From positions 1 through 56,882 of the forward strand of contig VGHK01000012.1 in NCBI GenBank assembly GCA_016868305.1: DNA of 56,882 nt. Direction: 5' to 3'. The stretch comes from Betaproteobacteria bacterium. GTDB lineage: Bacteria; Pseudomonadota; Gammaproteobacteria; Burkholderiales; Burkholderiaceae_A. Of this stretch, positions 1-56,882 are shown in pieces. Position 1 is the first letter of the stretch, and each line of letters begins with the position of its first letter. Position numbers and translations under genes: made by a program. The notes below the pieces were generated by a model. That model searched no databases. It was not told the origin of the DNA and saw nothing but the letters and a program-made list of their open reading frames with translations.

Positions 1-1206
1 GGCTCCCCCTCCCACACGGCCCATACCAAGAATCAAGACCCGCGCGGTACCCGTTTCAATAAGCCGATCGCTAGGGTGTACCCGGGCGGACTGGAACCTG
101 TCCCAAAAGCCCTTGAACCCTTGGTATGCCTTTTCGGAACCTGCGCAAAATGGGGAGGCCACCGCGAAACTAAGGCTGACCGCGATCGCCACCACAAGCA
201 ACCAGTCAACGGGTAGCCAGCCCTGGTTTACTCCGAGTGCGGCAACAATAAGTCCAAACTCAGAGAAGTTGGCAAGACTAAGTGAAGTAAAAAGCGAGGT
301 GCGCGCACGCAGCCCAAACCGAATAACGATGAGGTAGTACAGAAATGTCTTAATGGGAAGCAGCAGGCAGAGCAGCAAAGCGGTAATGATGACCTCTATA
401 GACGGCAGCCCCTGCATACCCACCGACAGAAAAAAGCCGACCAGCATAAGCTCTTTGAAGTTCAATAAGGACTTTGCAAGTTCGCTGGACTTAGGATGGT
501 TTGCGATAACCACCCCAAGAATAAGAGCACCGAGGTCGCCCTTAAGCCCTACGGCATAAAAGTACTCATAACCGGCGGCGAGGGCGAAGAACAATCCGCT
601 GAGCACCAGCATTTCCCCGTGACCAGCCGAATCCAGAAGCTTGTAGAGTAACTGACGCACCTGCGGCAGGAGCAACAACAAGACAGACAAGGCCCAGAGC
701 GAGGGATATTTACCTTCGCTTACCGCAAGGAATACCACGGCAAACACGTCTTGCATTACTAGAATGCCGATTGCCACCTTGCCATAAAAGGCAGTCATGT
801 CGCCTTTATCCTCCAGCACCTTGACGGCGAACACCGTGCTGGAAAAGGACAAGGCAAACCCCAGAATGACCATGGCCATAAGGGAGATATCGAAAAGCGG
901 AAGGGGCGTGAGCTTTTGGCCAAGCCAGAGCACTGCGGTGAAAAACAGGGTAGAGGAAAGAATGTGGGCAAGCGAGGTGCCCCAGATCTCGGCCTTAGCA
1001 AGGGCCCTGAGATCGAGCTTCAAGCCAATGGTAAAGAGCAGCAGCGTAACGCCAAGGTCTGCAACAAGCTGCAGTCCGGAAGGGGGTGCAAAGCCAGCAA
1101 TGTTGTATGCGAAGCCGGCCACTAAGAATCCCACCATCGGGGGAAGACCAATCCGGCTTAATAGCAGCCCGAATACAAAGGCAAAACCTACTAAGGTTAC
1201 GAGCAT
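1..1206 (-). CDS. Kef-type monovalent cation/H+ antiporter, C-terminus cut by window edge
   Basis: Integral inner-membrane antiporter of the CPA2/KefB type; 402 residues are visible and the frame runs off base 1. The reading is strongly hydrophobic, with about 11-12 membrane segments, and carries family-like stretches such as GLPPMVGFLVAG near residue 20, LLLFTIGLKLDLR near 55 and FALSFSSTVFAVKVLEDKG near 118. The last visible residues, ARVLILGMGRVG, begin a Rossmann-type TrkA-N domain (GxGxxG), so the full protein probably ends in a nucleotide-binding regulatory domain. ATG at 1206 is chosen because GAGG lies 7 nt upstream and an in-frame stop lies further up. The transported ion (K+ or Na+) cannot be told from sequence. 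It follows the TauE permease on the same strand. Confidence 0.85.
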   Translation of the reverse strand, partial: MLVTLVGFAFVFGLLLSRIGLPPMVGFLVAGFAYNIAGFAPPSGLQLVADLGVTLLLFTIGLKLDLRALAKAEIWGTSLAHILSSTLFFTAVLWLGQKLTPLPLFDISLMAMVILGFALSFSSTVFAVKVLEDKGDMTAFYGKVAIGILVMQDVFAVVFLAVSEGKYPSLWALSVLLLLLPQVRQLLYKLLDSAGHGEMLVLSGLFFALAAGYEYFYAVGLKGDLGALILGVVIANHPKSSELAKSLLNFKELMLVGFFLSVGMQGLPSIEVIITALLLCLLLPIKTFLYYLIVIRFGLRARTSLFTSLSLANFSEFGLIVAALGVNQGWLPVDWLLVVAIAVSLSFAVASPFCAGSEKAYQGFKGFWDRFQSARVHPSDRLIETGTARVLILGMGRVGGGA

Positions 1207-1332
1207 ACGCGACCTCAAAAAAAGTGTTTACCCACAATGGGAAATAACGCGCTCCTTATGCTAGCCGAAATCTATCGAAATGCAAATCGGCAGACCAAGG
1301 GCGAAAGAGCAGCAAGCGGCAATATTCCCCAG

Positions 1333-2115
1333 CTAGCTGGCCTTCATGGTCGCATCCCAGATCAGCTTAAGTCCGGTAGAAAAAAGAAGCAGATAGCTCG
1401 TCTGGTAGAAGACCTTTTCCGATACCCGCTTATGCAGCCAGACGCCCAGCCAGATGCCAACGGGAACCAGCGGCGCAAAGACTAGGGAAAGCTCGAGATT
1501 GGTCTGATTGAGTTGGCCAAGGAAGTAATACGGAACCAGCTTGGTGTAATTAACGAACAGGAAATACAGGGCAGAGCAGGCAACCACCGAGGTTCGATCT
1601 ATCTGGCGGCTTAGTATGTAGACCGAAAACGGTGGGCCGCCCGCATGGGCGATGGTACTGGTAAATCCTGAGAGAGAACCCCAGAAGGCCCCGCCCAGAG
1701 ATCCCATGGCCTGCTTGCTTCTGTTGAGCAAGGTGACGAGTCTATCGACAAGAGAGAGCCACTTATTGAGCACAAACACCACCGCAATGGTGCCAACGAT
1801 CAGCTTCAGCTGCTGGGGGGACAGGCTATGGAACATGAGGCTGCCAACGCCTATTCCCACCAAAGCCCCCAGTAGGACTGGCCGAAGAATCGCCCAAGAC
1901 CATTTGCCCCAGTAGGCACGAACGCCAAGAACATCCATGGCACACAAGATGGGCAGCATGACCCCAGCGGCCACCGCTGGGCTGATCCAAAGGGACATGA
2001 TTGGCACTGCAAGCCCCCCAGCGGCGCCGCCAAACCCTCCTTTAATAATGCCCGTGATAAGCACGGCAAAGCTTGCGCCGATGAAGAAACCTACAGGGTA
2101 TTCGGAGAGGGACAC
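1333..2115 (-). CDS. TauE/SafE family sulfite/anion permease
   Basis: A 260-aa polytopic membrane protein with about eight hydrophobic segments and the TauE/SafE (old DUF81) features: a glycine-rich first segment (ITGIIKGGFGGAAGG, residues 21-35) and a second glycine-rich half containing STIAHAGGPPFSVYIL. Members of this family export sulfite, sulfoacetate or related organic anions, but substrate cannot be inferred here. The start is GTG with little Shine-Dalgarno signal. It lies about 90 bases downstream of the M23 peptidase and 126 bases upstream of the Kef-type antiporter, all on the minus strand, so a joint transcript is possible but unproven. Confidence 0.8.
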   Translation of the reverse strand: MSLSEYPVGFFIGASFAVLITGIIKGGFGGAAGGLAVPIMSLWISPAVAAGVMLPILCAMDVLGVRAYWGKWSWAILRPVLLGALVGIGVGSLMFHSLSPQQLKLIVGTIAVVFVLNKWLSLVDRLVTLLNRSKQAMGSLGGAFWGSLSGFTSTIAHAGGPPFSVYILSRQIDRTSVVACSALYFLFVNYTKLVPYYFLGQLNQTNLELSLVFAPLVPVGIWLGVWLHKRVSEKVFYQTSYLLLFSTGLKLIWDATMKAS

Positions 2116-2206
2116 GCGCTGACTATAACAGTTCAGTCGATTAGCCCCTCCTCACATGGCCGCAGGGCAGCCAAGGGATCAGCCGGGCGTAGTGGTCAAT
2201 TGATTA

Positions 2207-3121
2207 TTAAGGCTCTTGCAGAAAGAGGGCAGGGTCAACCAGCGCGGTGTTTAATGCAACGCTCCAGTGAAGATGGGGCCCGGTAACCCGACCGGTGGCA
2301 CCCACCCGCCCGAGAAGCTGTCCTGTTTGGAGCTGATCGCCCTCGGCTACGTCGATGGTGTCGAGGTGACAGAACATCGATATCAATCCCCGGCCATGGT
2401 CGAGAAAGACCGACTTGCCATTGAAAAAATAATCGCCCGTATTCACGACAAGGCCTGGGGCCGGAGCACGAACCGGGGTACCCACGGGCGCGGCAATATC
2501 CATACCCGAATGGGGATTGCGCGGCTGGTTGTTGAAAAAACGCCGCGAACCAAAGGAGCTTGTGCGTACGCCTGGGACAGGCGAGACAAAAAGGAAGGTA
2601 TTCGGTAGTTCAGGGCTAAAGACAGAAAACGCCTCCCGAATTCTGACCTGTTCCGCCCTGACTCGACTGAGGTCTCGCTCGGAAAGGTCAACATGCTTAG
2701 GCGCGACGGTAAGGTACTGGGTGACATAGTCTTTGCCGGTAACCTGAAAAGGAAGCGCCAATGGTGCGCCAGTAGTTGAACGAAGCTCGGCCTGGGTCTG
2801 GCCAAGGGGCTGACTCAAGGGAATGCCCACCAGCGCAACCCAGCCGCCGGCATGCTGCACCGTGAGCACAGGGTTACCCTGGAAACGCACCTCAGGCATT
2901 GGAGCCTGTGGGCCAACCATGGGTAGAGGCAGAACAGCCACACCGCCGGGAACCAGCGCAGCCCGGGGTAGAGATCGCTCTACGGCCGACATGGCCGGAG
3001 CGTTTGGGGTTGGCGCAGAGGCTCCGGCCTTACGAGGCATCAGCCAGGCGCCGGCATAAACCCCGCCAATACTGCATAAGCCAAGGGCTAGAAAATCTCG
3101 TCTTTGTCTAACGCGGTGCAA
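2207..3121 (-). CDS. Tat-exported M23 (LytM-type) metallopeptidase
   Basis: Predicted periplasmic peptidoglycan endopeptidase of about 304 aa. The C-terminal third has the lysostaphin-type zinc signature: HSGMD (HxxxD) and GPHLHW (HxH). The N-terminus holds a twin-arginine signal (RQRRDFLALG followed by a hydrophobic stretch). I place the start at TTG 3121 because an AGGGGGG Shine-Dalgarno lies 6 nt upstream and the product then opens directly on the Tat signal (M-H-R-V-R-Q-R-R). A GTG at 3163 gives a 318-aa version with a less natural leader. The start region overlaps a small lipoprotein ORF by 14 nt, suggesting translational coupling. Whether it cleaves or only regulates cell-wall enzymes is unknown. 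Confidence 0.8.
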   Translation of the reverse strand: MHRVRQRRDFLALGLCSIGGVYAGAWLMPRKAGASAPTPNAPAMSAVERSLPRAALVPGGVAVLPLPMVGPQAPMPEVRFQGNPVLTVQHAGGWVALVGIPLSQPLGQTQAELRSTTGAPLALPFQVTGKDYVTQYLTVAPKHVDLSERDLSRVRAEQVRIREAFSVFSPELPNTFLFVSPVPGVRTSSFGSRRFFNNQPRNPHSGMDIAAPVGTPVRAPAPGLVVNTGDYFFNGKSVFLDHGRGLISMFCHLDTIDVAEGDQLQTGQLLGRVGATGRVTGPHLHWSVALNTALVDPALFLQEP

Positions 3122-3227
3122 GTGACGCCCCCCTTTCGATGGAATCAATATATCGGCCTGCACATCCCGCGAGCCAGACCAGTAGGGTGGCGGCCAGAAG
3201 CTTAAGGCTGGCCAGTGGCACCCTCAT
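3108..3227 (-). CDS. candidate 39-aa lipoprotein overlapping the M23 start
   Basis: Short ORF read by eye from the gap upstream of the peptidase. It encodes 39 residues with a typical type II signal: MRVPL, a leucine/alanine-rich core, and a lipobox LAGC at residues 19-22, leaving only a 17-18 residue mature peptide (CAGRYIDSIERG then SLAPR). It begins with ATG and ends with TAG inside the first codons of the M23 gene. The upstream Shine-Dalgarno is weak. I do not recognise the family. It could be a genuine small lipoprotein translated just ahead of the peptidase, or a chance ORF whose hydrophobicity mimics a signal. Confidence 0.4.
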   Translation of the reverse strand: MRVPLASLKLLAATLLVWLAGCAGRYIDSIERGASLAPR

Positions 3228-3280
3228 GACAAGCGCAGGGTAGAAAGCTTGCCCATTAAAGATATGTGCAACGGGGTTCC

Positions 3281-3631
3281 TCACCAGAACCCCAGTTTCT
3301 CCGCCTGACGGAGTGCCTTGACCTTTTCGTAATGAGGGCTACCTGGATCTACAGGCTCCCAGTCAGACTCTTTTTCATCGCGCAGAACCACCTCTCCGCC
3401 CCCCATTGGGTCGCTGCAGGCAATCTTACGAACCACCTTGCGGCGCATCGCGCGCAGGTCAAAGACAGCATAGACACGAACAGACCGGTAGCTCAAGCCC
3501 TTAGAGGTGGTCTTCGGTTCCGCAAAGTCTTGTAGTTCCTCGACCGCTACCTGATCGGCAGACTGCTGTTGGATGGATTCGAAGTCCAGGAACTCAGAAA
3601 CATCGTCCGACTGGTTCAGTTCAAAGATCAT
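3281..3631 (-). CDS. hypothetical protein, 116 aa
   Basis: I do not recognise this protein. It is soluble, with no signal peptide or membrane segment. The N-terminal third is acidic (MIFELNQSDDVSEFLDFES), the centre is mixed and basic (VRVYAVFDLRAMRRKVVRKI), followed by a glycine-rich turn (CSDPMGGGE), and it ends in a charged helix-like tail. A GGAA lies about 6 nt before the ATG. It sits 27 nt downstream of the haloacid dehalogenase on the same strand, so the two are probably co-transcribed. No catalytic motif is visible. Confidence 0.6.
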   Translation of the reverse strand: MIFELNQSDDVSEFLDFESIQQQSADQVAVEELQDFAEPKTTSKGLSYRSVRVYAVFDLRAMRRKVVRKIACSDPMGGGEVVLRDEKESDWEPVDPGSPHYEKVKALRQAEKLGFW

Positions 3632-3658
3632 GCAACATTCCTATTTTGGGTTTGTGGG

Positions 3659-4342
3659 CTAGTGACAAAGTTGGTTGGCAAGGTCAATAAAGTCACAGGC
3701 ATGAATGTCAAACCGGGGTTCCCTTGCAAGGTCCACCGTTTTGTCTGGCCCAAATTCTAAGGGTCTCTCAACAAATGCGGTTTTGCAGCCCAAGGCGAGG
3801 GCCGCATCCAGGTCATCTTTATGGGCAGCAACCAGCATCATTTCTGAGGGCCTTACTCCGAAAAGGTCACAGACCCCAAGATAGGTCTGAGGGTCCGGCT
3901 TGTAGTGGCGAAATACCTCTGCAGAAAGGATGCAGTCCCAGGGAAGGCCTGCCCGCTTGGCCATCTCGGTAAGCAGAGACATATTGCCATTAGACAAGGT
4001 CACTATGGTGTACTGGGCTTTCAGGCGAGTGAGGCCCTGCACCGCATCGGGCCAGGGGCTTAGCCGGTGCCAGATAAGGTTCAGGTCGTGCCGCGCCGTC
4101 TCTTCGAGCGAAATGCGATATCGCGCCAGGAGGTCGTCCAGAATCATTCGATGAAGGTCATCGATGCGTGTCCAGCCAAGTTCGCCAGACCGTACCCGGG
4201 CCATTGCAGGCTGGTAGCCTGCGCGCCAGTCAAGGGCAAACTGGCCGGGATCTAGATCAAGGCGAAGCCGCTTAACCTCATGCACGATCGAGCCATACCA
4301 GTCCACCACCGTGCCAAATACATCAAAGGCAAGAATCTTCAT
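3659..4342 (-). CDS. haloacid dehalogenase, type II (HAD superfamily)
   Basis: Probable (S)-2-haloacid dehalogenase-like hydrolase, about 227 aa. HAD motif I is at the N-terminus (FDVFGTVVDWYGS, nucleophile Asp7), motif II is LSNGN near residue 115, the lysine follows in FRHYKPDP, and the acidic motif is VAAHKDDLDAA. These match the type II haloacid/haloacetate dehalogenase layout rather than phosphatases, which carry DxD. I use ATG 4342 so that the protein begins MKILAFD; a start at 4354 adds four residues. The true substrate is unknown because many members of this family act on non-halogenated compounds. Confidence 0.8.
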   Translation of the reverse strand: MKILAFDVFGTVVDWYGSIVHEVKRLRLDLDPGQFALDWRAGYQPAMARVRSGELGWTRIDDLHRMILDDLLARYRISLEETARHDLNLIWHRLSPWPDAVQGLTRLKAQYTIVTLSNGNMSLLTEMAKRAGLPWDCILSAEVFRHYKPDPQTYLGVCDLFGVRPSEMMLVAAHKDDLDAALALGCKTAFVERPLEFGPDKTVDLAREPRFDIHACDFIDLANQLCH

Positions 4343-4475
4343 AACAGCCCCCACGAGGCATCTGCTCGCTGACTATTATTCCCCAGAAACGCCCGAATAA
4401 ACTTGAGAGGTGTTTGCTACCTGACAGGTTGCGCCGGGGGTCTCTCGTTGTGCGGAAAAGATCAGGTATCTCGAG

Positions 4476-4501
4476 CGCTTCCTCATCGAAGCGGTTTTTT
4501 T
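4476..4501 (+). terminator. intrinsic terminator reading on the plus strand
   Basis: CGCTTC (4476-4481), a 6-nt loop and GAAGCG (4488-4493) form a perfect 6-bp stem followed by seven T residues on the plus strand. All neighbouring genes are on the minus strand, so it has no obvious upstream gene to serve. The same DNA reads as an A-run before the stem on the minus strand, which is not terminator-like. The surrounding gap 4355-4511 holds nothing else I can support. Confidence 0.5.
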
Positions 4502-4511
4502 GGTCATGGGT

Positions 4512-5417
4512 CTAACGGGGTACAAGAGTCACCCCGCGTTCGATAAGTTTCTGACGCAGCTCGGGAAGCACCCGGGCCACCGCCTCCTCGCCTCGTAAGA
4601 TCGCGAGCTCTCGTGTGTCAAAGCTGGTAAGGCTCAGACCGCGGGTATCGGGGCGAATGAGGATGTCGGCCTGGCCTGCCTGCGAGCGACTAATCACCTG
4701 GCCCATGATAGTGAAGGCCTGCAGAACAACATCGATAGACCCCCCTGGTCTTCTTCCTTCTGGCTGCTCGCCGATATCTACCGCAATCACAAAGTCGGCC
4801 TGCATTTCGCGCGCCGCTTGAACGGGCAGAGGCATGGTGACGCCACCATCGACAAAGAAGCGTCCTTCAATTTCAGGGGGAATGAAAACACCTGGTACCG
4901 AGGCAGAGGCGCGCACCGCCTGGCCCACGTTGCCCGATCGCATTACCACTGTTTGTCCATTACTAAGATCGGTCGCTACGACTCCTAAGGGCTTGGCGAG
5001 CTTGTCAAAGGTGCGGCCTTGAAGCCTTGTGTTTACAAAGCGTTCCAGGAGTTCGCCCTTAACCCAGCCGCCCCTGCCAAGCACATCAAAATCGATTACC
5101 TGAGACTCTTTGCTCTCCATGGCCAGGCGCTGCAACTGAAAACCAGAGAGCCCCCCCGCATACAGCGCCCCAATGACCGCTCCTGCACTAGTACCAGTGA
5201 CGATGTCTACCGAGACGCCTTGACTCTCTAACGCCTTAATGACACCAATATGCGCAAATCCACGGGCAGCGCCACCGCCAAGCGCGAGGGCAAGCTTTGG
5301 GGGGGAGGCGGCCGGTTGCGGGCCTGACCCAGTATCGGGCGGCGGGCTAGTGGCACACCCCGCAATCCAGACCACCAGGCAGGCTGCCAATACTCTGGGA
5401 ATATTTTTATAAAGCAT
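4512..5417 (-). CDS. patatin-like phospholipase lipoprotein
   Basis: 301-aa patatin/RssA-type lipid acyl hydrolase with a lipoprotein signal (hydrophobic core then lipobox IAGC around residues 18-21), hence probably anchored in the inner or outer membrane. The catalytic Ser-Asp dyad is visible: oxyanion loop GGGAARGFAHIG, nucleophile elbow GTSAGA (GxSxG) and the DGG triad motif in FVDGGVTMP. It lies 68 bases downstream of the tRNA and rpoD on the same strand. Known family members are phospholipases or esterases; substrate here is not inferable. Confidence 0.85.
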   Translation of the reverse strand: MLYKNIPRVLAACLVVWIAGCATSPPPDTGSGPQPAASPPKLALALGGGAARGFAHIGVIKALESQGVSVDIVTGTSAGAVIGALYAGGLSGFQLQRLAMESKESQVIDFDVLGRGGWVKGELLERFVNTRLQGRTFDKLAKPLGVVATDLSNGQTVVMRSGNVGQAVRASASVPGVFIPPEIEGRFFVDGGVTMPLPVQAAREMQADFVIAVDIGEQPEGRRPGGSIDVVLQAFTIMGQVISRSQAGQADILIRPDTRGLSLTSFDTRELAILRGEEAVARVLPELRQKLIERGVTLVPR

Positions 5418-5485
5418 GCGGTATTTCTATTGGGGTATGGCAGAGCGGCCGCACAGTTGGTCTGCAAGGTCGATCATATCGAAAC

Positions 5486-5564
<79 letters not shown>

Positions 5565-5573
5565 TTGAAACTC

Positions 5574-8447
5574 TTACAGTGTATCGAGAAAGCTCTTTAG
5601 TTTATCGCTTCGGCTAGGGTGTCGCAGTTTTCGCAGTGCCTTGGCCTCAATCTGGCGAATGCGCTCGCGGGTGACGTCGAACTGCTTGCCCACTTCTTCA
5701 AGGGTGTGGTCGGTGGCCATTTCGACACCAAACCGCATGCGTAGTACCTTTGCCTCGCGGGGGGTGAGCGAGTCGAGCACTTCTTTGACCACATCTCGCA
5801 TGGAGTCTTGCAGTGCGGCCTCGTGGGGCTGCAGGGTGTTTTGATCCTCGATGAAATCCCCAAGGTGTGAATCGTCATCGTCGCCAATAGGGGTTTCCAT
5901 AGAGATGGGCTCTTTGGCGATCTTTAAAATTTTACGAATCTTGTCTTCGGGCATCTCCATTTTGACCGCAAGCTCAGCAGGGTCTGGCTCTTTGCCGGTC
6001 TCTTGGAGCAACTGCCGGGAGATGCGGTTCATTTTGTTGATGGTTTCGATCATGTGCACCGGGATACGAATCGTGCGGGCCTGATCGGCAATCGACCGGG
6101 TGATGGCCTGTCGAATCCACCAGGTGGCATAGGTAGAAAATTTATAGCCTCGGCGGTATTCGAACTTATCGACCGCCTTCATGAGGCCGATATTGCCCTC
6201 TTGAATGAGGTCGAGAAATTGCAGCCCGCGGTTGGTGTACTTCTTGGCGATCGAAATCACCAGACGCAGGTTGGCCTCGGTCATTTCGCGCTTGGCCTCA
6301 CGGGCGCGCTTCTCCCCTTCGATCATCCGACGATTAATCTCACGAAGGTCGGCAAGGGGGAGCACCACCTTAGTTTGAATGGCGATGAGCTTTTGCTGCA
6401 ATTCGTGCAGGGCAGGAAGATTGCGCTCGAGTAAGGCGGACTGCCCCCCTGCCACAGCCATGGCTTTTTTAGAGAAGAAGTCGAGGTTGGTCTCGTTGCC
6501 GCGGAAGTTTTTGATAAACCACTCCACATTGAGACCGACCCGCTCAACCGCAATATTACGCACTGCGCGCTCGGTAACCCGTACCTCTTCTACCTGAGCG
6601 CGAAGGGTGTCGGCCAGCTTTTCAACCATTTTTGCTGTAAACCGAATACCCATGAGCTCGTTAATGATGCTCGACTGCGCCTTTTGGTAAGGGCCCGACT
6701 TATAGCCATCGGTTTCGAAGGCCTTGCGCATCTTCTCGAAATGCTTGGTGATCGCCGTAAACTTTTCAAGCGACGCCTGCTTTCGTTCTTCAAGGCGGGC
6801 AGCACTTGCCTGGTCTTCTGCCGTATCGTCATCTTCTTCGATCGCGATTTCGGCATCGGCTGGCGACAAGAGATCCTCTTCGGGTGCATTGGGGTCGACG
6901 ATTCCATCGACCACCTCGGCAACCGAAATGGTTCCTACCTGAATCTTGTTGGCACTGTCGAGGATCTCGTTAATCGTGGTGGGGCAAGACGCAATAGCCA
7001 GGACCATCTCGCGCAGACCTGCCTCGATGCGTTTTGCGATAGCGATTTCGCCTTCTCGCGTGAGCAGCTCAACGGTGCCCATTTCGCGCATATACATGCG
7101 CACCGGATCGGTGGTGCGACCGAATTCGGAATCGACAACCGTGGACAATGCGGCCTCAGCCTCTTCTTCGGCATCGTCGGTGTCGGAAGCAGGCGTGTTG
7201 CTGACCAGCAGGAGTGTTTCGGTGTCGGGGGTGATCTCATAGACAGAGATATTCCATTCTTGGAACGTCGCGACAATCGATTCCATTTGGTCGGAGTCGA
7301 TCTGAATGTCCGGCAGATGGTCGGTAATCTCTGCATGCGTGAGATAGCCACGTTCCTTACCAAGAACGATAAGCGCTTTGAGCCGCGCCTTACGCGCCTC
7401 TAGCTCCTCGGCAGTAAGGGGCCCGGAGGGCATGAACTCCCAGATCTTTTTGTCCTTAGGCTTGCGCCCACCACGGCGCGGCGCGGCAGCCTCTACCTCT
7501 ACTTCGGGTACGGACTCATCGGCCTCATCATCTGCCTCGGGCACCAGCTCATCGTCGGCGTCTTTGGCCTTGGCCGGGCGGCCGGGTTTTTTTGCTACCT
7601 TGGCTGGGGGCGCCTTGCCTGATTTGGACGGACTCGCTGGCTTCGCGGCCTTTGCTGTTTTTTCTACCTTCTCAGCGCTGTCCTTCGGGGCCTTGTCAGC
7701 CTTGGCCGGTTGCTTGGAAGGCTGTTGCGCGAGCTGCTTAGTGGGCTGCTTAGTGGGCTGCTTAGTGGGCTGCTTAGTTGCCTGCTTAGTTGCCTGCTTA
7801 GTTGCCTGCTTAGTTGCCTGCTTAGTTGCCTGCTTAGTTGCCTGCTTAACTGGCTGCTTAACTGGCTGCTTACCTGACGGCTGAACTGACTTAGCACTGG
7901 TCTGCTTTTTGTCTGTCTGACCACTTTGGGGCTTGGCTGCGGCAGCAGTTGGCTTTGGGTCTGATTTTTTTGCGGCAGGCTTGGGCGCATTTTTGGGTTC
8001 CGCCACAGGCCCCTGCCCCGCAGAGGCCCGAAGCTTGGCAATGACCGACTGCAGGGCCTTATCTCCTGCAGACTTTGGCTCCGAAGGCTTAGTGGCCGCT
8101 TTTGAGGGCGCGGGCTTGGCCTGCGGTGATGGCTTAGCGGTCGGTTTAGAAACAGGCTTAGCGTGTGCCTTGGCTGCCGGCTTGGCCGCTGGCTTGGTAT
8201 CTACCTTGGCAGAAGGCTTGGCCGCCACCTTTACGGGGGGTTTACTTGGCGCCTTGGCAGACGGCGCTGGCAACTGCTTGGGGGATACCTTGGCTAGCTT
8301 TGCGGCCACCGCTGCGGCCGGTTTTTTGCCCGTAGCCGCACTCGCGACCTTAGCCGTTGCGGCTACCTTAGCCGCAGCGGTGCTGGACTTGGCGTCATTT
8401 TTGCCCGCAGTTTTACCCTTATTTGCCAGTTGCTTTCCTGCCGCCAT
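5574..8447 (-). CDS. rpoD: RNA polymerase primary sigma factor RpoD (sigma-70)
   Basis: 957-aa housekeeping sigma factor, far longer than the roughly 610 residues of E. coli. Residues 1 to about 335 form a Lys/Ala/Pro/Thr-rich, low-complexity tail with KQAT/KQPT repeats near 195-235. Conserved sigma-70 parts follow: region 1.1 (about 345-420), region 1.2 ([11 protein letters not shown], about 445), an acidic non-conserved insert, region 2 ([12 protein letters not shown] to [13 protein letters not shown], about 722-790) and region 4 ([14 protein letters not shown] to [18 protein letters not shown], about 890-940). All core motifs are intact. Basic N-terminal tails on RpoD occur in other Burkholderiales as far as I recall, but this one is long. 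It is the last protein gene of the rpsU-dnaG-rpoD string and is followed directly by a tRNA. Confidence 0.97.
7733..7878 (-). repeat. 12-bp tandem repeat inside rpoD
   Basis: On the plus strand the hexamer TGCTTA recurs 12 times at exactly 12-bp spacing from 7735 to 7872, with the intervening six bases varying between three types. In protein this is a run of four-residue units (six KQAT, three KQPT, two KQPV). Because the unit is a multiple of three, slippage would lengthen or shorten RpoD without a frameshift. Confidence 0.9.
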
Positions 8448-8475
8448 TCTGTACGCTCCTTCGCGCTAGAGAACC

Positions 8476-10398
8476 TTACATTATAGAACTTTCGTCTGAA
8501 CCTCTCAAGATCGCCTTAAGCTCCTGGATTTCCGACTGAAGCTGCCGCAGCGCGGCAAGGTCTTCGGGCCGAAGCTCTGGCTTCGCAGCCAGGTCGGTTG
8601 CCCTTTTTTGCATGCTACGCACGGCCAGCACGCGGATTGCTCGGTCCAGCTCATATCCGACATTGCCCTTACCTGCCTCTTGGTTATCGGCCTGAAAAAT
8701 CGCTTCTAGAGCAGGGTCTGGCAACGACAGTCTTTGAAAAAGAAGCACCAGCCCAGACTGGGGGTCTTCCCGCTGGGCAGCCTCATAAAGACCGGCCTGA
8801 CTGGGGGAATGGCGATGGCTGCCGATCCAATCGAGAAGCTGGAGGTGGTCCTGCGCGAACTGCTCCCGGGCAAGGGGGAAATGGTCGTGTTCCACGACAG
8901 ACTGATAGGCCTTGGGAACCTGTATGAGTATCTGCAGCATGCGTTCTGCCTGCCGCCTGAGACTGCCTTGGGCTAAGGCAGATGAACGCGCCCCAGCGGC
9001 TACCGAGGGCTGTGGGCGTCTCGGCTGGAAACCCGACTGGCGCGCCGAGACGACCCCAAGTGCCTGCAGATCGGTCTGAAACTGCCGCGCGGCATCCTGG
9101 GCGACCTGTGCCTTCAGCGGCGAATCCGCCATTAACGCCAGCAGCCGCTTGGCCTCTGCCGTTGCCGCGGCCCGGCCCTCAGCAAAGTCCAGTGACTGGC
9201 CTGCAACCGCGCGGTCGAGCACGAATCGTGAGAGGGGTGGCGCATTTTCGACAAGCTGCAAGAGGGACTCGCGGCCGAACTGCCGGACAAAGCTGTCAGG
9301 ATCGTGGTCTGAGGGCAGGAAGGCAAACCGCACCTGTAGCCTGGGGCTTGCAAAAGGCAGCATCACCTCCAGCGCCCGTGCTGCAGCCTTCTGTCCTGCC
9401 GTATCCCCGTCAAACATTACGACAATGCGGCTTGTCTGGCGCGACAGAATGCGCAGATGGTCTGCGGTGGTGGCGGTGCCCAGTGTGGCTACGACATGGC
9501 CGATTCCATATTGGGCAAGCACAACGACATCCATATAGCCCTCTACCACCCAGATCTCGCCGGCCTCGCGGATGGCCTTTCGGGCCTCAAAGAGACCATA
9601 CAATCCGCCGCCTTTGGTAAAGATTGGGGTCTCCGGCGAGTTGAGGTATTTGGGTGTGTCATCGCCCAGGGTGCGCGCCCCAAACCCAATCACCTCGCCG
9701 CGCATTCCAAGAATGGGAAACATGATGCGGCTGCGAAACCGATCGTATCTGCGGGCGGTGGTCTCTTGCGGGTGCGCCACGGGGGGCGCAGGCTGCATTA
9801 CCTGAGACGAATCGGCATCGGTCTGAGCCTCCGTGGCGATCACAAGCCCGGCCTGCACAAGTTCGTTATCCTGGTAATCGGCAAATACGGCCTGAAGAGA
9901 CTGCCATCCTGGGGGGGCGTAACCGAGGTGATAGCGGGCAGCACTCTCCCCGGTGATGCCGCGATTTCTCAGGTAGTCGATGGCCTGGGGCGAGTCTTTA
10001 AGGCGACGCTGATAAAAACGCGCCGCCTCGCGCATACGCGCCTCAAGGCGTGACCGAAGGTCAGCCTGCGTTTTGCGGTCCGCCTTTGACGATTCGGAAG
10101 CCTCTTGTTGCTGGGGAACCTCAAGCCCCTGCCGCCGGGCAAGTTCCTCAACCGCCTGCGGAAAGCTCAGACCCAGATGCTCGATAAGAAAGCCAATCGC
10201 GGTGCCATGTGCCCCGCATCCAAAGCAGTGATAGAACTGCTTTGCGGGGCTGACCGAAAAAGAAGGAGACTTTTCGTTGTGAAACGGGCACAGGCCACTG
10301 AAGTTGCTGCCCGCTTTTTTCAGGCTGACATGCTGCCCTACGAGGTCGACGATATCGACACGCCGAAGCAGGTCATCGATGAATGACTGCGGAATCAC
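8476..10398 (-). CDS. dnaG: DNA primase DnaG
   Basis: 640-aa replicative primase. The N-terminal CHC2 zinc ribbon is present (CPFHNEKSPSF then HCFGCG, ligands near Cys38, His41, Cys59, Cys62), followed by the RNA polymerase core with YLNSPETPIFTKG, the TOPRIM domain (WVVEGYMDVV, then VVMFDGDTAGQKAA) and a C-terminal helicase-binding region. It lies 9 nt downstream of yqeY and 28 nt upstream of rpoD, the classical macromolecular-synthesis arrangement. It synthesises RNA primers at the replication fork, recruited by DnaB. Confidence 0.97.
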   Translation of the reverse strand: MIPQSFIDDLLRRVDIVDLVGQHVSLKKAGSNFSGLCPFHNEKSPSFSVSPAKQFYHCFGCGAHGTAIGFLIEHLGLSFPQAVEELARRQGLEVPQQQEASESSKADRKTQADLRSRLEARMREAARFYQRRLKDSPQAIDYLRNRGITGESAARYHLGYAPPGWQSLQAVFADYQDNELVQAGLVIATEAQTDADSSQVMQPAPPVAHPQETTARRYDRFRSRIMFPILGMRGEVIGFGARTLGDDTPKYLNSPETPIFTKGGGLYGLFEARKAIREAGEIWVVEGYMDVVVLAQYGIGHVVATLGTATTADHLRILSRQTSRIVVMFDGDTAGQKAAARALEVMLPFASPRLQVRFAFLPSDHDPDSFVRQFGRESLLQLVENAPPLSRFVLDRAVAGQSLDFAEGRAAATAEAKRLLALMADSPLKAQVAQDAARQFQTDLQALGVVSARQSGFQPRRPQPSVAAGARSSALAQGSLRRQAERMLQILIQVPKAYQSVVEHDHFPLAREQFAQDHLQLLDWIGSHRHSPSQAGLYEAAQREDPQSGLVLLFQRLSLPDPALEAIFQADNQEAGKGNVGYELDRAIRVLAVRSMQKRATDLAAKPELRPEDLAALRQLQSEIQELKAILRGSDESSIM

Positions 10399-10407
10399 AG
10401 CGCAGTC

Positions 10408-10866
10408 TTAGCCGCCCAGTGCCTCTTTTATTACCCGAGAGACAAACGCCATATCGGCCTTACCAGCGAGCCTGGGCTTGAGCTGCCCCATCATCTTGCC
10501 CATCCAGGCCGCAGAAGGCGGCGCGCCGGAAGCCTGTAATGCGGCAAGGCAGGTGGCGACCTCTGCGCGAATGGCCTGCTCGGACAGTTGCTCGGGAAGG
10601 TAGGACTGCAAAAGAGAGAGCTCGGCGGATTCTTTGTCTACCAGATCTTGTCGGCCACCGGCCTGGAACTGGGCGATTGAGTCTTTTCTCTGCTTCACCA
10701 TTTTTTCGATCACCGCAAGCACCTGGGCATCGTCGAGCGTAACCCGGTCATCGACCTCTTTTTGCTTGATGGCCGCGGTAATGAGCCGCAAGGTGGTGAG
10801 CTGGGCCGTGGCTTTGGCCCGCATGGCCGACTTGATGTCCTCGTTAAGACGGTCTTTTAGCGACAT
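10408..10866 (-). CDS. GatB/YqeY domain protein
   Basis: 152-aa soluble helical protein starting MSLKDRLNEDIKSAMRAK and containing LRLITAAIKQKEVDDR and ESAELSLLQSYLPEQLS, the hallmark stretches of the YqeY family, which shares a fold with the tail of the GatB amidotransferase subunit. Family members are often found between rpsU and dnaG, as here. A tRNA-related role is presumed for the family but not established. An intrinsic terminator separates it from rpsU upstream, so its expression probably depends on read-through or a separate promoter. Confidence 0.9.
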   Translation of the reverse strand: MSLKDRLNEDIKSAMRAKATAQLTTLRLITAAIKQKEVDDRVTLDDAQVLAVIEKMVKQRKDSIAQFQAGGRQDLVDKESAELSLLQSYLPEQLSEQAIRAEVATCLAALQASGAPPSAAWMGKMMGQLKPRLAGKADMAFVSRVIKEALGG

Positions 10867-10878
10867 GAACGCCCCCTT

Positions 10879-10909
10879 AAAAAAACGAAGGCCCGCAAGA
10901 TTGCGAGCC
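10879..10909 (-). terminator. intrinsic terminator between rpsU and yqeY
   Basis: On the minus strand an 8-bp stem (GGCTCGCA / TGCGGGCC, one G-T pair) with a 4-nt loop is followed by TTCG and seven T residues. It sits 33 nt after the rpsU stop. In E. coli a partial terminator at the equivalent place lowers dnaG and rpoD output relative to S21; the same role is inferred here. Confidence 0.8.
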
Positions 10910-10942
10910 CCTTACGCATGCACCGAAGTGCTGGAAAGCCCG

Positions 10943-11155
10943 CTAGTACTTACGCACGGGAAGCATCTGACTACGAACGCGCTTGTAGTGGCGCTTGACT
11001 GCGGCCGCTTTTTTACGCTTGCGCTCTGCGGTGGGCTTCTCGTAGAACTCGCGGGCACGCAGTTCGGTAAGGAGGCCAATTTTTTCGATCGTACGCTTAA
11101 ACCGCCGCATCGCGGCTTCAAAGGGTTCGTTTTCTTTTACTCGGACTAAAGGCAT
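10943..11155 (-). CDS. rpsU: 30S ribosomal protein S21
   Basis: 70-aa basic ribosomal protein with the family N-terminus [21 protein letters not shown], the centre [16 protein letters not shown] and a lysine/arginine-rich tail. S21 helps the 30S subunit engage the anti-Shine-Dalgarno region during initiation. No clear Shine-Dalgarno sequence precedes its ATG: the 20 upstream bases are pyrimidine-rich. It is followed by an intrinsic terminator and then yqeY-dnaG-rpoD. Confidence 0.97.
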
Positions 11156-11212
11156 AGAAAAATGGAGACTTTATGATGAAAGAAGTTGCACTGGATTCGA
11201 AGTCAATCCGCG

Positions 11213-11242
11213 ATTATGGACTAAGCCTTACCGGTTAGGCAA
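11213..11242 (-). promoter_or_regulatory. candidate sigma-70 promoter for rpsU
   Basis: On the minus strand TTGCCT (11237-11242) and CATAAT (11213-11218) are separated by 18 bases, about 57 nt upstream of the rpsU start and just beyond the tsaD stop. The matches are 4/6 and 5/6 to consensus. Placement before rpsU fits a dedicated promoter for the ribosomal/primase/sigma genes. Confidence 0.4.
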
Positions 11243-12323
11243 GCGCGCTGGACAGCCGTCTTTCAGACAAGGGCCAACGCGGCCGCACGGCAAAGGCTCC
11301 CGCAGCGCTACCCCGATCCCCGAGGGCTGCCCTTAAGCCAGCGGCCCAGGCAATCATCACGCCGTTGTCGGTACACAGACTGATAGGCGGGTAGTGGACA
11401 CTCACTTTTAATTTGCTGCAGGCGGCATCGAGTTGGTGACGCAATAGCTGGTTAGCGCTCACCCCACCGGCCACCACAAGCCTCTGCGCCCCGGTTTGTT
11501 TGACGGCTGCCATCGACTTCGCCACCAAGACGTCGACAATAGCCTGCTGCGCCTCTGCGGCGATATCTGCCTTATCAACGTCAGAGAGCCCAGCCGTGCC
11601 CCCTGCCCTTTTTACCTGGGTGAGGACTGCGGTTTTGAGCCCGGCAAAGCTAAGGTCAAGCGTAGGACGCCCTAGCAGCGGCCGGGGCAGCGCGAACCGC
11701 CCTGCCCGCCCGGTCTGGGCCAGTCGGGCAATCTCTGGGCCGCCGGGATAGCCAAGACCCAACAGCTGCGCGGACTTATCAAAAGCCTCGCCAGCAGCGT
11801 CGTCGATGGTCTCCCCTAGAAGTTCATACTCGCCAACCCCACTTACTTGCAGCAACTGGGAATGGCCCCCGGACACCAGAAGGGCAAGAAAGGGGAATGC
11901 GAGGCTATCAACCCCGAACAGAGGGGACAGGAGGTGACCCTCTAAATGGTGCACTGGTGTTACAGGGCAGTCGATGGCGGCGGCAAGGCCATAGGCAAAG
12001 CTGCAGCCGACAAGAAGGGCCCCCGCAAGCCCCGGGCCTTGGGTCACTCCTATGAGCTTGATGTCCTGCAGGTCGCGGTCGGCTTCACGCAGCACCCCCT
12101 CGAGAAGCGGCATGAGACGCAATAGGTGATCGCGGGAGGCCAGTTCAGGCACCACGCCACCGTACAGACGATGCAGATCTACCTGGGAATGCAGCGCCTG
12201 GGCCAACAGCCTGGCCGAGGGCGGACGATAGGCCTGCGGGGTAGAGGCCTGGTCGGGAGTATCCAGTTCGAGAAGCGCAAGCCCCGTCTCGTCGCAGGAG
12301 GTCTCCACCCCAAGAATCAGCAT
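11235..12323 (-). CDS. tsaD: tRNA N6-threonylcarbamoyladenosine transferase TsaD
   Basis: 362-aa Kae1/TsaD family protein that transfers the threonylcarbamoyl group to A37 of ANN-decoding tRNAs, working with TsaB, TsaC and TsaE. Visible motifs: [13 protein letters not shown] at the N-terminus, [12 protein letters not shown], the metal-binding [10 protein letters not shown], and the ATP-binding [13 protein letters not shown] near residue 285. It overlaps plsY by 7 nt and precedes rpsU. Its partner TsaE is encoded in the same window, on the other strand beyond queG. Confidence 0.96.
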
Positions 12324-12961
12324 GGCGGCTTTTCTGAGTCCGATGGGCTGACAGGACGTTCTTTACCCGAGAGCAGGTCGCGGATGTTCGACCGATGCCG
12401 CAGCAGCAGCAGCAGACTCATCAGCAGAACCGCCCACCAGACGGGCGTCTGGAAGAATCCCGCCCAGGGCAAGGCGGCCAGAATGGGTGCTGAGACTGCG
12501 GCGGCGAGCGCCGACAAAGAAGAGATCCGGGTAATGCCAAAGACAAGCAGCCAGACTAAGAGCACCAGCAGGCCCAGTAACGGAGACAGCCCCAAGAGCG
12601 CCCCCAGGGCAGTAGCCACGCCCTTGCCACCCTGAAACCGAAAGAAAACCGGATAGAGGTGTCCTAAAAAAACGGCACCTGCCCCGGCCGCAAGCCAGAG
12701 CTGGGCCTCATCGACACTGACTGCGGCAGGAAGAAAGAGTAGTCGCACGATGACCACGGCCAGGAGGCCCTTAGCCGCATCACCGATAAGCGTAAGGGCC
12801 GCAGCGGCCTTATCGCCACTGCGCAGCATATTGGTGGCACCGGGATTACCTGACCCATAGCTACGCGGATCGGCAAGGCCCCGTAGCCGACTCACCACAA
12901 TGGCAAACGAGACCGACCCGAGCAGGTAGCTGAGAAAAATGACTGCGGACAGGCTCGACAT
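12317..12961 (-). CDS. plsY: glycerol-3-phosphate acyltransferase PlsY
   Basis: 214-aa inner-membrane enzyme that acylates glycerol-3-phosphate with acyl-phosphate in phospholipid synthesis. The three family motifs are visible: [13 protein letters not shown] (residues 35-47), [14 protein letters not shown] (about 108-121) and [14 protein letters not shown] near the C-terminus, among about five membrane segments. It overlaps the start of tsaD by 7 nt and follows xerD by 9 nt, so it lies inside the queG-to-rpoD string. Confidence 0.95.
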
Positions 12962-12970
12962 AGCGAACGA

Positions 12971-13957
12971 TTATGCGCCCGACCCGCGCGGATGATGCCG
13001 GCGATAGATGTCTCTTAACCGCGCCTGGGCAACATGGGTGTAGATCTGCGTGGTGGAGATATCGGCATGACCGAGCAGCATCTGCACCACCCGAAGGTCA
13101 GCTCCGTGGTCTAGCAGATGCGTTGCAAATGCATGGCGCAGGCCATGGGGCGACAAGGGAAGATGAATTCCTGCACGGGCTGCATAGCGCTTGATCAGCA
13201 TCCAGAAATACTGACGGGTCATCGGGCCCCCACGGTCGGTCACAAAGGCAGCCTCCGATAGACGGGGACCAAGAATCACAGGGCGCGCCTGAAGGAGGTA
13301 TTGGCTAAGCCAGTCGGCAGCCTCCTGGCCATAGGGCACGAGCCGCTCTTTATTGCCCTTACCCATCACGCGAACCACCCCTTCTGACCTGCCAATGGCA
13401 TGCAGGGGCAGCCCAACCAGCTCGGATACGCGTAGCCCCGTGGCATAGAGCAGTTCCAGCATGGCGCGGTCACGCAGCCCATAGGGCGTTTGCAGATCGG
13501 GGGCTGTCAGCAGGGCCTCGACCTGACCCTCTGCGGGCGCCTTCGGAAAACGCACCGGCTGACGGGCGGGCTGAAGGCCTGCGGTGGGGTCGTCCTGCCG
13601 AAACCCCTGACGTATCAGCCAGCCATAGAACCGACGCAGACACGAGAGCCGTCGATTGGTCGTTGCAGGGCGCTGCTGGGAGAAGGTTTCGGAGACATAG
13701 GCAAGCAGATCGGCACTGGCGAGGCCTTCGATGGAGGCCGCCCCTGGGGCCTGGCTCTGGGTGAGCCAGGCCTGCAGGTGCAGCAGGTCGCGGCGGTAAG
13801 CCTGCTGGGTATTGGTGGAGAGCCCGTCTTCAAGCCAGAGCGCCTGACAAAAAGCGCTGATCCTGGGATTGTCCGCGCTGATTTTAGGATTGCCTGGAAC
13901 TTTTCCGCGGGTAGCCCGGGGGGCTTTCGCTGCGGACTTTTGCCCTGGCCTTGTCAC
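12971..13957 (-). CDS. xerD: site-specific tyrosine recombinase XerD
   Basis: 328-aa chromosome-dimer resolvase. The N-terminal SAM-like domain includes LWLEDGLSTNTQQAYRRDL, which is closer to XerD than XerC. Catalytic residues are all visible: Arg in ATGLRVSEL, Lys in GKGNKERLVP, His-x-x-Arg in HGLRHAFATH, His in LLGHADIST and Tyr in TQIYTHV. It acts with XerC at dif during FtsK-dependent decatenation. The first 30 or so residues are a basic leader (MTRPGQKSAAK...) that may be dispensable. Its start overlaps the queG stop by 4 nt (ATGA), indicating coupling. Confidence 0.93.
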   Translation of the reverse strand: MTRPGQKSAAKAPRATRGKVPGNPKISADNPRISAFCQALWLEDGLSTNTQQAYRRDLLHLQAWLTQSQAPGAASIEGLASADLLAYVSETFSQQRPATTNRRLSCLRRFYGWLIRQGFRQDDPTAGLQPARQPVRFPKAPAEGQVEALLTAPDLQTPYGLRDRAMLELLYATGLRVSELVGLPLHAIGRSEGVVRVMGKGNKERLVPYGQEAADWLSQYLLQARPVILGPRLSEAAFVTDRGGPMTRQYFWMLIKRYAARAGIHLPLSPHGLRHAFATHLLDHGADLRVVQMLLGHADISTTQIYTHVAQARLRDIYRRHHPRGSGA

Positions 13958-15114
13958 GCGACTACCCCTTCCTGCGCAAGGGCCCAGGCAACATGCCGCG
14001 CCACCATGGCATCGGGATAGTCTCGGCGGGCTATGAGGGCAGCACGGATATCGGATGCGCCAACCGTATCTGCGGCACGCGTTGCCGATGCCAGGGCATT
14101 GCCCAGGCCCACGGCAAGGTTGCGCAGCCAGCGCGCATAGCCAATACGCAGAATGGCGCTTCCCTGATGACGGGCATGAAACTCAGCCTCAGACCAGGCA
14201 AAGAGCTCTGTCAGTAAGGCCTGGTCAAGCCCATGGCGCACGGCAAAGTCGGGCAGTGTTGCGGCCTGGGCGAAGCGGTTCCAGGGGCAGACGCGCTGAC
14301 AGTCATCGCAGCCATAGATGCGATTGCCCATGAGAGGCCGAAGCGACTCGGGGATGTCTCCGGAATGCTCGATGGTGAGGTAAGAAATGCAGCGACGGGC
14401 ATCGAGCTGATAGGGGCCGATAAACGCCTTGGTTGGGCAGAGGTCTAGGCAGGCCGTGCAACTGCCGCAATGCCGTTCGATGCTGCTGGGAGCGGGTGCG
14501 AGAACGGGCGCAGACCCGGAGAAACGCAGGTTGGTAAGCAGTGCCCCCAGAAAAAACATCGACCCCGTAGTCGGGTGCAAGAGCAAAGTGTTCTTGCCCC
14601 GCCAGCCGAGACCGGCACGCTCGGCAAGTTCGACTTCCATGAGAGGGGCCGAATCCACACAGGCGCGAAACCGGCCCTCGGGGTAGAGGCTGGCAAACCG
14701 CCGCGCCAATGATGCAATCCTGCGGCGCATTACCTTGTGATAGTCGCGGCCCCGGGCATAGACAGAGACAACGGCGCGGCTCGGCGTATTGACTGCGTCC
14801 TCTTCCTTTTGTCGCCAGTGCGCCTGGGTGCCCCGGGGAAGATAGGGCATGGTGACCATCACCACAGTCTGGGCTCCCGGCAGAAGATCAGCTGGCCGCG
14901 CACGCAGGTCGCGATTGCGCGAGAGATAATCCATGTCACCGGCAAAGCCCTTTTCAAGCCACCGAGCAAATTCATCCATGGGCATGGCTGGGCCTCGGGG
15001 CTTCAGGGGAACCACTGCCAGGCTTGAGAATCCCAGTTCCGAAGCCCATGCCTGAAGCTGCGCGAGGCTCGGGTTAGCATGTCGTGGTGCAACAGGATTG
15101 TGAATGAAAGACAT
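13954..15114 (-). CDS. queG: epoxyqueuosine reductase QueG
   Basis: About 386-aa iron-sulfur, cobalamin-dependent enzyme performing the last step of queuosine formation on tRNA. The family features are seen: DUF1730-type N-terminal half, two [4Fe-4S] clusters (CGSCTACLDLCP and GCDDCQRVCPWN, near residues 210-270) and a HEAT-like C-terminal tail. I choose ATG 15114 (MSFIHN); an upstream start at 15135 would overlap the opposite-strand tsaE start. No dedicated intergenic space separates it from tsaE, so its promoter must lie inside that coding sequence. It overlaps xerD by 4 nt. Confidence 0.95.
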   Translation of the reverse strand: MSFIHNPVAPRHANPSLAQLQAWASELGFSSLAVVPLKPRGPAMPMDEFARWLEKGFAGDMDYLSRNRDLRARPADLLPGAQTVVMVTMPYLPRGTQAHWRQKEEDAVNTPSRAVVSVYARGRDYHKVMRRRIASLARRFASLYPEGRFRACVDSAPLMEVELAERAGLGWRGKNTLLLHPTTGSMFFLGALLTNLRFSGSAPVLAPAPSSIERHCGSCTACLDLCPTKAFIGPYQLDARRCISYLTIEHSGDIPESLRPLMGNRIYGCDDCQRVCPWNRFAQAATLPDFAVRHGLDQALLTELFAWSEAEFHARHQGSAILRIGYARWLRNLAVGLGNALASATRAADTVGASDIRAALIARRDYPDAMVARHVAWALAQEGVVA

Positions 15115-15117
15115 TGT

Positions 15118-17004
15118 GTGATTGTTGACCGACACCGCCTAGACTTCAATTCGGTAACCGAAGACCAGATGATGGTCTTCGGTCAGGCCCTTGCCCAGCT
15201 TGCCCAAGAGGGCCGGATTGCGCGGGTGTATCTGCATGGTGGGCTGGGCGCAGGCAAGACCAGCCTGGCAAGAACCCTGTTGCGCGCACTCGGCGTAGAG
15301 GGTCGCATTAAAAGCCCCAGCTTTGCTATTGCCGAGACCTACACTACCCCGGGGCTGCACTGTGCCCATTTAGACTTTTTCCGCCAGACAGACCCCCTGG
15401 CCTGGCGGGATTCAGGACTTCGGGAACTGCTTGCTGATAGCAGCCTGATTCTTGTGGAATGGCCCGAGAAGGTGCAAGAACTGCCCGAGCCAGATATCGA
15501 CCTGTCAATCGACTGGGCAGACCCAAGTCTGCCCGAAGGTCCGCGACAGCTGGCATTTGTCTTTCGCAGCCTGGAGACGCTGCAGGCCTTTGAAGAGGCC
15601 CTTAAAGGAAGGGTAGTGGCAATACCCGTGGCAGCACCCGGCGGGCCACCAGGCACGGCGGTTACGGACCCTGTGCGTCGATCTCTGGCCCTTGTGCCAG
15701 TGGCTGCTGGGCTGATGGCGGTGATGCCCAGACCCGCGCAGGCCGTTGAAGTGGTTGCCGTGCGCGTATGGCCTGCCGCCAACTACACGCGCGTGGCAAT
15801 TGAACACGACACGGCAAAGCTCTTTTATTCCACCACGCGGCTTACAAAACCCGAAAGGCTGGTGGTCGATCTGCAGAACATGCGCCTTGGGCATACCCTA
15901 AGGCAGATCATCGCCCGAATTACGCCCAATGACCCGTTTATTGGTCAGGTTCGGGTAGGGCAGTTCAAGCCCCATGTGGTGCGAATGGTCTTTGACCTGA
16001 AGCAGTCCGTGCGGGCACAGGTCTTTACCCTGCCACCGATTGCCCAGTATCGACACCGATTGGTAATCGACCTGTACCCCGAAGTGACAGAGGATCCGCT
16101 GCTGGCATTTCTCAGGGAATATGAGGCTGCCACCGCGAAGCGCGGCAGTAGCGGGCCTCCCAACATGCGATCAGACACGCCCGAGATCGCCCAGGCGCCC
16201 ACCCCATCAGCACCAACTGCTGAGCCGCCAGCCACTGCGACAGGCGAGCCTCGGCCTAGCGCCCCGAGCCAAGAGGCTCGCCGTCCCCCGGCCGCAGCCT
16301 TCATCACCATTGCCATCGATGCGGGGCACGGCGGAGAAGATCCTGGGGCCATCGGCCGGGCCGGTACGCGCGAGAAAGATGTGGTGCTGCGGATTGCCCG
16401 AGAGATGAAACGCCAGATTGATGCTCGCCCCAACATGCGGGCCTTTCTCACTCGGGATGGAGACTATTTTGTGCCCCTGGCCCGCAGGGTGGCCCTGGCC
16501 CGGCAGGTAAATGCAGACCTCTTCGTGTCGGTCCATGCCGATGCCTGGGTATCGCCCACAGCCGAGGGTGCCTCGGTGTTTGCGCTCTCTGAGAAGGGGG
16601 CAAGCAGTGCTGCGGCACGCTGGATGGCCAACAAAGAAAATGAGTCTGACTCCATTGGCGGGGTAAAGCTCGGTCAGATTGACGACCTGCTTACCCAGAC
16701 GCTACTGGATATGTCGACAACCGCCCAGATTAAAGACTCTCTGAAGCTGGGCCAGTCAGTGCTGCGTGAAATTGGAAGGATCAACCGTCTGCATAAGCCC
16801 CAGGTAGAACAGGCTGGATTTGCCGTGCTGCGGGCCCCGGATATTCCGTCCATTCTGGTGGAAACGGCCTTTATCAGTAATCCGGAGGAAGAGCGTCGGC
16901 TGCGGGATGCGGCCTATCAGCGGTCAGTCGCGGCGGCCATTCAAGACGGGATTGACGACTACCTGGCCCGCAATCCGCCTCTGGCAAAGAGAACCCGGGC
17001 CTAG
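15118..17004 (+). CDS. fused TsaE (tRNA t6A ATPase) - AmiC (N-acetylmuramoyl-L-alanine amidase)
   Basis: One uninterrupted frame encodes two proteins that are normally separate. The first part (to about 15610) is TsaE: P-loop GGLGAGKTSLA, then SPSFAIAETY and ILVEWPEK. Without a stop the frame continues into an export signal (VRRSLALVPVAAGL to PAQA), an AMIN domain (VVAVRVWPAANYTRV onward) and a zinc Amidase_3 domain with ligands in DAGHGG, GTREKD, SVHAD and ILVETAFIS. TsaE acts in the cytoplasm and AmiC in the periplasm, so a fusion is paradoxical. A good internal Shine-Dalgarno with GTG at 15616 could give a free amidase of about 462 aa. I chose GTG 15118 for the N-terminus; ATG 15079 adds 13 residues. 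A missed indel near 15600-15620 is the alternative, since both other frames hold stops there. Confidence 0.85.
   Translation: MIVDRHRLDFNSVTEDQMMVFGQALAQLAQEGRIARVYLHGGLGAGKTSLARTLLRALGVEGRIKSPSFAIAETYTTPGLHCAHLDFFRQTDPLAWRDSGLRELLADSSLILVEWPEKVQELPEPDIDLSIDWADPSLPEGPRQLAFVFRSLETLQAFEEALKGRVVAIPVAAPGGPPGTAVTDPVRRSLALVPVAAGLMAVMPRPAQAVEVVAVRVWPAANYTRVAIEHDTAKLFYSTTRLTKPERLVVDLQNMRLGHTLRQIIARITPNDPFIGQVRVGQFKPHVVRMVFDLKQSVRAQVFTLPPIAQYRHRLVIDLYPEVTEDPLLAFLREYEAATAKRGSSGPPNMRSDTPEIAQAPTPSAPTAEPPATATGEPRPSAPSQEARRPPAAAFITIAIDAGHGGEDPGAIGRAGTREKDVVLRIAREMKRQIDARPNMRAFLTRDGDYFVPLARRVALARQVNADLFVSVHADAWVSPTAEGASVFALSEKGASSAAARWMANKENESDSIGGVKLGQIDDLLTQTLLDMSTTAQIKDSLKLGQSVLREIGRINRLHKPQVEQAGFAVLRAPDIPSILVETAFISNPEEERRLRDAAYQRSVAAAIQDGIDDYLARNPPLAKRTRA
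15603..15618 (+). promoter_or_regulatory. amiC: internal Shine-Dalgarno and GTG start for a separate AmiC
   Basis: AAAGGAAGG followed by GTA and GTG (15616-15618), in frame with the fused ORF. Initiation here would yield MAIPVAAPGG... leading into the twin-arginine-like signal RRSLAL about 20 residues later, the arrangement expected for a Tat-exported AmiC. GTG at 15673 (giving M-R-R-S-L-A-L) is a second candidate but lacks as good a ribosome site. Confidence 0.55.
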
Positions 17005-17026
17005 CCCAGCACAGGCGCAGCAAGCG

Positions 17027-18829
17027 ATGGCTTCGATTGCCCTACTTCCAGATACCTTGATTAGCCAGATCGCTGCAGGCGAAGTGATCGAGCGACCAGC
17101 TTCGGTGGTCAAGGAGCTACTGGACAATGCCCTGGATGCCCTGGCCCAACACATTTCGGTAACGCTCGAAGACGGGGGCAGCCGCAGCATCCGTATCCGT
17201 GACGATGGCCTCGGCATTGCTGCCGAGGATCTGCCTCTGGCCGTAGCCCGCCACGCCACAAGCAAGATTCGTAGCCTTGAGGACCTCGAGCAGGTCAAGA
17301 GCCATGGGTTTCGCGGAGAGGCGCTCGCGGCAATTGCCTCGGTAGCCCAGGTATCGATTACCAGCTGCACCGCAAAGAGTAACCATGCCCATCGCCTCGC
17401 CAATGAACAAGGCCGGTGGCAGGTAAGCCCGGCCTCTGGGGGGCAGGGCACCCTCGTGGAGGTCTTGGGGCTTTTTCACCATGTTCCGGCTCGCCGTCGG
17501 TTTTTGAAGAGTCCGGCAACCGAGTTCAGCCATGCCAAAGAGGCCTGGACCCGTGCCGCCCTTTCCCGGCCCGACTGCGCCTTTGAGCTCAGTCATAACG
17601 GCCGCGTCGTGGCCGCCCTGGCAGCGGAATCAGAGGGGCGGCGTGTGGCGCGACTGCTCGACACAGCCCCAGACCGGCTGCGTGAGGTTCGGTACGAGGC
17701 GGGCCCTCTGCAGCTTAGCGCATGGCTACAGTCGCCCACAGACGCACAGGGCCGGGCAGGCGACCGCCAGTATTTTTTTGTCAATGGGCGTTGTGTGCGA
17801 GACCGCACATTGGCCCATGCCTTGCGCACGGCCTATGCGGATATTCTGCATGGCGATCGGCAGCCTCGGTTTGTGGTGTTTCTGGAGATTGCGCCAGAGG
17901 CGGTGGATGTCAATGTCCATCCGGCCAAGGCCGAGGTGCGCTTTCGCGAGGGCCATGCGGTCTATCAGGCCGTGCTCAAGGCCTGCCGAGAGGGGCTTGC
18001 CCGGCCCCTGGGGCTCGACCAGGGGATCCCCATGGTAACGGCAGGTACTGCGGCCCCAGACACAGATGCCACAGCCCTGGCGGCCGACCCATCAGCGTCA
18101 GTGGAGCGGCTCCTGCGAACCTCTGGCGGCCCGGCGCATCAGTTTCCCCTGGCCATGCATAGCCCATGGTCAGCAACACGCGCAGAGTTCCTGCGCGAAC
18201 CGGCACAGCCCGCATGGGGATCGGCGACTGCGGGAGCGTCCTGGGGCAATGACGACCATCCGCTGGGGTTTGCCCTGGCGCAGTTACACGGGATTTATAT
18301 TCTTGCCCAGAATCGTCAGGGCCTCATTTTGGTAGACATGCATGCGGCCCACGAGCGCATCGTCTATGAGCGGCTTAAGGCCGAGTCGCGCGGCCAGATG
18401 CAGAGGCTGCTGGAGCCCGTGGCGCTTTCTGCAAACCCCTTGGAGCGTGAGACCGCGGTAAAGCATCGGTCTGTCTTGGAAGACCTTGGGTTTTCGATTT
18501 CTCTGCTCTCTGCCGATAGCCTTGCGATACGGGGAGTTCCCACGCTGCTAAGCCAGGCAAGCGTCGAGCCCCTGGTGCGCGATACCCTGCGGGAGCTCGC
18601 ACAGCATGGCCAGACCTATGCGGCAACCGAGGCGCGGGATGCCATTCTCGCCTCAATGGCCTGTCATGGGGCGGTGCGCGCGCACCGCAGCCTTTCTATT
18701 CCAGAGATGAATAGCCTATTGCGCGACATGGAGCGCACTGAGCGCGCCGATCAATGTAACCATGGAAGGCCCACCTGGGTTGCGCTTGATCTGAAGACCC
18801 TCGACCGGCTTTTTTTCCGGGGCCAGTAG
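17027..18829 (+). CDS. mutL: DNA mismatch repair protein MutL
   Basis: 600-aa GHKL ATPase of methyl-independent mismatch repair. The N-terminal ATPase shows [20 protein letters not shown] (Glu and Asn of the ATP site kept), DDGLGI, TSKI and [11 protein letters not shown]. The C-terminal domain carries [12 protein letters not shown], a DxHA(x)2E(x)4E endonuclease-type motif with Met in place of the usual Gln, plus [10 protein letters not shown] and CNHGRPT, so a latent nicking activity is likely, unlike E. coli MutL. Start is ATG 17027, 22 nt after the amidase stop; a longer upstream frame only reads through amiC and is ignored. Confidence 0.95.
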
Positions 18830-18830
18830 C

Positions 18831-19823
18831 ATGGCCTTTTGCCTTATTGGGCCGACTGCGTCGGGAAAATCGGCGCTTGCCATGGCGCTGGCCCAGTCGG
18901 GCAGCCTGGGCCCGGTTGAGATCGTGAGCCTAGACTCGGCGCAGGTCTATCGCCACATGGATATCGGCACCGCCAAACCCTCAGCCGCGGAGCAACGGGC
19001 ACTGCCCCACCACTTGATTGACTGCCGTGACCCCGAGGAGGCCTATTCGGTTGCGCAGTACCTGCAGGATGCGCGAGCGGCTGTTGCAACTATTGCAGGT
19101 CGGGGCAGCACGCCGCTTCTGGTGGGAGGCACGATGCTCTACTTCAATGCCCTGCGGCAAGGCATCGACGACCTTCCGGCGGTGCCCGCGCACCACCGAA
19201 AAGCCCTTGCCGAAGAGGCCGCAGAGCGGGGATGGCCTGCCCTGCACGCGGATCTGCAGCAGGTGGACCCGGTAACCGCACAGAGACTCGCACCCACCGA
19301 TGCCCAGCGCATCTCGCGTGCGCTGGAGGTATGGCGTCACACGGGCAGGCCGCTCTCGGCGTTTCATACCCGCGGCCTGACTGAGGCAGAGGCCGCAGAC
19401 AGGGGTGACAGGGCGCACAGGCCTGCGGCATTCTCACCCATGCCCCTGCGCGTGATTGCGCTGCAGCCCGAGGACCGCGCCTGGATGCATCGCAGGATCG
19501 CCGATCGGTTTGACCAGATGCTGCAGCAAGGGTTTTTGCAGGAGGTTGCGGCGCTACGCCAGCGCCCGCATCTGGTGCCTGAGATGCCCAGTATGCGCAC
19601 CGTGGGATACCGCCAGGCCTGGGCGCACCTTGCGGGGCAGACAGACTTCGAACCCTTTTGCCAGCAGGCAGTGGCTGCCACGCGGCAGCTGGCCAAGCGG
19701 CAGATTACCTGGCTGCGCAGCTTTCAGAACATTGACCGCATCGACCCTTCGGCCGCAAACAGCCCGACTGGGATGACACTTGCCCAGCAACTGGCACGGG
19801 CGGAGGCGCTGTGGGGCCGCTAG
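18831..19823 (+). CDS. miaA: tRNA dimethylallyltransferase MiaA
   Basis: 330-aa enzyme that adds an isopentenyl group to A37 of tRNAs reading UNN codons. The N-terminal P-loop is [14 protein letters not shown], followed by [18 protein letters not shown], the [11 protein letters not shown] stretch and [11 protein letters not shown], all diagnostic. It starts one base after the mutL stop, so mutL-miaA is tightly coupled. Its TAG stop overlaps the purM stop on the other strand through a shared CTAG. Confidence 0.96.
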
Positions 19824-20914
19824 GCCGATGGACGAATGACCACCTGATCAGCATGTGTTCCTCGAGGTCGCACCGACCCAATCCTGTAGACGCGCTCACC
19901 CTGCATGGTGAGGGTGGCGGCAACGGCATCGGCCTGATCGGGCGCAACGGCCGCCACCATGCCAATGCCACAGTTAAACACCCGAAACATCTCCTGCGCA
20001 TTGATCTGACCCTGGGCCTGAATCCATTGCATCACCGGGGGCTGTGGCCAGGAGTCTGGATTGACTTCTGCCAACAAGTGCCCGGGCAGAACCCTGGGCA
20101 GGTTTCCGGTGATGCCCCCGCCGGTAATATGCGCCAGGGCGTGCACGGCCTGGGGGTGGGCCTTAAGAGCCGCAAGCACCGATTTGACATAGATTCGCGT
20201 GGGCGCCATTACGAGCGCATCGAGCGTCTGGTCTGGGCCTACACCCAAGGTGGGCGGAAGTCGCACTGACTGAAGCGCCTGGTCTGAAATGCCGCCGCAG
20301 GCTTTCTGCAGAACCGCGCGCACCAGCGAATAGCCATTGCTGTGAAAGCCGCTAGACAGCACGCCCAGAAGGCAGTCCCCTTCAGCCACGGCCTGAGAGG
20401 ATAGTATCTGTGACTTCTCTACCACCCCAACAGCAAAGCCTGCAAGATCGTACTCGCCGTCGGCATACATGCCAGGCATCTCGGCGGTTTCGCCGCCAAT
20501 AAGGGCGCAGCCCGACTGCAGACAGCCCTCGGCAATACCCGCAACGACCGCGGCACCGGTATCTACAGAAAGCCGGCCGGTTGCGAAGTAGTCGAGAAAG
20601 AAAAGTGGCTGGGCACCCTGGACAAGAATATCGTTGACACTCATGGCAACGAGGTCGATGCCAATAGTGTTGTGCCGGTTAAGCGCGAAGGCCAGTTTGA
20701 GCTTGGTGCCCACCCCATCGGTGCCCGACACCAGAATCGGCTCCTGGTAGCCTGAGGGTATCGCGCAGAGTGCACCAAAACCGCCAATGCCTGCCAGCAC
20801 CTCGGGCCGCAAAGTTGCCCGCGCCAGGGGCTTGATACGGTCCACCAGAGCGTCGCCCGCATCGATATCAACCCCCGCGTCACGGTAGGTCATGCCAGAG
20901 GATTTGGAGTTCAT
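19820..20914 (-). CDS. purM: phosphoribosylformylglycinamidine cyclo-ligase PurM
   Basis: AIR synthetase of purine biosynthesis, about 364 aa. Conserved stretches include [56 protein letters not shown] and [12 protein letters not shown] place the start at ATG 20914 ([12 protein letters not shown]); ATG 20893 is possible and the longer frame to 21037 runs into hda. It is divergent from hda with about 50 bases between the chosen starts, as in many Gram-negative bacteria where the two genes neighbour each other. Confidence 0.95.
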
Positions 20915-20963
20915 GGATAGGGCAGGGGAAAATCCTGATTCTATGGCAGATCTGTCACCGGGC

Positions 20964-21821
20964 ATGACCGCCCAGGCTCCCCTTTCGCTGATGCAGCCCC
21001 CCGTTCCGCGACTGCGCGATGGCGTGGTGGGTCGCAATCAGCAGGCACTGTCTTGGCTTTCATGCTGGATGCAGGCTGCTGGCAGTAAGGCAGAAAGTAA
21101 TGCAGAGAGTAGGGCAGGGGCAGTGGGAGAGCATGAGTCAAAGCCAGATACTCCCCCCGCGATGGAAAGACAGCTGGCCTCCGCCCTGAGCCTCATGCTC
21201 TGGGGCGCCTCGGGGGCAGGCAAGACCTTCTGGCTTCAGGCCTGGGCAGGGCAGCCGCCCTGCCATGCCGTTTTCGATCTTCGTCATCCGGCTGAGACCG
21301 AGTCCCTCATTGCGGCCATAGCCGAGCAGCAGCACAAGCGCCTTTGGATAATCGACAATATCGATGCCGCCTCGGTTGCAGCCCAGCAGGCGCTCTTTGC
21401 GCTTTTTATTCGTCTGCAGCAAGACCGGCTTGGCAGGAAAGGCCCGGATGATGTCACAGCATCGGAACTCTCCCGGGTCATTGCCACTGCCAGCGCGGCG
21501 CCTGCGCAGCTGAAAGAACAGCTGCGCGATGACCTGCGTACCCGTCTTGGGCAAGGGCTGGTATTCGAACTGCATGAACTCAGTGACACCGAAAAGGTCC
21601 AAGCCTTACGCGAGCGAGCCTTTCGACTGGGCTGGATGGCCTCCCCCACCGTAGTCGACTACGACCATTTGTTTGCCTACATGCTGGCGCGGCTGCCAAG
21701 GCAACTGGGTAAGCTCATGCAGCTCTTAGACGCCCTAGACGCGCGGGCGCTTTCCCTAAAACGGGCGGTCACCCTGCCCCTTATGCGCAGCCTCTTAGAC
21801 GAGAACCTGAGTCTTTTTTGA
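20964..21821 (+). CDS. hda: DnaA regulatory inactivator Hda
   Basis: AAA+ DnaA-like protein, about 285 aa, that with the beta clamp stimulates hydrolysis of DnaA-bound ATP. I choose ATG 20964 because the next residues QAPLSL resemble the clamp-binding pentapeptide usual at the Hda N-terminus; ATG 20943 and 20892 are alternatives. Walker A is GASGAGKT, Walker B LWIIDNID, sensor 1 VIATAS, and the arginine-rich [11 protein letters not shown] and [14 protein letters not shown] follow. A polar stretch of about 40 residues (rich in Glu, Ser, Ala) lies between the clamp motif and Walker A and is longer than in E. coli Hda. Confidence 0.88.
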
Positions 21822-21850
21822 TGCCTGCAAACCTACGGAGTCTTACCCCA

Positions 21851-22546
21851 ATGCCTAGCCAACCCACCCTGGCCCTATTTGACCTAGACCACACGCTGCT
21901 TCCCATGGACAGCGATGTGGCCTGGGCAGAGGAGCTCGTGCGTCGCGGGGTGGTGGATGCCGAATGGCACCGGCAGCGTAATGACCATTTCTTCGCCCAG
22001 TACAAGGCTGGCACTTTGGATATTGATGCATTCCTGGCCTTCCAGCTCGGCCCCCTGGCCGCCCATCCGCGGGGAACATTGGAAGCCTGGCGCGCGGAAT
22101 TTTTTGCGCGAGAGATCGCTCCACGCGTCCTTCCGCAGGCCTTAGCCCTGGTAGACCGGCATCAGAAAGAAGGCGCGCTTTGCGCAATCGTGACCGCGAC
22201 AAATGAGTTTATTACCGCGCCCATTGCTAAGGCATTCGGGGTGTCCCATTTAATCGCCACGCAGGTCGAGACCACCGAACAGGGGGAGTTCACCGGCAGG
22301 CCGCGCGGTCTTCCGAGTTTTCGGGAAGGAAAGGTAACCCGGGTGCAGCAGTGGCTTGCCACCATGGACCTAGGACTAGAGAGCTTCCATGCAAGCTACT
22401 TCTATAGCGACTCTGTCAACGACCTCCCGCTGCTGACCAAGGTAACCCATGCAGTGGCGGTTAACCCAGACGCACGATTAGCGCAGCATGCGCTGGAGAT
22501 GGGCTGGCCCGTGGTCGACCTGTTCGCATCCAAGGACGCTGCCTGA
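21851..22546 (+). CDS. HAD-IB family phosphatase
   Basis: 231-aa HAD-superfamily hydrolase, subfamily IB. Motif I is FDLDHTLLPMDSD (DxD), motif II IVTATN, and the acidic motif YFYSDSVNDLPLL. Such proteins are phosphoserine-phosphatase-like and in Burkholderiales commonly sit between hda and pcnB; the substrate is not established. ATG 21851 is preferred for its GGAG about 10 nt upstream; ATG 21821 overlaps the hda stop (TGATG) and would add ten residues. Confidence 0.85.
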   Translation: MPSQPTLALFDLDHTLLPMDSDVAWAEELVRRGVVDAEWHRQRNDHFFAQYKAGTLDIDAFLAFQLGPLAAHPRGTLEAWRAEFFAREIAPRVLPQALALVDRHQKEGALCAIVTATNEFITAPIAKAFGVSHLIATQVETTEQGEFTGRPRGLPSFREGKVTRVQQWLATMDLGLESFHASYFYSDSVNDLPLLTKVTHAVAVNPDARLAQHALEMGWPVVDLFASKDAA

Positions 22547-22559
22547 TACGCTCTGGCCT

Positions 22560-23951
22560 GTGATTAAAAAGCTTCTCCGCTCCCTCGCCCGGTTCGCCCC
22601 GGGCCATGCCAAGGGCCGCGGCCATGCGGGGGCCAGAGACCCGCATATTCATAAGGCAGCCCGGGTCGGGATTGACCGCAGAAACGTGTCAACAGGGGCT
22701 TTAAAGACCGTGGAAGGCCTTCAAAAGGCAGGCTTTAGGGCCTTTGTCGTGGGCGGGGCGGTGCGGGACCTGATGCTAGGAGTTCGCCCCAAAGACTTTG
22801 ACGTTGCCACGGATGCCACCCCAGAGGAAGTGCAGCGCGTCTTTCGTCGGGCCCGCATTATTGGCAGGCGTTTTCGTCTGGTCCATGTCTTGTTTGGCCC
22901 CGAGACCATCGAGGTATCTACCTTTCGCGCTGCCAATGCGGAAAACCTCGAGACCGATGCCCATGGAAGGGTGTTGCGTGACAATACCTTTGGCGAGCAG
23001 CATGAGGACGCCGCGAGGCGCGACTTCACCATTAATGCCCTGTACTACGATCCCCTAAGCGACACGGTGCTGGACTATCACCATGGTGTGGAAGACCTGC
23101 AGGCAAAAACACTGCGCATGATCGGCGATCCCGCCCAGCGCTATCGCGAGGATCCGGTTCGGATGCTGCGGGTAGTGCGATTTGCCGCAAAGCTTGGGTT
23201 TAAGACAGACCCCAAGACGATCGCACCGGTCAGCGAACTAGCCGACCTGATCCACAATGTGCCCGATGCGCGGCTTTTTGATGAAATGATCAAGCTGCTG
23301 CAGTCCGGGCAGGCCTTCGCGGGAATTGGCCAGCTGCGGGCCCAGGGGCTGCACCATGGCTGCCTTCCCCTAGTAGACCTGGTCTTGGAGCCCGAGGGTT
23401 CCGAGGCCCAGCAGGCGCAGGCCCTTGCCTTTGTCAGACAGGCACTCGCGGACACAGACCGCAGAGTGCATGAGGGAAAGCCCATCTCCGTGGGCTTTCT
23501 CTTTGCCGCCCTTCTCTGGAGCCCAGTGCACTTGCGATGGCGGTCGCTGCAGACAAACGGTCTGAATCCCATCCCTGCACTCATTCAGGCAATCGACGAG
23601 GTGATCGCTCGCGAGCTGGATGCCCTGGCGATTCCGCGTCGCTATGTCTCCGATATTCGCGAGATATGGCTGCTGCAGCCACGCTTTGAAAAGCGTACGG
23701 GACAGACACCCTTTCGTCTGCTGGCACACCTGCGATTCCGGGCGGGCTACGACTTCTTGCTGCTGCGCGACAGGGTCGGCCAGACGCCTTCCGGGCTTGG
23801 CGAATGGTGGACAGAATTCATCGATGCTGACGACCTCGGGCGGGCATCGCTGATTGCCTCGATCAAAGACCAAGGCCCCCGCGCGGGCGGAAGCAATGCA
23901 GGCGGACGTAGTCGGGGGCGCCGAAGAGCCAGAGCGGTGTCTTCGGCATGA
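22560..23951 (+). CDS. pcnB: poly(A) polymerase I PcnB
   Basis: 463-aa class II nucleotidyltransferase adding 3' poly(A) tails that promote RNA decay. Visible motifs: FVVGGAVRDLMLG with KDFDVATDATPEEV (the catalytic DxD), ARIIGRRFRLVHVLFG, which marks poly(A) polymerase rather than CCA-adding enzyme, DFTINALYYDP, and EDPVRMLRVVRFAAKLGF. The C-terminus is basic (RSRGRRRARA). Start is GTG 22560, 14 nt after the HAD phosphatase stop; longer frames lie inside that gene. It overlaps folK by 4 nt. Confidence 0.93.
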   Translation: MIKKLLRSLARFAPGHAKGRGHAGARDPHIHKAARVGIDRRNVSTGALKTVEGLQKAGFRAFVVGGAVRDLMLGVRPKDFDVATDATPEEVQRVFRRARIIGRRFRLVHVLFGPETIEVSTFRAANAENLETDAHGRVLRDNTFGEQHEDAARRDFTINALYYDPLSDTVLDYHHGVEDLQAKTLRMIGDPAQRYREDPVRMLRVVRFAAKLGFKTDPKTIAPVSELADLIHNVPDARLFDEMIKLLQSGQAFAGIGQLRAQGLHHGCLPLVDLVLEPEGSEAQQAQALAFVRQALADTDRRVHEGKPISVGFLFAALLWSPVHLRWRSLQTNGLNPIPALIQAIDEVIARELDALAIPRRYVSDIREIWLLQPRFEKRTGQTPFRLLAHLRFRAGYDFLLLRDRVGQTPSGLGEWWTEFIDADDLGRASLIASIKDQGPRAGGSNAGGRSRGRRRARAVSSA

Positions 23952-24556
23952 ACCGCACTGTGGTGGCCTTCGGTGCCAACCTGCCGTTTCAGGGGCGGGC
24001 ACCCTTTCTCACCTTTGCAGATGCCCTGGCAGTCCTGTGCGGGGCGGAGCCGCATAGGCTACGAGGCGTGGCGAGACTCTGGCGGTCTGCCCCCGTAGAG
24101 GCGCAGGGCCCCGATTTCTTCAATACAGCCGCCTGGATTGACACCCCCCTGTCGGCCGAAGCCTGGCTTGACCTGCTCTTAGAAACCGAGGCACGGTTTG
24201 GTCGTGTTCGGCCAGGCCTGCCGGGAACAGGCCATTTGCATAGGCCCGGGGGCCTTTCCGCAGCCCGCAGTCTAGACCTCGACCTCATCTGGTTTGAGGG
24301 GCAGCGTTCCGCCTCAGAGAGGCTCACTCTGCCCCATCCGCGCGCCGCAGAACGTGGTTTTGTACTCGGGCCCCTCTGCGACCTTCCAACGGAACTATTG
24401 CAAGACCTCCGTCTGCCCTGCCCACAGAACGGAGTGCCCGAAAGCGTGCAGACCCTTTGGGATGGCCTTCCGAGTGAGGCCCGCCAAGGCCTGGCAGCCA
24501 TCGATGCCATGGGCGACTGGCAGACTACCCAGCCCAAGGAGACGGCTGTTGTCTGA
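23948..24556 (+). CDS. folK: 2-amino-4-hydroxy-6-hydroxymethyldihydropteridine pyrophosphokinase FolK
   Basis: 202-aa HPPK of folate synthesis. Conserved features are VVAFGANLPFQG at the N-terminus, SAPVEAQGPDFFNTAAWIDT, the Mg-binding RSLDLDLIWF and LPHPRAAERGFVLGPL. A Gly/Pro-rich stretch near residues 85-105 is slightly longer than usual. ATGA overlap with pcnB indicates coupled translation, as in many proteobacteria. Confidence 0.92.
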   Translation: MNRTVVAFGANLPFQGRAPFLTFADALAVLCGAEPHRLRGVARLWRSAPVEAQGPDFFNTAAWIDTPLSAEAWLDLLLETEARFGRVRPGLPGTGHLHRPGGLSAARSLDLDLIWFEGQRSASERLTLPHPRAAERGFVLGPLCDLPTELLQDLRLPCPQNGVPESVQTLWDGLPSEARQGLAAIDAMGDWQTTQPKETAVV

Positions 24557-24605
24557 GGCGCCGAGCTGGAGGCCTGATGGCTATCGGCTTGCGGCCGGAA
24601 GGCCT

Positions 24606-26116
<1,511 letters not shown>

Positions 26117-26133
26117 GGCCGCAGTCGCCGTGG

Positions 26134-26229
26134 TTAGCGAATCAGTACCGCGACGATAAAACTGACCAGAAACACCACCCCCATCGTGAGAAGCAGGGGG
26201 CGGCTTGTCTTGGGCTTATCGGTATTCAC
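26134..26229 (-). CDS. candidate 31-aa single-span membrane peptide coupled to sucD
   Basis: Short ORF found by eye. GTG at 26229 overlaps the sucD TGA in a GTGA junction; it ends TAA at 26134. The peptide has a basic polar head (MNTDKPKTSRP) and one hydrophobic span (LLLTMGVVFLVSFIVAVLI) ending in Arg, the shape of a single-pass inner-membrane peptide with the N-terminus inside. I do not know a family. Coupling to sucD argues for expression; the weak ribosome site and absence of known homologues argue for caution. Confidence 0.5.
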   Translation of the reverse strand: MNTDKPKTSRPLLLTMGVVFLVSFIVAVLIR

Positions 26230-27110
26230 TTGAGCACTCTCTGAAGCAGTTTGCCCATCTCGGAGGGGTTCTTGGTGGTGCGGATTCCGCAGGCCTCCAT
26301 GATCTCAAGCTTGGCCTGGGCAGTATCAGCCCCGCCCGAAATGAGCGCGCCAGCATGCCCCATGCGCTTACCCGGAGGCGCAGTCACACCGGCAATAAAG
26401 CCCACCACGGGCTTTTTCATATTGTCCTTTGCCCACTGCGCGGCATTGACCTCGTCAGGCCCGCCGATCTCTCCGATCATGATCACTGCATCGGTGTCGG
26501 GGTCGTCATTAAACATTTTGAGAATGTCGATGTGCTTGAGCCCATTGATAGGATCGCCGCCGATGCCTACCGCTGAGGACTGGCCCAGGCCGAGTTCGGT
26601 AACCTGACCAACAGCCTCATAGGTGAGCGTGCCCGACCGCGACACGATGCCGATACGGCCCTTACGATGAATATGGCCCGGCATGATGCCGATCTTGATT
26701 TCATCGGGTGTGATGAGGCCCGGGCAGTTTGGGCCCAACAACAAGGTTTTTTTGCCCTCGGCCTTCATGCGGTTACGCACTACCATCATGTCTCGTACCG
26801 GGATTCCTTCGGTGATACAGATCGCCAGGTCTAGGTCGGCCTCTACGGCCTCCCATATGGCGTCTGCAGCCCCCGCCGGTGGTACATAGATAACGGACAC
26901 CGTAGCCCCGGTAGCCTTCTTCGCGTCACGCACCGACGCGTAAATGGGAATTCCCTCGAAGTCCTCGCCCGCCTTCTTTGGGTTAACGCCAGCGACCAAG
27001 CAGTTTTTGCCATTGGCGTAGTCGCGACACATACGTGTGTGAAACTGGCCGGTTTTTCCGGTAATGCCCTGGGTAATAACCTTCGTATTTTTATTGATGA
27101 GAATAGACAT
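26226..27110 (-). CDS. sucD: succinyl-CoA synthetase alpha subunit SucD
   Basis: 294-aa subunit of the TCA-cycle enzyme. Recognisable features: VITQGITGKTGQFHT at the N-terminus, GVNPKKAG, the nucleotide/CoA-binding TEGIPVRDM, GPNCPGLI, SRSGTLTYEA and the active-site GHAGALI carrying the phosphorylated histidine. A GGAG lies 5 nt before ATG. It is 12 nt downstream of sucC. A small ORF overlaps its stop. Confidence 0.97.
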   Translation of the reverse strand: MSILINKNTKVITQGITGKTGQFHTRMCRDYANGKNCLVAGVNPKKAGEDFEGIPIYASVRDAKKATGATVSVIYVPPAGAADAIWEAVEADLDLAICITEGIPVRDMMVVRNRMKAEGKKTLLLGPNCPGLITPDEIKIGIMPGHIHRKGRIGIVSRSGTLTYEAVGQVTELGLGQSSAVGIGGDPINGLKHIDILKMFNDDPDTDAVIMIGEIGGPDEVNAAQWAKDNMKKPVVGFIAGVTAPPGKRMGHAGALISGGADTAQAKLEIMEACGIRTTKNPSEMGKLLQRVLK

Positions 27111-27122
27111 AGGGCTCCCCGG

Positions 27123-28283
27123 TTACTGAACAGCCGCCACCACTTTTTGGGCGGCTTCGGCCATGGTGTCGGCTGCGATGATTGGAAGGCCGGAATCGGC
27201 CAGTATTTTTTTGCCCAGGTCTTCGTTGGTGCCCTTCATTCGGACAACCAAAGGAACCTTTAAGCCCACCGCCTTAGATGCAGTGATGACGCCCTCGGCA
27301 ATAACGTCGCATCGCATAATGCCCCCGAAGATATTCACGAGAATCGCTTTTACCTTGGGGTTGGACAGCATGATTTTGAAAGCCTCTGTTACTTTCTCGG
27401 CCGAGGCCCCACCGCCCACATCGAGAAAATTTGCGGGCTCAGCACCAAAGAGCTTTATGGTGTCCATGGTGGCCATGGCAAGACCCGCACCATTTACCAG
27501 ACACCCAATATTGCCATCGAGTTGAATGTAGGCAAGGTCGAATTTGCTGGCCTCGATCTCGGCGGGATCTTCTTCGTCGAGGTCACGCATTGCAACGATT
27601 TCAGGATGCCGATAGAGCGCGTTGGAGTCGAAGTTCCATTTGGCATCAAGCGCAATCACCTTGCCATCACCGGTGAGAATCAGGGGGTTGATTTCTGCAA
27701 GAGAGGCATCGGTTTCCCAGAATGCCTTGTAAAGCCCTTGGAGGATCACCCGGGCCTGGGCCAGAGACCCGGCGGGCACGCCAATTTTGGTGGCCAGGCC
27801 GTCAGCGTCGGCGTCGGTAAGACCGGTTGCGGGATCAACGAACACCTTGTGGATCTTTTCAGGGTGGCTATGGGCCACCGCTTCTATGTCCATGCCGCCT
27901 TCAGATGAGCCCATGACACAGACTTTTTGGGTTACCCGGTCGGTGACCACGGCAACGTAGAGTTCTTTTTTAATGTCGGCGCCTTCCTCGATCAGCAGCC
28001 GCCGTACCTTTTGGCCGTCAGGGCCAGTCTGGTGGGTCTTGAGCTGCATACCCAGAATTTGACTGGCGTAGGCTTTTACGTCGTCTAAGGACTTGGCCAC
28101 CTTAACGCCGCCGCCCTTGCCGCGACCCCCGGCATGAATCTGCGCCTTTACGACCCAGACTGAGCCTCCCAGGCTTTTGGCGGCTGCCACTGCCTCGTCA
28201 ACAGTAAAGCACGCAGTACACCTTGGCACTGCCACACCGTACCTGCGCAAGATCTCCTTGCCTTGATATTCGTGAATTTTCAT
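27123..28283 (-). CDS. sucC: succinyl-CoA synthetase beta subunit SucC
   Basis: 386-aa ATP-grasp subunit that forms ATP or GTP from succinyl-CoA. Family stretches: [63 protein letters not shown] and [16 protein letters not shown] use ATG 28283, preceded by GGAG at 8 nt; a start at 28292 adds three residues. It is transcribed with sucD. recX lies upstream on the same strand. Confidence 0.97.
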
Positions 28284-28354
28284 TGCGCGCAACTCCCTAA
28301 TTTTTATTGGGGAATGTTAGCACGCAGGGGTTTCGATGACGGCTATCGGGGCAG

Positions 28355-28816
28355 TTATTGGCAATGGTCTGCCGAGAAACTCTGAGCGGCGATTCGAAAA
28401 TAGGTCTCAGCCGTAAAGCCACGGGCCAGCATAAAACGCAGTTGCTGCGCCTTTTCTTTTTCGGTTTGAGGTGGCTGGCCGAAACGGCGCTGCCAGGCAT
28501 GCAGCGCCCGATCGAATTCGGAAGACCTCAGACGCTGAGCCTCTTGGCGAACGAGCTCTGCAGGAACACCGTGATGCTGCAGCTCGGCCAGGATGCGTGC
28601 GGTTCCGTATTTGCTTTCGCGCTGCCGCACCCGTGACTCGACAAAGCGATGGCTGGAAAGGAGATTTTTGGCTTCGAGTTCGTTGAGCAGCTCGGTAAGC
28701 GCTGCCTCTGAGTCGGCATGGGTAGCAAGTTTTCGGGCAAGCTCGGTACGACTATGCTCACGACGGGCCAGGGCGGCAATGGCCCTGGCCCTAAGAGAGA
28801 TGGGCTTAGCAGGCAT
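28355..28816 (-). CDS. recX: regulatory protein RecX
   Basis: 153-aa helical repeat protein that modulates RecA filaments. It is rich in three-helix repeats, with SLRARAIAALARREHSRTEL at the N-terminus and YGTARILAELQHHGV in the middle; the C-terminus holds KAQQLRFMLARGFTAETYFR. It follows recA by 146 bases on the same strand, the usual order, and so may share the LexA-controlled transcript. Confidence 0.92.
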   Translation of the reverse strand: MPAKPISLRARAIAALARREHSRTELARKLATHADSEAALTELLNELEAKNLLSSHRFVESRVRQRESKYGTARILAELQHHGVPAELVRQEAQRLRSSEFDRALHAWQRRFGQPPQTEKEKAQQLRFMLARGFTAETYFRIAAQSFSADHCQ

Positions 28817-28832
28817 AGCAAGGGGGCGTAAG

Positions 28833-28881
28833 GGCTGTCAGACTTGCGGGCTGGCAGGTTTATCGGCTGACAGACTTGCGG
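28833..28881. repeat. 17-bp imperfect direct repeat between recA and recX
   Basis: GGCTGTCAGACTTGCGG (28833-28849) and GGCTGACAGACTTGCGG (28865-28881), differing at one base, period 32. Position lies in the recA-recX spacer. No function is evident; it is too short to call a mobile element. Confidence 0.6.
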
Positions 28882-28962
28882 ACTATTGGAGCTCAGCCCC
28901 GTGACCAGCTAGCAGCCTTTGGCGGCCTTGAGCAGTCTTGAGCAAACCTTAGCCAATCAATG

Positions 28963-30090
28963 TTAGGCAGCCTCTGCCTTACCGCCGTCTTTGCCCTCTT
29001 TGGGAGCCTTTTCGGCCTTTTCGACTTTTTCAGGCTTGTCTTCCTTAACGACCTTGAGCTTTGCCGGCTCGGGCCGCAGGGCGACGCCAAAGTGGCTACG
29101 GATTTTGTTTTCGATCTCGATGGCTAGAGCCGGGTTCTGGCGCAGGAAGTCGCGGCTGTTGTCTTTGCCCTGGCCGATACGATCGCCGTTGTAGCTGTAC
29201 CAGGCGCCCGACTTTTCGATGACATCGGAGGCAGCCCCCAGGTCGATGATTTCGCCCTCGCGCGAGATACCCTCTCCGTAGAGAATATCGAACTCGGCCT
29301 GCTTGAAGGGAGGCGCCACCTTGTTTTTTACGACCTTTACCTTGGTCTCGGAGCCAATTACCTCCTCGCCTTTTTTGAGAGACCCGACCCGGCGGATATC
29401 GAGCCGCACCGAGGCGTAAAACTTTAGGGCGTTGCCCCCCGTTGTGGTTTCAGGGCTGCCGAACATCACCCCGATCTTCATGCGAATCTGGTTGATGAAG
29501 ATCACCATGGTATTGGTTCTATTAATGGTGCCGGTAAGTTTGCGCAGGGCCTGAGACATGAGACGGGCCTGTAGCCCGGGCAGGGAGTCGCCCATGTCGC
29601 CTTCGATTTCGGCACGCGGTGTGAGAGCGGCGACAGAATCGACCACGATGAGATCGACCGAGCCAGACCGCACCAGGGCATCGACGATTTCGAGCGCCTG
29701 CTCGCCAGTATCGGGCTGGGAAATGAGCAGGTCGGTAAGGTCGACCCCCAGCTTCTGGGCGTACTGGGTATCGAGGGCGTGCTCGGCATCGACAAAGGCG
29801 CATGTGCCGCCAAGCTTTTGCATTTCGGCAATGACCTGAAGGGTAAGCGTGGTTTTACCCGAAGACTCAGGGCCGTAGATTTCGACCACACGACCCCGAG
29901 GCAGACCGCCCACACCCAGGGCGATATCGAGACCCAATGAGCCCGTGGATACGGTTTGAATGTCGGGAGCGGCTTCGTTTTCGCCAAGCCGCATGATGGA
30001 GCCTTTGCCAAACTGCTTTTCGATCTGGGCTATTGCAGCGGCAAGCGCCTTCTGGCGCTCTGCACGGTTTTTGGTAGTTGCGTCTTCCAT
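28963..30090 (-). CDS. recA: recombinase RecA
   Basis: 375-aa strand-exchange protein and SOS coprotease. Walker [10 protein letters not shown], Walker [13 protein letters not shown], the loop L1 [20 protein letters not shown] and L2 [24 protein letters not shown] are present. The N-terminal 20 residues ([16 protein letters not shown]) are typical. The C-terminus is a lysine/glutamate-rich tail longer than in E. coli. A LexA box lies in its promoter. Confidence 0.98.
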
Positions 30091-30117
30091 AAATTCCCCT
30101 TGGTAATGGTGCGTTTA

Positions 30118-30146
30118 AATATACTGTATAAAAAAACAGTTTGCAA
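30118..30146 (-). promoter_or_regulatory. recA promoter with LexA (SOS) box
   Basis: The LexA box ACTG-T N8 A-CAGT reads CTGT (30124-30127), eight bases and ACAG (30136-30139). On the minus strand -35 TTGCAA (30141-30146), 17 bases and -10 TATATT (30118-30123) overlap it, so bound LexA would cover the promoter spacer. It sits about 30 nt upstream of the recA start codon. Confidence 0.85.
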
Positions 30147-30205
30147 GGGTCTAACCGAGGTCTTTCCCTGCCCCTAGCGTAGTGGCGGCTCGCCCTCCCC
30201 GGGGA

Positions 30206-30775
30206 TCATGCAGACGGCCGAATTAGCCCCCAGGCAAGGCGCTGCAAAGACCACCAGGCAGCCTGTCTTTGGATCGCCTGCCGATCGCCAGAAAAGATGC
30301 AGGCCTCTTGGTACGCAGGCTGGTTGGGAAATTCCCAGCCAAACCAGACTAAGCCCAGCGGCTTTTCGGGAGACCCCCCTGTCGGGCCAGCAACCCCAGT
30401 AATAGCGCCCGTGGCCCAACCTTTACACAGATGATGCTGATGGGTACGCATCAGCGTGTGCTGCAGCCCGTTAGCCATCGCCTGGGCTACCGGACGACTG
30501 ACTGCCCCATAGGTAGCCAGCAGTTCTTCCGAGACGCCCAGAACGGCCGACTTAAGGGCATTGGAATAGCTCACGATGCCGCCTTCAAACCAATGGCTTG
30601 ACCCCGGCACTGCGGTAACCCAAGAGGCGGCAAGCCCCCCGGTACACGACTCCGCAAGCCCCAGCCGAATGCCAGAGACCTGCGCAAGGCCTCCGAGCGT
30701 TAGGCCAAGGGTTAAAGCCGCGCGCTCGGACACCCGAAAAAAAGGAACGCAATGCCAACTGGAGTCGTCAGTCAT
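30206..30775 (-). CDS. pncC: nicotinamide-nucleotide amidohydrolase (CinA C-terminal domain, PncC)
   Basis: 189-aa CinA C-terminal domain protein, without the N-terminal MocF domain of full CinA. It converts NMN to NaMN in pyridine nucleotide recycling. Diagnostic stretches are LGLAESCTGGLAASWVT, EGGIVSYSNALKSAVLGV, GAVSRPVAQAMANG, and GVAGPTGGSPEKPLGLVW. ATG 30775 is chosen (MTDDSSW); a start at 30859 would overlap the pgpA end. It is the last gene of the nrdR-to-pgpA string. Confidence 0.88.
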   Translation of the reverse strand: MTDDSSWHCVPFFRVSERAALTLGLTLGGLAQVSGIRLGLAESCTGGLAASWVTAVPGSSHWFEGGIVSYSNALKSAVLGVSEELLATYGAVSRPVAQAMANGLQHTLMRTHQHHLCKGWATGAITGVAGPTGGSPEKPLGLVWFGWEFPNQPAYQEACIFSGDRQAIQRQAAWWSLQRLAWGLIRPSA

Positions 30776-30818
30776 TGGGGCCCCGTGTTTCGCCCTAGAA
30801 CCTGGGACCAGGGCCGGC

Positions 30819-31388
30819 TCAGACAAAAAAGCCCAGGCGAAAGAGTATCGCAAGGGCAAATAAGGTCATGCCGGCGGCCACAAGGTCGTCGGCCATAACG
30901 CCCCAGCCGGATTTCATGGTGCGGTCTATCCATCGAATCGGGGGGGGCTTGGCAATATCGAAGAGACGAAACAGGGCAAAGGCCCACAGGCTAAGCCAGA
31001 AAAAATTCGGCGCTGCAACCAGGCCGTTGGTTCCGAGCACCAGCCCGGGGTCGGCGGGGCGAGGCAGAAAGGCAAGCACGAGCCAGAAGGCAACGATCTC
31101 ATCGACCACAATACTGGAGTGATCAGAAACGCCCAGGGCCGCAGCCGTTCGGCTGCTCGCCCAGACACCGAGTGGCAGGCTGACGGCAATCACTAGCCAG
31201 ATGAACCAGGCCTGAAACAGGAAGTCCATCACCACAAAACTCATCCAGGCCCAGAGCGTGCCAGCGGTACCTGGTCCGAATGGGGTAAGGCCTGAGCCAG
31301 CCCCCAAGGCAACAAAATGAGCAGGATGCCGCAGGAAAAGAGATGCGGGCAGAATGGGGGTCGAGGGGGAAGGAACAGCAGCGCTCAT
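30819..31388 (-). CDS. pgpA: phosphatidylglycerophosphatase A
   Basis: 189-aa membrane phosphatase of phosphatidylglycerol synthesis. Family motifs: SGLTPFGPGTAGTLWAW near residue 34, DHSSIVVDEIVAFW, and FRLFDIAKPPPIRWIDR near 145, with about three membrane segments. Its start overlaps the thiL stop by 4 nt (ATGA). The pgpA-thiL pairing is common in proteobacteria. Confidence 0.93.
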   Translation of the reverse strand: MSAAVPSPSTPILPASLFLRHPAHFVALGAGSGLTPFGPGTAGTLWAWMSFVVMDFLFQAWFIWLVIAVSLPLGVWASSRTAAALGVSDHSSIVVDEIVAFWLVLAFLPRPADPGLVLGTNGLVAAPNFFWLSLWAFALFRLFDIAKPPPIRWIDRTMKSGWGVMADDLVAAGMTLFALAILFRLGFFV

Positions 31389-32428
31389 ATCTGGGCAGCA
31401 AAGTGATCAAACCCGCCGCGGGGCCTCTGATCCTGAGAAACCGGCAGCCCCGCATGGTCACACCAGACCACGGGGTCGCTATCGGAATAGGGGTCGTGCG
31501 AAGACTGCTCAGAAACCCGGCCAATGGGTGTCAGGGCAAGGCTCAGGTGGCCAGAGATTTCGGCAATGGCGGCGCTGGCCGATTCGGGCGCTGCGAACAC
31601 CAGTTCATACTCGTCGCCACTACTTGCGGCATTTTGACAGGCCTGGTGAATGTCGAACTGGCCCGCTGCTATGGCCGCCTGCGGCAGACTGCCCAGGCAA
31701 GAAGACAAGGCAGGCAGAACAGCCTGGACCTGCAGGTGCAGGCCTGACCGCCTTCTGCTCTCTATCACTAGGTGGGCAAGTTCACACGACAGGCCATCGG
31801 AGACATCGATTGCAGCATGGGCTATTCCCCGCAGGGCCCGTCCCAGAGAGACACGGGGCTCTGGCCAGAGCAGCTTGCGGGCGGGGGTGTGCGTGCGCAC
31901 CGCATGTTCGCCATCCCCCAGGTCGCCTGAGACCCAGATACAGTCGCCAGGCATAAGGCCGTCACGCCGAAGCGCCTGCCCCTGGGGGACCAGCCCCAGC
32001 GCCGTCACTGAAAAGGATTCCGGGCTGGAGGGATCTGCCCCCAGGCTAACCGTATCGCCCCCGACGAGGTCGATATGAAAACGGGATGTCAGATCGGACA
32101 TGCCCTTCATAAAGGCCGCCAGCCAGGCTGCCCGCAGCGTGCGCACCGAGACCGACAGGGTAAAGGCCCACGGATCCGCCCCCATAGCGGCGAGGTCTGA
32201 CAGGTTTACCGCAAGAACCTTATGCCCTAGGGCCTGGGGGTCAACGTCGGGCCAGTAATGCCGGCCCTCTACCAAGGTGTCGGTGGTCATGACCACCTGA
32301 TGGCCTGGCGGCACGGGTGCGAGAATGGCAGCATCATCACCAATGCCGAGGGCCAGGGGATGGTCTAAGGCGTTCGCCTTTGGGCAGGCATCTCGAAAAA
32401 ACTGTTCGATAAGTCCGAACTCACCCAT
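31385..32428 (-). CDS. thiL: thiamine-monophosphate kinase ThiL
   Basis: About 347 aa, PurM-like ATPase making thiamine pyrophosphate. N-terminus MGEFGLIEQFF, then GIGDDAAIL, the TTDTLVEGRHY, KVLAVNLSDLAAMGADP and AIDVSDGLSCELAH motifs. ATG 32428 overlaps the nusB stop by 8 nt, and the frame to 32536 only reads through nusB. It is followed by pgpA with an ATGA overlap. Confidence 0.94.
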   Translation of the reverse strand: MGEFGLIEQFFRDACPKANALDHPLALGIGDDAAILAPVPPGHQVVMTTDTLVEGRHYWPDVDPQALGHKVLAVNLSDLAAMGADPWAFTLSVSVRTLRAAWLAAFMKGMSDLTSRFHIDLVGGDTVSLGADPSSPESFSVTALGLVPQGQALRRDGLMPGDCIWVSGDLGDGEHAVRTHTPARKLLWPEPRVSLGRALRGIAHAAIDVSDGLSCELAHLVIESRRRSGLHLQVQAVLPALSSCLGSLPQAAIAAGQFDIHQACQNAASSGDEYELVFAAPESASAAIAEISGHLSLALTPIGRVSEQSSHDPYSDSDPVVWCDHAGLPVSQDQRPRGGFDHFAAQI

Positions 32429-32867
32429 GGGCAGGTTCGTGCGGCCGCAGTACCGGCCAGAGCCGGTCGAGTACGCCATTAATGTAGCGATGCCCCTCGT
32501 TGCCGCCGAGGGACTTTGCCAGTTCAACCGCCTCATTGATCACCACCCGATACGGCACCTCGGGATGGGCCGCGAGCTCGTAGCTCGCCAGAAGCAGGAT
32601 GGCATGCTCAACCGGGGAGATCTGGGCAAGCGGCCTATCGCACTGCGACCCAAAACGCTCTCGCAGGGCATCGGCCTGTCTGGCCGCCCCCAGAAAGCAG
32701 TCCTGAAAATAGCCGGCATCGCAGTCGGGAAAGTCCTCAGACTCGCGCAGAAAGGCCTCAATGGCCCCGAGCTCCTGCCCCGTGAGCAGCCACTGGTAGA
32801 GCGCCTGTACGGCAATTAAACGAGACAGCCGACGCGTGCTGCGGCGACGTGGGTCAGTCCGGGTCAT
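32421..32867 (-). CDS. nusB: transcription antitermination factor NusB
   Basis: 148-aa all-helical RNA-binding protein that acts with NusE/S10 in rRNA antitermination. Typical features: RLIAVQALYQWLLTG, ISPVEHAILLLASYEL, PYRVVINEAVELAKSLGG, and HRYINGVLDRLWP. I start at ATG 32867, which overlaps the ribH stop by 14 nt; the longer frame to 33104 lies inside ribH. The basic head (TRTDPRRRSTRRLSR) is usual. Confidence 0.93.
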   Translation of the reverse strand: MTRTDPRRRSTRRLSRLIAVQALYQWLLTGQELGAIEAFLRESEDFPDCDAGYFQDCFLGAARQADALRERFGSQCDRPLAQISPVEHAILLLASYELAAHPEVPYRVVINEAVELAKSLGGNEGHRYINGVLDRLWPVLRPHEPAHG

Positions 32868-33342
32868 TGTCTTCGCCCAACTGGGCATCAATGGCAAGCA
32901 GTAGGTTAGCCATTTCGACGGCCACCTGAGCAGCCTCTCGCCCCTTGACTGGGGCACGCTCCTCGGCCTGGGCGTCGGTCTCGGTGGTGAGAATGGCGTT
33001 GGCCACGGGAATATGGAACTCCTGCCCCACCCGCGAGACTCCCGCGGCAGACTCCTGGCAGACAAGTTCGAAATGGTAGGTCTCGCCGCGAATAACGGCC
33101 CCAAGCGCTACCAGGGCATCAAACTGGCCGGTCTCGGCAAGCTGCTCGAGCGCCAGGGGAATCTCAAGCGCCCCGGGCACTGACACACAGACCACGTCTT
33201 CGGACAGCACCCCGCAGGCATACAGCTCTGAAAGACAGGCTTCCTCAAGAGCCTCGGTGATCTCAGGGTTGAACCGGGAGACCACAAGCCCGATCCGCAG
33301 CTCGGTGCCATCGAGGTTAGGGTCGAATCGGAGTTCAGGCAT
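32854..33342 (-). CDS. ribH: 6,7-dimethyl-8-ribityllumazine synthase RibH
   Basis: 162-aa lumazine synthase. GLVVSRFNPEITEALEEACL, VPGALEIPLALEQLAETG, ALGAVIRGETYHFELVC and HIPVANAILTTETDAQAEERA are diagnostic, including the active-site His of the YHFE stretch. It overlaps the ribBX stop by 8 nt and nusB by 14 nt, the standard ribH-nusB order in proteobacteria. Confidence 0.96.
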   Translation of the reverse strand: MPELRFDPNLDGTELRIGLVVSRFNPEITEALEEACLSELYACGVLSEDVVCVSVPGALEIPLALEQLAETGQFDALVALGAVIRGETYHFELVCQESAAGVSRVGQEFHIPVANAILTTETDAQAEERAPVKGREAAQVAVEMANLLLAIDAQLGEDNDPD

Positions 33343-34501
33343 GGTTGGGGTTCCTCCCTAAGGGCTGATAACCAGTGACTTCCAGACCAAATCCCGCCAT
33401 GCTGGGCATCTTGCGTGGCTTAGCCAAGAGGCACATGCGGCCAACCCCGAGGCTCTTCAGAATAGTGGCGCCCAGGCCGTAGGTGCGCAAGGCCTGACTT
33501 GAGGCGGGCGACGGAGGAACCGCCGAGGTGCGCTCTCCCCTGAGTTGGGCAAAGTAGGTAGCGGGTGACGGGGCACAGTTAAGCATCACCAGCACCCCCG
33601 TGCCGCGCGCTGCGATGGCCTGCACCGCCGCACCAATCGACCAGCTATGCCAACTGGCCATCGCGGGGCTCTGCATGTTGATCCAGTCGAGCAGGCTTGT
33701 GGGCTCATGCACGCGCACCAGGGTGTCGGTCTCTGGGCTGGGGCTTCCCAGCACCAATGCCAGATGCGGCTGGCCTACTGCACGATCTGTAAATGCATGG
33801 AGCTGCCATTGCCTGTCTAAAAGACGCACCGTATGCAAAGCCACCTGCTCCACGAGGCTCTCGTGGGCACTGCGGTGGGCAATCAGATCGGCAATGGTTC
33901 CGAGCTTCAGACCATGCTGTGCGGCAAACGGCAGCAGGTCTGAGAGCCTCGCCATGGAGCCATCGTCATTGAGGATCTCGCAGATCACCGAGGCCGGAGC
34001 CCGCCCTGCCAGTAAGGCAAGGTCGCAGCCGGCCTCGGTATGGCCGGCACGCGCCAGTACACCCCCGGGCTGGGCCATTAAGGGAAAGATATGGCCTGGC
34101 TGCACCAGGTCGGAGGGCTGGGCGTTGGGCGCTACGGCTGCCTGCACGGTACGGGCACGGTCGGCCGCGCTGATTCCGGTTGTTACGCCCTGGGCAGCCT
34201 CAATCGAGACAGTAAATGCCGTTCCGTGGGAAGACCGGTTCTGGTTCACCATGAGGGGAAGACTGAGCTGTCGGCAGCGTGCCTCGGTAAGCGTGAGACA
34301 GATAAGCCCTCGGCCGTATCGCGCCATAAAGTTAATGGCCTCAGGGGTGATGGCATCGGCCGCCATGACGAGGTCGCCCTCGTTCTCACGATCTTCATCG
34401 TCGACGAGCACCACCATGCGGCCCGCCCGAATCTCGCTAATGAGCTCTTCTGCCGAGGCCAGCGACTGCCCAGCGGCGCTCGGTAACGATGGTGCGTTCA
34501 C
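33335..34501 (-). CDS. ribB: 3,4-dihydroxy-2-butanone-4-phosphate synthase with degenerate GTP cyclohydrolase II domain (RibBX)
   Basis: 388 aa. Residues 1-210 form an intact RibB domain: DDEDRENEGDLVMAAD, RSSHGTAFTVSIEA, GVTTGISAADRA, GHTEAGCDLALLAG and CEILNDDGSMAR. The C-terminal half resembles RibA in overall length and ends with YGLGATILKSLGV and GFGLEVTGYQPLG, but the three zinc cysteines (CxxGDxxGSxxCDC region) and the RQEGRG loop are gone. It therefore fits the RibBX class, in which GTP cyclohydrolase II activity is lost and a separate RibA is needed. GTG 34501 overlaps the ribE TGA (GTGA). Confidence 0.92.
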   Translation of the reverse strand: MNAPSLPSAAGQSLASAEELISEIRAGRMVVLVDDEDRENEGDLVMAADAITPEAINFMARYGRGLICLTLTEARCRQLSLPLMVNQNRSSHGTAFTVSIEAAQGVTTGISAADRARTVQAAVAPNAQPSDLVQPGHIFPLMAQPGGVLARAGHTEAGCDLALLAGRAPASVICEILNDDGSMARLSDLLPFAAQHGLKLGTIADLIAHRSAHESLVEQVALHTVRLLDRQWQLHAFTDRAVGQPHLALVLGSPSPETDTLVRVHEPTSLLDWINMQSPAMASWHSWSIGAAVQAIAARGTGVLVMLNCAPSPATYFAQLRGERTSAVPPSPASSQALRTYGLGATILKSLGVGRMCLLAKPRKMPSMAGFGLEVTGYQPLGRNPNHA

Positions 34502-35175
34502 GCCCCTGCCCCCTCCTGGGCCAGCCGACCCGCGTCGCGCCAGGTTTGTAACACCCGCGCCACCTGCCGTGCAATGGGATCGACCTCGACATTGACCCGA
34601 TCGCCAGGCCTGAGAAACTGCAGAACCGTATGGCTCCAGGTATGCGGAATGAGGTTGATATCCAGCTGCGGGCCCCGCAGGGTGTCGCATACGCGATTGA
34701 CGGTGAGGCTTACCCCATGAATAGCAATTGATCCCTTTTCAGTCACGAAGGCAGAAAGATCGGGAGGCAGCCGGACGACCAGATGTACCGACTCATCCAC
34801 CGGCTGCACCGAGACCACGGCGCCCGTGGCATCGACATGGCCCGAGACCATATGGCCACCAAGCCTATCGCCCAGGCGCATCGCCTTCTCGAGGTTCACC
34901 GGGCCAGGCTGATCAAGGCCCACGGTGCGTGCAAGGCTCTCTCGCGAGACGTCCACAGCAAACCCCTCGTAATCTGGCTCCAACACCGTCATACAGGCAC
35001 CGTTCACAGCGATTGAGTCACCCACCCGGACATCGCTCGCGTCGAGGCCACCCCAGCGGATGCCCAGCCGAAGGCCCTGGGCATCGGAATACTCGGATGC
35101 CTTCTGCGGGGCAAGCTGCGACTGCGGCATGACGGTGGCAATCTCGCCTATGGCCTGGACGATTCCTGTAAACAT
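34498..35175 (-). CDS. ribE: riboflavin synthase alpha subunit
   Basis: 225-aa lumazine-binding domain protein with two tandem halves. MFTGIVQAIGEI, VGDSIAVNGACMTVLE, the second-half HMVSGHVDATGAVV and SIAIHGVSLTVNRV are typical. It performs dismutation of lumazine to riboflavin. A short insert (residues 18-45, QSQLAPQKASEY...) is longer than in E. coli. It sits between ribD and ribBX; no FMN riboswitch is visible in the short spacer. Confidence 0.95.
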   Translation of the reverse strand: MFTGIVQAIGEIATVMPQSQLAPQKASEYSDAQGLRLGIRWGGLDASDVRVGDSIAVNGACMTVLEPDYEGFAVDVSRESLARTVGLDQPGPVNLEKAMRLGDRLGGHMVSGHVDATGAVVSVQPVDESVHLVVRLPPDLSAFVTEKGSIAIHGVSLTVNRVCDTLRGPQLDINLIPHTWSHTVLQFLRPGDRVNVEVDPIARQVARVLQTWRDAGRLAQEGAGA

Positions 35176-35193
35176 AACCGGCAGTGTACTGAT

Positions 35194-36321
35194 TCAGAGG
35201 CCAAGCCGAAGTCTCAGGCCGTCCCCGAGAGGTACGGACTCAAGCAGCTTCCAACGGGGCGCCTCTGCGGGCGTCTGAGGACTGCTCAGACCGGCAATCA
35301 GGGGAAGCCCCTCGCCCAGAAACACCGGCGCGGTGTAGAGCAGGATTTCATCGATCAGTCCTTCGTTAAAAAACTGACCCACCAGCCCGGGGCCAGCCTC
35401 AAGGTGAAGCTCGTTTACCTCATGCCATGCCAGCTGCCGCAGAAGGTCGTGCAGGTCAAGGCGCCGATGTCGTTGCCGGGCACCATCGGGCAGAACCTCG
35501 GAGGGCTTGACATGCAGAAAACAGACGCCTCGGGCCGCCAGCCGCTGCCCAACCGGACTGGCTGCCGTTGTCTCGGGAGGCACACCCGTAGCGATCCAGG
35601 CATGCGGCAGGGAAAAAAATTCCGCATCGGGATTAGCATTCAGGCCGGGATCGAGAAGCAGACGGTGCGGGGGCCGAGGGGTCTGCACAGCACGCACCGT
35701 GAGCCGGGGCTGATCTTTGAGAAAGGTTCCCATCCCGGTAGCCACCATACAGGCCTGTGCCCGCCAGTGGTGGCCATCGTCCCGCGCCTCTGGGCTGGTG
35801 ATCCACTGGCTCGCCCCAGAGGGCAGGGCCACGCGACCATCGAGCGATCCGGCAAGTTTGACACGCACCCAGGGGCGGCCCCGGGTCATGCGACTGATAA
35901 ACCCGCGATTGAGCGCCTGGGCCTCCTGGGCCAGGAGGCCGCAGCGCACTTCGACGCCAGCCTCCCGCAGTCGCGCCAGGCCCGCACCACTGACCCGAGG
36001 GTTGGGGTCTTCCATCGCCACCACCACCGAGGCGATTCCTGCCTGGACCAAGGCCTGCGTGCAGGGGCCGGTTCGGCCAATGTGGTTGCAAGGCTCAAGT
36101 GTGATGTAGGCCGTCGCCCCCCTGGCCAGCTCCCCGGCGGCACGCAGGGCATGCACCTCGGCATGTGGCTGGCCAGCCATGAGATGAGCGCCCTTGCCAA
36201 CCACCCTTCCCTCGCGCACGATCAGGCAGCCCACGCGCGGATTCGGCGCGGTGGAATACAGCCCCTGGCCGGCAAGATCAATCGCGGCCCGCATCCATTG
36301 GATATCGTTGTCAGAGAACAC
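35194..36321 (-). CDS. ribD: bifunctional riboflavin deaminase/reductase RibD
   Basis: 375 aa. The N-terminal deaminase has the zinc motif HAEVHAL and PCNHIGRTGPC; the C-terminal reductase has RPWVRVKLAGSLDGRVAL and LHLEAGPGLVGQFF. It catalyses the second and third steps of riboflavin synthesis. It follows nrdR by 23 nt, an arrangement common in proteobacteria. Confidence 0.95.
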   Translation of the reverse strand: MFSDNDIQWMRAAIDLAGQGLYSTAPNPRVGCLIVREGRVVGKGAHLMAGQPHAEVHALRAAGELARGATAYITLEPCNHIGRTGPCTQALVQAGIASVVVAMEDPNPRVSGAGLARLREAGVEVRCGLLAQEAQALNRGFISRMTRGRPWVRVKLAGSLDGRVALPSGASQWITSPEARDDGHHWRAQACMVATGMGTFLKDQPRLTVRAVQTPRPPHRLLLDPGLNANPDAEFFSLPHAWIATGVPPETTAASPVGQRLAARGVCFLHVKPSEVLPDGARQRHRRLDLHDLLRQLAWHEVNELHLEAGPGLVGQFFNEGLIDEILLYTAPVFLGEGLPLIAGLSSPQTPAEAPRWKLLESVPLGDGLRLRLGL

Positions 36322-36344
36322 TGGGGAAGAAGATAGTCAGAGGG

Positions 36345-36830
36345 TTAGGATTCGCTTCGTTTACGAGAACTTCCCCTGCGCCGCGGGCCCACTTCGGCAA
36401 GCAGGGCCTGAAACTCAGAAATATCTTCAAAGCTTCGGTAGACCGAGGCAAACCGTACATAAGCCACCTTATCAAGCCGCTTGAGCGCCTTCATTACCAG
36501 CTCACCGATGAACTGCGAGCTGACCTCGCGCTCGCCGCCTGCGGAGAGCTGCTCCTCGATGCTACGAACGGCCTGTTCGAGCACGTCAGACGGCACTGGC
36601 CGTTTGCGCAGGGCCAGCGCCATGCTTGCACGCAGCTTTACGGAATCGAAGTCATGCCGTGAGCCATCTTTTTTCACCACAACGGGCAGAGAGAGTTCGA
36701 TCTTCTCCAGCGTCTTAAACCGCCGATCACAGGCCAGACACCGGCGTCTACGCCGGATCTCCAGGCCATCTTCCGACATGCGGGTATCGGTTACCTGGGT
36801 ATCGAAAGACCCGCAGGCCGGACAGCGCAT
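36345..36830 (-). CDS. nrdR: transcriptional repressor NrdR
   Basis: 161-aa repressor of ribonucleotide reductase genes. The N-terminal zinc ribbon is CPACGSF...[10 protein letters not shown], followed by an ATP-cone: [20 protein letters not shown]. The tail is arginine-rich ([12 protein letters not shown]). It precedes ribD on the same strand and lies 70 bases downstream of glyA. Its own targets are outside the window. Confidence 0.95.
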
Positions 36831-36872
36831 GGATTAGAGGGCCGCGAGAAGGGCTAGGGGCGGTGCAGACAT

Positions 36873-36901
36873 TACAGGGCTGGTACAGGGCTTACAGGGC
36901 T
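36873..36901. repeat. three copies of TACAGGGCT after glyA
   Basis: TACAGGGCT occurs at 36873-36881, 36884-36892 and 36893-36901, immediately after the glyA stop codon. The copies are 9 bp with spacings of 11 and 9 bases. Function unknown; possibly slippage-derived. Confidence 0.5.
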
Positions 36902-38145
36902 TAACGGTAGACGGGAAAAGCTGCTGTGAGCCCCTGCACCTTCTCGCGCACCCGGCCCAGAACGGCGGCGTCTTCAGGCGCCTCGAGGACATCGGCAATC
37001 AGGTTGCCCACCTGGGTCATTTCGGCGGGGCCAAAGCCGCGCGTGGTGCAGGCCGGTGTACCAAGACGGATGCCGCTGGTGACGAACGGCTTTTCGGGGT
37101 CGTTGGGAATGGCGTTTTTGTTCACCGTGATATGGGCCTGACCGAGTGCCGCCTCTGCGGCTTTGCCGGTGATTTTTTTGGTGCGCAGGTCTACCAGCAT
37201 GAGATGGCTTTCGGTACGACCCGACACGATACGCAGGCCTCGGCCCACCAAGGCGGTCGCAAGCGCCTGGGCATTGTCGATAATCTTCTGGCCGTAGGCC
37301 TTGAACTCAGGCCTGAGCGCCTCGCCAAAGGCCACCGCCTTCGCGGCAATTACATGCATGAGTGGGCCACCCTGAATGCCAGGGAAGATGGCGCTATTGA
37401 TGGCTTTCTCATGCTCGGCCTTCATAAGGATAATGCCGCCCCTTGGCCCCCTGAGGCTCTTATGGGTGGTAGAGGTGACGACATCGGCATGGGGCACCGG
37501 GTTGGGATAGACGCCCGCGGCAATCAGGCCCGAGTAGTGGGCCATATCGACCATAAAGACCGCGCCGATTTCCTTGGCCACCCGGGCAAACCGGGCCCAG
37601 TCGGTTTTCAGGGAATAGGCTGAGGCGCCCGCTATCAAAAGCTTAGGCCGGTGCTCGCGGGCAAGCGACTCCATGCGGTCGTAGTCGATCTCCTCGTTGG
37701 CATTCAGGCCATAGGGCACCACCTTAAACCACTTACCCGAGAGGTTGAGCGGCATGCCATGGGTGAGGTGCCCCCCCTCGGCCAAGGAGAGCCCCATGAT
37801 GGTGTCGCCCGGGTTTAAAAAGGCGAGAAATACCGCAGTATTAGCCTGGGCACCAGAGTGGGCCTGCACATTAGCAGCCTCGGCACCGTAGAGCTGCCTG
37901 AGCCGATCGATCGCCAGTTGCTCGACGACATCGACATGTTCGCAGCCTCCGTAATAACGCTTGCCGGGATAGCCCTCTGCATATTTATTGGTGAGCTGAG
38001 AGCCTTGCGCGGCCATAACGGCCGGACTGGCGTAGTTCTCGGAGGCGATGAGCTCGATATGCGCTTCCTGACGACGATTTTCGGCGGCAATTGCGGCGGC
38101 AACCTCGGGATCGGTCTGGGCAAAGGTCTGTTGAAGGGAAAACAT
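36901..38145 (-). CDS. glyA: serine hydroxymethyltransferase GlyA
   Basis: 414-aa PLP enzyme interconverting serine and glycine and feeding one-carbon units to folate. The lysine motif [14 protein letters not shown] (PLP Lys) near residue 230, [34 protein letters not shown] and [15 protein letters not shown] are all present. AGGA lies 5 nt upstream of the ATG. ctaA ends 12 nt upstream of the gene. Confidence 0.97.
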
Positions 38146-38157
38146 AAGCGTCCTGTA

Positions 38158-39216
38158 TCAAGAAGAAATCGATGAGGCCACGGAGGCTTGGGGAATGGCG
38201 CGGTTCGCGCTGACGGGCCGCCGCTGGGAGACCTGCAGAAGCGCCCAGAGAAACCAGAGCAGCCCAAAAATAAGGTGGGCCGCAAGCAGATGCACCGGCT
38301 GGGCTACCCGAGGGAATCCCAGGTAATTGAGAGAGGCTCCAAGCAGCATTTCAAAGACGACGAGCCAGAAAAGAATGTGCAGGGCCGGACCGGCAGAGGA
38401 ATGCCGAAGGGGGCTCTGGTAAACGCGCCACAAAAGCCAGCCGCAGAGCCCCAGGATTACCCAGGAAAAAGACCGGTGTACATAAAAGATCCATGGAACG
38501 GCATCGATCCACTGGTCGCGGTTTAAGTCGGTGGCAAAACGAGAGATGAGGTCAACGCTTTCGCGGATTTGTATGCCCAGGAAGATCTGCACCGTTAGGG
38601 CAAAAAGGGTCCACAGCACCAGCGTCTTGAACCAGCCCGGAAGCTGCCTGAGCCCGTTGGTGGGCTCAGGGCCCCCTAGGGACGGCGCCCAGGCTCGTAC
38701 GGCGGCATAGATCAGAAACATCTGGACAAAAAATGCCAGCAGCATGTGCATGGAGATCATGACGGGCCGAAGGTTACTGGCAACCACCTGTGACCCGATC
38801 CAGCCATTGAGCCCCACAAAGAAAAACCCACCGAAGGCTGACCAAAAAACGGCAGGATCGACACGGCGATAGGGCCAGGACGCCACTACAGTAGCCATTA
38901 CCAACAGTCCAATAACCACACCCACCAAGCGGTTCACATACTCCGTCCAGGTCTTCACCGGATCGAAATCAGCTGTGTCGTAGCCGCGATCGGCATAAGT
39001 GACCCGCCAGTCAGGCGGCAGTTGCGCCTCTGAGGTGGGCGGAATGAACTGGCCAAAGCAGAGAGGCCAGTCAGGGCAGCCCATACCGGCGCCCGAGGCA
39101 CGCACGGTTCCGCCAACCAGAATAAGAAAATAGACCGCTGCAATGGTAACCATGGCAAGGCCAAGAAAACGCCATTTCTGGAGCTCTGAGACCTCACATT
39201 GGGGCATATTGGTCAT
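38158..39216 (-). CDS. ctaA: heme A synthase CtaA
   Basis: 352-aa membrane enzyme converting heme O to heme A for cytochrome oxidase. Eight membrane segments with VGGTVRASGAGMGCPDWPLCFGQ, the conserved EYVNRLVG and the histidines SMHMLLAFFVQ, YVHRSFSW and PVHLLAAHLIFG, which ligate heme. ATG 39216 is taken; GTG 39222 is an alternative two codons up. It lies between glyA and tyrS and implies an aerobic, aa3-type-respiring organism. Confidence 0.93.
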   Translation of the reverse strand: MTNMPQCEVSELQKWRFLGLAMVTIAAVYFLILVGGTVRASGAGMGCPDWPLCFGQFIPPTSEAQLPPDWRVTYADRGYDTADFDPVKTWTEYVNRLVGVVIGLLVMATVVASWPYRRVDPAVFWSAFGGFFFVGLNGWIGSQVVASNLRPVMISMHMLLAFFVQMFLIYAAVRAWAPSLGGPEPTNGLRQLPGWFKTLVLWTLFALTVQIFLGIQIRESVDLISRFATDLNRDQWIDAVPWIFYVHRSFSWVILGLCGWLLWRVYQSPLRHSSAGPALHILFWLVVFEMLLGASLNYLGFPRVAQPVHLLAAHLIFGLLWFLWALLQVSQRRPVSANRAIPQASVASSISS

Positions 39217-39281
39217 AAGCACTGGGGCCTGTCTTAGAAAAACTTTGTGAGCGCTGCATCGCCCACGCGGTTGGAAATACG

Positions 39282-40535
39282 TTAGAGAGAATGGACTCGT
39301 ACCTTAGCAAAACGGCGCTTGCCCACCTGTAGCACATAGACTCCGGGGTGAAGGGCTTGGGTGCGGTCGGAGACCTTCTCGCCGTCAATGCGGACCCCAC
39401 CCTGCTCGATACTGCGCACCGCCTCGCTCGATGAGGGCACCAGCCCAGCCTGCCGTAGCGCCTGAACGATCACCACCGGGCCCTTGCCCAGGCTCTGTTC
39501 CACCAGATCATCGGGGATCTCCCCTTGCTTGAACCGGGCCTCGAAGTCGGCCAACGCCCCCTCGGCGGCGCTTCGGGAGTGAAACCGTTCAACAATTTCA
39601 AGCGCAAGGTCTACCTTGATATCACGGGGATTACGCCCGGCCGCTGCCTCGGCTTTTAGGGCATCGATCTGCGACAGTGGCCGAAACGAGAGCAGCAGAA
39701 AGTACTTCCACATCAGCTCATCTGAGATCGACATGAGCTTGCCAAACATCTCGGCTGCGGTATCGGTGATGCCCACATAGTTACCCTTGCTCTTGCTCAT
39801 CTTCTCGACCCCATCGAGGCCCTCCAGCAAGGGCATTGTGAGCACGCACTGGGGCTGCAGGCCTGCGGCCCGCTGCAGCTCTCGGCCCATGAGCAGGTTG
39901 AACTTCTGGTCGGTGCCGCCAAGTTCAAGATCTGCCTGCAAGGCCACCGAGTCATAGCCCTGCAAGAGCGGATAGAGCAGTTCGTGCACGGAGATGGGCG
40001 TGCCTGCCTTATACCGCTTGGTGAAGTCGTCGCGCTCGAGCATGCGGGCCACGGTGGACTGGGCAGCAAGCTTGATCATGCCGTGAGCACCAAGGGGTTC
40101 GCACCATTCGGAGTTCTTACGTATCTCTGTCTTTTCAGGGTCTAAGATGAGGCTTGCCTGCCGAAAATAGGTCTGGGCATTAGCGGCAATTTCTTCCGGA
40201 AGCAGGGGCGGACGGGTGGAGTTACGCCCGGTAGGGTCTCCGATAAGCGCGGTGAAGTCCCCAATCAAGAAGATCACCTGGTGCCCCAGGTCTTGCAACT
40301 GCCTGAGCTTATTTAGAACCACGGTATGGCCAAGGTGCAGGTCTGGCGCTGTGGGATCAAGGCCGAGCTTCACCCTAAGCGGGGTCCCGGTGCTGGCCGA
40401 CCGGGCCAGTTTTGCTTCAAGCTCATCCTCAACCAGGATTTCTTCGCTTCCGCGGCGAATCACGGCCATTGACGAAGCAACGCGTTCCCGCACGCCTGCG
40501 GGGATATCAGCTGAATCGGCAAATGGCTTTGTCAT
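39282..40535 (-). CDS. tyrS: tyrosyl-tRNA synthetase TyrS
   Basis: 417-aa class I synthetase. HIGH motif is [11 protein letters not shown] near residue 66, KMSKSKG near residue 235, with GGTDQKFN between. A C-terminal S4 RNA-binding domain is present ([21 protein letters not shown]). It diverges from the M23 peptidase gene over only 37 bases. Confidence 0.97.
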
Positions 40536-40572
40536 GGAAGGCTTTGATTGAAAAGGCTACAATTTTAAGGCT

Positions 40573-41937
40573 ATGCGCCTTCAAACGCTCAGACTCTGGA
40601 CCTTTGGCACTGCGGGATTTGGACTGGTGATGGTGGTGATCACCAGCCTTGGCATCTCGGCAGTAACAGAAGCAGAATCCAAAATGCTCAGCACGCCTAT
40701 TGTGCAGGAGCTTCCCGCGCCTATGTTGCAAGACCAGCTTGAGGCCCTGGCAAGCCACGGCCTCGAGCTCGCCCGCGAAGACGAGGTGCGCAAAGACGAC
40801 ACGATTGCCCGGCTCTTTGAGCGTCTGGGCGTTGATGACCGGGATGCCCTGGGGTATTTTATGGCTGATCGCGCCCGGCTACAGGTGCTGCGGGCAAATA
40901 TTGGCAAAACTGCGCTGGTGCACACAGACCTCAACGGCGCCCTACTGCGGCTTCAGCTTATGGACGGGCTGGACGCCTGGGTCATGGAGCGCACCGGTCA
41001 GGGCCAGTTCTCCACCCGCACGGGCAAGCTTGGAGCAGAGATACAGACAGAGCATCGCTCTGTCCTGGTGGGCGAATCGTTCTTTGGCGCAATGGACCAA
41101 GCGGGGGTGCCCAATGCCATCACAGAAGATGTGGTGAACCTCTTTGAATCAGACCTCGACTTTCGGCGTCAGGTGAAGCCTGGGGACAAGGTGCGGGTAA
41201 TCTACGAGAACCATAAAGTAGCAGGCAGAGAGATAGGCGACTACCGCCTCATCGCAGTGCGGTTCGAGGCCTCAGGCACGCCCTATGAGGCGCTCTTCTT
41301 CAACCCGCAGGGCACGGCCCGCGGAAACTACTATGACGCAGAAGGTAAATCGGTAAAGCGGGGATTTCTGGCAGCGCCCCTACGGTTTACCCGAATCAGC
41401 TCAAGCTTTGCGCGGTACCGGCTGCACCCCCTCTTTGGCGATCCCCGTGCCCATCAGGGGGTGGACTATGCAGCGCCCATTGGAACTCCCGTGCGTTCGG
41501 TGGCTGATGGCGTGATAACCAACCGGGGCTGGAACGGCGGCTACGGCAATGCCATCGAGATACAACACAATGCCCGGTACAGCACCTACTACGCCCATCT
41601 CTCAAATTTCGCCGCAGGCATGATCGCAGGGCGAGAGGTTCGGATGGGCGAGGTAATTGGCTATGTGGGTGCGACCGGCTGGGCTACCGGCCCACACCTG
41701 CATTACGAGTTCCGGGTGCAAGGCAGGTCCATCGACCCCATTCGCATTGCCCAGGAGAATCCCCAGGTGCCGAGTCTTACGGGTGAGGCCTTATCCCGAT
41801 TCCTGGTGGTTGCCGAAGACCTGCGCAAGCGACTTACTCTTCTAGACAGCGTGAATACGGCAGAAGCAGTACAAACCGCACCGGCCGGCCTGCCGCCCGC
41901 CAACCGCACGCCCACCACCTTAGCCGCCCGGCGTTAG
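40573..41937 (+). CDS. M23 family metallopeptidase with N-terminal membrane anchor
   Basis: 454-aa periplasmic-facing peptidase, MepM/OapA-like. A signal-anchor hydrophobic segment lies at residues 8-28. The catalytic LytM domain near residues 285-385 holds HQGVDYAAPIGTPVR (HxxxD) and GPHLHYEFRV (HxH). Central domain VVNLFESDLDFRRQVKPGDKVRVIY is typical of MepM-type proteins that cleave cross-links during wall expansion. ATG 40573 has a TACAAT -10-like hexamer 9 nt upstream and a short AAGG. anmK follows 33 bases later. Confidence 0.9.
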   Translation: MRLQTLRLWTFGTAGFGLVMVVITSLGISAVTEAESKMLSTPIVQELPAPMLQDQLEALASHGLELAREDEVRKDDTIARLFERLGVDDRDALGYFMADRARLQVLRANIGKTALVHTDLNGALLRLQLMDGLDAWVMERTGQGQFSTRTGKLGAEIQTEHRSVLVGESFFGAMDQAGVPNAITEDVVNLFESDLDFRRQVKPGDKVRVIYENHKVAGREIGDYRLIAVRFEASGTPYEALFFNPQGTARGNYYDAEGKSVKRGFLAAPLRFTRISSSFARYRLHPLFGDPRAHQGVDYAAPIGTPVRSVADGVITNRGWNGGYGNAIEIQHNARYSTYYAHLSNFAAGMIAGREVRMGEVIGYVGATGWATGPHLHYEFRVQGRSIDPIRIAQENPQVPSLTGEALSRFLVVAEDLRKRLTLLDSVNTAEAVQTAPAGLPPANRTPTTLAARR

Positions 41938-41970
41938 CAGCTCTGGCCCCCAAACCTTTACTGAGCCGCC

Positions 41971-43122
41971 TTGTCAGGCCAGCCTGAGTCCTCTCGCTTG
42001 TACGCCGGGGTGATGACCGGCACCAGCCTAGACGGAATCGACCTGGGGCTGATTCGTGTTACGGCGGGGCGGGCAGAGAGGCTTGACTTTGCCCAGGCAG
42101 AGCTGCCCGCACGGCTACGGCAGATATTTGCAGAGCTCCACGACCCCGAGATGCCTGCAGCGCTCTTGCGCGCCGCAGAAGCTGGCATTGCCCTGGCGCG
42201 CGAAATCTCGGTCTTGGTGGCAAGCCGTCGAGAGCGCTGGAAAGGCTGGGGGCCGGTACAGGCAATCGGCGTGCATGGCCAGACGGTCGTCCATCGGCCC
42301 GAACGGGGTGTATCGATTCAGGTCAATGCCCCGGCATGGATCGCCGAGCAGACGGGTATCGACGTGGTCTCCGACTTTCGCAGCCGAGACATTGCAGCAG
42401 GCGGCCAGGGTGCGCCTCTGGTTCCCCTGTTCCACGAGGTCATGACCCGTTCGGTGGGTGAGGCCGCCGTGGCAGTGATCAACCTCGGCGGAATTGCCAA
42501 TATCAGTCTGATTCGAAGGGAGCCAGCGGCGTCGCCGGCGCAGGTCTCGGGCTTTGACACGGGGCCGGCCAATATGCTGCTCGACTACTGGGCCCAGAAG
42601 AATCTTGGCAGGCCGTTTGATGAGAACGGCCAGTTGGCGATGCAGGGCAAGGCCATTCCGACCCTGGTGGCCCGGATGGCAGAGCACCCGTTCTTTGCCA
42701 AACCGGCACCCAAAAGTACGGGAAGAGACGCCTTCCACGGGCCATGGCTCGAGTCGCAAGTCGCTGCGCACCAGGCGCAGCATGGAGAAGTGTCTGCGGC
42801 AGACGTTCAGGCAAGCCTGGTGGCCCTTACCGCCCAGACCATTACCGAGGCGATTCCGGAAGATTTAAGGCGCATCTATCTGTGCGGTGGTGGAGCAAAA
42901 AACCCGGTTCTTCGAAATGCCCTTGAAGTCGCACTGGCCCGCAGAAACCAGCCAGCTTCGATACGGACAAGCGATGCCTTGGGATGGCCGGTTCAGGAAG
43001 TCGAGGCCGCGGCCTTCGCCTGGCTCGCCTACTGCTGTGTAGCGAAGATTCCTGCAAGCCTGCCGGCGGTGACCGGGGCCAAGGGAGCCCGGGTGCTCGG
43101 GAGCATCACGCCCCACGGCTAG
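41971..43122 (+). CDS. anmK: anhydro-N-acetylmuramic acid kinase AnmK
   Basis: 383-aa kinase that recycles anhMurNAc from cell-wall turnover to MurNAc-6-phosphate. VMTGTSLDGIDLGLI at the N-terminus, HGQTVVHRPE, DFRSRDIAAGGQGAPLVPLFHE, NLGGIANISLI and GFDTGPANMLLDYW are diagnostic. The start is TTG 41971, since the only nearby ATG (42013) would cut the phosphate loop. It follows an M23 peptidase, fitting a wall-turnover pair. Confidence 0.95.
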   Translation: MSGQPESSRLYAGVMTGTSLDGIDLGLIRVTAGRAERLDFAQAELPARLRQIFAELHDPEMPAALLRAAEAGIALAREISVLVASRRERWKGWGPVQAIGVHGQTVVHRPERGVSIQVNAPAWIAEQTGIDVVSDFRSRDIAAGGQGAPLVPLFHEVMTRSVGEAAVAVINLGGIANISLIRREPAASPAQVSGFDTGPANMLLDYWAQKNLGRPFDENGQLAMQGKAIPTLVARMAEHPFFAKPAPKSTGRDAFHGPWLESQVAAHQAQHGEVSAADVQASLVALTAQTITEAIPEDLRRIYLCGGGAKNPVLRNALEVALARRNQPASIRTSDALGWPVQEVEAAAFAWLAYCCVAKIPASLPAVTGAKGARVLGSITPHG

Positions 43123-43198
43123 GACGGCCCCGACACTAACCAAACCGCCTAAAGCCTTTTAAACAAAGCATTGGGACGAGGAAAGGCCAAGAGGCCGC

Positions 43199-44275
43199 TT
43201 AGGCAGCCTTCGCCATGGCCACGCGGCGCGCGCGGACACCGGCTGCCAGGATTTCCAGAATAGAAAGACTGTCCTCCCAGCCGATACAGCCATCGGTGAT
43301 GCTCTGGCCGTAGGTAAGGTCGGCCAGGGTCTGGCCAGGCTGCAGGTCTTGGCGGCCATAGACCAAGTGGCTCTCGACCATCACCCCAAAGATGCGCTCA
43401 TCGCCTGCAGAGAGCTGGTCGGCAACCGCCTGAGACACGGGCAGTTGGTTCTCTGGCTTTTTGCTGGAATTGCCGTGGCTGAGGTCGATCATGAGTCGGC
43501 TCGCCAGGTTGGCGGCGGCAGCCTCGCGGGAGGCGGCCTCAACGCTGGCGGCGTCAAAGTTCGGCGTCTTGCCACCGCGCAGAATGACGTGGCAGTCTTC
43601 GTTGCCCAAGGTGGAGACGATTGCCGAGTGCCCATCGCTCGTGACCGACAGAAAATGGTGGGGATGGGAGGCCGCCTTCAGGGCATCAAAGGCAATCTTT
43701 AAATTGCCATCGGTACCGTTTTTAAAGCCCACGGGGCAGGACAGGCCCGAGGCAAGCTCGCGGTGCACCTGTGACTCTGTGGTTCTAGCCCCAATCGCCC
43801 CCCAGGACACCAGATCGGCAATGTACTGGGGCGAGATCATGTCGAGAAACTCAACCCCCGCCGGAAGCCCCAGGTCATTGATCTGGGCAAGAGTCTGCCG
43901 GCCGCAGCGCAGTCCGGTATTAATATCAAAGCTGTTGTCGAGGTGGGGGTCGTTGATGAGGCCCTTCCATCCCACCGTGGTTCGAGGCTTCTCGAAATAG
44001 ACCCGCATAACGACCTCAAGGTCTTTGGCAAAACGCGTGCGCTGCTCTACGAGTCGCTGGGCGTACTCCAGGGCCGACCTGGGGTCGTGAATGGAACAAG
44101 GGCCAATGATCACCAGCAGCCGATCGTCCATTTCATGCAGGATGCGGTGAATCGCCTGTCTGGCAGCCAGAACGGTTCTTTCCGCAACAGGAGATACGGG
44201 TAACTCGGCAACAAGTTCTGCGGGCGTCGTGAGTTCTTTGATCTCACGAATTCGAATATTGGAGGTGGAGGTCAT
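43199..44275 (-). CDS. aroG: 3-deoxy-7-phosphoheptulonate synthase (DAHP synthase)
   Basis: 358-aa class I DAHP synthase, first step of the shikimate pathway. VIIGPCSIHDPRSALEYA, MRVYFEKPRTTVGWKGLINDP, SDGHSAIVSTLGNEDCHVILRGG and LMIDLSHGNSSKK are typical of the feedback-regulated AroF/G/H group. Which aromatic amino acid inhibits it cannot be read. The gene is oriented away from the cobalamin adenosyltransferase region, with a near-leaderless promoter motif upstream. Confidence 0.94.
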   Translation of the reverse strand: MTSTSNIRIREIKELTTPAELVAELPVSPVAERTVLAARQAIHRILHEMDDRLLVIIGPCSIHDPRSALEYAQRLVEQRTRFAKDLEVVMRVYFEKPRTTVGWKGLINDPHLDNSFDINTGLRCGRQTLAQINDLGLPAGVEFLDMISPQYIADLVSWGAIGARTTESQVHRELASGLSCPVGFKNGTDGNLKIAFDALKAASHPHHFLSVTSDGHSAIVSTLGNEDCHVILRGGKTPNFDAASVEAASREAAAANLASRLMIDLSHGNSSKKPENQLPVSQAVADQLSAGDERIFGVMVESHLVYGRQDLQPGQTLADLTYGQSITDGCIGWEDSLSILEILAAGVRARRVAMAKAA

Positions 44276-44277
44276 AG

Positions 44278-44290
44278 TGACCCTATTCTA
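44278..44290 (-). promoter_or_regulatory. TAGAATAGGGTCA motif before aroG
   Basis: The 13-mer TAGAATAGGGTCA reads on the minus strand; its TAGAAT part (44285-44290) resembles a -10 box 9 nt before the aroG start. No convincing -35 is seen. The identical 13-mer lies before glcD. Confidence 0.35.
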
Positions 44291-44391
44291 ACCGCCCCAT
44301 GGCAGTGCCCGCGCCCATCGCACCCCAGGGCCGGGTGCAGACCGGAATAGAGGTAGGCCGGTGCGCCTGCGAACCGTGCTGTTACAGATGG

Positions 44392-44994
44392 CTAGCCCGC
44401 GCGAGACCGGGCATCGTTGCGCCAGCAGACATCGGGCAAGCCCTGAGCCCGACTGACCGACCGTGCCATTACAAAAAGCAGGTCAGAGAGTCGATTAAGG
44501 TACTGCCGCAGCACCTCCCGCGGCCTGGCCAGGCCCGCGCGATCCTGAGCATGGTCGAGCGCCACAAGGCTGCGCTCGGCCCTGCGGGCAACCGTTCGGG
44601 CAACATGGGCGACCGCAGTGGCCTCACTGCCCGCAGGCAGAATGAACTCCTGCAACGGGGGCAGATCGGCATTAAGCCGCGCAATCCAGTCATCAAGTCT
44701 GACAAGCCGGTCACTTGCCAGAACTGCATGGTTCGGCAGGGCAAGTTCACCACCAAGGTCAAAAAGGTCATGCTGGATCTCAAAGACCATGGCATCGAGC
44801 TCTTGCAAGGCTGCCAGGTTCTGGGCCAGGGGAGCCAGCCGGGCCCGCAACAGCCCCAACTGGCTATTGAGTTCATCGACATCGCCCATGCAGACAAAAC
44901 GCGCATGGTCTTTGGGAAGACGAGAGCCGTCGGCCATGCCTGAGGAGCCGTCGTCACCGGTGCGGGTGGTAATGCGTGAGAGTCGATTGCCCAT
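44392..44994 (-). CDS. ATP:cob(I)alamin adenosyltransferase, PduO type
   Basis: 200-aa enzyme making adenosylcobalamin. The N-terminal motif TRTGDDGSSGMADGSRLPK, DVDELNSQLG, DLFDLGGEL and VARRAERSLVAL with YLNRLSDLLFVMARS are the PduO-family signatures. QueG in this window also needs cobalamin, though not necessarily the adenosyl form. No cobalamin riboswitch is seen nearby. Neighbouring gaps 44276-44391 and 44995-45067 contain nothing else I can support apart from promoter motifs. Confidence 0.9.
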   Translation of the reverse strand: MGNRLSRITTRTGDDGSSGMADGSRLPKDHARFVCMGDVDELNSQLGLLRARLAPLAQNLAALQELDAMVFEIQHDLFDLGGELALPNHAVLASDRLVRLDDWIARLNADLPPLQEFILPAGSEATAVAHVARTVARRAERSLVALDHAQDRAGLARPREVLRQYLNRLSDLLFVMARSVSRAQGLPDVCWRNDARSRAG

Positions 44995-45055
44995 GGGTGC
45001 CAGTCTATCGCCTCTGGCGATGAAGGCAACTGGAATTTTTCAGGGACTTTGCACC

Positions 45056-45068
45056 TAGAATAGGGTCA
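45056..45068 (+). promoter_or_regulatory. TAGAATAGGGTCA motif before glcD
   Basis: TAGAAT (45056-45061) resembles a -10 box and ends 6 nt before the glcD ATG, so transcription would begin near the start codon. The full 13-mer is the same as upstream of aroG on the other strand. The -35 region is weak. Confidence 0.35.
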
Positions 45069-46630
45069 TGAATGCCCCCGCGATTCCGTCCACGCTGGCA
45101 ACCGCGTCTCCAGCGCCATCTTCTTGGCGCCTGGGTGAGCTGCGGTTTGCCGATACCAGCCAGCCCCTTGCTGCAGAAAAGCGCCAGCAGCTCATCGCTG
45201 CGCTTTCGGCCCGCCTGCCCTCTGACTGCCTGGTCTTTGACGAAGAGCCTCTTAAGCCGTACGAATGCGACGGGCTTAGCGGCTACCGACAACTACCCGC
45301 CGCCGTAGCCCTGCCGCGCACTGAGGACCAGGCCGCAGAGGTTCTGAAGGTATGCACCGCACTGGAAGTGCCCGTGGTCCCCAGGGGGGCGGGTACCGGG
45401 CTGTCGGGAGGGGCCACCCCCCATCGCGGAGGAGTGGTCTTGTCCACCGCCCGGCTGCGCAAGATTCTGGCAATAGAGCCCGATGCCCGCCGCGCCAGGG
45501 TACAGCCCGGGGTGCGAAACCTGGCCATTAGCGAGGCGGCCGCGCCCTTTGGCCTGTACTATGCGCCCGACCCTTCCTCACAGATCGCCTGCACCATTGG
45601 CGGCAACATCGCCGAAAATTCAGGTGGCGTGCACTGCCTGAAATACGGCCTTACCGTACACAACGTGCTGCAGGTCAAGGGGCTCACCATCGAAGGCGAG
45701 CAGGTCAGCTTTGGCAGCGAGGCCTTCGATTTCCCAGGACTCGACCTTCTGTCTCTTATGATCGGCTCGGAGGGCATGCTCGCGGTGGTGACAGAAGTCA
45801 CGGTAAAGCTGGTGCCCAAGCCTGCCCTAGCCCGGGTCATCATGGCCTCATTCGATGATGTCGAGAAGGCCGGGCTCGCGGTGGCAGACCTTATTGGGGC
45901 TGGCATTATTCCTGCGGGGCTGGAGATGATGGACAAGCCCATGACCGCGGCGGTCGAAGAGTTTGTCCATGCGGGCTATGACCTGAATGCCGCCGCCATT
46001 TTGCTCTGTGAGTCCGATGGCACGCCCGAGGAGGTTGCCGAAGAGATTGGGCGGATGAAGGCGGTGCTTTCAGCAAGCGGCGCAACCGAGCTAAAGGTAT
46101 CGGAGTCTGAGGCTGAACGGCTGCGGTTCTGGTCGGGCCGCAAAAACGCCTTTCCGGCCTCGGGCCGAATCTCTGCGGACTACTACTGCATGGACGGCAC
46201 CATTCCCCGTCGCAGGCTTGGCGAGATGCTCAGAAAGATTGCCGCGCTTGAAAAGAAGTACGGTCTGAGCTGTCTGAACGTATTTCATGCCGGAGATGGA
46301 AACCTGCATCCGCTGATTTTGTTTGACGCGGCAAAGCCGGGCGAGTTTGAGACCACCGAGCGGTTTGGTGCCGAAATTCTAGAGGCCTGTGTGGAATTCG
46401 GTGGAACCATTACCGGTGAGCATGGAGTGGGAATCGAGAAGATCAATTCCATGTGCGTGCAGTTTTCCCCCGAAGAGCGGCTTGCGTTTTTTGCCGTCAA
46501 GCGGGCCTTTGATCCCCATGGCCTTCTGAATCCTGGGAAAAACATTCCCACCCTATCGCGCTGCGCGGAATATGGCCGTATGCATGTGCATAACGGTGCC
46601 CTACGTTTTCCTGAACTCGAGCGGTTCTAG
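45068..46630 (+). CDS. glcD: glycolate oxidase subunit GlcD (FAD-linked)
   Basis: 520-aa FAD oxidase subunit. FAD-binding PCMH domain: VPRGAGTGLSGGATPHRGGVVL, DPSSQIACTIGGNIAENSGG, HCLKYGLTVHNV, MIGSEGMLAVVTEVTVKL; C-terminal cap ends with NVFHAGDGNLHPLILFD, GTITGEHGVGIEK and FDPHGLLNPGKN. Oxidises glycolate or D-lactate-type 2-hydroxy acids. It is the first gene of glcDEF; glcE begins 3 nt after its stop. Confidence 0.94.
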   Translation: MNAPAIPSTLATASPAPSSWRLGELRFADTSQPLAAEKRQQLIAALSARLPSDCLVFDEEPLKPYECDGLSGYRQLPAAVALPRTEDQAAEVLKVCTALEVPVVPRGAGTGLSGGATPHRGGVVLSTARLRKILAIEPDARRARVQPGVRNLAISEAAAPFGLYYAPDPSSQIACTIGGNIAENSGGVHCLKYGLTVHNVLQVKGLTIEGEQVSFGSEAFDFPGLDLLSLMIGSEGMLAVVTEVTVKLVPKPALARVIMASFDDVEKAGLAVADLIGAGIIPAGLEMMDKPMTAAVEEFVHAGYDLNAAAILLCESDGTPEEVAEEIGRMKAVLSASGATELKVSESEAERLRFWSGRKNAFPASGRISADYYCMDGTIPRRRLGEMLRKIAALEKKYGLSCLNVFHAGDGNLHPLILFDAAKPGEFETTERFGAEILEACVEFGGTITGEHGVGIEKINSMCVQFSPEERLAFFAVKRAFDPHGLLNPGKNIPTLSRCAEYGRMHVHNGALRFPELERF

Positions 46631-46633
46631 GCA

Positions 46634-47857
46634 ATGCCGGCCTCTGTCACCGACGACCAGGCCCAGCAGTGGCGGGCACAGACCCAGGCCTTGGTCGCTC
46701 AAGCCCGTGACAGCGGGCGTGCAATACAAATCTCCGGCCACGGCAGTAAGGCCTTCTACGGCCAGCCTGTTAACGCCAGCAGCGGCGATGGGCTTACGAC
46801 GATTACCACCACCGACTACCACGGTATCGTGGCCTATGACCCGAGCGAACTGGTGGTCGTGGCGCGGGCAGGAACATCCATTTGCGCGCTGGAATCGGTA
46901 TTGGCCGAGCGTGGGCAACGGCTGGCCTTCGAGCCTCCCCGTTTTGGCGGAAAGGGAACGGTGGGCGGAATGGTTGCAACCGGGCTCTCCGGGCCGGGAA
47001 GACTCTCTGCAGGGCCCTGTAAGGACTTTATTCTGGGGCTGAGTGTTATGGGCAGCGATGGGGCCCTGATGCGTTTTGGCGGCACCGTGATGAAGAACGT
47101 GGCAGGCTACGATGTCTCGCGCCTGCACACGGGGGCCTTGGGAATTCTGGGGCTGATTCTTGATGTCTCAATCAAGGTACTGCCCGAACCGGCGGCCCGG
47201 GCCACCGTAACGCTCACCTGCGATAAGGCCCAGGCAGTCACCCTATGCGACCGCTGGCTCGCCGAGCCCCTGCCCATTTCTGCCACGGCCTGGGGCCTGC
47301 CGGATTACTGGCAGTCCGACAGCCCGGAAGATGGGGCTGCCTCTTTCTCTCCAAGCCATAATGAAGCCCTCAATGCGGGGGAGCTAGGAATCCGGTTTTC
47401 GGGTGCCGAGGCAGCAGTGCAGTCGGCCATTGACCGATTCGAAAAACAGCATGGTGCCAGACTGGTGACCCCCGACAGAGCAGACCGCTTTTGGAATGCA
47501 CTGCGCGACCAGCGTCTGGGATTTTTTTCGGCCGCAGACCCCAACACCGACCGCCTGCTCTGGCGCATTGCGGTCCCCGCCCAGACGCCGGTAATACCAA
47601 TAACAGGGCCAGCCATTCTGGAATGGGGCGGTGCCCTGCGCTGGGTATGGTCACACCAGCCCGCGGCCGAGGTGCGTGCAGCGGCGCAACAGGCAGGCGG
47701 ACATGCCACGCTCTACCTGGCCCCTGATGCAACGCGCGCAAAAGAAGGGGCCTTTGCGCCGCTGCCCAGGGCTCTGCAGGCACTACATCAAAGGCTTAAG
47801 GCAGAGCTTGATCCGCATCATCTCTTTAACCCGGGCCGCATGTATGCTGGCCTATAG
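46634..47857 (+). CDS. glcE: glycolate oxidase subunit GlcE
   Basis: 407-aa second FAD-binding subunit. ISGHGSKAFYG, YDPSELVVVARAGTSICALE, FGGKGTVGGMVATGLSGPGR and FGGTVMKNVAGYDVSRLHTGALGIL are typical of GlcE, and the C-terminus ends LDPHHLFNPGRMY. It lacks the large cap of GlcD, as expected. Located between glcD and glcF with short spacers. Confidence 0.93.
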   Translation: MPASVTDDQAQQWRAQTQALVAQARDSGRAIQISGHGSKAFYGQPVNASSGDGLTTITTTDYHGIVAYDPSELVVVARAGTSICALESVLAERGQRLAFEPPRFGGKGTVGGMVATGLSGPGRLSAGPCKDFILGLSVMGSDGALMRFGGTVMKNVAGYDVSRLHTGALGILGLILDVSIKVLPEPAARATVTLTCDKAQAVTLCDRWLAEPLPISATAWGLPDYWQSDSPEDGAASFSPSHNEALNAGELGIRFSGAEAAVQSAIDRFEKQHGARLVTPDRADRFWNALRDQRLGFFSAADPNTDRLLWRIAVPAQTPVIPITGPAILEWGGALRWVWSHQPAAEVRAAAQQAGGHATLYLAPDATRAKEGAFAPLPRALQALHQRLKAELDPHHLFNPGRMYAGL

Positions 47858-47880
47858 CCCTTCTCTATGAGCCCTCAGGC

Positions 47881-49119
47881 ATGGAAGTAACCCTATCGGA
47901 CCTGGCCAGGCAAGACCCCAAGGCACACGAGGCGGCCGATATCATCCGACGCTGCGTGCACTGCGGGTTCTGTACCGCCACCTGCCCCACCTATCAGATT
48001 CTGGGCGATGAACGCGACGGCCCACGCGGTCGCATCTACATGATTAAAAAAATGCTCGAGGGCGAGCCGATCTCCTCAGAGACCCAACTGCACCTCGACC
48101 GTTGCCTTACCTGCCGTAACTGCGAAACGACATGCCCCTCGGGGGTGGAATATGGGCGACTGGTCGATCTCGGACGCGAGATGGTAGACCATGCCGTGCC
48201 CCGACCTCTGCCCCAGAGAGTTGTGCGCAGTCTCTTGCGCGAAGGCCTTACCTCACGATGGTTTGCACCGGCCGCACGCCTGGGGCGCGCCCTACGGCCA
48301 GTGCTGCCCGAGCTGCTCTCGCAGAAGCTTCCGCCGGTCGCCGATACCCAGCTTTCCTGGCCAACACGGCAGCATGCCCGTAAAGTAATTCTTCCGCGCG
48401 GCTGTGTGCAGCCCACGCTGCTGCCCAATATCGACGGTGCCACGGCGGTCGTCTTGGATCGGCTCGGTATTGAAGCCCTGATCACCAAAGAATCCCGTTG
48501 CTGCGGGGCGGTGCGCCATCACCTTGCCGATGGGCAGGGTGCGCTTGCCGAGGTACGCCGAAACATTGATGCCTGGTGGCCGCAGATCGCCTCGGGAGAT
48601 ATTGAGGCGATTGTCATGAATGCCTCGGGCTGCGCCGTCATGGTTCGAGACTATGGCAGGCTTCTGGCTGACGATAAGGCCTATGCCGAAAAGGCTGCCA
48701 GTGTCTCTGCCCTGGCCAGGGATCCGATTGAACTACTTGCGCCTCTGCTCACTGAAATACAACAACGATTTCCGAAGCTCTCGGATGGCAAAAACAGGAT
48801 GCGTATTGCCTATCACCCCCCCTGTACCCAGCAGCATGGTCTGAAAATTCGGGGTGCGGTGGAAAGGTTTCTCTCTGATCTTGGCGTAGCGATACAGCCC
48901 GTTGCCGACAGCCATCTCTGCTGCGGGTCAGCAGGCACCTATTCGGTTCTGCAGCCAGCGCTTGCCAAGACCCTTAAGGAACAAAAACTCGAGGCCCTTA
49001 CAGCAGGCAGCCCCGAGTGTATTTTGTCTGCCAATGTAGGCTGTATTGGCCATCTTCAGTCGGGCACACCGGTTAAGGTGGCCCACTGGATCGAATGGCT
49101 GGAAGAACAGACGCGGTAG
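47881..49119 (+). CDS. glcF: glycolate oxidase iron-sulfur subunit GlcF
   Basis: 412-aa electron-transfer subunit. Two [4Fe-4S] ferredoxin motifs: CVHCGFCTATCPTY near residue 22 and CLTCRNCETTCPSG near residue 75. Two CCG domains follow (SRCCGAVRHHL and SHLCCGSAGTYSV). It passes electrons from GlcD/E to the quinone pool. It converges with the FAH hydrolase gene over 8 bases. Confidence 0.95.
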   Translation: MEVTLSDLARQDPKAHEAADIIRRCVHCGFCTATCPTYQILGDERDGPRGRIYMIKKMLEGEPISSETQLHLDRCLTCRNCETTCPSGVEYGRLVDLGREMVDHAVPRPLPQRVVRSLLREGLTSRWFAPAARLGRALRPVLPELLSQKLPPVADTQLSWPTRQHARKVILPRGCVQPTLLPNIDGATAVVLDRLGIEALITKESRCCGAVRHHLADGQGALAEVRRNIDAWWPQIASGDIEAIVMNASGCAVMVRDYGRLLADDKAYAEKAASVSALARDPIELLAPLLTEIQQRFPKLSDGKNRMRIAYHPPCTQQHGLKIRGAVERFLSDLGVAIQPVADSHLCCGSAGTYSVLQPALAKTLKEQKLEALTAGSPECILSANVGCIGHLQSGTPVKVAHWIEWLEEQTR

Positions 49120-49127
49120 ATCAGGCC

Positions 49128-49988
49128 CTATTTCTCGTCAGCCACAGGATTAGACAACAGGCCGATCTCGGGAACCTCTACCGACACCGTATCGCCGTGT
49201 TTCATAAACAGCGGAGGCTTACGGGCAAAACCCACACCTGCGGGCGTTCCAGAAATAATTACGTCACCGGGTTGTAGCGCAAAGATCTCAGAACAAATGC
49301 TTACCAAGGTTGCGACGTCAAAGATCATGTCGCGCGTGTTGGCATCTTGGACCACCTGGCCGTTGAGGCGGGTTTTGAGCTGGAGCCCAACTGCGCCCAT
49401 GGGAAGCTCGTCTGCGGTGACCATCCAGGGCCCGAAACTGGCAGAGGCGTCAAAGTTTTTGCCAATCATCCACTGGGTAGACTTGAACTGGTAGTCACGA
49501 ATCGAGCCATCGTTAAAAAGCGAATAGCCCGCAACATGCGACAGGGCGTCAGCCTTAGCAATATGGCGGCCCTCTTTGCCGATGATCACGGCGATCTCGC
49601 CCTCGTAGTCGAACTCTGGGGAGACCTTAGGCCGAATAATGGGCTGCCCATGGCCCACCCACGAGGACGGAAATCGATGAAACAAGACGGGATACTTCGG
49701 GGGATCTTTGTAGGGGCTCTCTGCCGCATGGTCAACATAGTTGAGACCAACCGCAATTGCCTTAGACGGATTAAGAATGGGCGGGAGCCAGTGCAGGCCC
49801 TCGAGTGCGGCGTTAGGCGACAGGTTAGGCCAGTCGGCCTTGAGCACATCCATAAGGGTAGGCCCCGTCTTGAGCAGGGCATCAAGGCTTGTGGGAAAAC
49901 CCTTTACGCTCAGATCAATCAGGCCACCATCTTTTAAAACGCCTAATCGGGTCGTGCCATCAGGGTGTAAGAAATTCAAAAAACGCAT
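49128..49988 (-). CDS. fumarylacetoacetate hydrolase family protein
   Basis: 286-aa FAH-superfamily enzyme. C-terminal metal site DYEGEIAVIIGKEGR, AVGLNYVDHAAES, SIRDYQFKSTQWMIGKNFD and GDVIISGTPAGVGFAR are typical of the hydrolases/isomerases that act on ring-cleavage products such as fumarylpyruvate or oxo-acids. GGAGA lies 8 nt upstream of ATG. It follows the extradiol-type dioxygenase gene by 62 nt and the liv genes, suggesting a role in aromatic breakdown. Exact substrate unknown. Confidence 0.9.
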   Translation of the reverse strand: MRFLNFLHPDGTTRLGVLKDGGLIDLSVKGFPTSLDALLKTGPTLMDVLKADWPNLSPNAALEGLHWLPPILNPSKAIAVGLNYVDHAAESPYKDPPKYPVLFHRFPSSWVGHGQPIIRPKVSPEFDYEGEIAVIIGKEGRHIAKADALSHVAGYSLFNDGSIRDYQFKSTQWMIGKNFDASASFGPWMVTADELPMGAVGLQLKTRLNGQVVQDANTRDMIFDVATLVSICSEIFALQPGDVIISGTPAGVGFARKPPLFMKHGDTVSVEVPEIGLLSNPVADEK

Positions 49989-50050
49989 CGCAGGTGTCTC
50001 CAGTTGGGGGGGTCTCGCAAAGGTGCGGCTAAGGTGCGCCCGTGGCGTGG

Positions 50051-51013
50051 TTATGCAGGCTCTGCCTCGACTTCCCGATTCACAATAAAGTCATCGGGGA
50101 CCGAGGGGCCCCAGAGGTAGAGTGAATTCTCGGGGGGATAGTCTTGGACAGGCCAGTTGGTGTCTGCGCCGACAAAGTCGATATCAAAAGAATATTCGGT
50201 GAAGCTGCCCCATGGGTCTTGCACATAATAAAAATAGTTAGACCCGATCACATGGCGCCCCACGCCCCAGCCACTTGTATAGCCCGCAGCCATCATCTGG
50301 TCCATGCCGAGCCCCACTTGGTCGAGACGGTCTACTGCCCAGCTCGTGTGGTGCAGCCCAGGGCCATTTGATTTCGCAAAGGCCAGCAGATGATGGTCGC
50401 TGGAATGGGCGCCATGCATAAAGGCAATGATGTCTGCGGATTTGTCTGAAAGCCGCAGTCCGAGGGCCCTCTCGTAAAAATCAATCGACCGTGGCACATC
50501 AGTACTGAACATAAGCAGGTGCGACATGCGCAAGGGGTGCACCTGAGGAAGTTCGCCGCGCATCGGGCCAATCGGAACTGCTATGGGATTAGCCTTATAT
50601 ACCGGACCAAGCGCTGGAGTCTTCTCGTTTGGGGTGACCTTTTCCGTAACGGTGATCTGCAATAAATTACTATCGGGGTCACGCACCCAAAAGCCTGAGG
50701 TGTCTTCGGCCATGGGGTGAGGCGAGACTAATGCATGACCTTGGGCCAGCACCTGGGCACGCAATGCCTCGAGGTCTGCGGCGTAGGCGCCCAGCGTCAA
50801 GTAGGCGAGTTTCTTTCGAGACCCAGCCTGAAAGATCTGCCCCCAGCAGTGCGGCGAAAAATGGGTATAAAGACGCAACCGATCCGCAGCCACTTCCACA
50901 CGCAATCCGAAGGCAGAGAAGTATTTCTCGGCCACGGCAAGATCGGGGACACTAAACACAAAACGGCTTGCAGAGTGAATGGCAGTGGCCTTAGGGCGAC
51001 GGGGTTGGTTCAT
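50051..51013 (-). CDS. VOC-family extradiol-type dioxygenase
   Basis: 320-aa protein with two vicinal-oxygen-chelate modules, as in type I extradiol dioxygenases. The second module has the 2-His-1-Glu metal site: His165 (SHLLMFS), His222/223 (GPGLHHTSW) and Glu274 (SFTEYSFD). Such enzymes cleave catechol rings next to a hydroxyl group; the substrate cannot be read. GGAGA precedes the ATG. It lies between livF and the FAH gene on the same strand; the 116-base gap to livF shows nothing. Confidence 0.88.
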   Translation of the reverse strand: MNQPRRPKATAIHSASRFVFSVPDLAVAEKYFSAFGLRVEVAADRLRLYTHFSPHCWGQIFQAGSRKKLAYLTLGAYAADLEALRAQVLAQGHALVSPHPMAEDTSGFWVRDPDSNLLQITVTEKVTPNEKTPALGPVYKANPIAVPIGPMRGELPQVHPLRMSHLLMFSTDVPRSIDFYERALGLRLSDKSADIIAFMHGAHSSDHHLLAFAKSNGPGLHHTSWAVDRLDQVGLGMDQMMAAGYTSGWGVGRHVIGSNYFYYVQDPWGSFTEYSFDIDFVGADTNWPVQDYPPENSLYLWGPSVPDDFIVNREVEAEPA

Positions 51014-51129
51014 CAGATTCTCCTTAGTGCAGACAAGGACCTAGAGCGATGATAAGCGCTAGCGCAGGCACAGCCCATGATTACACCAGCGCAGACCTAT
51101 AACACGACGGGCACGAACATCCCGCCTCG

Positions 51130-51912
51130 TTAATGGGTAGGCGTGGGAGTCGAGGTCGGCGCTGAGGCCGAGGCCCCCTCTGCGGCCACGCCTAGATAAA
51201 AACTCTTAACCAGCGCGTTTTCCTTTAAGGTCTCAACATCGCCCTGAAATACGATCTCGCCATGAACAATGATATAGCCGAAGTCAGCAATACGCATGGC
51301 CTGGTTGAAGTTTTGTTCGGCCATAAGTACCGTGAGACTGTACTGGTCTTTGAGTTCTTTGAGCTTGGTAATGGTCTGCGAGACCAGCAAGGGTGACAGG
51401 CCCACCGAGGGCTCATCGACCAGCAAGAGTCGGGGCGCAGACATTATGGCCCGGGCAATGGCAAGCATCTGTTGCTGCCCCCCCGACATGGAACCCGCAA
51501 GCTGGTTTTTCCGCTCGGCCAACACCGGGAATGCAGTCAGGCAGAAGTCGAGGTTCTCGCGAATGGATGCACGGGCCTTATCGCGAAATGCGCCTAGTAA
51601 AAGATTTTCTTCAACGGTGAGCTTAGGAAAAAGCCGTCGGCCTTCGGGCACCAGCGCTACGCCCAGGTTCACAATCTCTTGCGTGGACAGACTTGCCAGG
51701 TCGTGCGTCTGATCGTCGATGGTAAGGCGAACGCTTCCCTGACTGGGTTTGACCATGCCCATGACGCACTTCATAAGGGTACTTTTGCCATTGCCGTTGG
51801 TACCCAGCAAGGCGACCGTACGGCCCTCATAGAGAGACAGGCTGACGCCCTGCAGGGCCTTCACGGCACCATAACTGGCATGGATCCCTTCGATTTCAAG
51901 CTTAATCGCCAA
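51130..51912 (-). CDS. livF: branched-chain-type ABC transporter ATP-binding protein LivF
   Basis: 260-aa ATPase. Walker A GTNGNGKST, Q-loop area ALVPEGRRLFPKLTVEENL, signature MSGGQQQMLAIARAI, Walker B LLLVDEPSVGL. TTG 51912 is chosen because AGGG lies 6 nt upstream and the product then begins MAIKLEIEG; the longer frame reads into livG. The C-terminus carries an odd Ala/Ser/Thr/Pro tail (EGASASAPTSTPTPTH). It overlaps the livG end by 11 nt. Confidence 0.92.
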   Translation of the reverse strand: MAIKLEIEGIHASYGAVKALQGVSLSLYEGRTVALLGTNGNGKSTLMKCVMGMVKPSQGSVRLTIDDQTHDLASLSTQEIVNLGVALVPEGRRLFPKLTVEENLLLGAFRDKARASIRENLDFCLTAFPVLAERKNQLAGSMSGGQQQMLAIARAIMSAPRLLLVDEPSVGLSPLLVSQTITKLKELKDQYSLTVLMAEQNFNQAMRIADFGYIIVHGEIVFQGDVETLKENALVKSFYLGVAAEGASASAPTSTPTPTH

Positions 51913-52618
51913 GGTAGGCCCTCTGCACGTGTGGGTTGGCAACCACCTCTTTGGGTGTGCCCTGACAGATGATCTGCCCGGCATCGAGACAGACCACCCG
52001 CTGCGAAAACGACATCACCGCCTGCATGATGTGCTCAATCATGATGATCGTAATGCCCTGGCTGTTCATGTCGAACAGTATCTGAAGCACCTCATCGATT
52101 TCAGTGCCTGCCAACCCGGCCATGGCCTCATCGGAAATCAAGAGACTGGGGTGGGCGGCCATAGCCCTGGCAAGTTCCATCTTGCGAAGTTCCACCTGGG
52201 ATAACTGGCTGGTGGGTACAAGGGCCTTGGCCTTGAGCCCCATGCTCGCAAGAATCTGGTAGGCCTCTTCTTCGGCCCGCGCGCCCGTAATGCCGCAGAC
52301 ATAGGAGAGCGGCACCAGGAGATTTTCGAGCATCGTCATGCTGGAAAAAGGACGGGGAATCTGGAAACTACGGGCAATACCGAGCTTCGTGCGGCGATGG
52401 GCAGGCAGGCGGGAGATGGGCGCGCCATTGAAGTGGATAGTGCCCTCATCGTTAAGCAAGGCCCCCGAGATGCAGTTGATCAGCGTGGTCTTGCCAGAGC
52501 CATTCGGGCCAATAAGGCCCAGTCGTTCGCCCTTTTGTACCTGAAGGTCGACGCCCGAGAGCGCCGTAAAGCCTCCAAAGAACTTGGAGACTTTATTTAC
52601 TTCGAGGATGCTTTCCAT
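51902..52618 (-). CDS. livG: branched-chain-type ABC transporter ATP-binding protein LivG, variant
   Basis: 238-aa ATPase of a LivFGHMK-type importer. Walker A GPNGSGKTT and the D-loop are intact, but the usual signature reads SQLSQVELRKMELARAM rather than LSGGQ, and Walker B is LLISDEAMAGL with Ala where Pro is usual. Degenerate signature in LivG with an intact LivF would make the pair asymmetric. It overlaps livM by 22 nt and livF by 11 nt. Confidence 0.9.
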   Translation of the reverse strand: MESILEVNKVSKFFGGFTALSGVDLQVQKGERLGLIGPNGSGKTTLINCISGALLNDEGTIHFNGAPISRLPAHRRTKLGIARSFQIPRPFSSMTMLENLLVPLSYVCGITGARAEEEAYQILASMGLKAKALVPTSQLSQVELRKMELARAMAAHPSLLISDEAMAGLAGTEIDEVLQILFDMNSQGITIIMIEHIMQAVMSFSQRVVCLDAGQIICQGTPKEVVANPHVQRAYLGD

Positions 52619-53529
52619 TTTCGGTAGAGCCCCACAATGCCATCTGGCGCAGCGATTACAAAGAATACAAGCAAGACTCCCACAACCAGCACATTGAGCT
52701 CGCTGGAAATAGTGACCGTTACCAGTTGTTGAATGGATGCTAGAAGCAACGCCCCGATGAGTGGGCCTACCCAGTGGGACATGCCACCGATAATAGGCAT
52801 TGCGAGCGCCGAGACCGCATAGACCAGGTTAAAGCTGGAATAGGGCTCGATGTAACTAAGGTACATCGGCATGGGCGCCCCGGCAGCCCCAAGCAAGGCA
52901 CCAGAAACCGCACAGGCAATGAGCTTCAGGCGTAAGGTGGGCACCCCAGTGCACTCGGCCGCCTCTTCTGAGTCGCGCAGGGCGCGCAGGCCTCGGCCAA
53001 TATGCGAGTCTTGAATATAACGGGCAATAGCAATGGCGGCGACCGCCATAATGACCATTACCCAGAAGAGCATGCGGGTGTAGCTGTCGAAAGGCCAGCC
53101 TTCGCCAGGCCGGGTGAGCTGCAGGCCAGTAGCCCCCCCTACGTACCGCCAGTTGATCACCACGGTTTCGAGAATAAACACTAGGGCGACGGTGGCAATC
53201 GAAAAAAAGATCCCGCGCAGTCGAACAGAAATGACGCCGACCAGAAATCCCAAAGTTCCCGAGATAAGCGCTGCCGCGAGAATCTGGACGATAAGCGGGG
53301 CCTCTAGCGACATATGAACCACCAGCGCGGAATAGGCGCCAGCACCCACAAAGGCAGGAACCCCAAAGTTCACATACCCCGCGTAACCGCCCAGGATATT
53401 CCAGGCGGTAGCAAGCACCACCGCCTGCAAGACAACGAAACCCGCAAAGAACAGGTATTCGTTGACACCCGACATCACCAGCCCTGTGGCAGCCAGAACC
53501 ACCGCCAGACACGCTATCCAGAATCGCAT
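52597..53529 (-). CDS. livM: branched-chain-type ABC transporter permease LivM
   Basis: 310-aa inner-membrane permease with about nine to ten hydrophobic segments. GGYAGYVNFGVPAFVGAGAYSA, FFSIATVALVFILETVV and the EAA-like loop GRGLRALRDSEEAAECTG, are typical of LivM. It forms the channel with LivH. It overlaps livG by 22 nt and lies 6 nt after livH. Confidence 0.92.
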   Translation of the reverse strand: MRFWIACLAVVLAATGLVMSGVNEYLFFAGFVVLQAVVLATAWNILGGYAGYVNFGVPAFVGAGAYSALVVHMSLEAPLIVQILAAALISGTLGFLVGVISVRLRGIFFSIATVALVFILETVVINWRYVGGATGLQLTRPGEGWPFDSYTRMLFWVMVIMAVAAIAIARYIQDSHIGRGLRALRDSEEAAECTGVPTLRLKLIACAVSGALLGAAGAPMPMYLSYIEPYSSFNLVYAVSALAMPIIGGMSHWVGPLIGALLLASIQQLVTVTISSELNVLVVGVLLVFFVIAAPDGIVGLYRKWKASSK

Positions 53530-53535
53530 GGTCTT

Positions 53536-54411
53536 TTATCGTCCGAAAAGGCCCTTGGGCCTTACTGCAAGTACCACCAGCAACAAGCCAAAGGCTACCG
53601 CAGGAGCCCAAGACGCGCCAAAGAACATCAGCACGATCGACTCGGTAACCCCAAGAATAAGCGCTGCGGCAAGTGTGCCACTCATGCTCCCTAGCCCTGC
53701 CAAGACCACCACACAAAAGGTACGTCCGATATAGATGCGGTCCATGGTGGGCTCTACTGGCGCCACGATAATGAGCATGGCGCCAGCCAGCGCATTGACG
53801 GCGGTTGCCAACCCAAAGGCAAACTGCTTGATACGAACCGGGTCTGCCCCCATGAGGCGAAGTGCGGCCTCATCTTGCCCCACGGCCTTGATAGCCCGTC
53901 CGGTGAATGTCTTCGACAGGTAAACGGTAAGGGTGATGGTTAAAAAGAGCGCGACCCCAAAGGCCACCAAAAGCCGATAGGGGATACGCAGGTCGTCGAT
54001 CTTCAGGCTTCCGCCAATGTAGGCAGCCTCAGCAGAACGCTGATCGACGCCAAATGCCACAACCAGAAGCACCTCGATAATGAATGCAATGCCAAAGAAA
54101 AACGCCAGCCCACTGACGGCAGCCGAATTGCCGCGCTTTTCAAAGGTTTCGTAGTACATGCGGTAGAGCGCAGCCCCAAAGAGAAAGAAGAACGGGGTGA
54201 GCATGAGGCCAGCAAGAATCGGGTCTACCCCGTACTGGCCAAGAAGGTAGACACCATAAGAACCGAGGATTAGTAATGCTGGATGGGCTACGTGCGGAAC
54301 ATCGAGCAGGCCAAAGGCAATCGACAGCCCGATACTGACTGCAGCATAGAAGCAGCCGAGCAGCAGACCAAAAATAATCGCTTCGAGGAGGAGGTCGAAA
54401 GAAAAGGCCAT
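53536..54411 (-). CDS. livH: branched-chain-type ABC transporter permease LivH
   Basis: 291-aa inner-membrane permease, about eight segments. LLLGCFYAAVSIGLSIAFGL at the N-terminus, the EAA-like loop GRAIKAVGQDEAALRLMGAD, and the glycine-rich VVLAGLGSMSGTLAAALILG are typical of LivH. livK lies 94 bases upstream on the same strand; that spacer holds no feature I can support. Confidence 0.92.
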   Translation of the reverse strand: MAFSFDLLLEAIIFGLLLGCFYAAVSIGLSIAFGLLDVPHVAHPALLILGSYGVYLLGQYGVDPILAGLMLTPFFFLFGAALYRMYYETFEKRGNSAAVSGLAFFFGIAFIIEVLLVVAFGVDQRSAEAAYIGGSLKIDDLRIPYRLLVAFGVALFLTITLTVYLSKTFTGRAIKAVGQDEAALRLMGADPVRIKQFAFGLATAVNALAGAMLIIVAPVEPTMDRIYIGRTFCVVVLAGLGSMSGTLAAALILGVTESIVLMFFGASWAPAVAFGLLLVVLAVRPKGLFGR

Positions 54412-54505
54412 AGATAGGCGAACGGGGGGATGCTGCTGCCCGGCTAGAGCGAAAAGGAAAGCGGCCTAAATGCAGAGCAGCAACATACCCCGATACAGCA
54501 CCCGA

Positions 54506-55756
54506 TTAGGATTTCTGCGCCTTCTCGTATGGAGCGATGAGGTCTCCGGACTTATCTGCTGGTGGGAAGATTACGATCTGCCGATCGGGTGACCGGAACT
54601 GCTCCTGGTCTTTGTCCTTCACGCCCCGGAACTGCGCGGTTATGATGCGCTGATTCGCCCGTTCGCCACCGGCATCGAAACGCACAGGGCCAACAATGGT
54701 CTGCATCTCGTTCTTGCGCAGGTAGTCGGCAAGGCGACGGTCTTCAATGCTATTGGTAGCCTTGATCGCCTGCTCAAGCATCTGGCCGATCGCATAGTTA
54801 AAGGGCGGCAGGTAGAACCCAAGCTCGTCGACCTTTTGCGCCTTCGCCCGCTCGGAGTAGCGACGGAAAAAGTCATCGACACCTGGCATTTTCATTCCGG
54901 GAACGTAGGTATTGAAGTTTAGAATGCCATTCAGTTTGCTGCCCAGGTTAATCATGATAGGCGTGAAGCCGAGCCCCACCATGCCGCCGCCGAGGACCCG
55001 CACCTGGTCTCCAACGCCGATCTCATGGATGGCGTTCACGATACCGGCGGAATCTGGAGGATAAGAGGCAATAAAGACCATCTCAGCCTTAGAGGCCCGA
55101 ACCGCGCGAATAATGGTCGAGAAGTCTTTTGTCGTGGGAGGGTAGTTCTGATCGTAGACCTTGTTGAGCTTGAGCTTGGCAATGTAGGCCCGAACACCGT
55201 CAGCAAGGTTTTGCGCAAAGTCCTGGTCGGAGGCCACAACCGCGATGCTCTTGGCACCCGCCGCAACGCCTGCTTCGACAAACCCCTTTGACCATCCCTC
55301 GGAATCGTTCCAGGGGGCATTGTTAAACCACATATCGTGTTTAACGTCGGCATTGACCTGAAAAGAGAAGTTGCCCATGAGCAGCTTGCCCCGTTGCTTG
55401 ACCAAGGGCATGATCGGCGCGGTAGGTACTGTGGCGTATGGGGCGATAAGAAGATCAACCTTATCAACATCGAGAAGCTTGGAATAAATTCCTGGGGTAT
55501 TCGCCGGGTTGGACTGGTCGTCGTAGGCAGTGAACTCGACCCTCCGGCCAAGCAGTCCACCCCGTCCGTTGACATCATCAACCCACATACGCAGGGCTAC
55601 CAACGCCGCCTGGCCGCCACCGCCAAGGCCGCCTGTTTGGGGCATGCTCATGCCAATTTTTATGGGATTAGCCTGAGCAAACACCGGGGCGGGCATAGCA
55701 GCCGCAACCACCGTGGCGCCAGCAGCACCCACTACCTTTCTACGCGTCTTATCCAT
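54506..55756 (-). CDS. livK: ABC transporter substrate-binding protein, LivK type
   Basis: 416-aa periplasmic binding protein. The N-terminus is a twin-arginine-like signal (KTRRKVVGAAGATVVAAA) cleaved after the VFAQA stretch, followed by IKIGMSMPQTGG and a two-lobed Peripla_BP_6 fold with LLGRRVEFTAYDDQSNP. Ligand may be an aromatic or organic acid, since such proteins are not limited to amino acids. GGAG lies 6 nt before ATG, and a hairpin directly precedes it. Confidence 0.92.
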   Translation of the reverse strand: MDKTRRKVVGAAGATVVAAAMPAPVFAQANPIKIGMSMPQTGGLGGGGQAALVALRMWVDDVNGRGGLLGRRVEFTAYDDQSNPANTPGIYSKLLDVDKVDLLIAPYATVPTAPIMPLVKQRGKLLMGNFSFQVNADVKHDMWFNNAPWNDSEGWSKGFVEAGVAAGAKSIAVVASDQDFAQNLADGVRAYIAKLKLNKVYDQNYPPTTKDFSTIIRAVRASKAEMVFIASYPPDSAGIVNAIHEIGVGDQVRVLGGGMVGLGFTPIMINLGSKLNGILNFNTYVPGMKMPGVDDFFRRYSERAKAQKVDELGFYLPPFNYAIGQMLEQAIKATNSIEDRRLADYLRKNEMQTIVGPVRFDAGGERANQRIITAQFRGVKDKDQEQFRSPDRQIVIFPPADKSGDLIAPYEKAQKS

Positions 55757-55768
55757 GTTATCTCCAGA

Positions 55769-55786
55769 GGCGCGACTACCCGCGCC
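55769..55786 (-). promoter_or_regulatory. stem-loop in the livK leader
   Basis: On the minus strand GGCGCG, a 6-nt loop and CGCGCC form a perfect 6-bp GC stem ending only a few bases before the livK Shine-Dalgarno. There is no T-run after it, so it is not a terminator. It might protect the mRNA 5' end or tune initiation. A weak promoter (TTCTCA, 16 bases, AATATT) lies just upstream. Confidence 0.45.
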
Positions 55787-55947
55787 TTTAAAATATTTTT
55801 GAAGGAACGTACTTGAGAAAAAACTTCGGGACTTTATCGCCTGATCACTATCGCTGCGATTTCCCTTTGCGTCTATAAGGGCAAGTACTAGCCGTCATGG
55901 GCGACATCAGCCAGCTAGTGGCTGGTAGCGCGTCTGGAGCTACAGAA

Positions 55948-56634
55948 TTAAGCCCCGGACCCGGCCAGCAGCCGGGGATAGATCTCCCTGGCACCGGCCA
56001 GAAAAAGGTCGACGGCATCACCCGTGCGCACCTCGAACGGCGCCGGGGCTTTGATACCAAAGATATTGCGCCGAACCGCCCAATAAAACATGCTGCCGTG
56101 CAGGTTCCAGACCATTTCAATCTCTCGGGCCGATATCTTCGGGGCCTTAGTACGGGCATACCGGGACAATAGCGCATGTCGAAGCTCCTCTGCCACGACC
56201 ACGAGTAGCTGTTTACGCACAAAGTCGAGATAGTTTCGGTTCAGGCCCATTCCGGCGAGACCAGCAAACATATAAATACGAATCCATTCCGGCCGATACG
56301 TGCTGTGTGCATACTGGGAATAGAATCGATTGAGCCGGTCGCGCAAGGGAACCGATCGATCCTTAAGGTCACGAATCCATAACGGATCCCATTTCTTCAT
56401 AAAGACGGCATCGAAGACCTCGTTGATAAGGTCGTTTTTGGAAGGGAAGTAGCGATACAGCAGAGGCTGTGAGACCCCTATACGCCGCGAAAGCTCACGG
56501 GTCTGCCCTGCGAAACCTACCTCGGCAAAATAGGCAATGGCAGCCTCAAGGATCTGCTGTCTTCGAATATCGGGGCTTAGTCGGGCGCCCTGCGGCAGTG
56601 ATTTGGACGCGGGGGATTTGGCATGATTTTTCAG
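55948..56634 (-). CDS. TetR/AcrR family regulator with no canonical start codon
   Basis: 228-aa repressor. The N-terminal helix-turn-helix is clear: RRQQILEAAIAYFAEVGF, ELSRRIGVSQPLLYRYF and SKNDLINEVFDA, with an effector domain behind. The in-frame region upstream has no ATG, GTG or TTG before a stop. CTG at 56634 is proposed as start because AAGAGG lies 6 nt before it. An ATG in another frame (MPNPP...) would join the HTH only if one C were added to the C5 run near 56615-56625. ATG 56400, inside the HTH-effector junction, would lose the DNA-binding domain. It probably controls livKHMGF and its neighbours. Confidence 0.8.
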   Translation of the reverse strand: MKNHAKSPASKSLPQGARLSPDIRRQQILEAAIAYFAEVGFAGQTRELSRRIGVSQPLLYRYFPSKNDLINEVFDAVFMKKWDPLWIRDLKDRSVPLRDRLNRFYSQYAHSTYRPEWIRIYMFAGLAGMGLNRNYLDFVRKQLLVVVAEELRHALLSRYARTKAPKISAREIEMVWNLHGSMFYWAVRRNIFGIKAPAPFEVRTGDAVDLFLAGAREIYPRLLAGSGA

Positions 56635-56647
56635 AATAGGCCTCTTG

Positions 56648-56685
56648 GAACGAGTATCAATCTAATAAGTGTACGAGTTTCGTTC
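56648..56685. promoter_or_regulatory. candidate TetR operator
   Basis: GAACGA (56648-56653) and TCGTTC (56680-56685) form an inverted pair, and ACGAGTTTCGT (56673-56683) is itself a short palindrome, immediately upstream of the TetR coding region. A related GGAACG half-site lies at 55804-55809 upstream of livK. Palindromes of this type are usual TetR targets. Confidence 0.35.
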
Positions 56686-56739
56686 TAATGGCCCAAACCA
56701 GACCCCAGACTCTAAGCGCAGCATGGCCCAGACCGCGGG

Positions 56740-56882
56740 CTAAGCGCTTATGTTAACGCCGGCTTTTCCTTTAAGCTTCAGAATACTCCGAGCCTCGTCC
56801 GGGCTCGCCACACGCAGTCCCAGGCCTTCGACAATCTGCCGCGCGGCAGAAACCTGTTCGGCATTCTTCTTGGCCAGTTGAC
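56740..56882 (-). CDS. C-terminal fragment, possible beta-keto acid cleavage enzyme (BKACE)
   Basis: Only the last 46 residues are in the window, ending with TAG at 56740-56742; the rest lies beyond the right edge. The tail QIVEGLGLRVASPDEARSIL is of the type seen at the C-terminus of DUF849/BKACE proteins, which split 3-keto acids with acetyl-CoA. The evidence is a short match from memory, so the call is tentative. It lies upstream of the TetR gene on the same strand; the 105-base spacer contains the proposed operator. Confidence 0.4.
   Translation of the reverse strand, partial: QLAKKNAEQVSAARQIVEGLGLRVASPDEARSILKLKGKAGVNISA

Follow-up and report, generated by a model that had tools for sequence, protein, structure and literature searches.

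A lineage-conserved tsaE-amiC gene fusion with an internal Tat-type export signal in Burkholderiales

How can an ATPase of tRNA modification, which works in the cytoplasm, and a cell wall amidase, which works in the periplasm, be encoded by one open frame, and is this frame a real gene? The question is raised by a segment of the window (the whole 56,882 bp stretch analysed here) in which the sequence and its ORF list reveal a tsaE-amiC frame without any stop from GTG 15118 to the TAG codon given in Table 1. It codes for 628 amino acids, and a longer version that starts at ATG 15079 and ends at the same stop codes for 641. This single frame contains a complete TsaE domain followed by a linker, a Tat-type signal and the AMIN and Amidase_3 domains. 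Pfam recognizes the three domains in the fused protein with E-values of 1.2e-27 (TsaE), 1.2e-17 (AMIN) and 3.4e-46 (Amidase_3), and all scores exceed the curated cut-offs. A reading made from the sequence only had described TsaE and AmiC in one in-frame ORF with the export signal in its middle; Pfam, the frame check and the relatives presented below agree with that description.

Table 1. Coordinates of the features of the tsaE-amiC locus and its immediate neighbours in the window.
Feature	Position	Strand	Basis
Gene head-to-head with the TsaE start, presumably QueG-like from its sequence	13954..15114	-	ORF list
TsaE (YjeE) domain, residues 1-163	15118..15606	+	PF02367, TIGR00150; Walker A GGLGAGKTS; E-W pair VEWPEK
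Shine-Dalgarno-like AAAGGAAGG	15604..15612	+	Duplex energy -7.3
Linker, residues 164-186, in frame, sequence not conserved	15607..15675	+	Alignment of the nine fused proteins
Possible internal start GTG (V167) of a 462-aa pre-AmiC	15616..15618	+	Sequence, Shine-Dalgarno energy
Internal Tat-type signal, residues 187-209, RRSLALVPVAAGLMAVMPRPAQA, probable signal peptidase site AQA/VE	15676..15744	+	Cleavage inferred
AMIN domain of AmiC	15757..16074	+	PF11741 (E 1.2e-17); aligns to the E. coli AmiC structure 4bin
Amidase_3 catalytic domain of AmiC	16309..16956	+	PF01520; 4bin_A 376 bits overall
Stop codon TAG of the fused frame	17002..17004	+	Sequence and ORF list
Gene directly downstream (ATG 17027), presumably mutL from its sequence	17027..18829	+	ORF list

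GTG 15118 is the better TsaE start because the motif ATG/GTG-ATT-GTT-GA(C/T) recurs there in nine of the 12 genomes printed for comparison, the window's own genome (G000) included. Seven of these 12 (G000, G001, G002, G004, G005, G006 and G008) have TGATTGTTGACCG in common, synonymous sites included, while G003 and G009 are one base off it; the printed TsaE starts of G007, G011 and G019 are not comparable with this sequence. The ATG of the QueG-like gene and GTG 15118 face each other at 15112-15120 with three bases between them. On the other side the fused frame is followed by mutL and miaA, as is the tsaE-amidase pair of E. coli. At a distance from this locus, positions 7720-7891 of the window hold a tandem 12-base repeat (about 11 copies) within an RpoD-like gene, where it encodes a lysine-, glutamine- and threonine-rich stretch of a long N-terminal extension.

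The TsaE part scores 96.8 bits with PF02367 (cut-off 26.6) and 90.6 bits with TIGR00150 (cut-off 60.1). Its best solved relatives are the H. influenzae YjeE structure sequences (E 4e-22). An AlphaFold2 model of the fused protein, built from nine rows, has a mean pLDDT of 58.9; it is good for TsaE but poor in the amidase region, so that only two features were taken from it: the TsaE end, where the final helix is predicted at residues 152-162, and the low-confidence linker, with pLDDT below 50 at residues 166-209. T48, E114 and W115 are invariant in the nine fused proteins and presumably correspond to E. coli T43, E108 and W109. The alignment shows F at residue 88 of the window protein and Y in the eight other fused proteins, a position that we equate, by mapping via H. 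influenzae YjeE, with E. coli Y82. According to PMC4330362, the Walker A threonine T43 and the E-W pair E108/W109 of E. coli TsaE are required for nucleotide binding and activity, the Y82A mutant lost activity, and TsaE is essential in E. coli. The tyrosine is thus missing from the window protein, although F88 would be a conservative change that we do not take as excluding it from TsaE. TsaE acts by binding TsaD-TsaB with ATP, as described in PMC9654439 and PMC4330362. All 13 genomes searched contain TsaD together with a second PF00814 locus. A search for TsaE gave exactly one above the cut-off in each of 13 genomes; weak second matches, found in seven, remain below it.

The C-terminal part has E. 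coli AmiC (4bin) as its best solved relative (E 3e-111). The DAGHGG, TREKD, SVHAD and VETAF regions, which are presumably the zinc-site motifs, align to 4bin, and the active-site motifs are retained. The NCBIfam AmiC model NF038267 scores 463 bits, below its 700-bit cut-off, yet it is the best NCBIfam match; the AmiA and AmiB models score lower and are likewise below their cut-offs. One Amidase_3 was found in 13 of 15 genomes and none in G006 and G010, the contigs of which end before it. The fused frame carries the sole TsaE above the cut-off and, where the contig extends that far, the sole Amidase_3 found. Peptidase_M23 is present in 13 of 13 genomes. In the window one M23 protein, with a Tat-like RQRRDFLALG segment, is encoded at 2207-3163 on the minus strand and a second one at 40573-41937; these could be amidase activators.

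The distribution of the fusion was established with a protein search of 60 relatives and the window's own genome, 61 in all, 26 of which (own included) belong to the family. The open frames given by that search can pass through stops, for example in G011, G014 and G020. The state of the junction, defined for this reason by the frame check and the family searches, is readable in the 45 genomes that have TsaE and AmiC on one stretch. The family genomes G010, G017 and G021 are unreadable there owing to contig ends or split contigs, and 22 of the 35 genomes outside the family were fetched and classified. Fusions occur in nine of the 45 readable genomes, all nine among the 23 from the family; the 22 readable genomes from other families have none, and neither do the 34 readable named loci (37 were returned, the other three being TsaE alone). 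Bordetella, Achromobacter and Limnohabitans are among the best named matches, which points to a probable place in Burkholderiales. Eight of the ten readable genomes of the genus are fused (G000-G007, the G006 contig ending inside the AmiC part) and two, G008 and G009, are split. The ninth fusion is found in the sister genus, in G019, where G011 has the same frame interrupted by one TAA and G013, G015 and G023 have the genes in different frames. In G010 the frame is open up to the contig end, which lies in the linker. Wider surveys of the order (300 genomes, 293 with matches) and of the class (369 genomes, 346 with matches) gave, among the matches listed, 16 long amidase frames from the order (L107-L122) and six long TsaE frames from the class (L123-L128). 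No further fusion was found among these 22 candidates fetched from the matches listed: 21 have separate genes, and in L124 the TsaE frame stops soon past the domain, with no amidase match in the stretch fetched. The statement of the sequence-only reading that relatives have adjacent separate genes is therefore right for the genomes read outside the family and wrong for the window's own genus.

Separate searches with PF02367 and PF01520 led to identical stop-to-stop frames in eight of the nine fused genomes (658 in G000, 695 in G001, 662 in G002, 638 in G003, 687 in G004, 661 in G005, 1156 in G007 and 640 in G019), and to differing ones in G008 (183/410), G009 (171/430) and G011 (192/447). Where TsaE stops, an AmiC frame other than that of TsaE is already open in 32 of the 36 split relatives and in 33 of the 34 named loci; the overlaps in the split G009 and G008 are of the ATGA and TTGA type, respectively. 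The linker plus signal of G000 has three and two stops in its two other frames, in line with the stops noticed at the junction in both of them from the sequence. The G000 linker, when its bases are shuffled at the same composition, stays open 36% of the time, and the agreement of frame between the two parts brings, by reasoning, a further factor of roughly one third. A single fused locus is for these reasons weak evidence. What lifts the fusion above chance is that it recurs in relatives whose linkers differ greatly; after base shuffling, the linkers remain open with probabilities of 0.17 to 0.65.

The linkers themselves show substitutions that favour synonymous sites in two pairs of genomes, with Fisher p values that come from short linkers. 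Between G004 and G006 the linker has w 0.30 and dS 0.46, a synonymous excess with a one-sided Fisher p of 0.014, and a 6-codon indel leaves the frame intact. Between G001 and G002 w is 0.27 (p 0.017 on rounded counts; 17 gapped positions). In remoter pairs the synonymous sites of the linker are saturated or nearly so and just 21-24% of residues are shared; the frame is still held. The linker evolves like coding sequence, which fits a translated, loosely constrained tether. On this comparative sequence evidence, tsaE-amiC is a genuine, lineage-conserved gene fusion.

The history of the fusion can be followed on trees of different quality. The backbone is poorly supported in the tree built from TsaE plus AmiC; the one of six neighbour proteins supports the genus (99/98), places the long-branched G007 first (82/90) and puts G008 and G009 inside. 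The fewest changes of state on the neighbour tree are three. The favoured scenario would be a single gain close to the root of the genus, one reversion in G008 and G009, and a separate gain in G019. The order of gain and loss is uncertain, because a grouping of the fused members of the genus with the unreadable G010 is not clearly rejected (p-AU 0.052) and because of long branches, that of G007 included. As evidence that would speak against the fusion, the sequence-only reading had named close relatives in which the genes are separate and the flanks identical. G008 and G009 do have separate genes, but their sequences have diverged and the tree nests both in the genus. Since these two genomes live with split genes, the fusion is not required.

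The junction encodes a segment, RRSLALVPVAAGLMAVMPRPAQA, with the layout of a Tat signal: a twin arginine, a hydrophobic core and an AxA-type site. It is internal in the full frame and would be N-terminal only if GTG 15616 is used. An AxA-like site is found in nine of nine fused proteins and the RR pair in seven, RR being lost at the L005 and L006 junctions of G001 and G002, which have KR and RSR, respectively. This loss makes Tat routing less sure in G001 and G002; the signal segment of this pair is under weaker constraint (w 0.63). The replacements do not settle the export route, since PMC5539426 reports that Tat can accept signals with a single arginine or a twin lysine if these are more hydrophobic. 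TatC scores above its cut-off in 14 of 15 genomes, including the window genome; it is missing in G006, a genome 75% complete, and in G008 and G004 it is interrupted by stops or fragmented. The signal region of G005, G004 and G006 (L004, L010 and L033) measures 47 residues with two hydrophobic stretches, against 23 residues in the window. Peak hydrophobicity is on average higher in the nine fused than in the 14 split family members, both as a 15-residue mean (1.97 versus 1.67, p 0.012) and over 19 residues (1.52 versus 1.32, p 0.037). Lineage may explain this, since a comparison restricted to the two genera with fusions gives no significant difference (p 0.12 over 15 residues and 0.60 over 19); a stronger membrane anchor in the fused proteins is for that reason not clear.

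The sequence-only reading also put forward a strong Shine-Dalgarno sequence and an internal start at GTG 15616, which would give 462 amino acids with RR 20 residues on. Both of these details are correct: GTG 15616 is residue 167 (V180 in the 641-residue numbering) and RR occupies residues 187-188. The codon sits just past the last predicted TsaE helix. Its anti-Shine-Dalgarno duplex energy of -7.3 places it in the best 4% of the window's NTG codons (4945 on the two strands), and the TsaE start GTG 15118 reaches only -1.2. Because the internal GTG is better served than the TsaE start, AmiC made on its own may predominate in the G000 species. The relatives were scanned for ATG, GTG and TTG. None of these codons occurs in the linkers of G002, G006 and G019; the nearest start upstream of RR lies 51 residues away in G002 and 59 in G006, within the TsaE part in both cases, and there is none in G019 within the 60 residues scanned. 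G001, G003, G004, G005 and G007 do offer NTG codons close to the signal, none of them matching an energy of -7.3 (the best are a TTG at -34 in G004, with -5.6, and an ATG at -57 in G003, with -6.0). Start codons lie within the hydrophobic part of the signal in G001 and G002. In G019 an ATG is found four residues into the RR motif, and its Shine-Dalgarno-like stretch is strong (-8.6), though distant; internal products from such starts in the signal are possible in these three genomes. The internal start thus remains plausible in the G000 species, where some free AmiC may be made from V167, but it is not conserved in the relatives, and a role as a conserved device is not supported given the linkers that lack ATG, GTG and TTG.

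The sequence leads us to favour, with somewhat more belief than doubt, the production of one polypeptide from which TsaE and AmiC are separated by export. Ribosomes would read through the junction to give a single chain, whose TsaE domain would fold, remain in the cytoplasm and serve TsaB-TsaD. The internal signal would take the folded AmiC part through Tat, leaving its N-terminal side on the cytoplasmic face, and signal peptidase would cleave at the AxA-type site. The products would be periplasmic AmiC and a TsaE that keeps a signal-peptide tail and might be membrane-bound or trimmed; in the G000 species the second start at GTG 15616 may supply extra free pre-AmiC. According to PMC7317946 and PMC5539426, Tat signals adopt a hairpin on insertion, the twin arginines lying at the cytoplasmic side of TatC, and actinobacterial Rieske proteins contain Tat signals that are internal. 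These proteins likewise have a Tat-type signal inside the chain, after parts that are left behind, although the preceding part consists of Sec-inserted membrane helices in the Rieske proteins and of a soluble cytoplasmic ATPase in the window protein. By analogy, a TsaE at the N-terminus could stay inside while AmiC crosses.

The locus might instead work as two overlapping in-frame cistrons, in which read-through only adds a harmless tail to TsaE, AmiC is mainly made from its own internal start and the missing stop is neutral. We regard this as a possibility of lesser weight, rather unlikely on balance. The position and energy of GTG 15616 fit such an organization, as do the overlaps in the split G009 and G008, the AmiC frame that is open, in another frame, at the TsaE stop of most split relatives and named loci, and the starts in the signal of G019, G002 and G001. 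It does not account well for the linkers of G002, G006 and G019, which are without a canonical start (the nearest upstream lying in TsaE or not being found), for the synonymous excess of the linker in two pairs, or for a frame held across linkers that have so few residues in common. A more trivial explanation, also offered by the sequence-only reading, is a sequencing or assembly indel through which a stop was lost or the frame changed. With 97 contigs the assembly is a draft, and the other two frames are stopped at the junction, but the repetition of the in-frame state in eight other genomes rules this explanation out in practice, and we give it next to no credence.

Fusion of interacting functions is a classic hint of coupling. 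An intact, membrane-held fusion could tie the t6A supply or the ATP state of TsaE to septal wall cleavage, a function that the two separate gains favoured by the tree and the on average more hydrophobic signal core of the fused proteins would suit. There is also an older connection: YjeE was proposed to act in wall assembly, in part from its potentially co-transcribed amidase gene (Teplyakov 2002, cited in PMC6733980), and S. pneumoniae mutants of UbK, a YjeE homologue, show wall defects according to PMC6733980. Such coupling nevertheless looks improbable to us in view of the AxA-like cleavage site retained by every fused protein, the hydrophobicity difference that loses significance within the two fusion-holding genera, the variable linker, and the complete conventional t6A role that TsaE already has. 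In its fullest form the intact chain would cross the inner membrane, placing the t6A ATPase on its inner side and the sole Amidase_3 found on its outer side, and cutting or retention of the chain would tie septal cleavage to translation capacity; we likewise hold this to be improbable. A regulatory link between t6A and the wall, a possibility that the sequence-only reading had raised as well, is speculative.

The one-polypeptide model, like its alternatives, builds on parts that are well known. The neighbouring tsaE (yjeE) and amiB/amiC genes of proteobacteria belong to the same two families and have the same order as the fusion; outside the family they are, in the cases read, separate genes with mostly overlapping frames, whereas the window has one frame without a stop. 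The septal amidase AmiC of E. coli (4bin) has AMIN plus Amidase_3 and an RR signal with an AxA-like site, as the window protein does, but the latter carries its signal internally, after 186 residues that make up TsaE and the linker. AmiA and AmiC of enteric bacteria are exported by Tat. Proteins of the ToxR/CadC type also combine a cytoplasmic N-terminal domain, a single hydrophobic segment and a periplasmic C-terminal domain in one chain; these are Sec-inserted, uncleaved sensors, whereas the signal of the fused protein is Tat-like and looks cleavable. A search of titles and abstract openings, which most subscription journals lie beyond, returned no TsaE-AmiC fusion. The parts are known; the tsaE-amiC architecture appears to be a new variation on them. 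If made as one chain, it would provide a cytoplasmic enzyme that is essential in E. coli and a periplasmic amidase from a single polypeptide, in which a Tat-type signal follows a folded ATPase domain. It would then offer a natural way to find out whether Tat can handle a long, folded extension at the N-terminus. It also reopens the old suggestion of a connection between YjeE and the cell wall, now with a physical link that probably arose twice.
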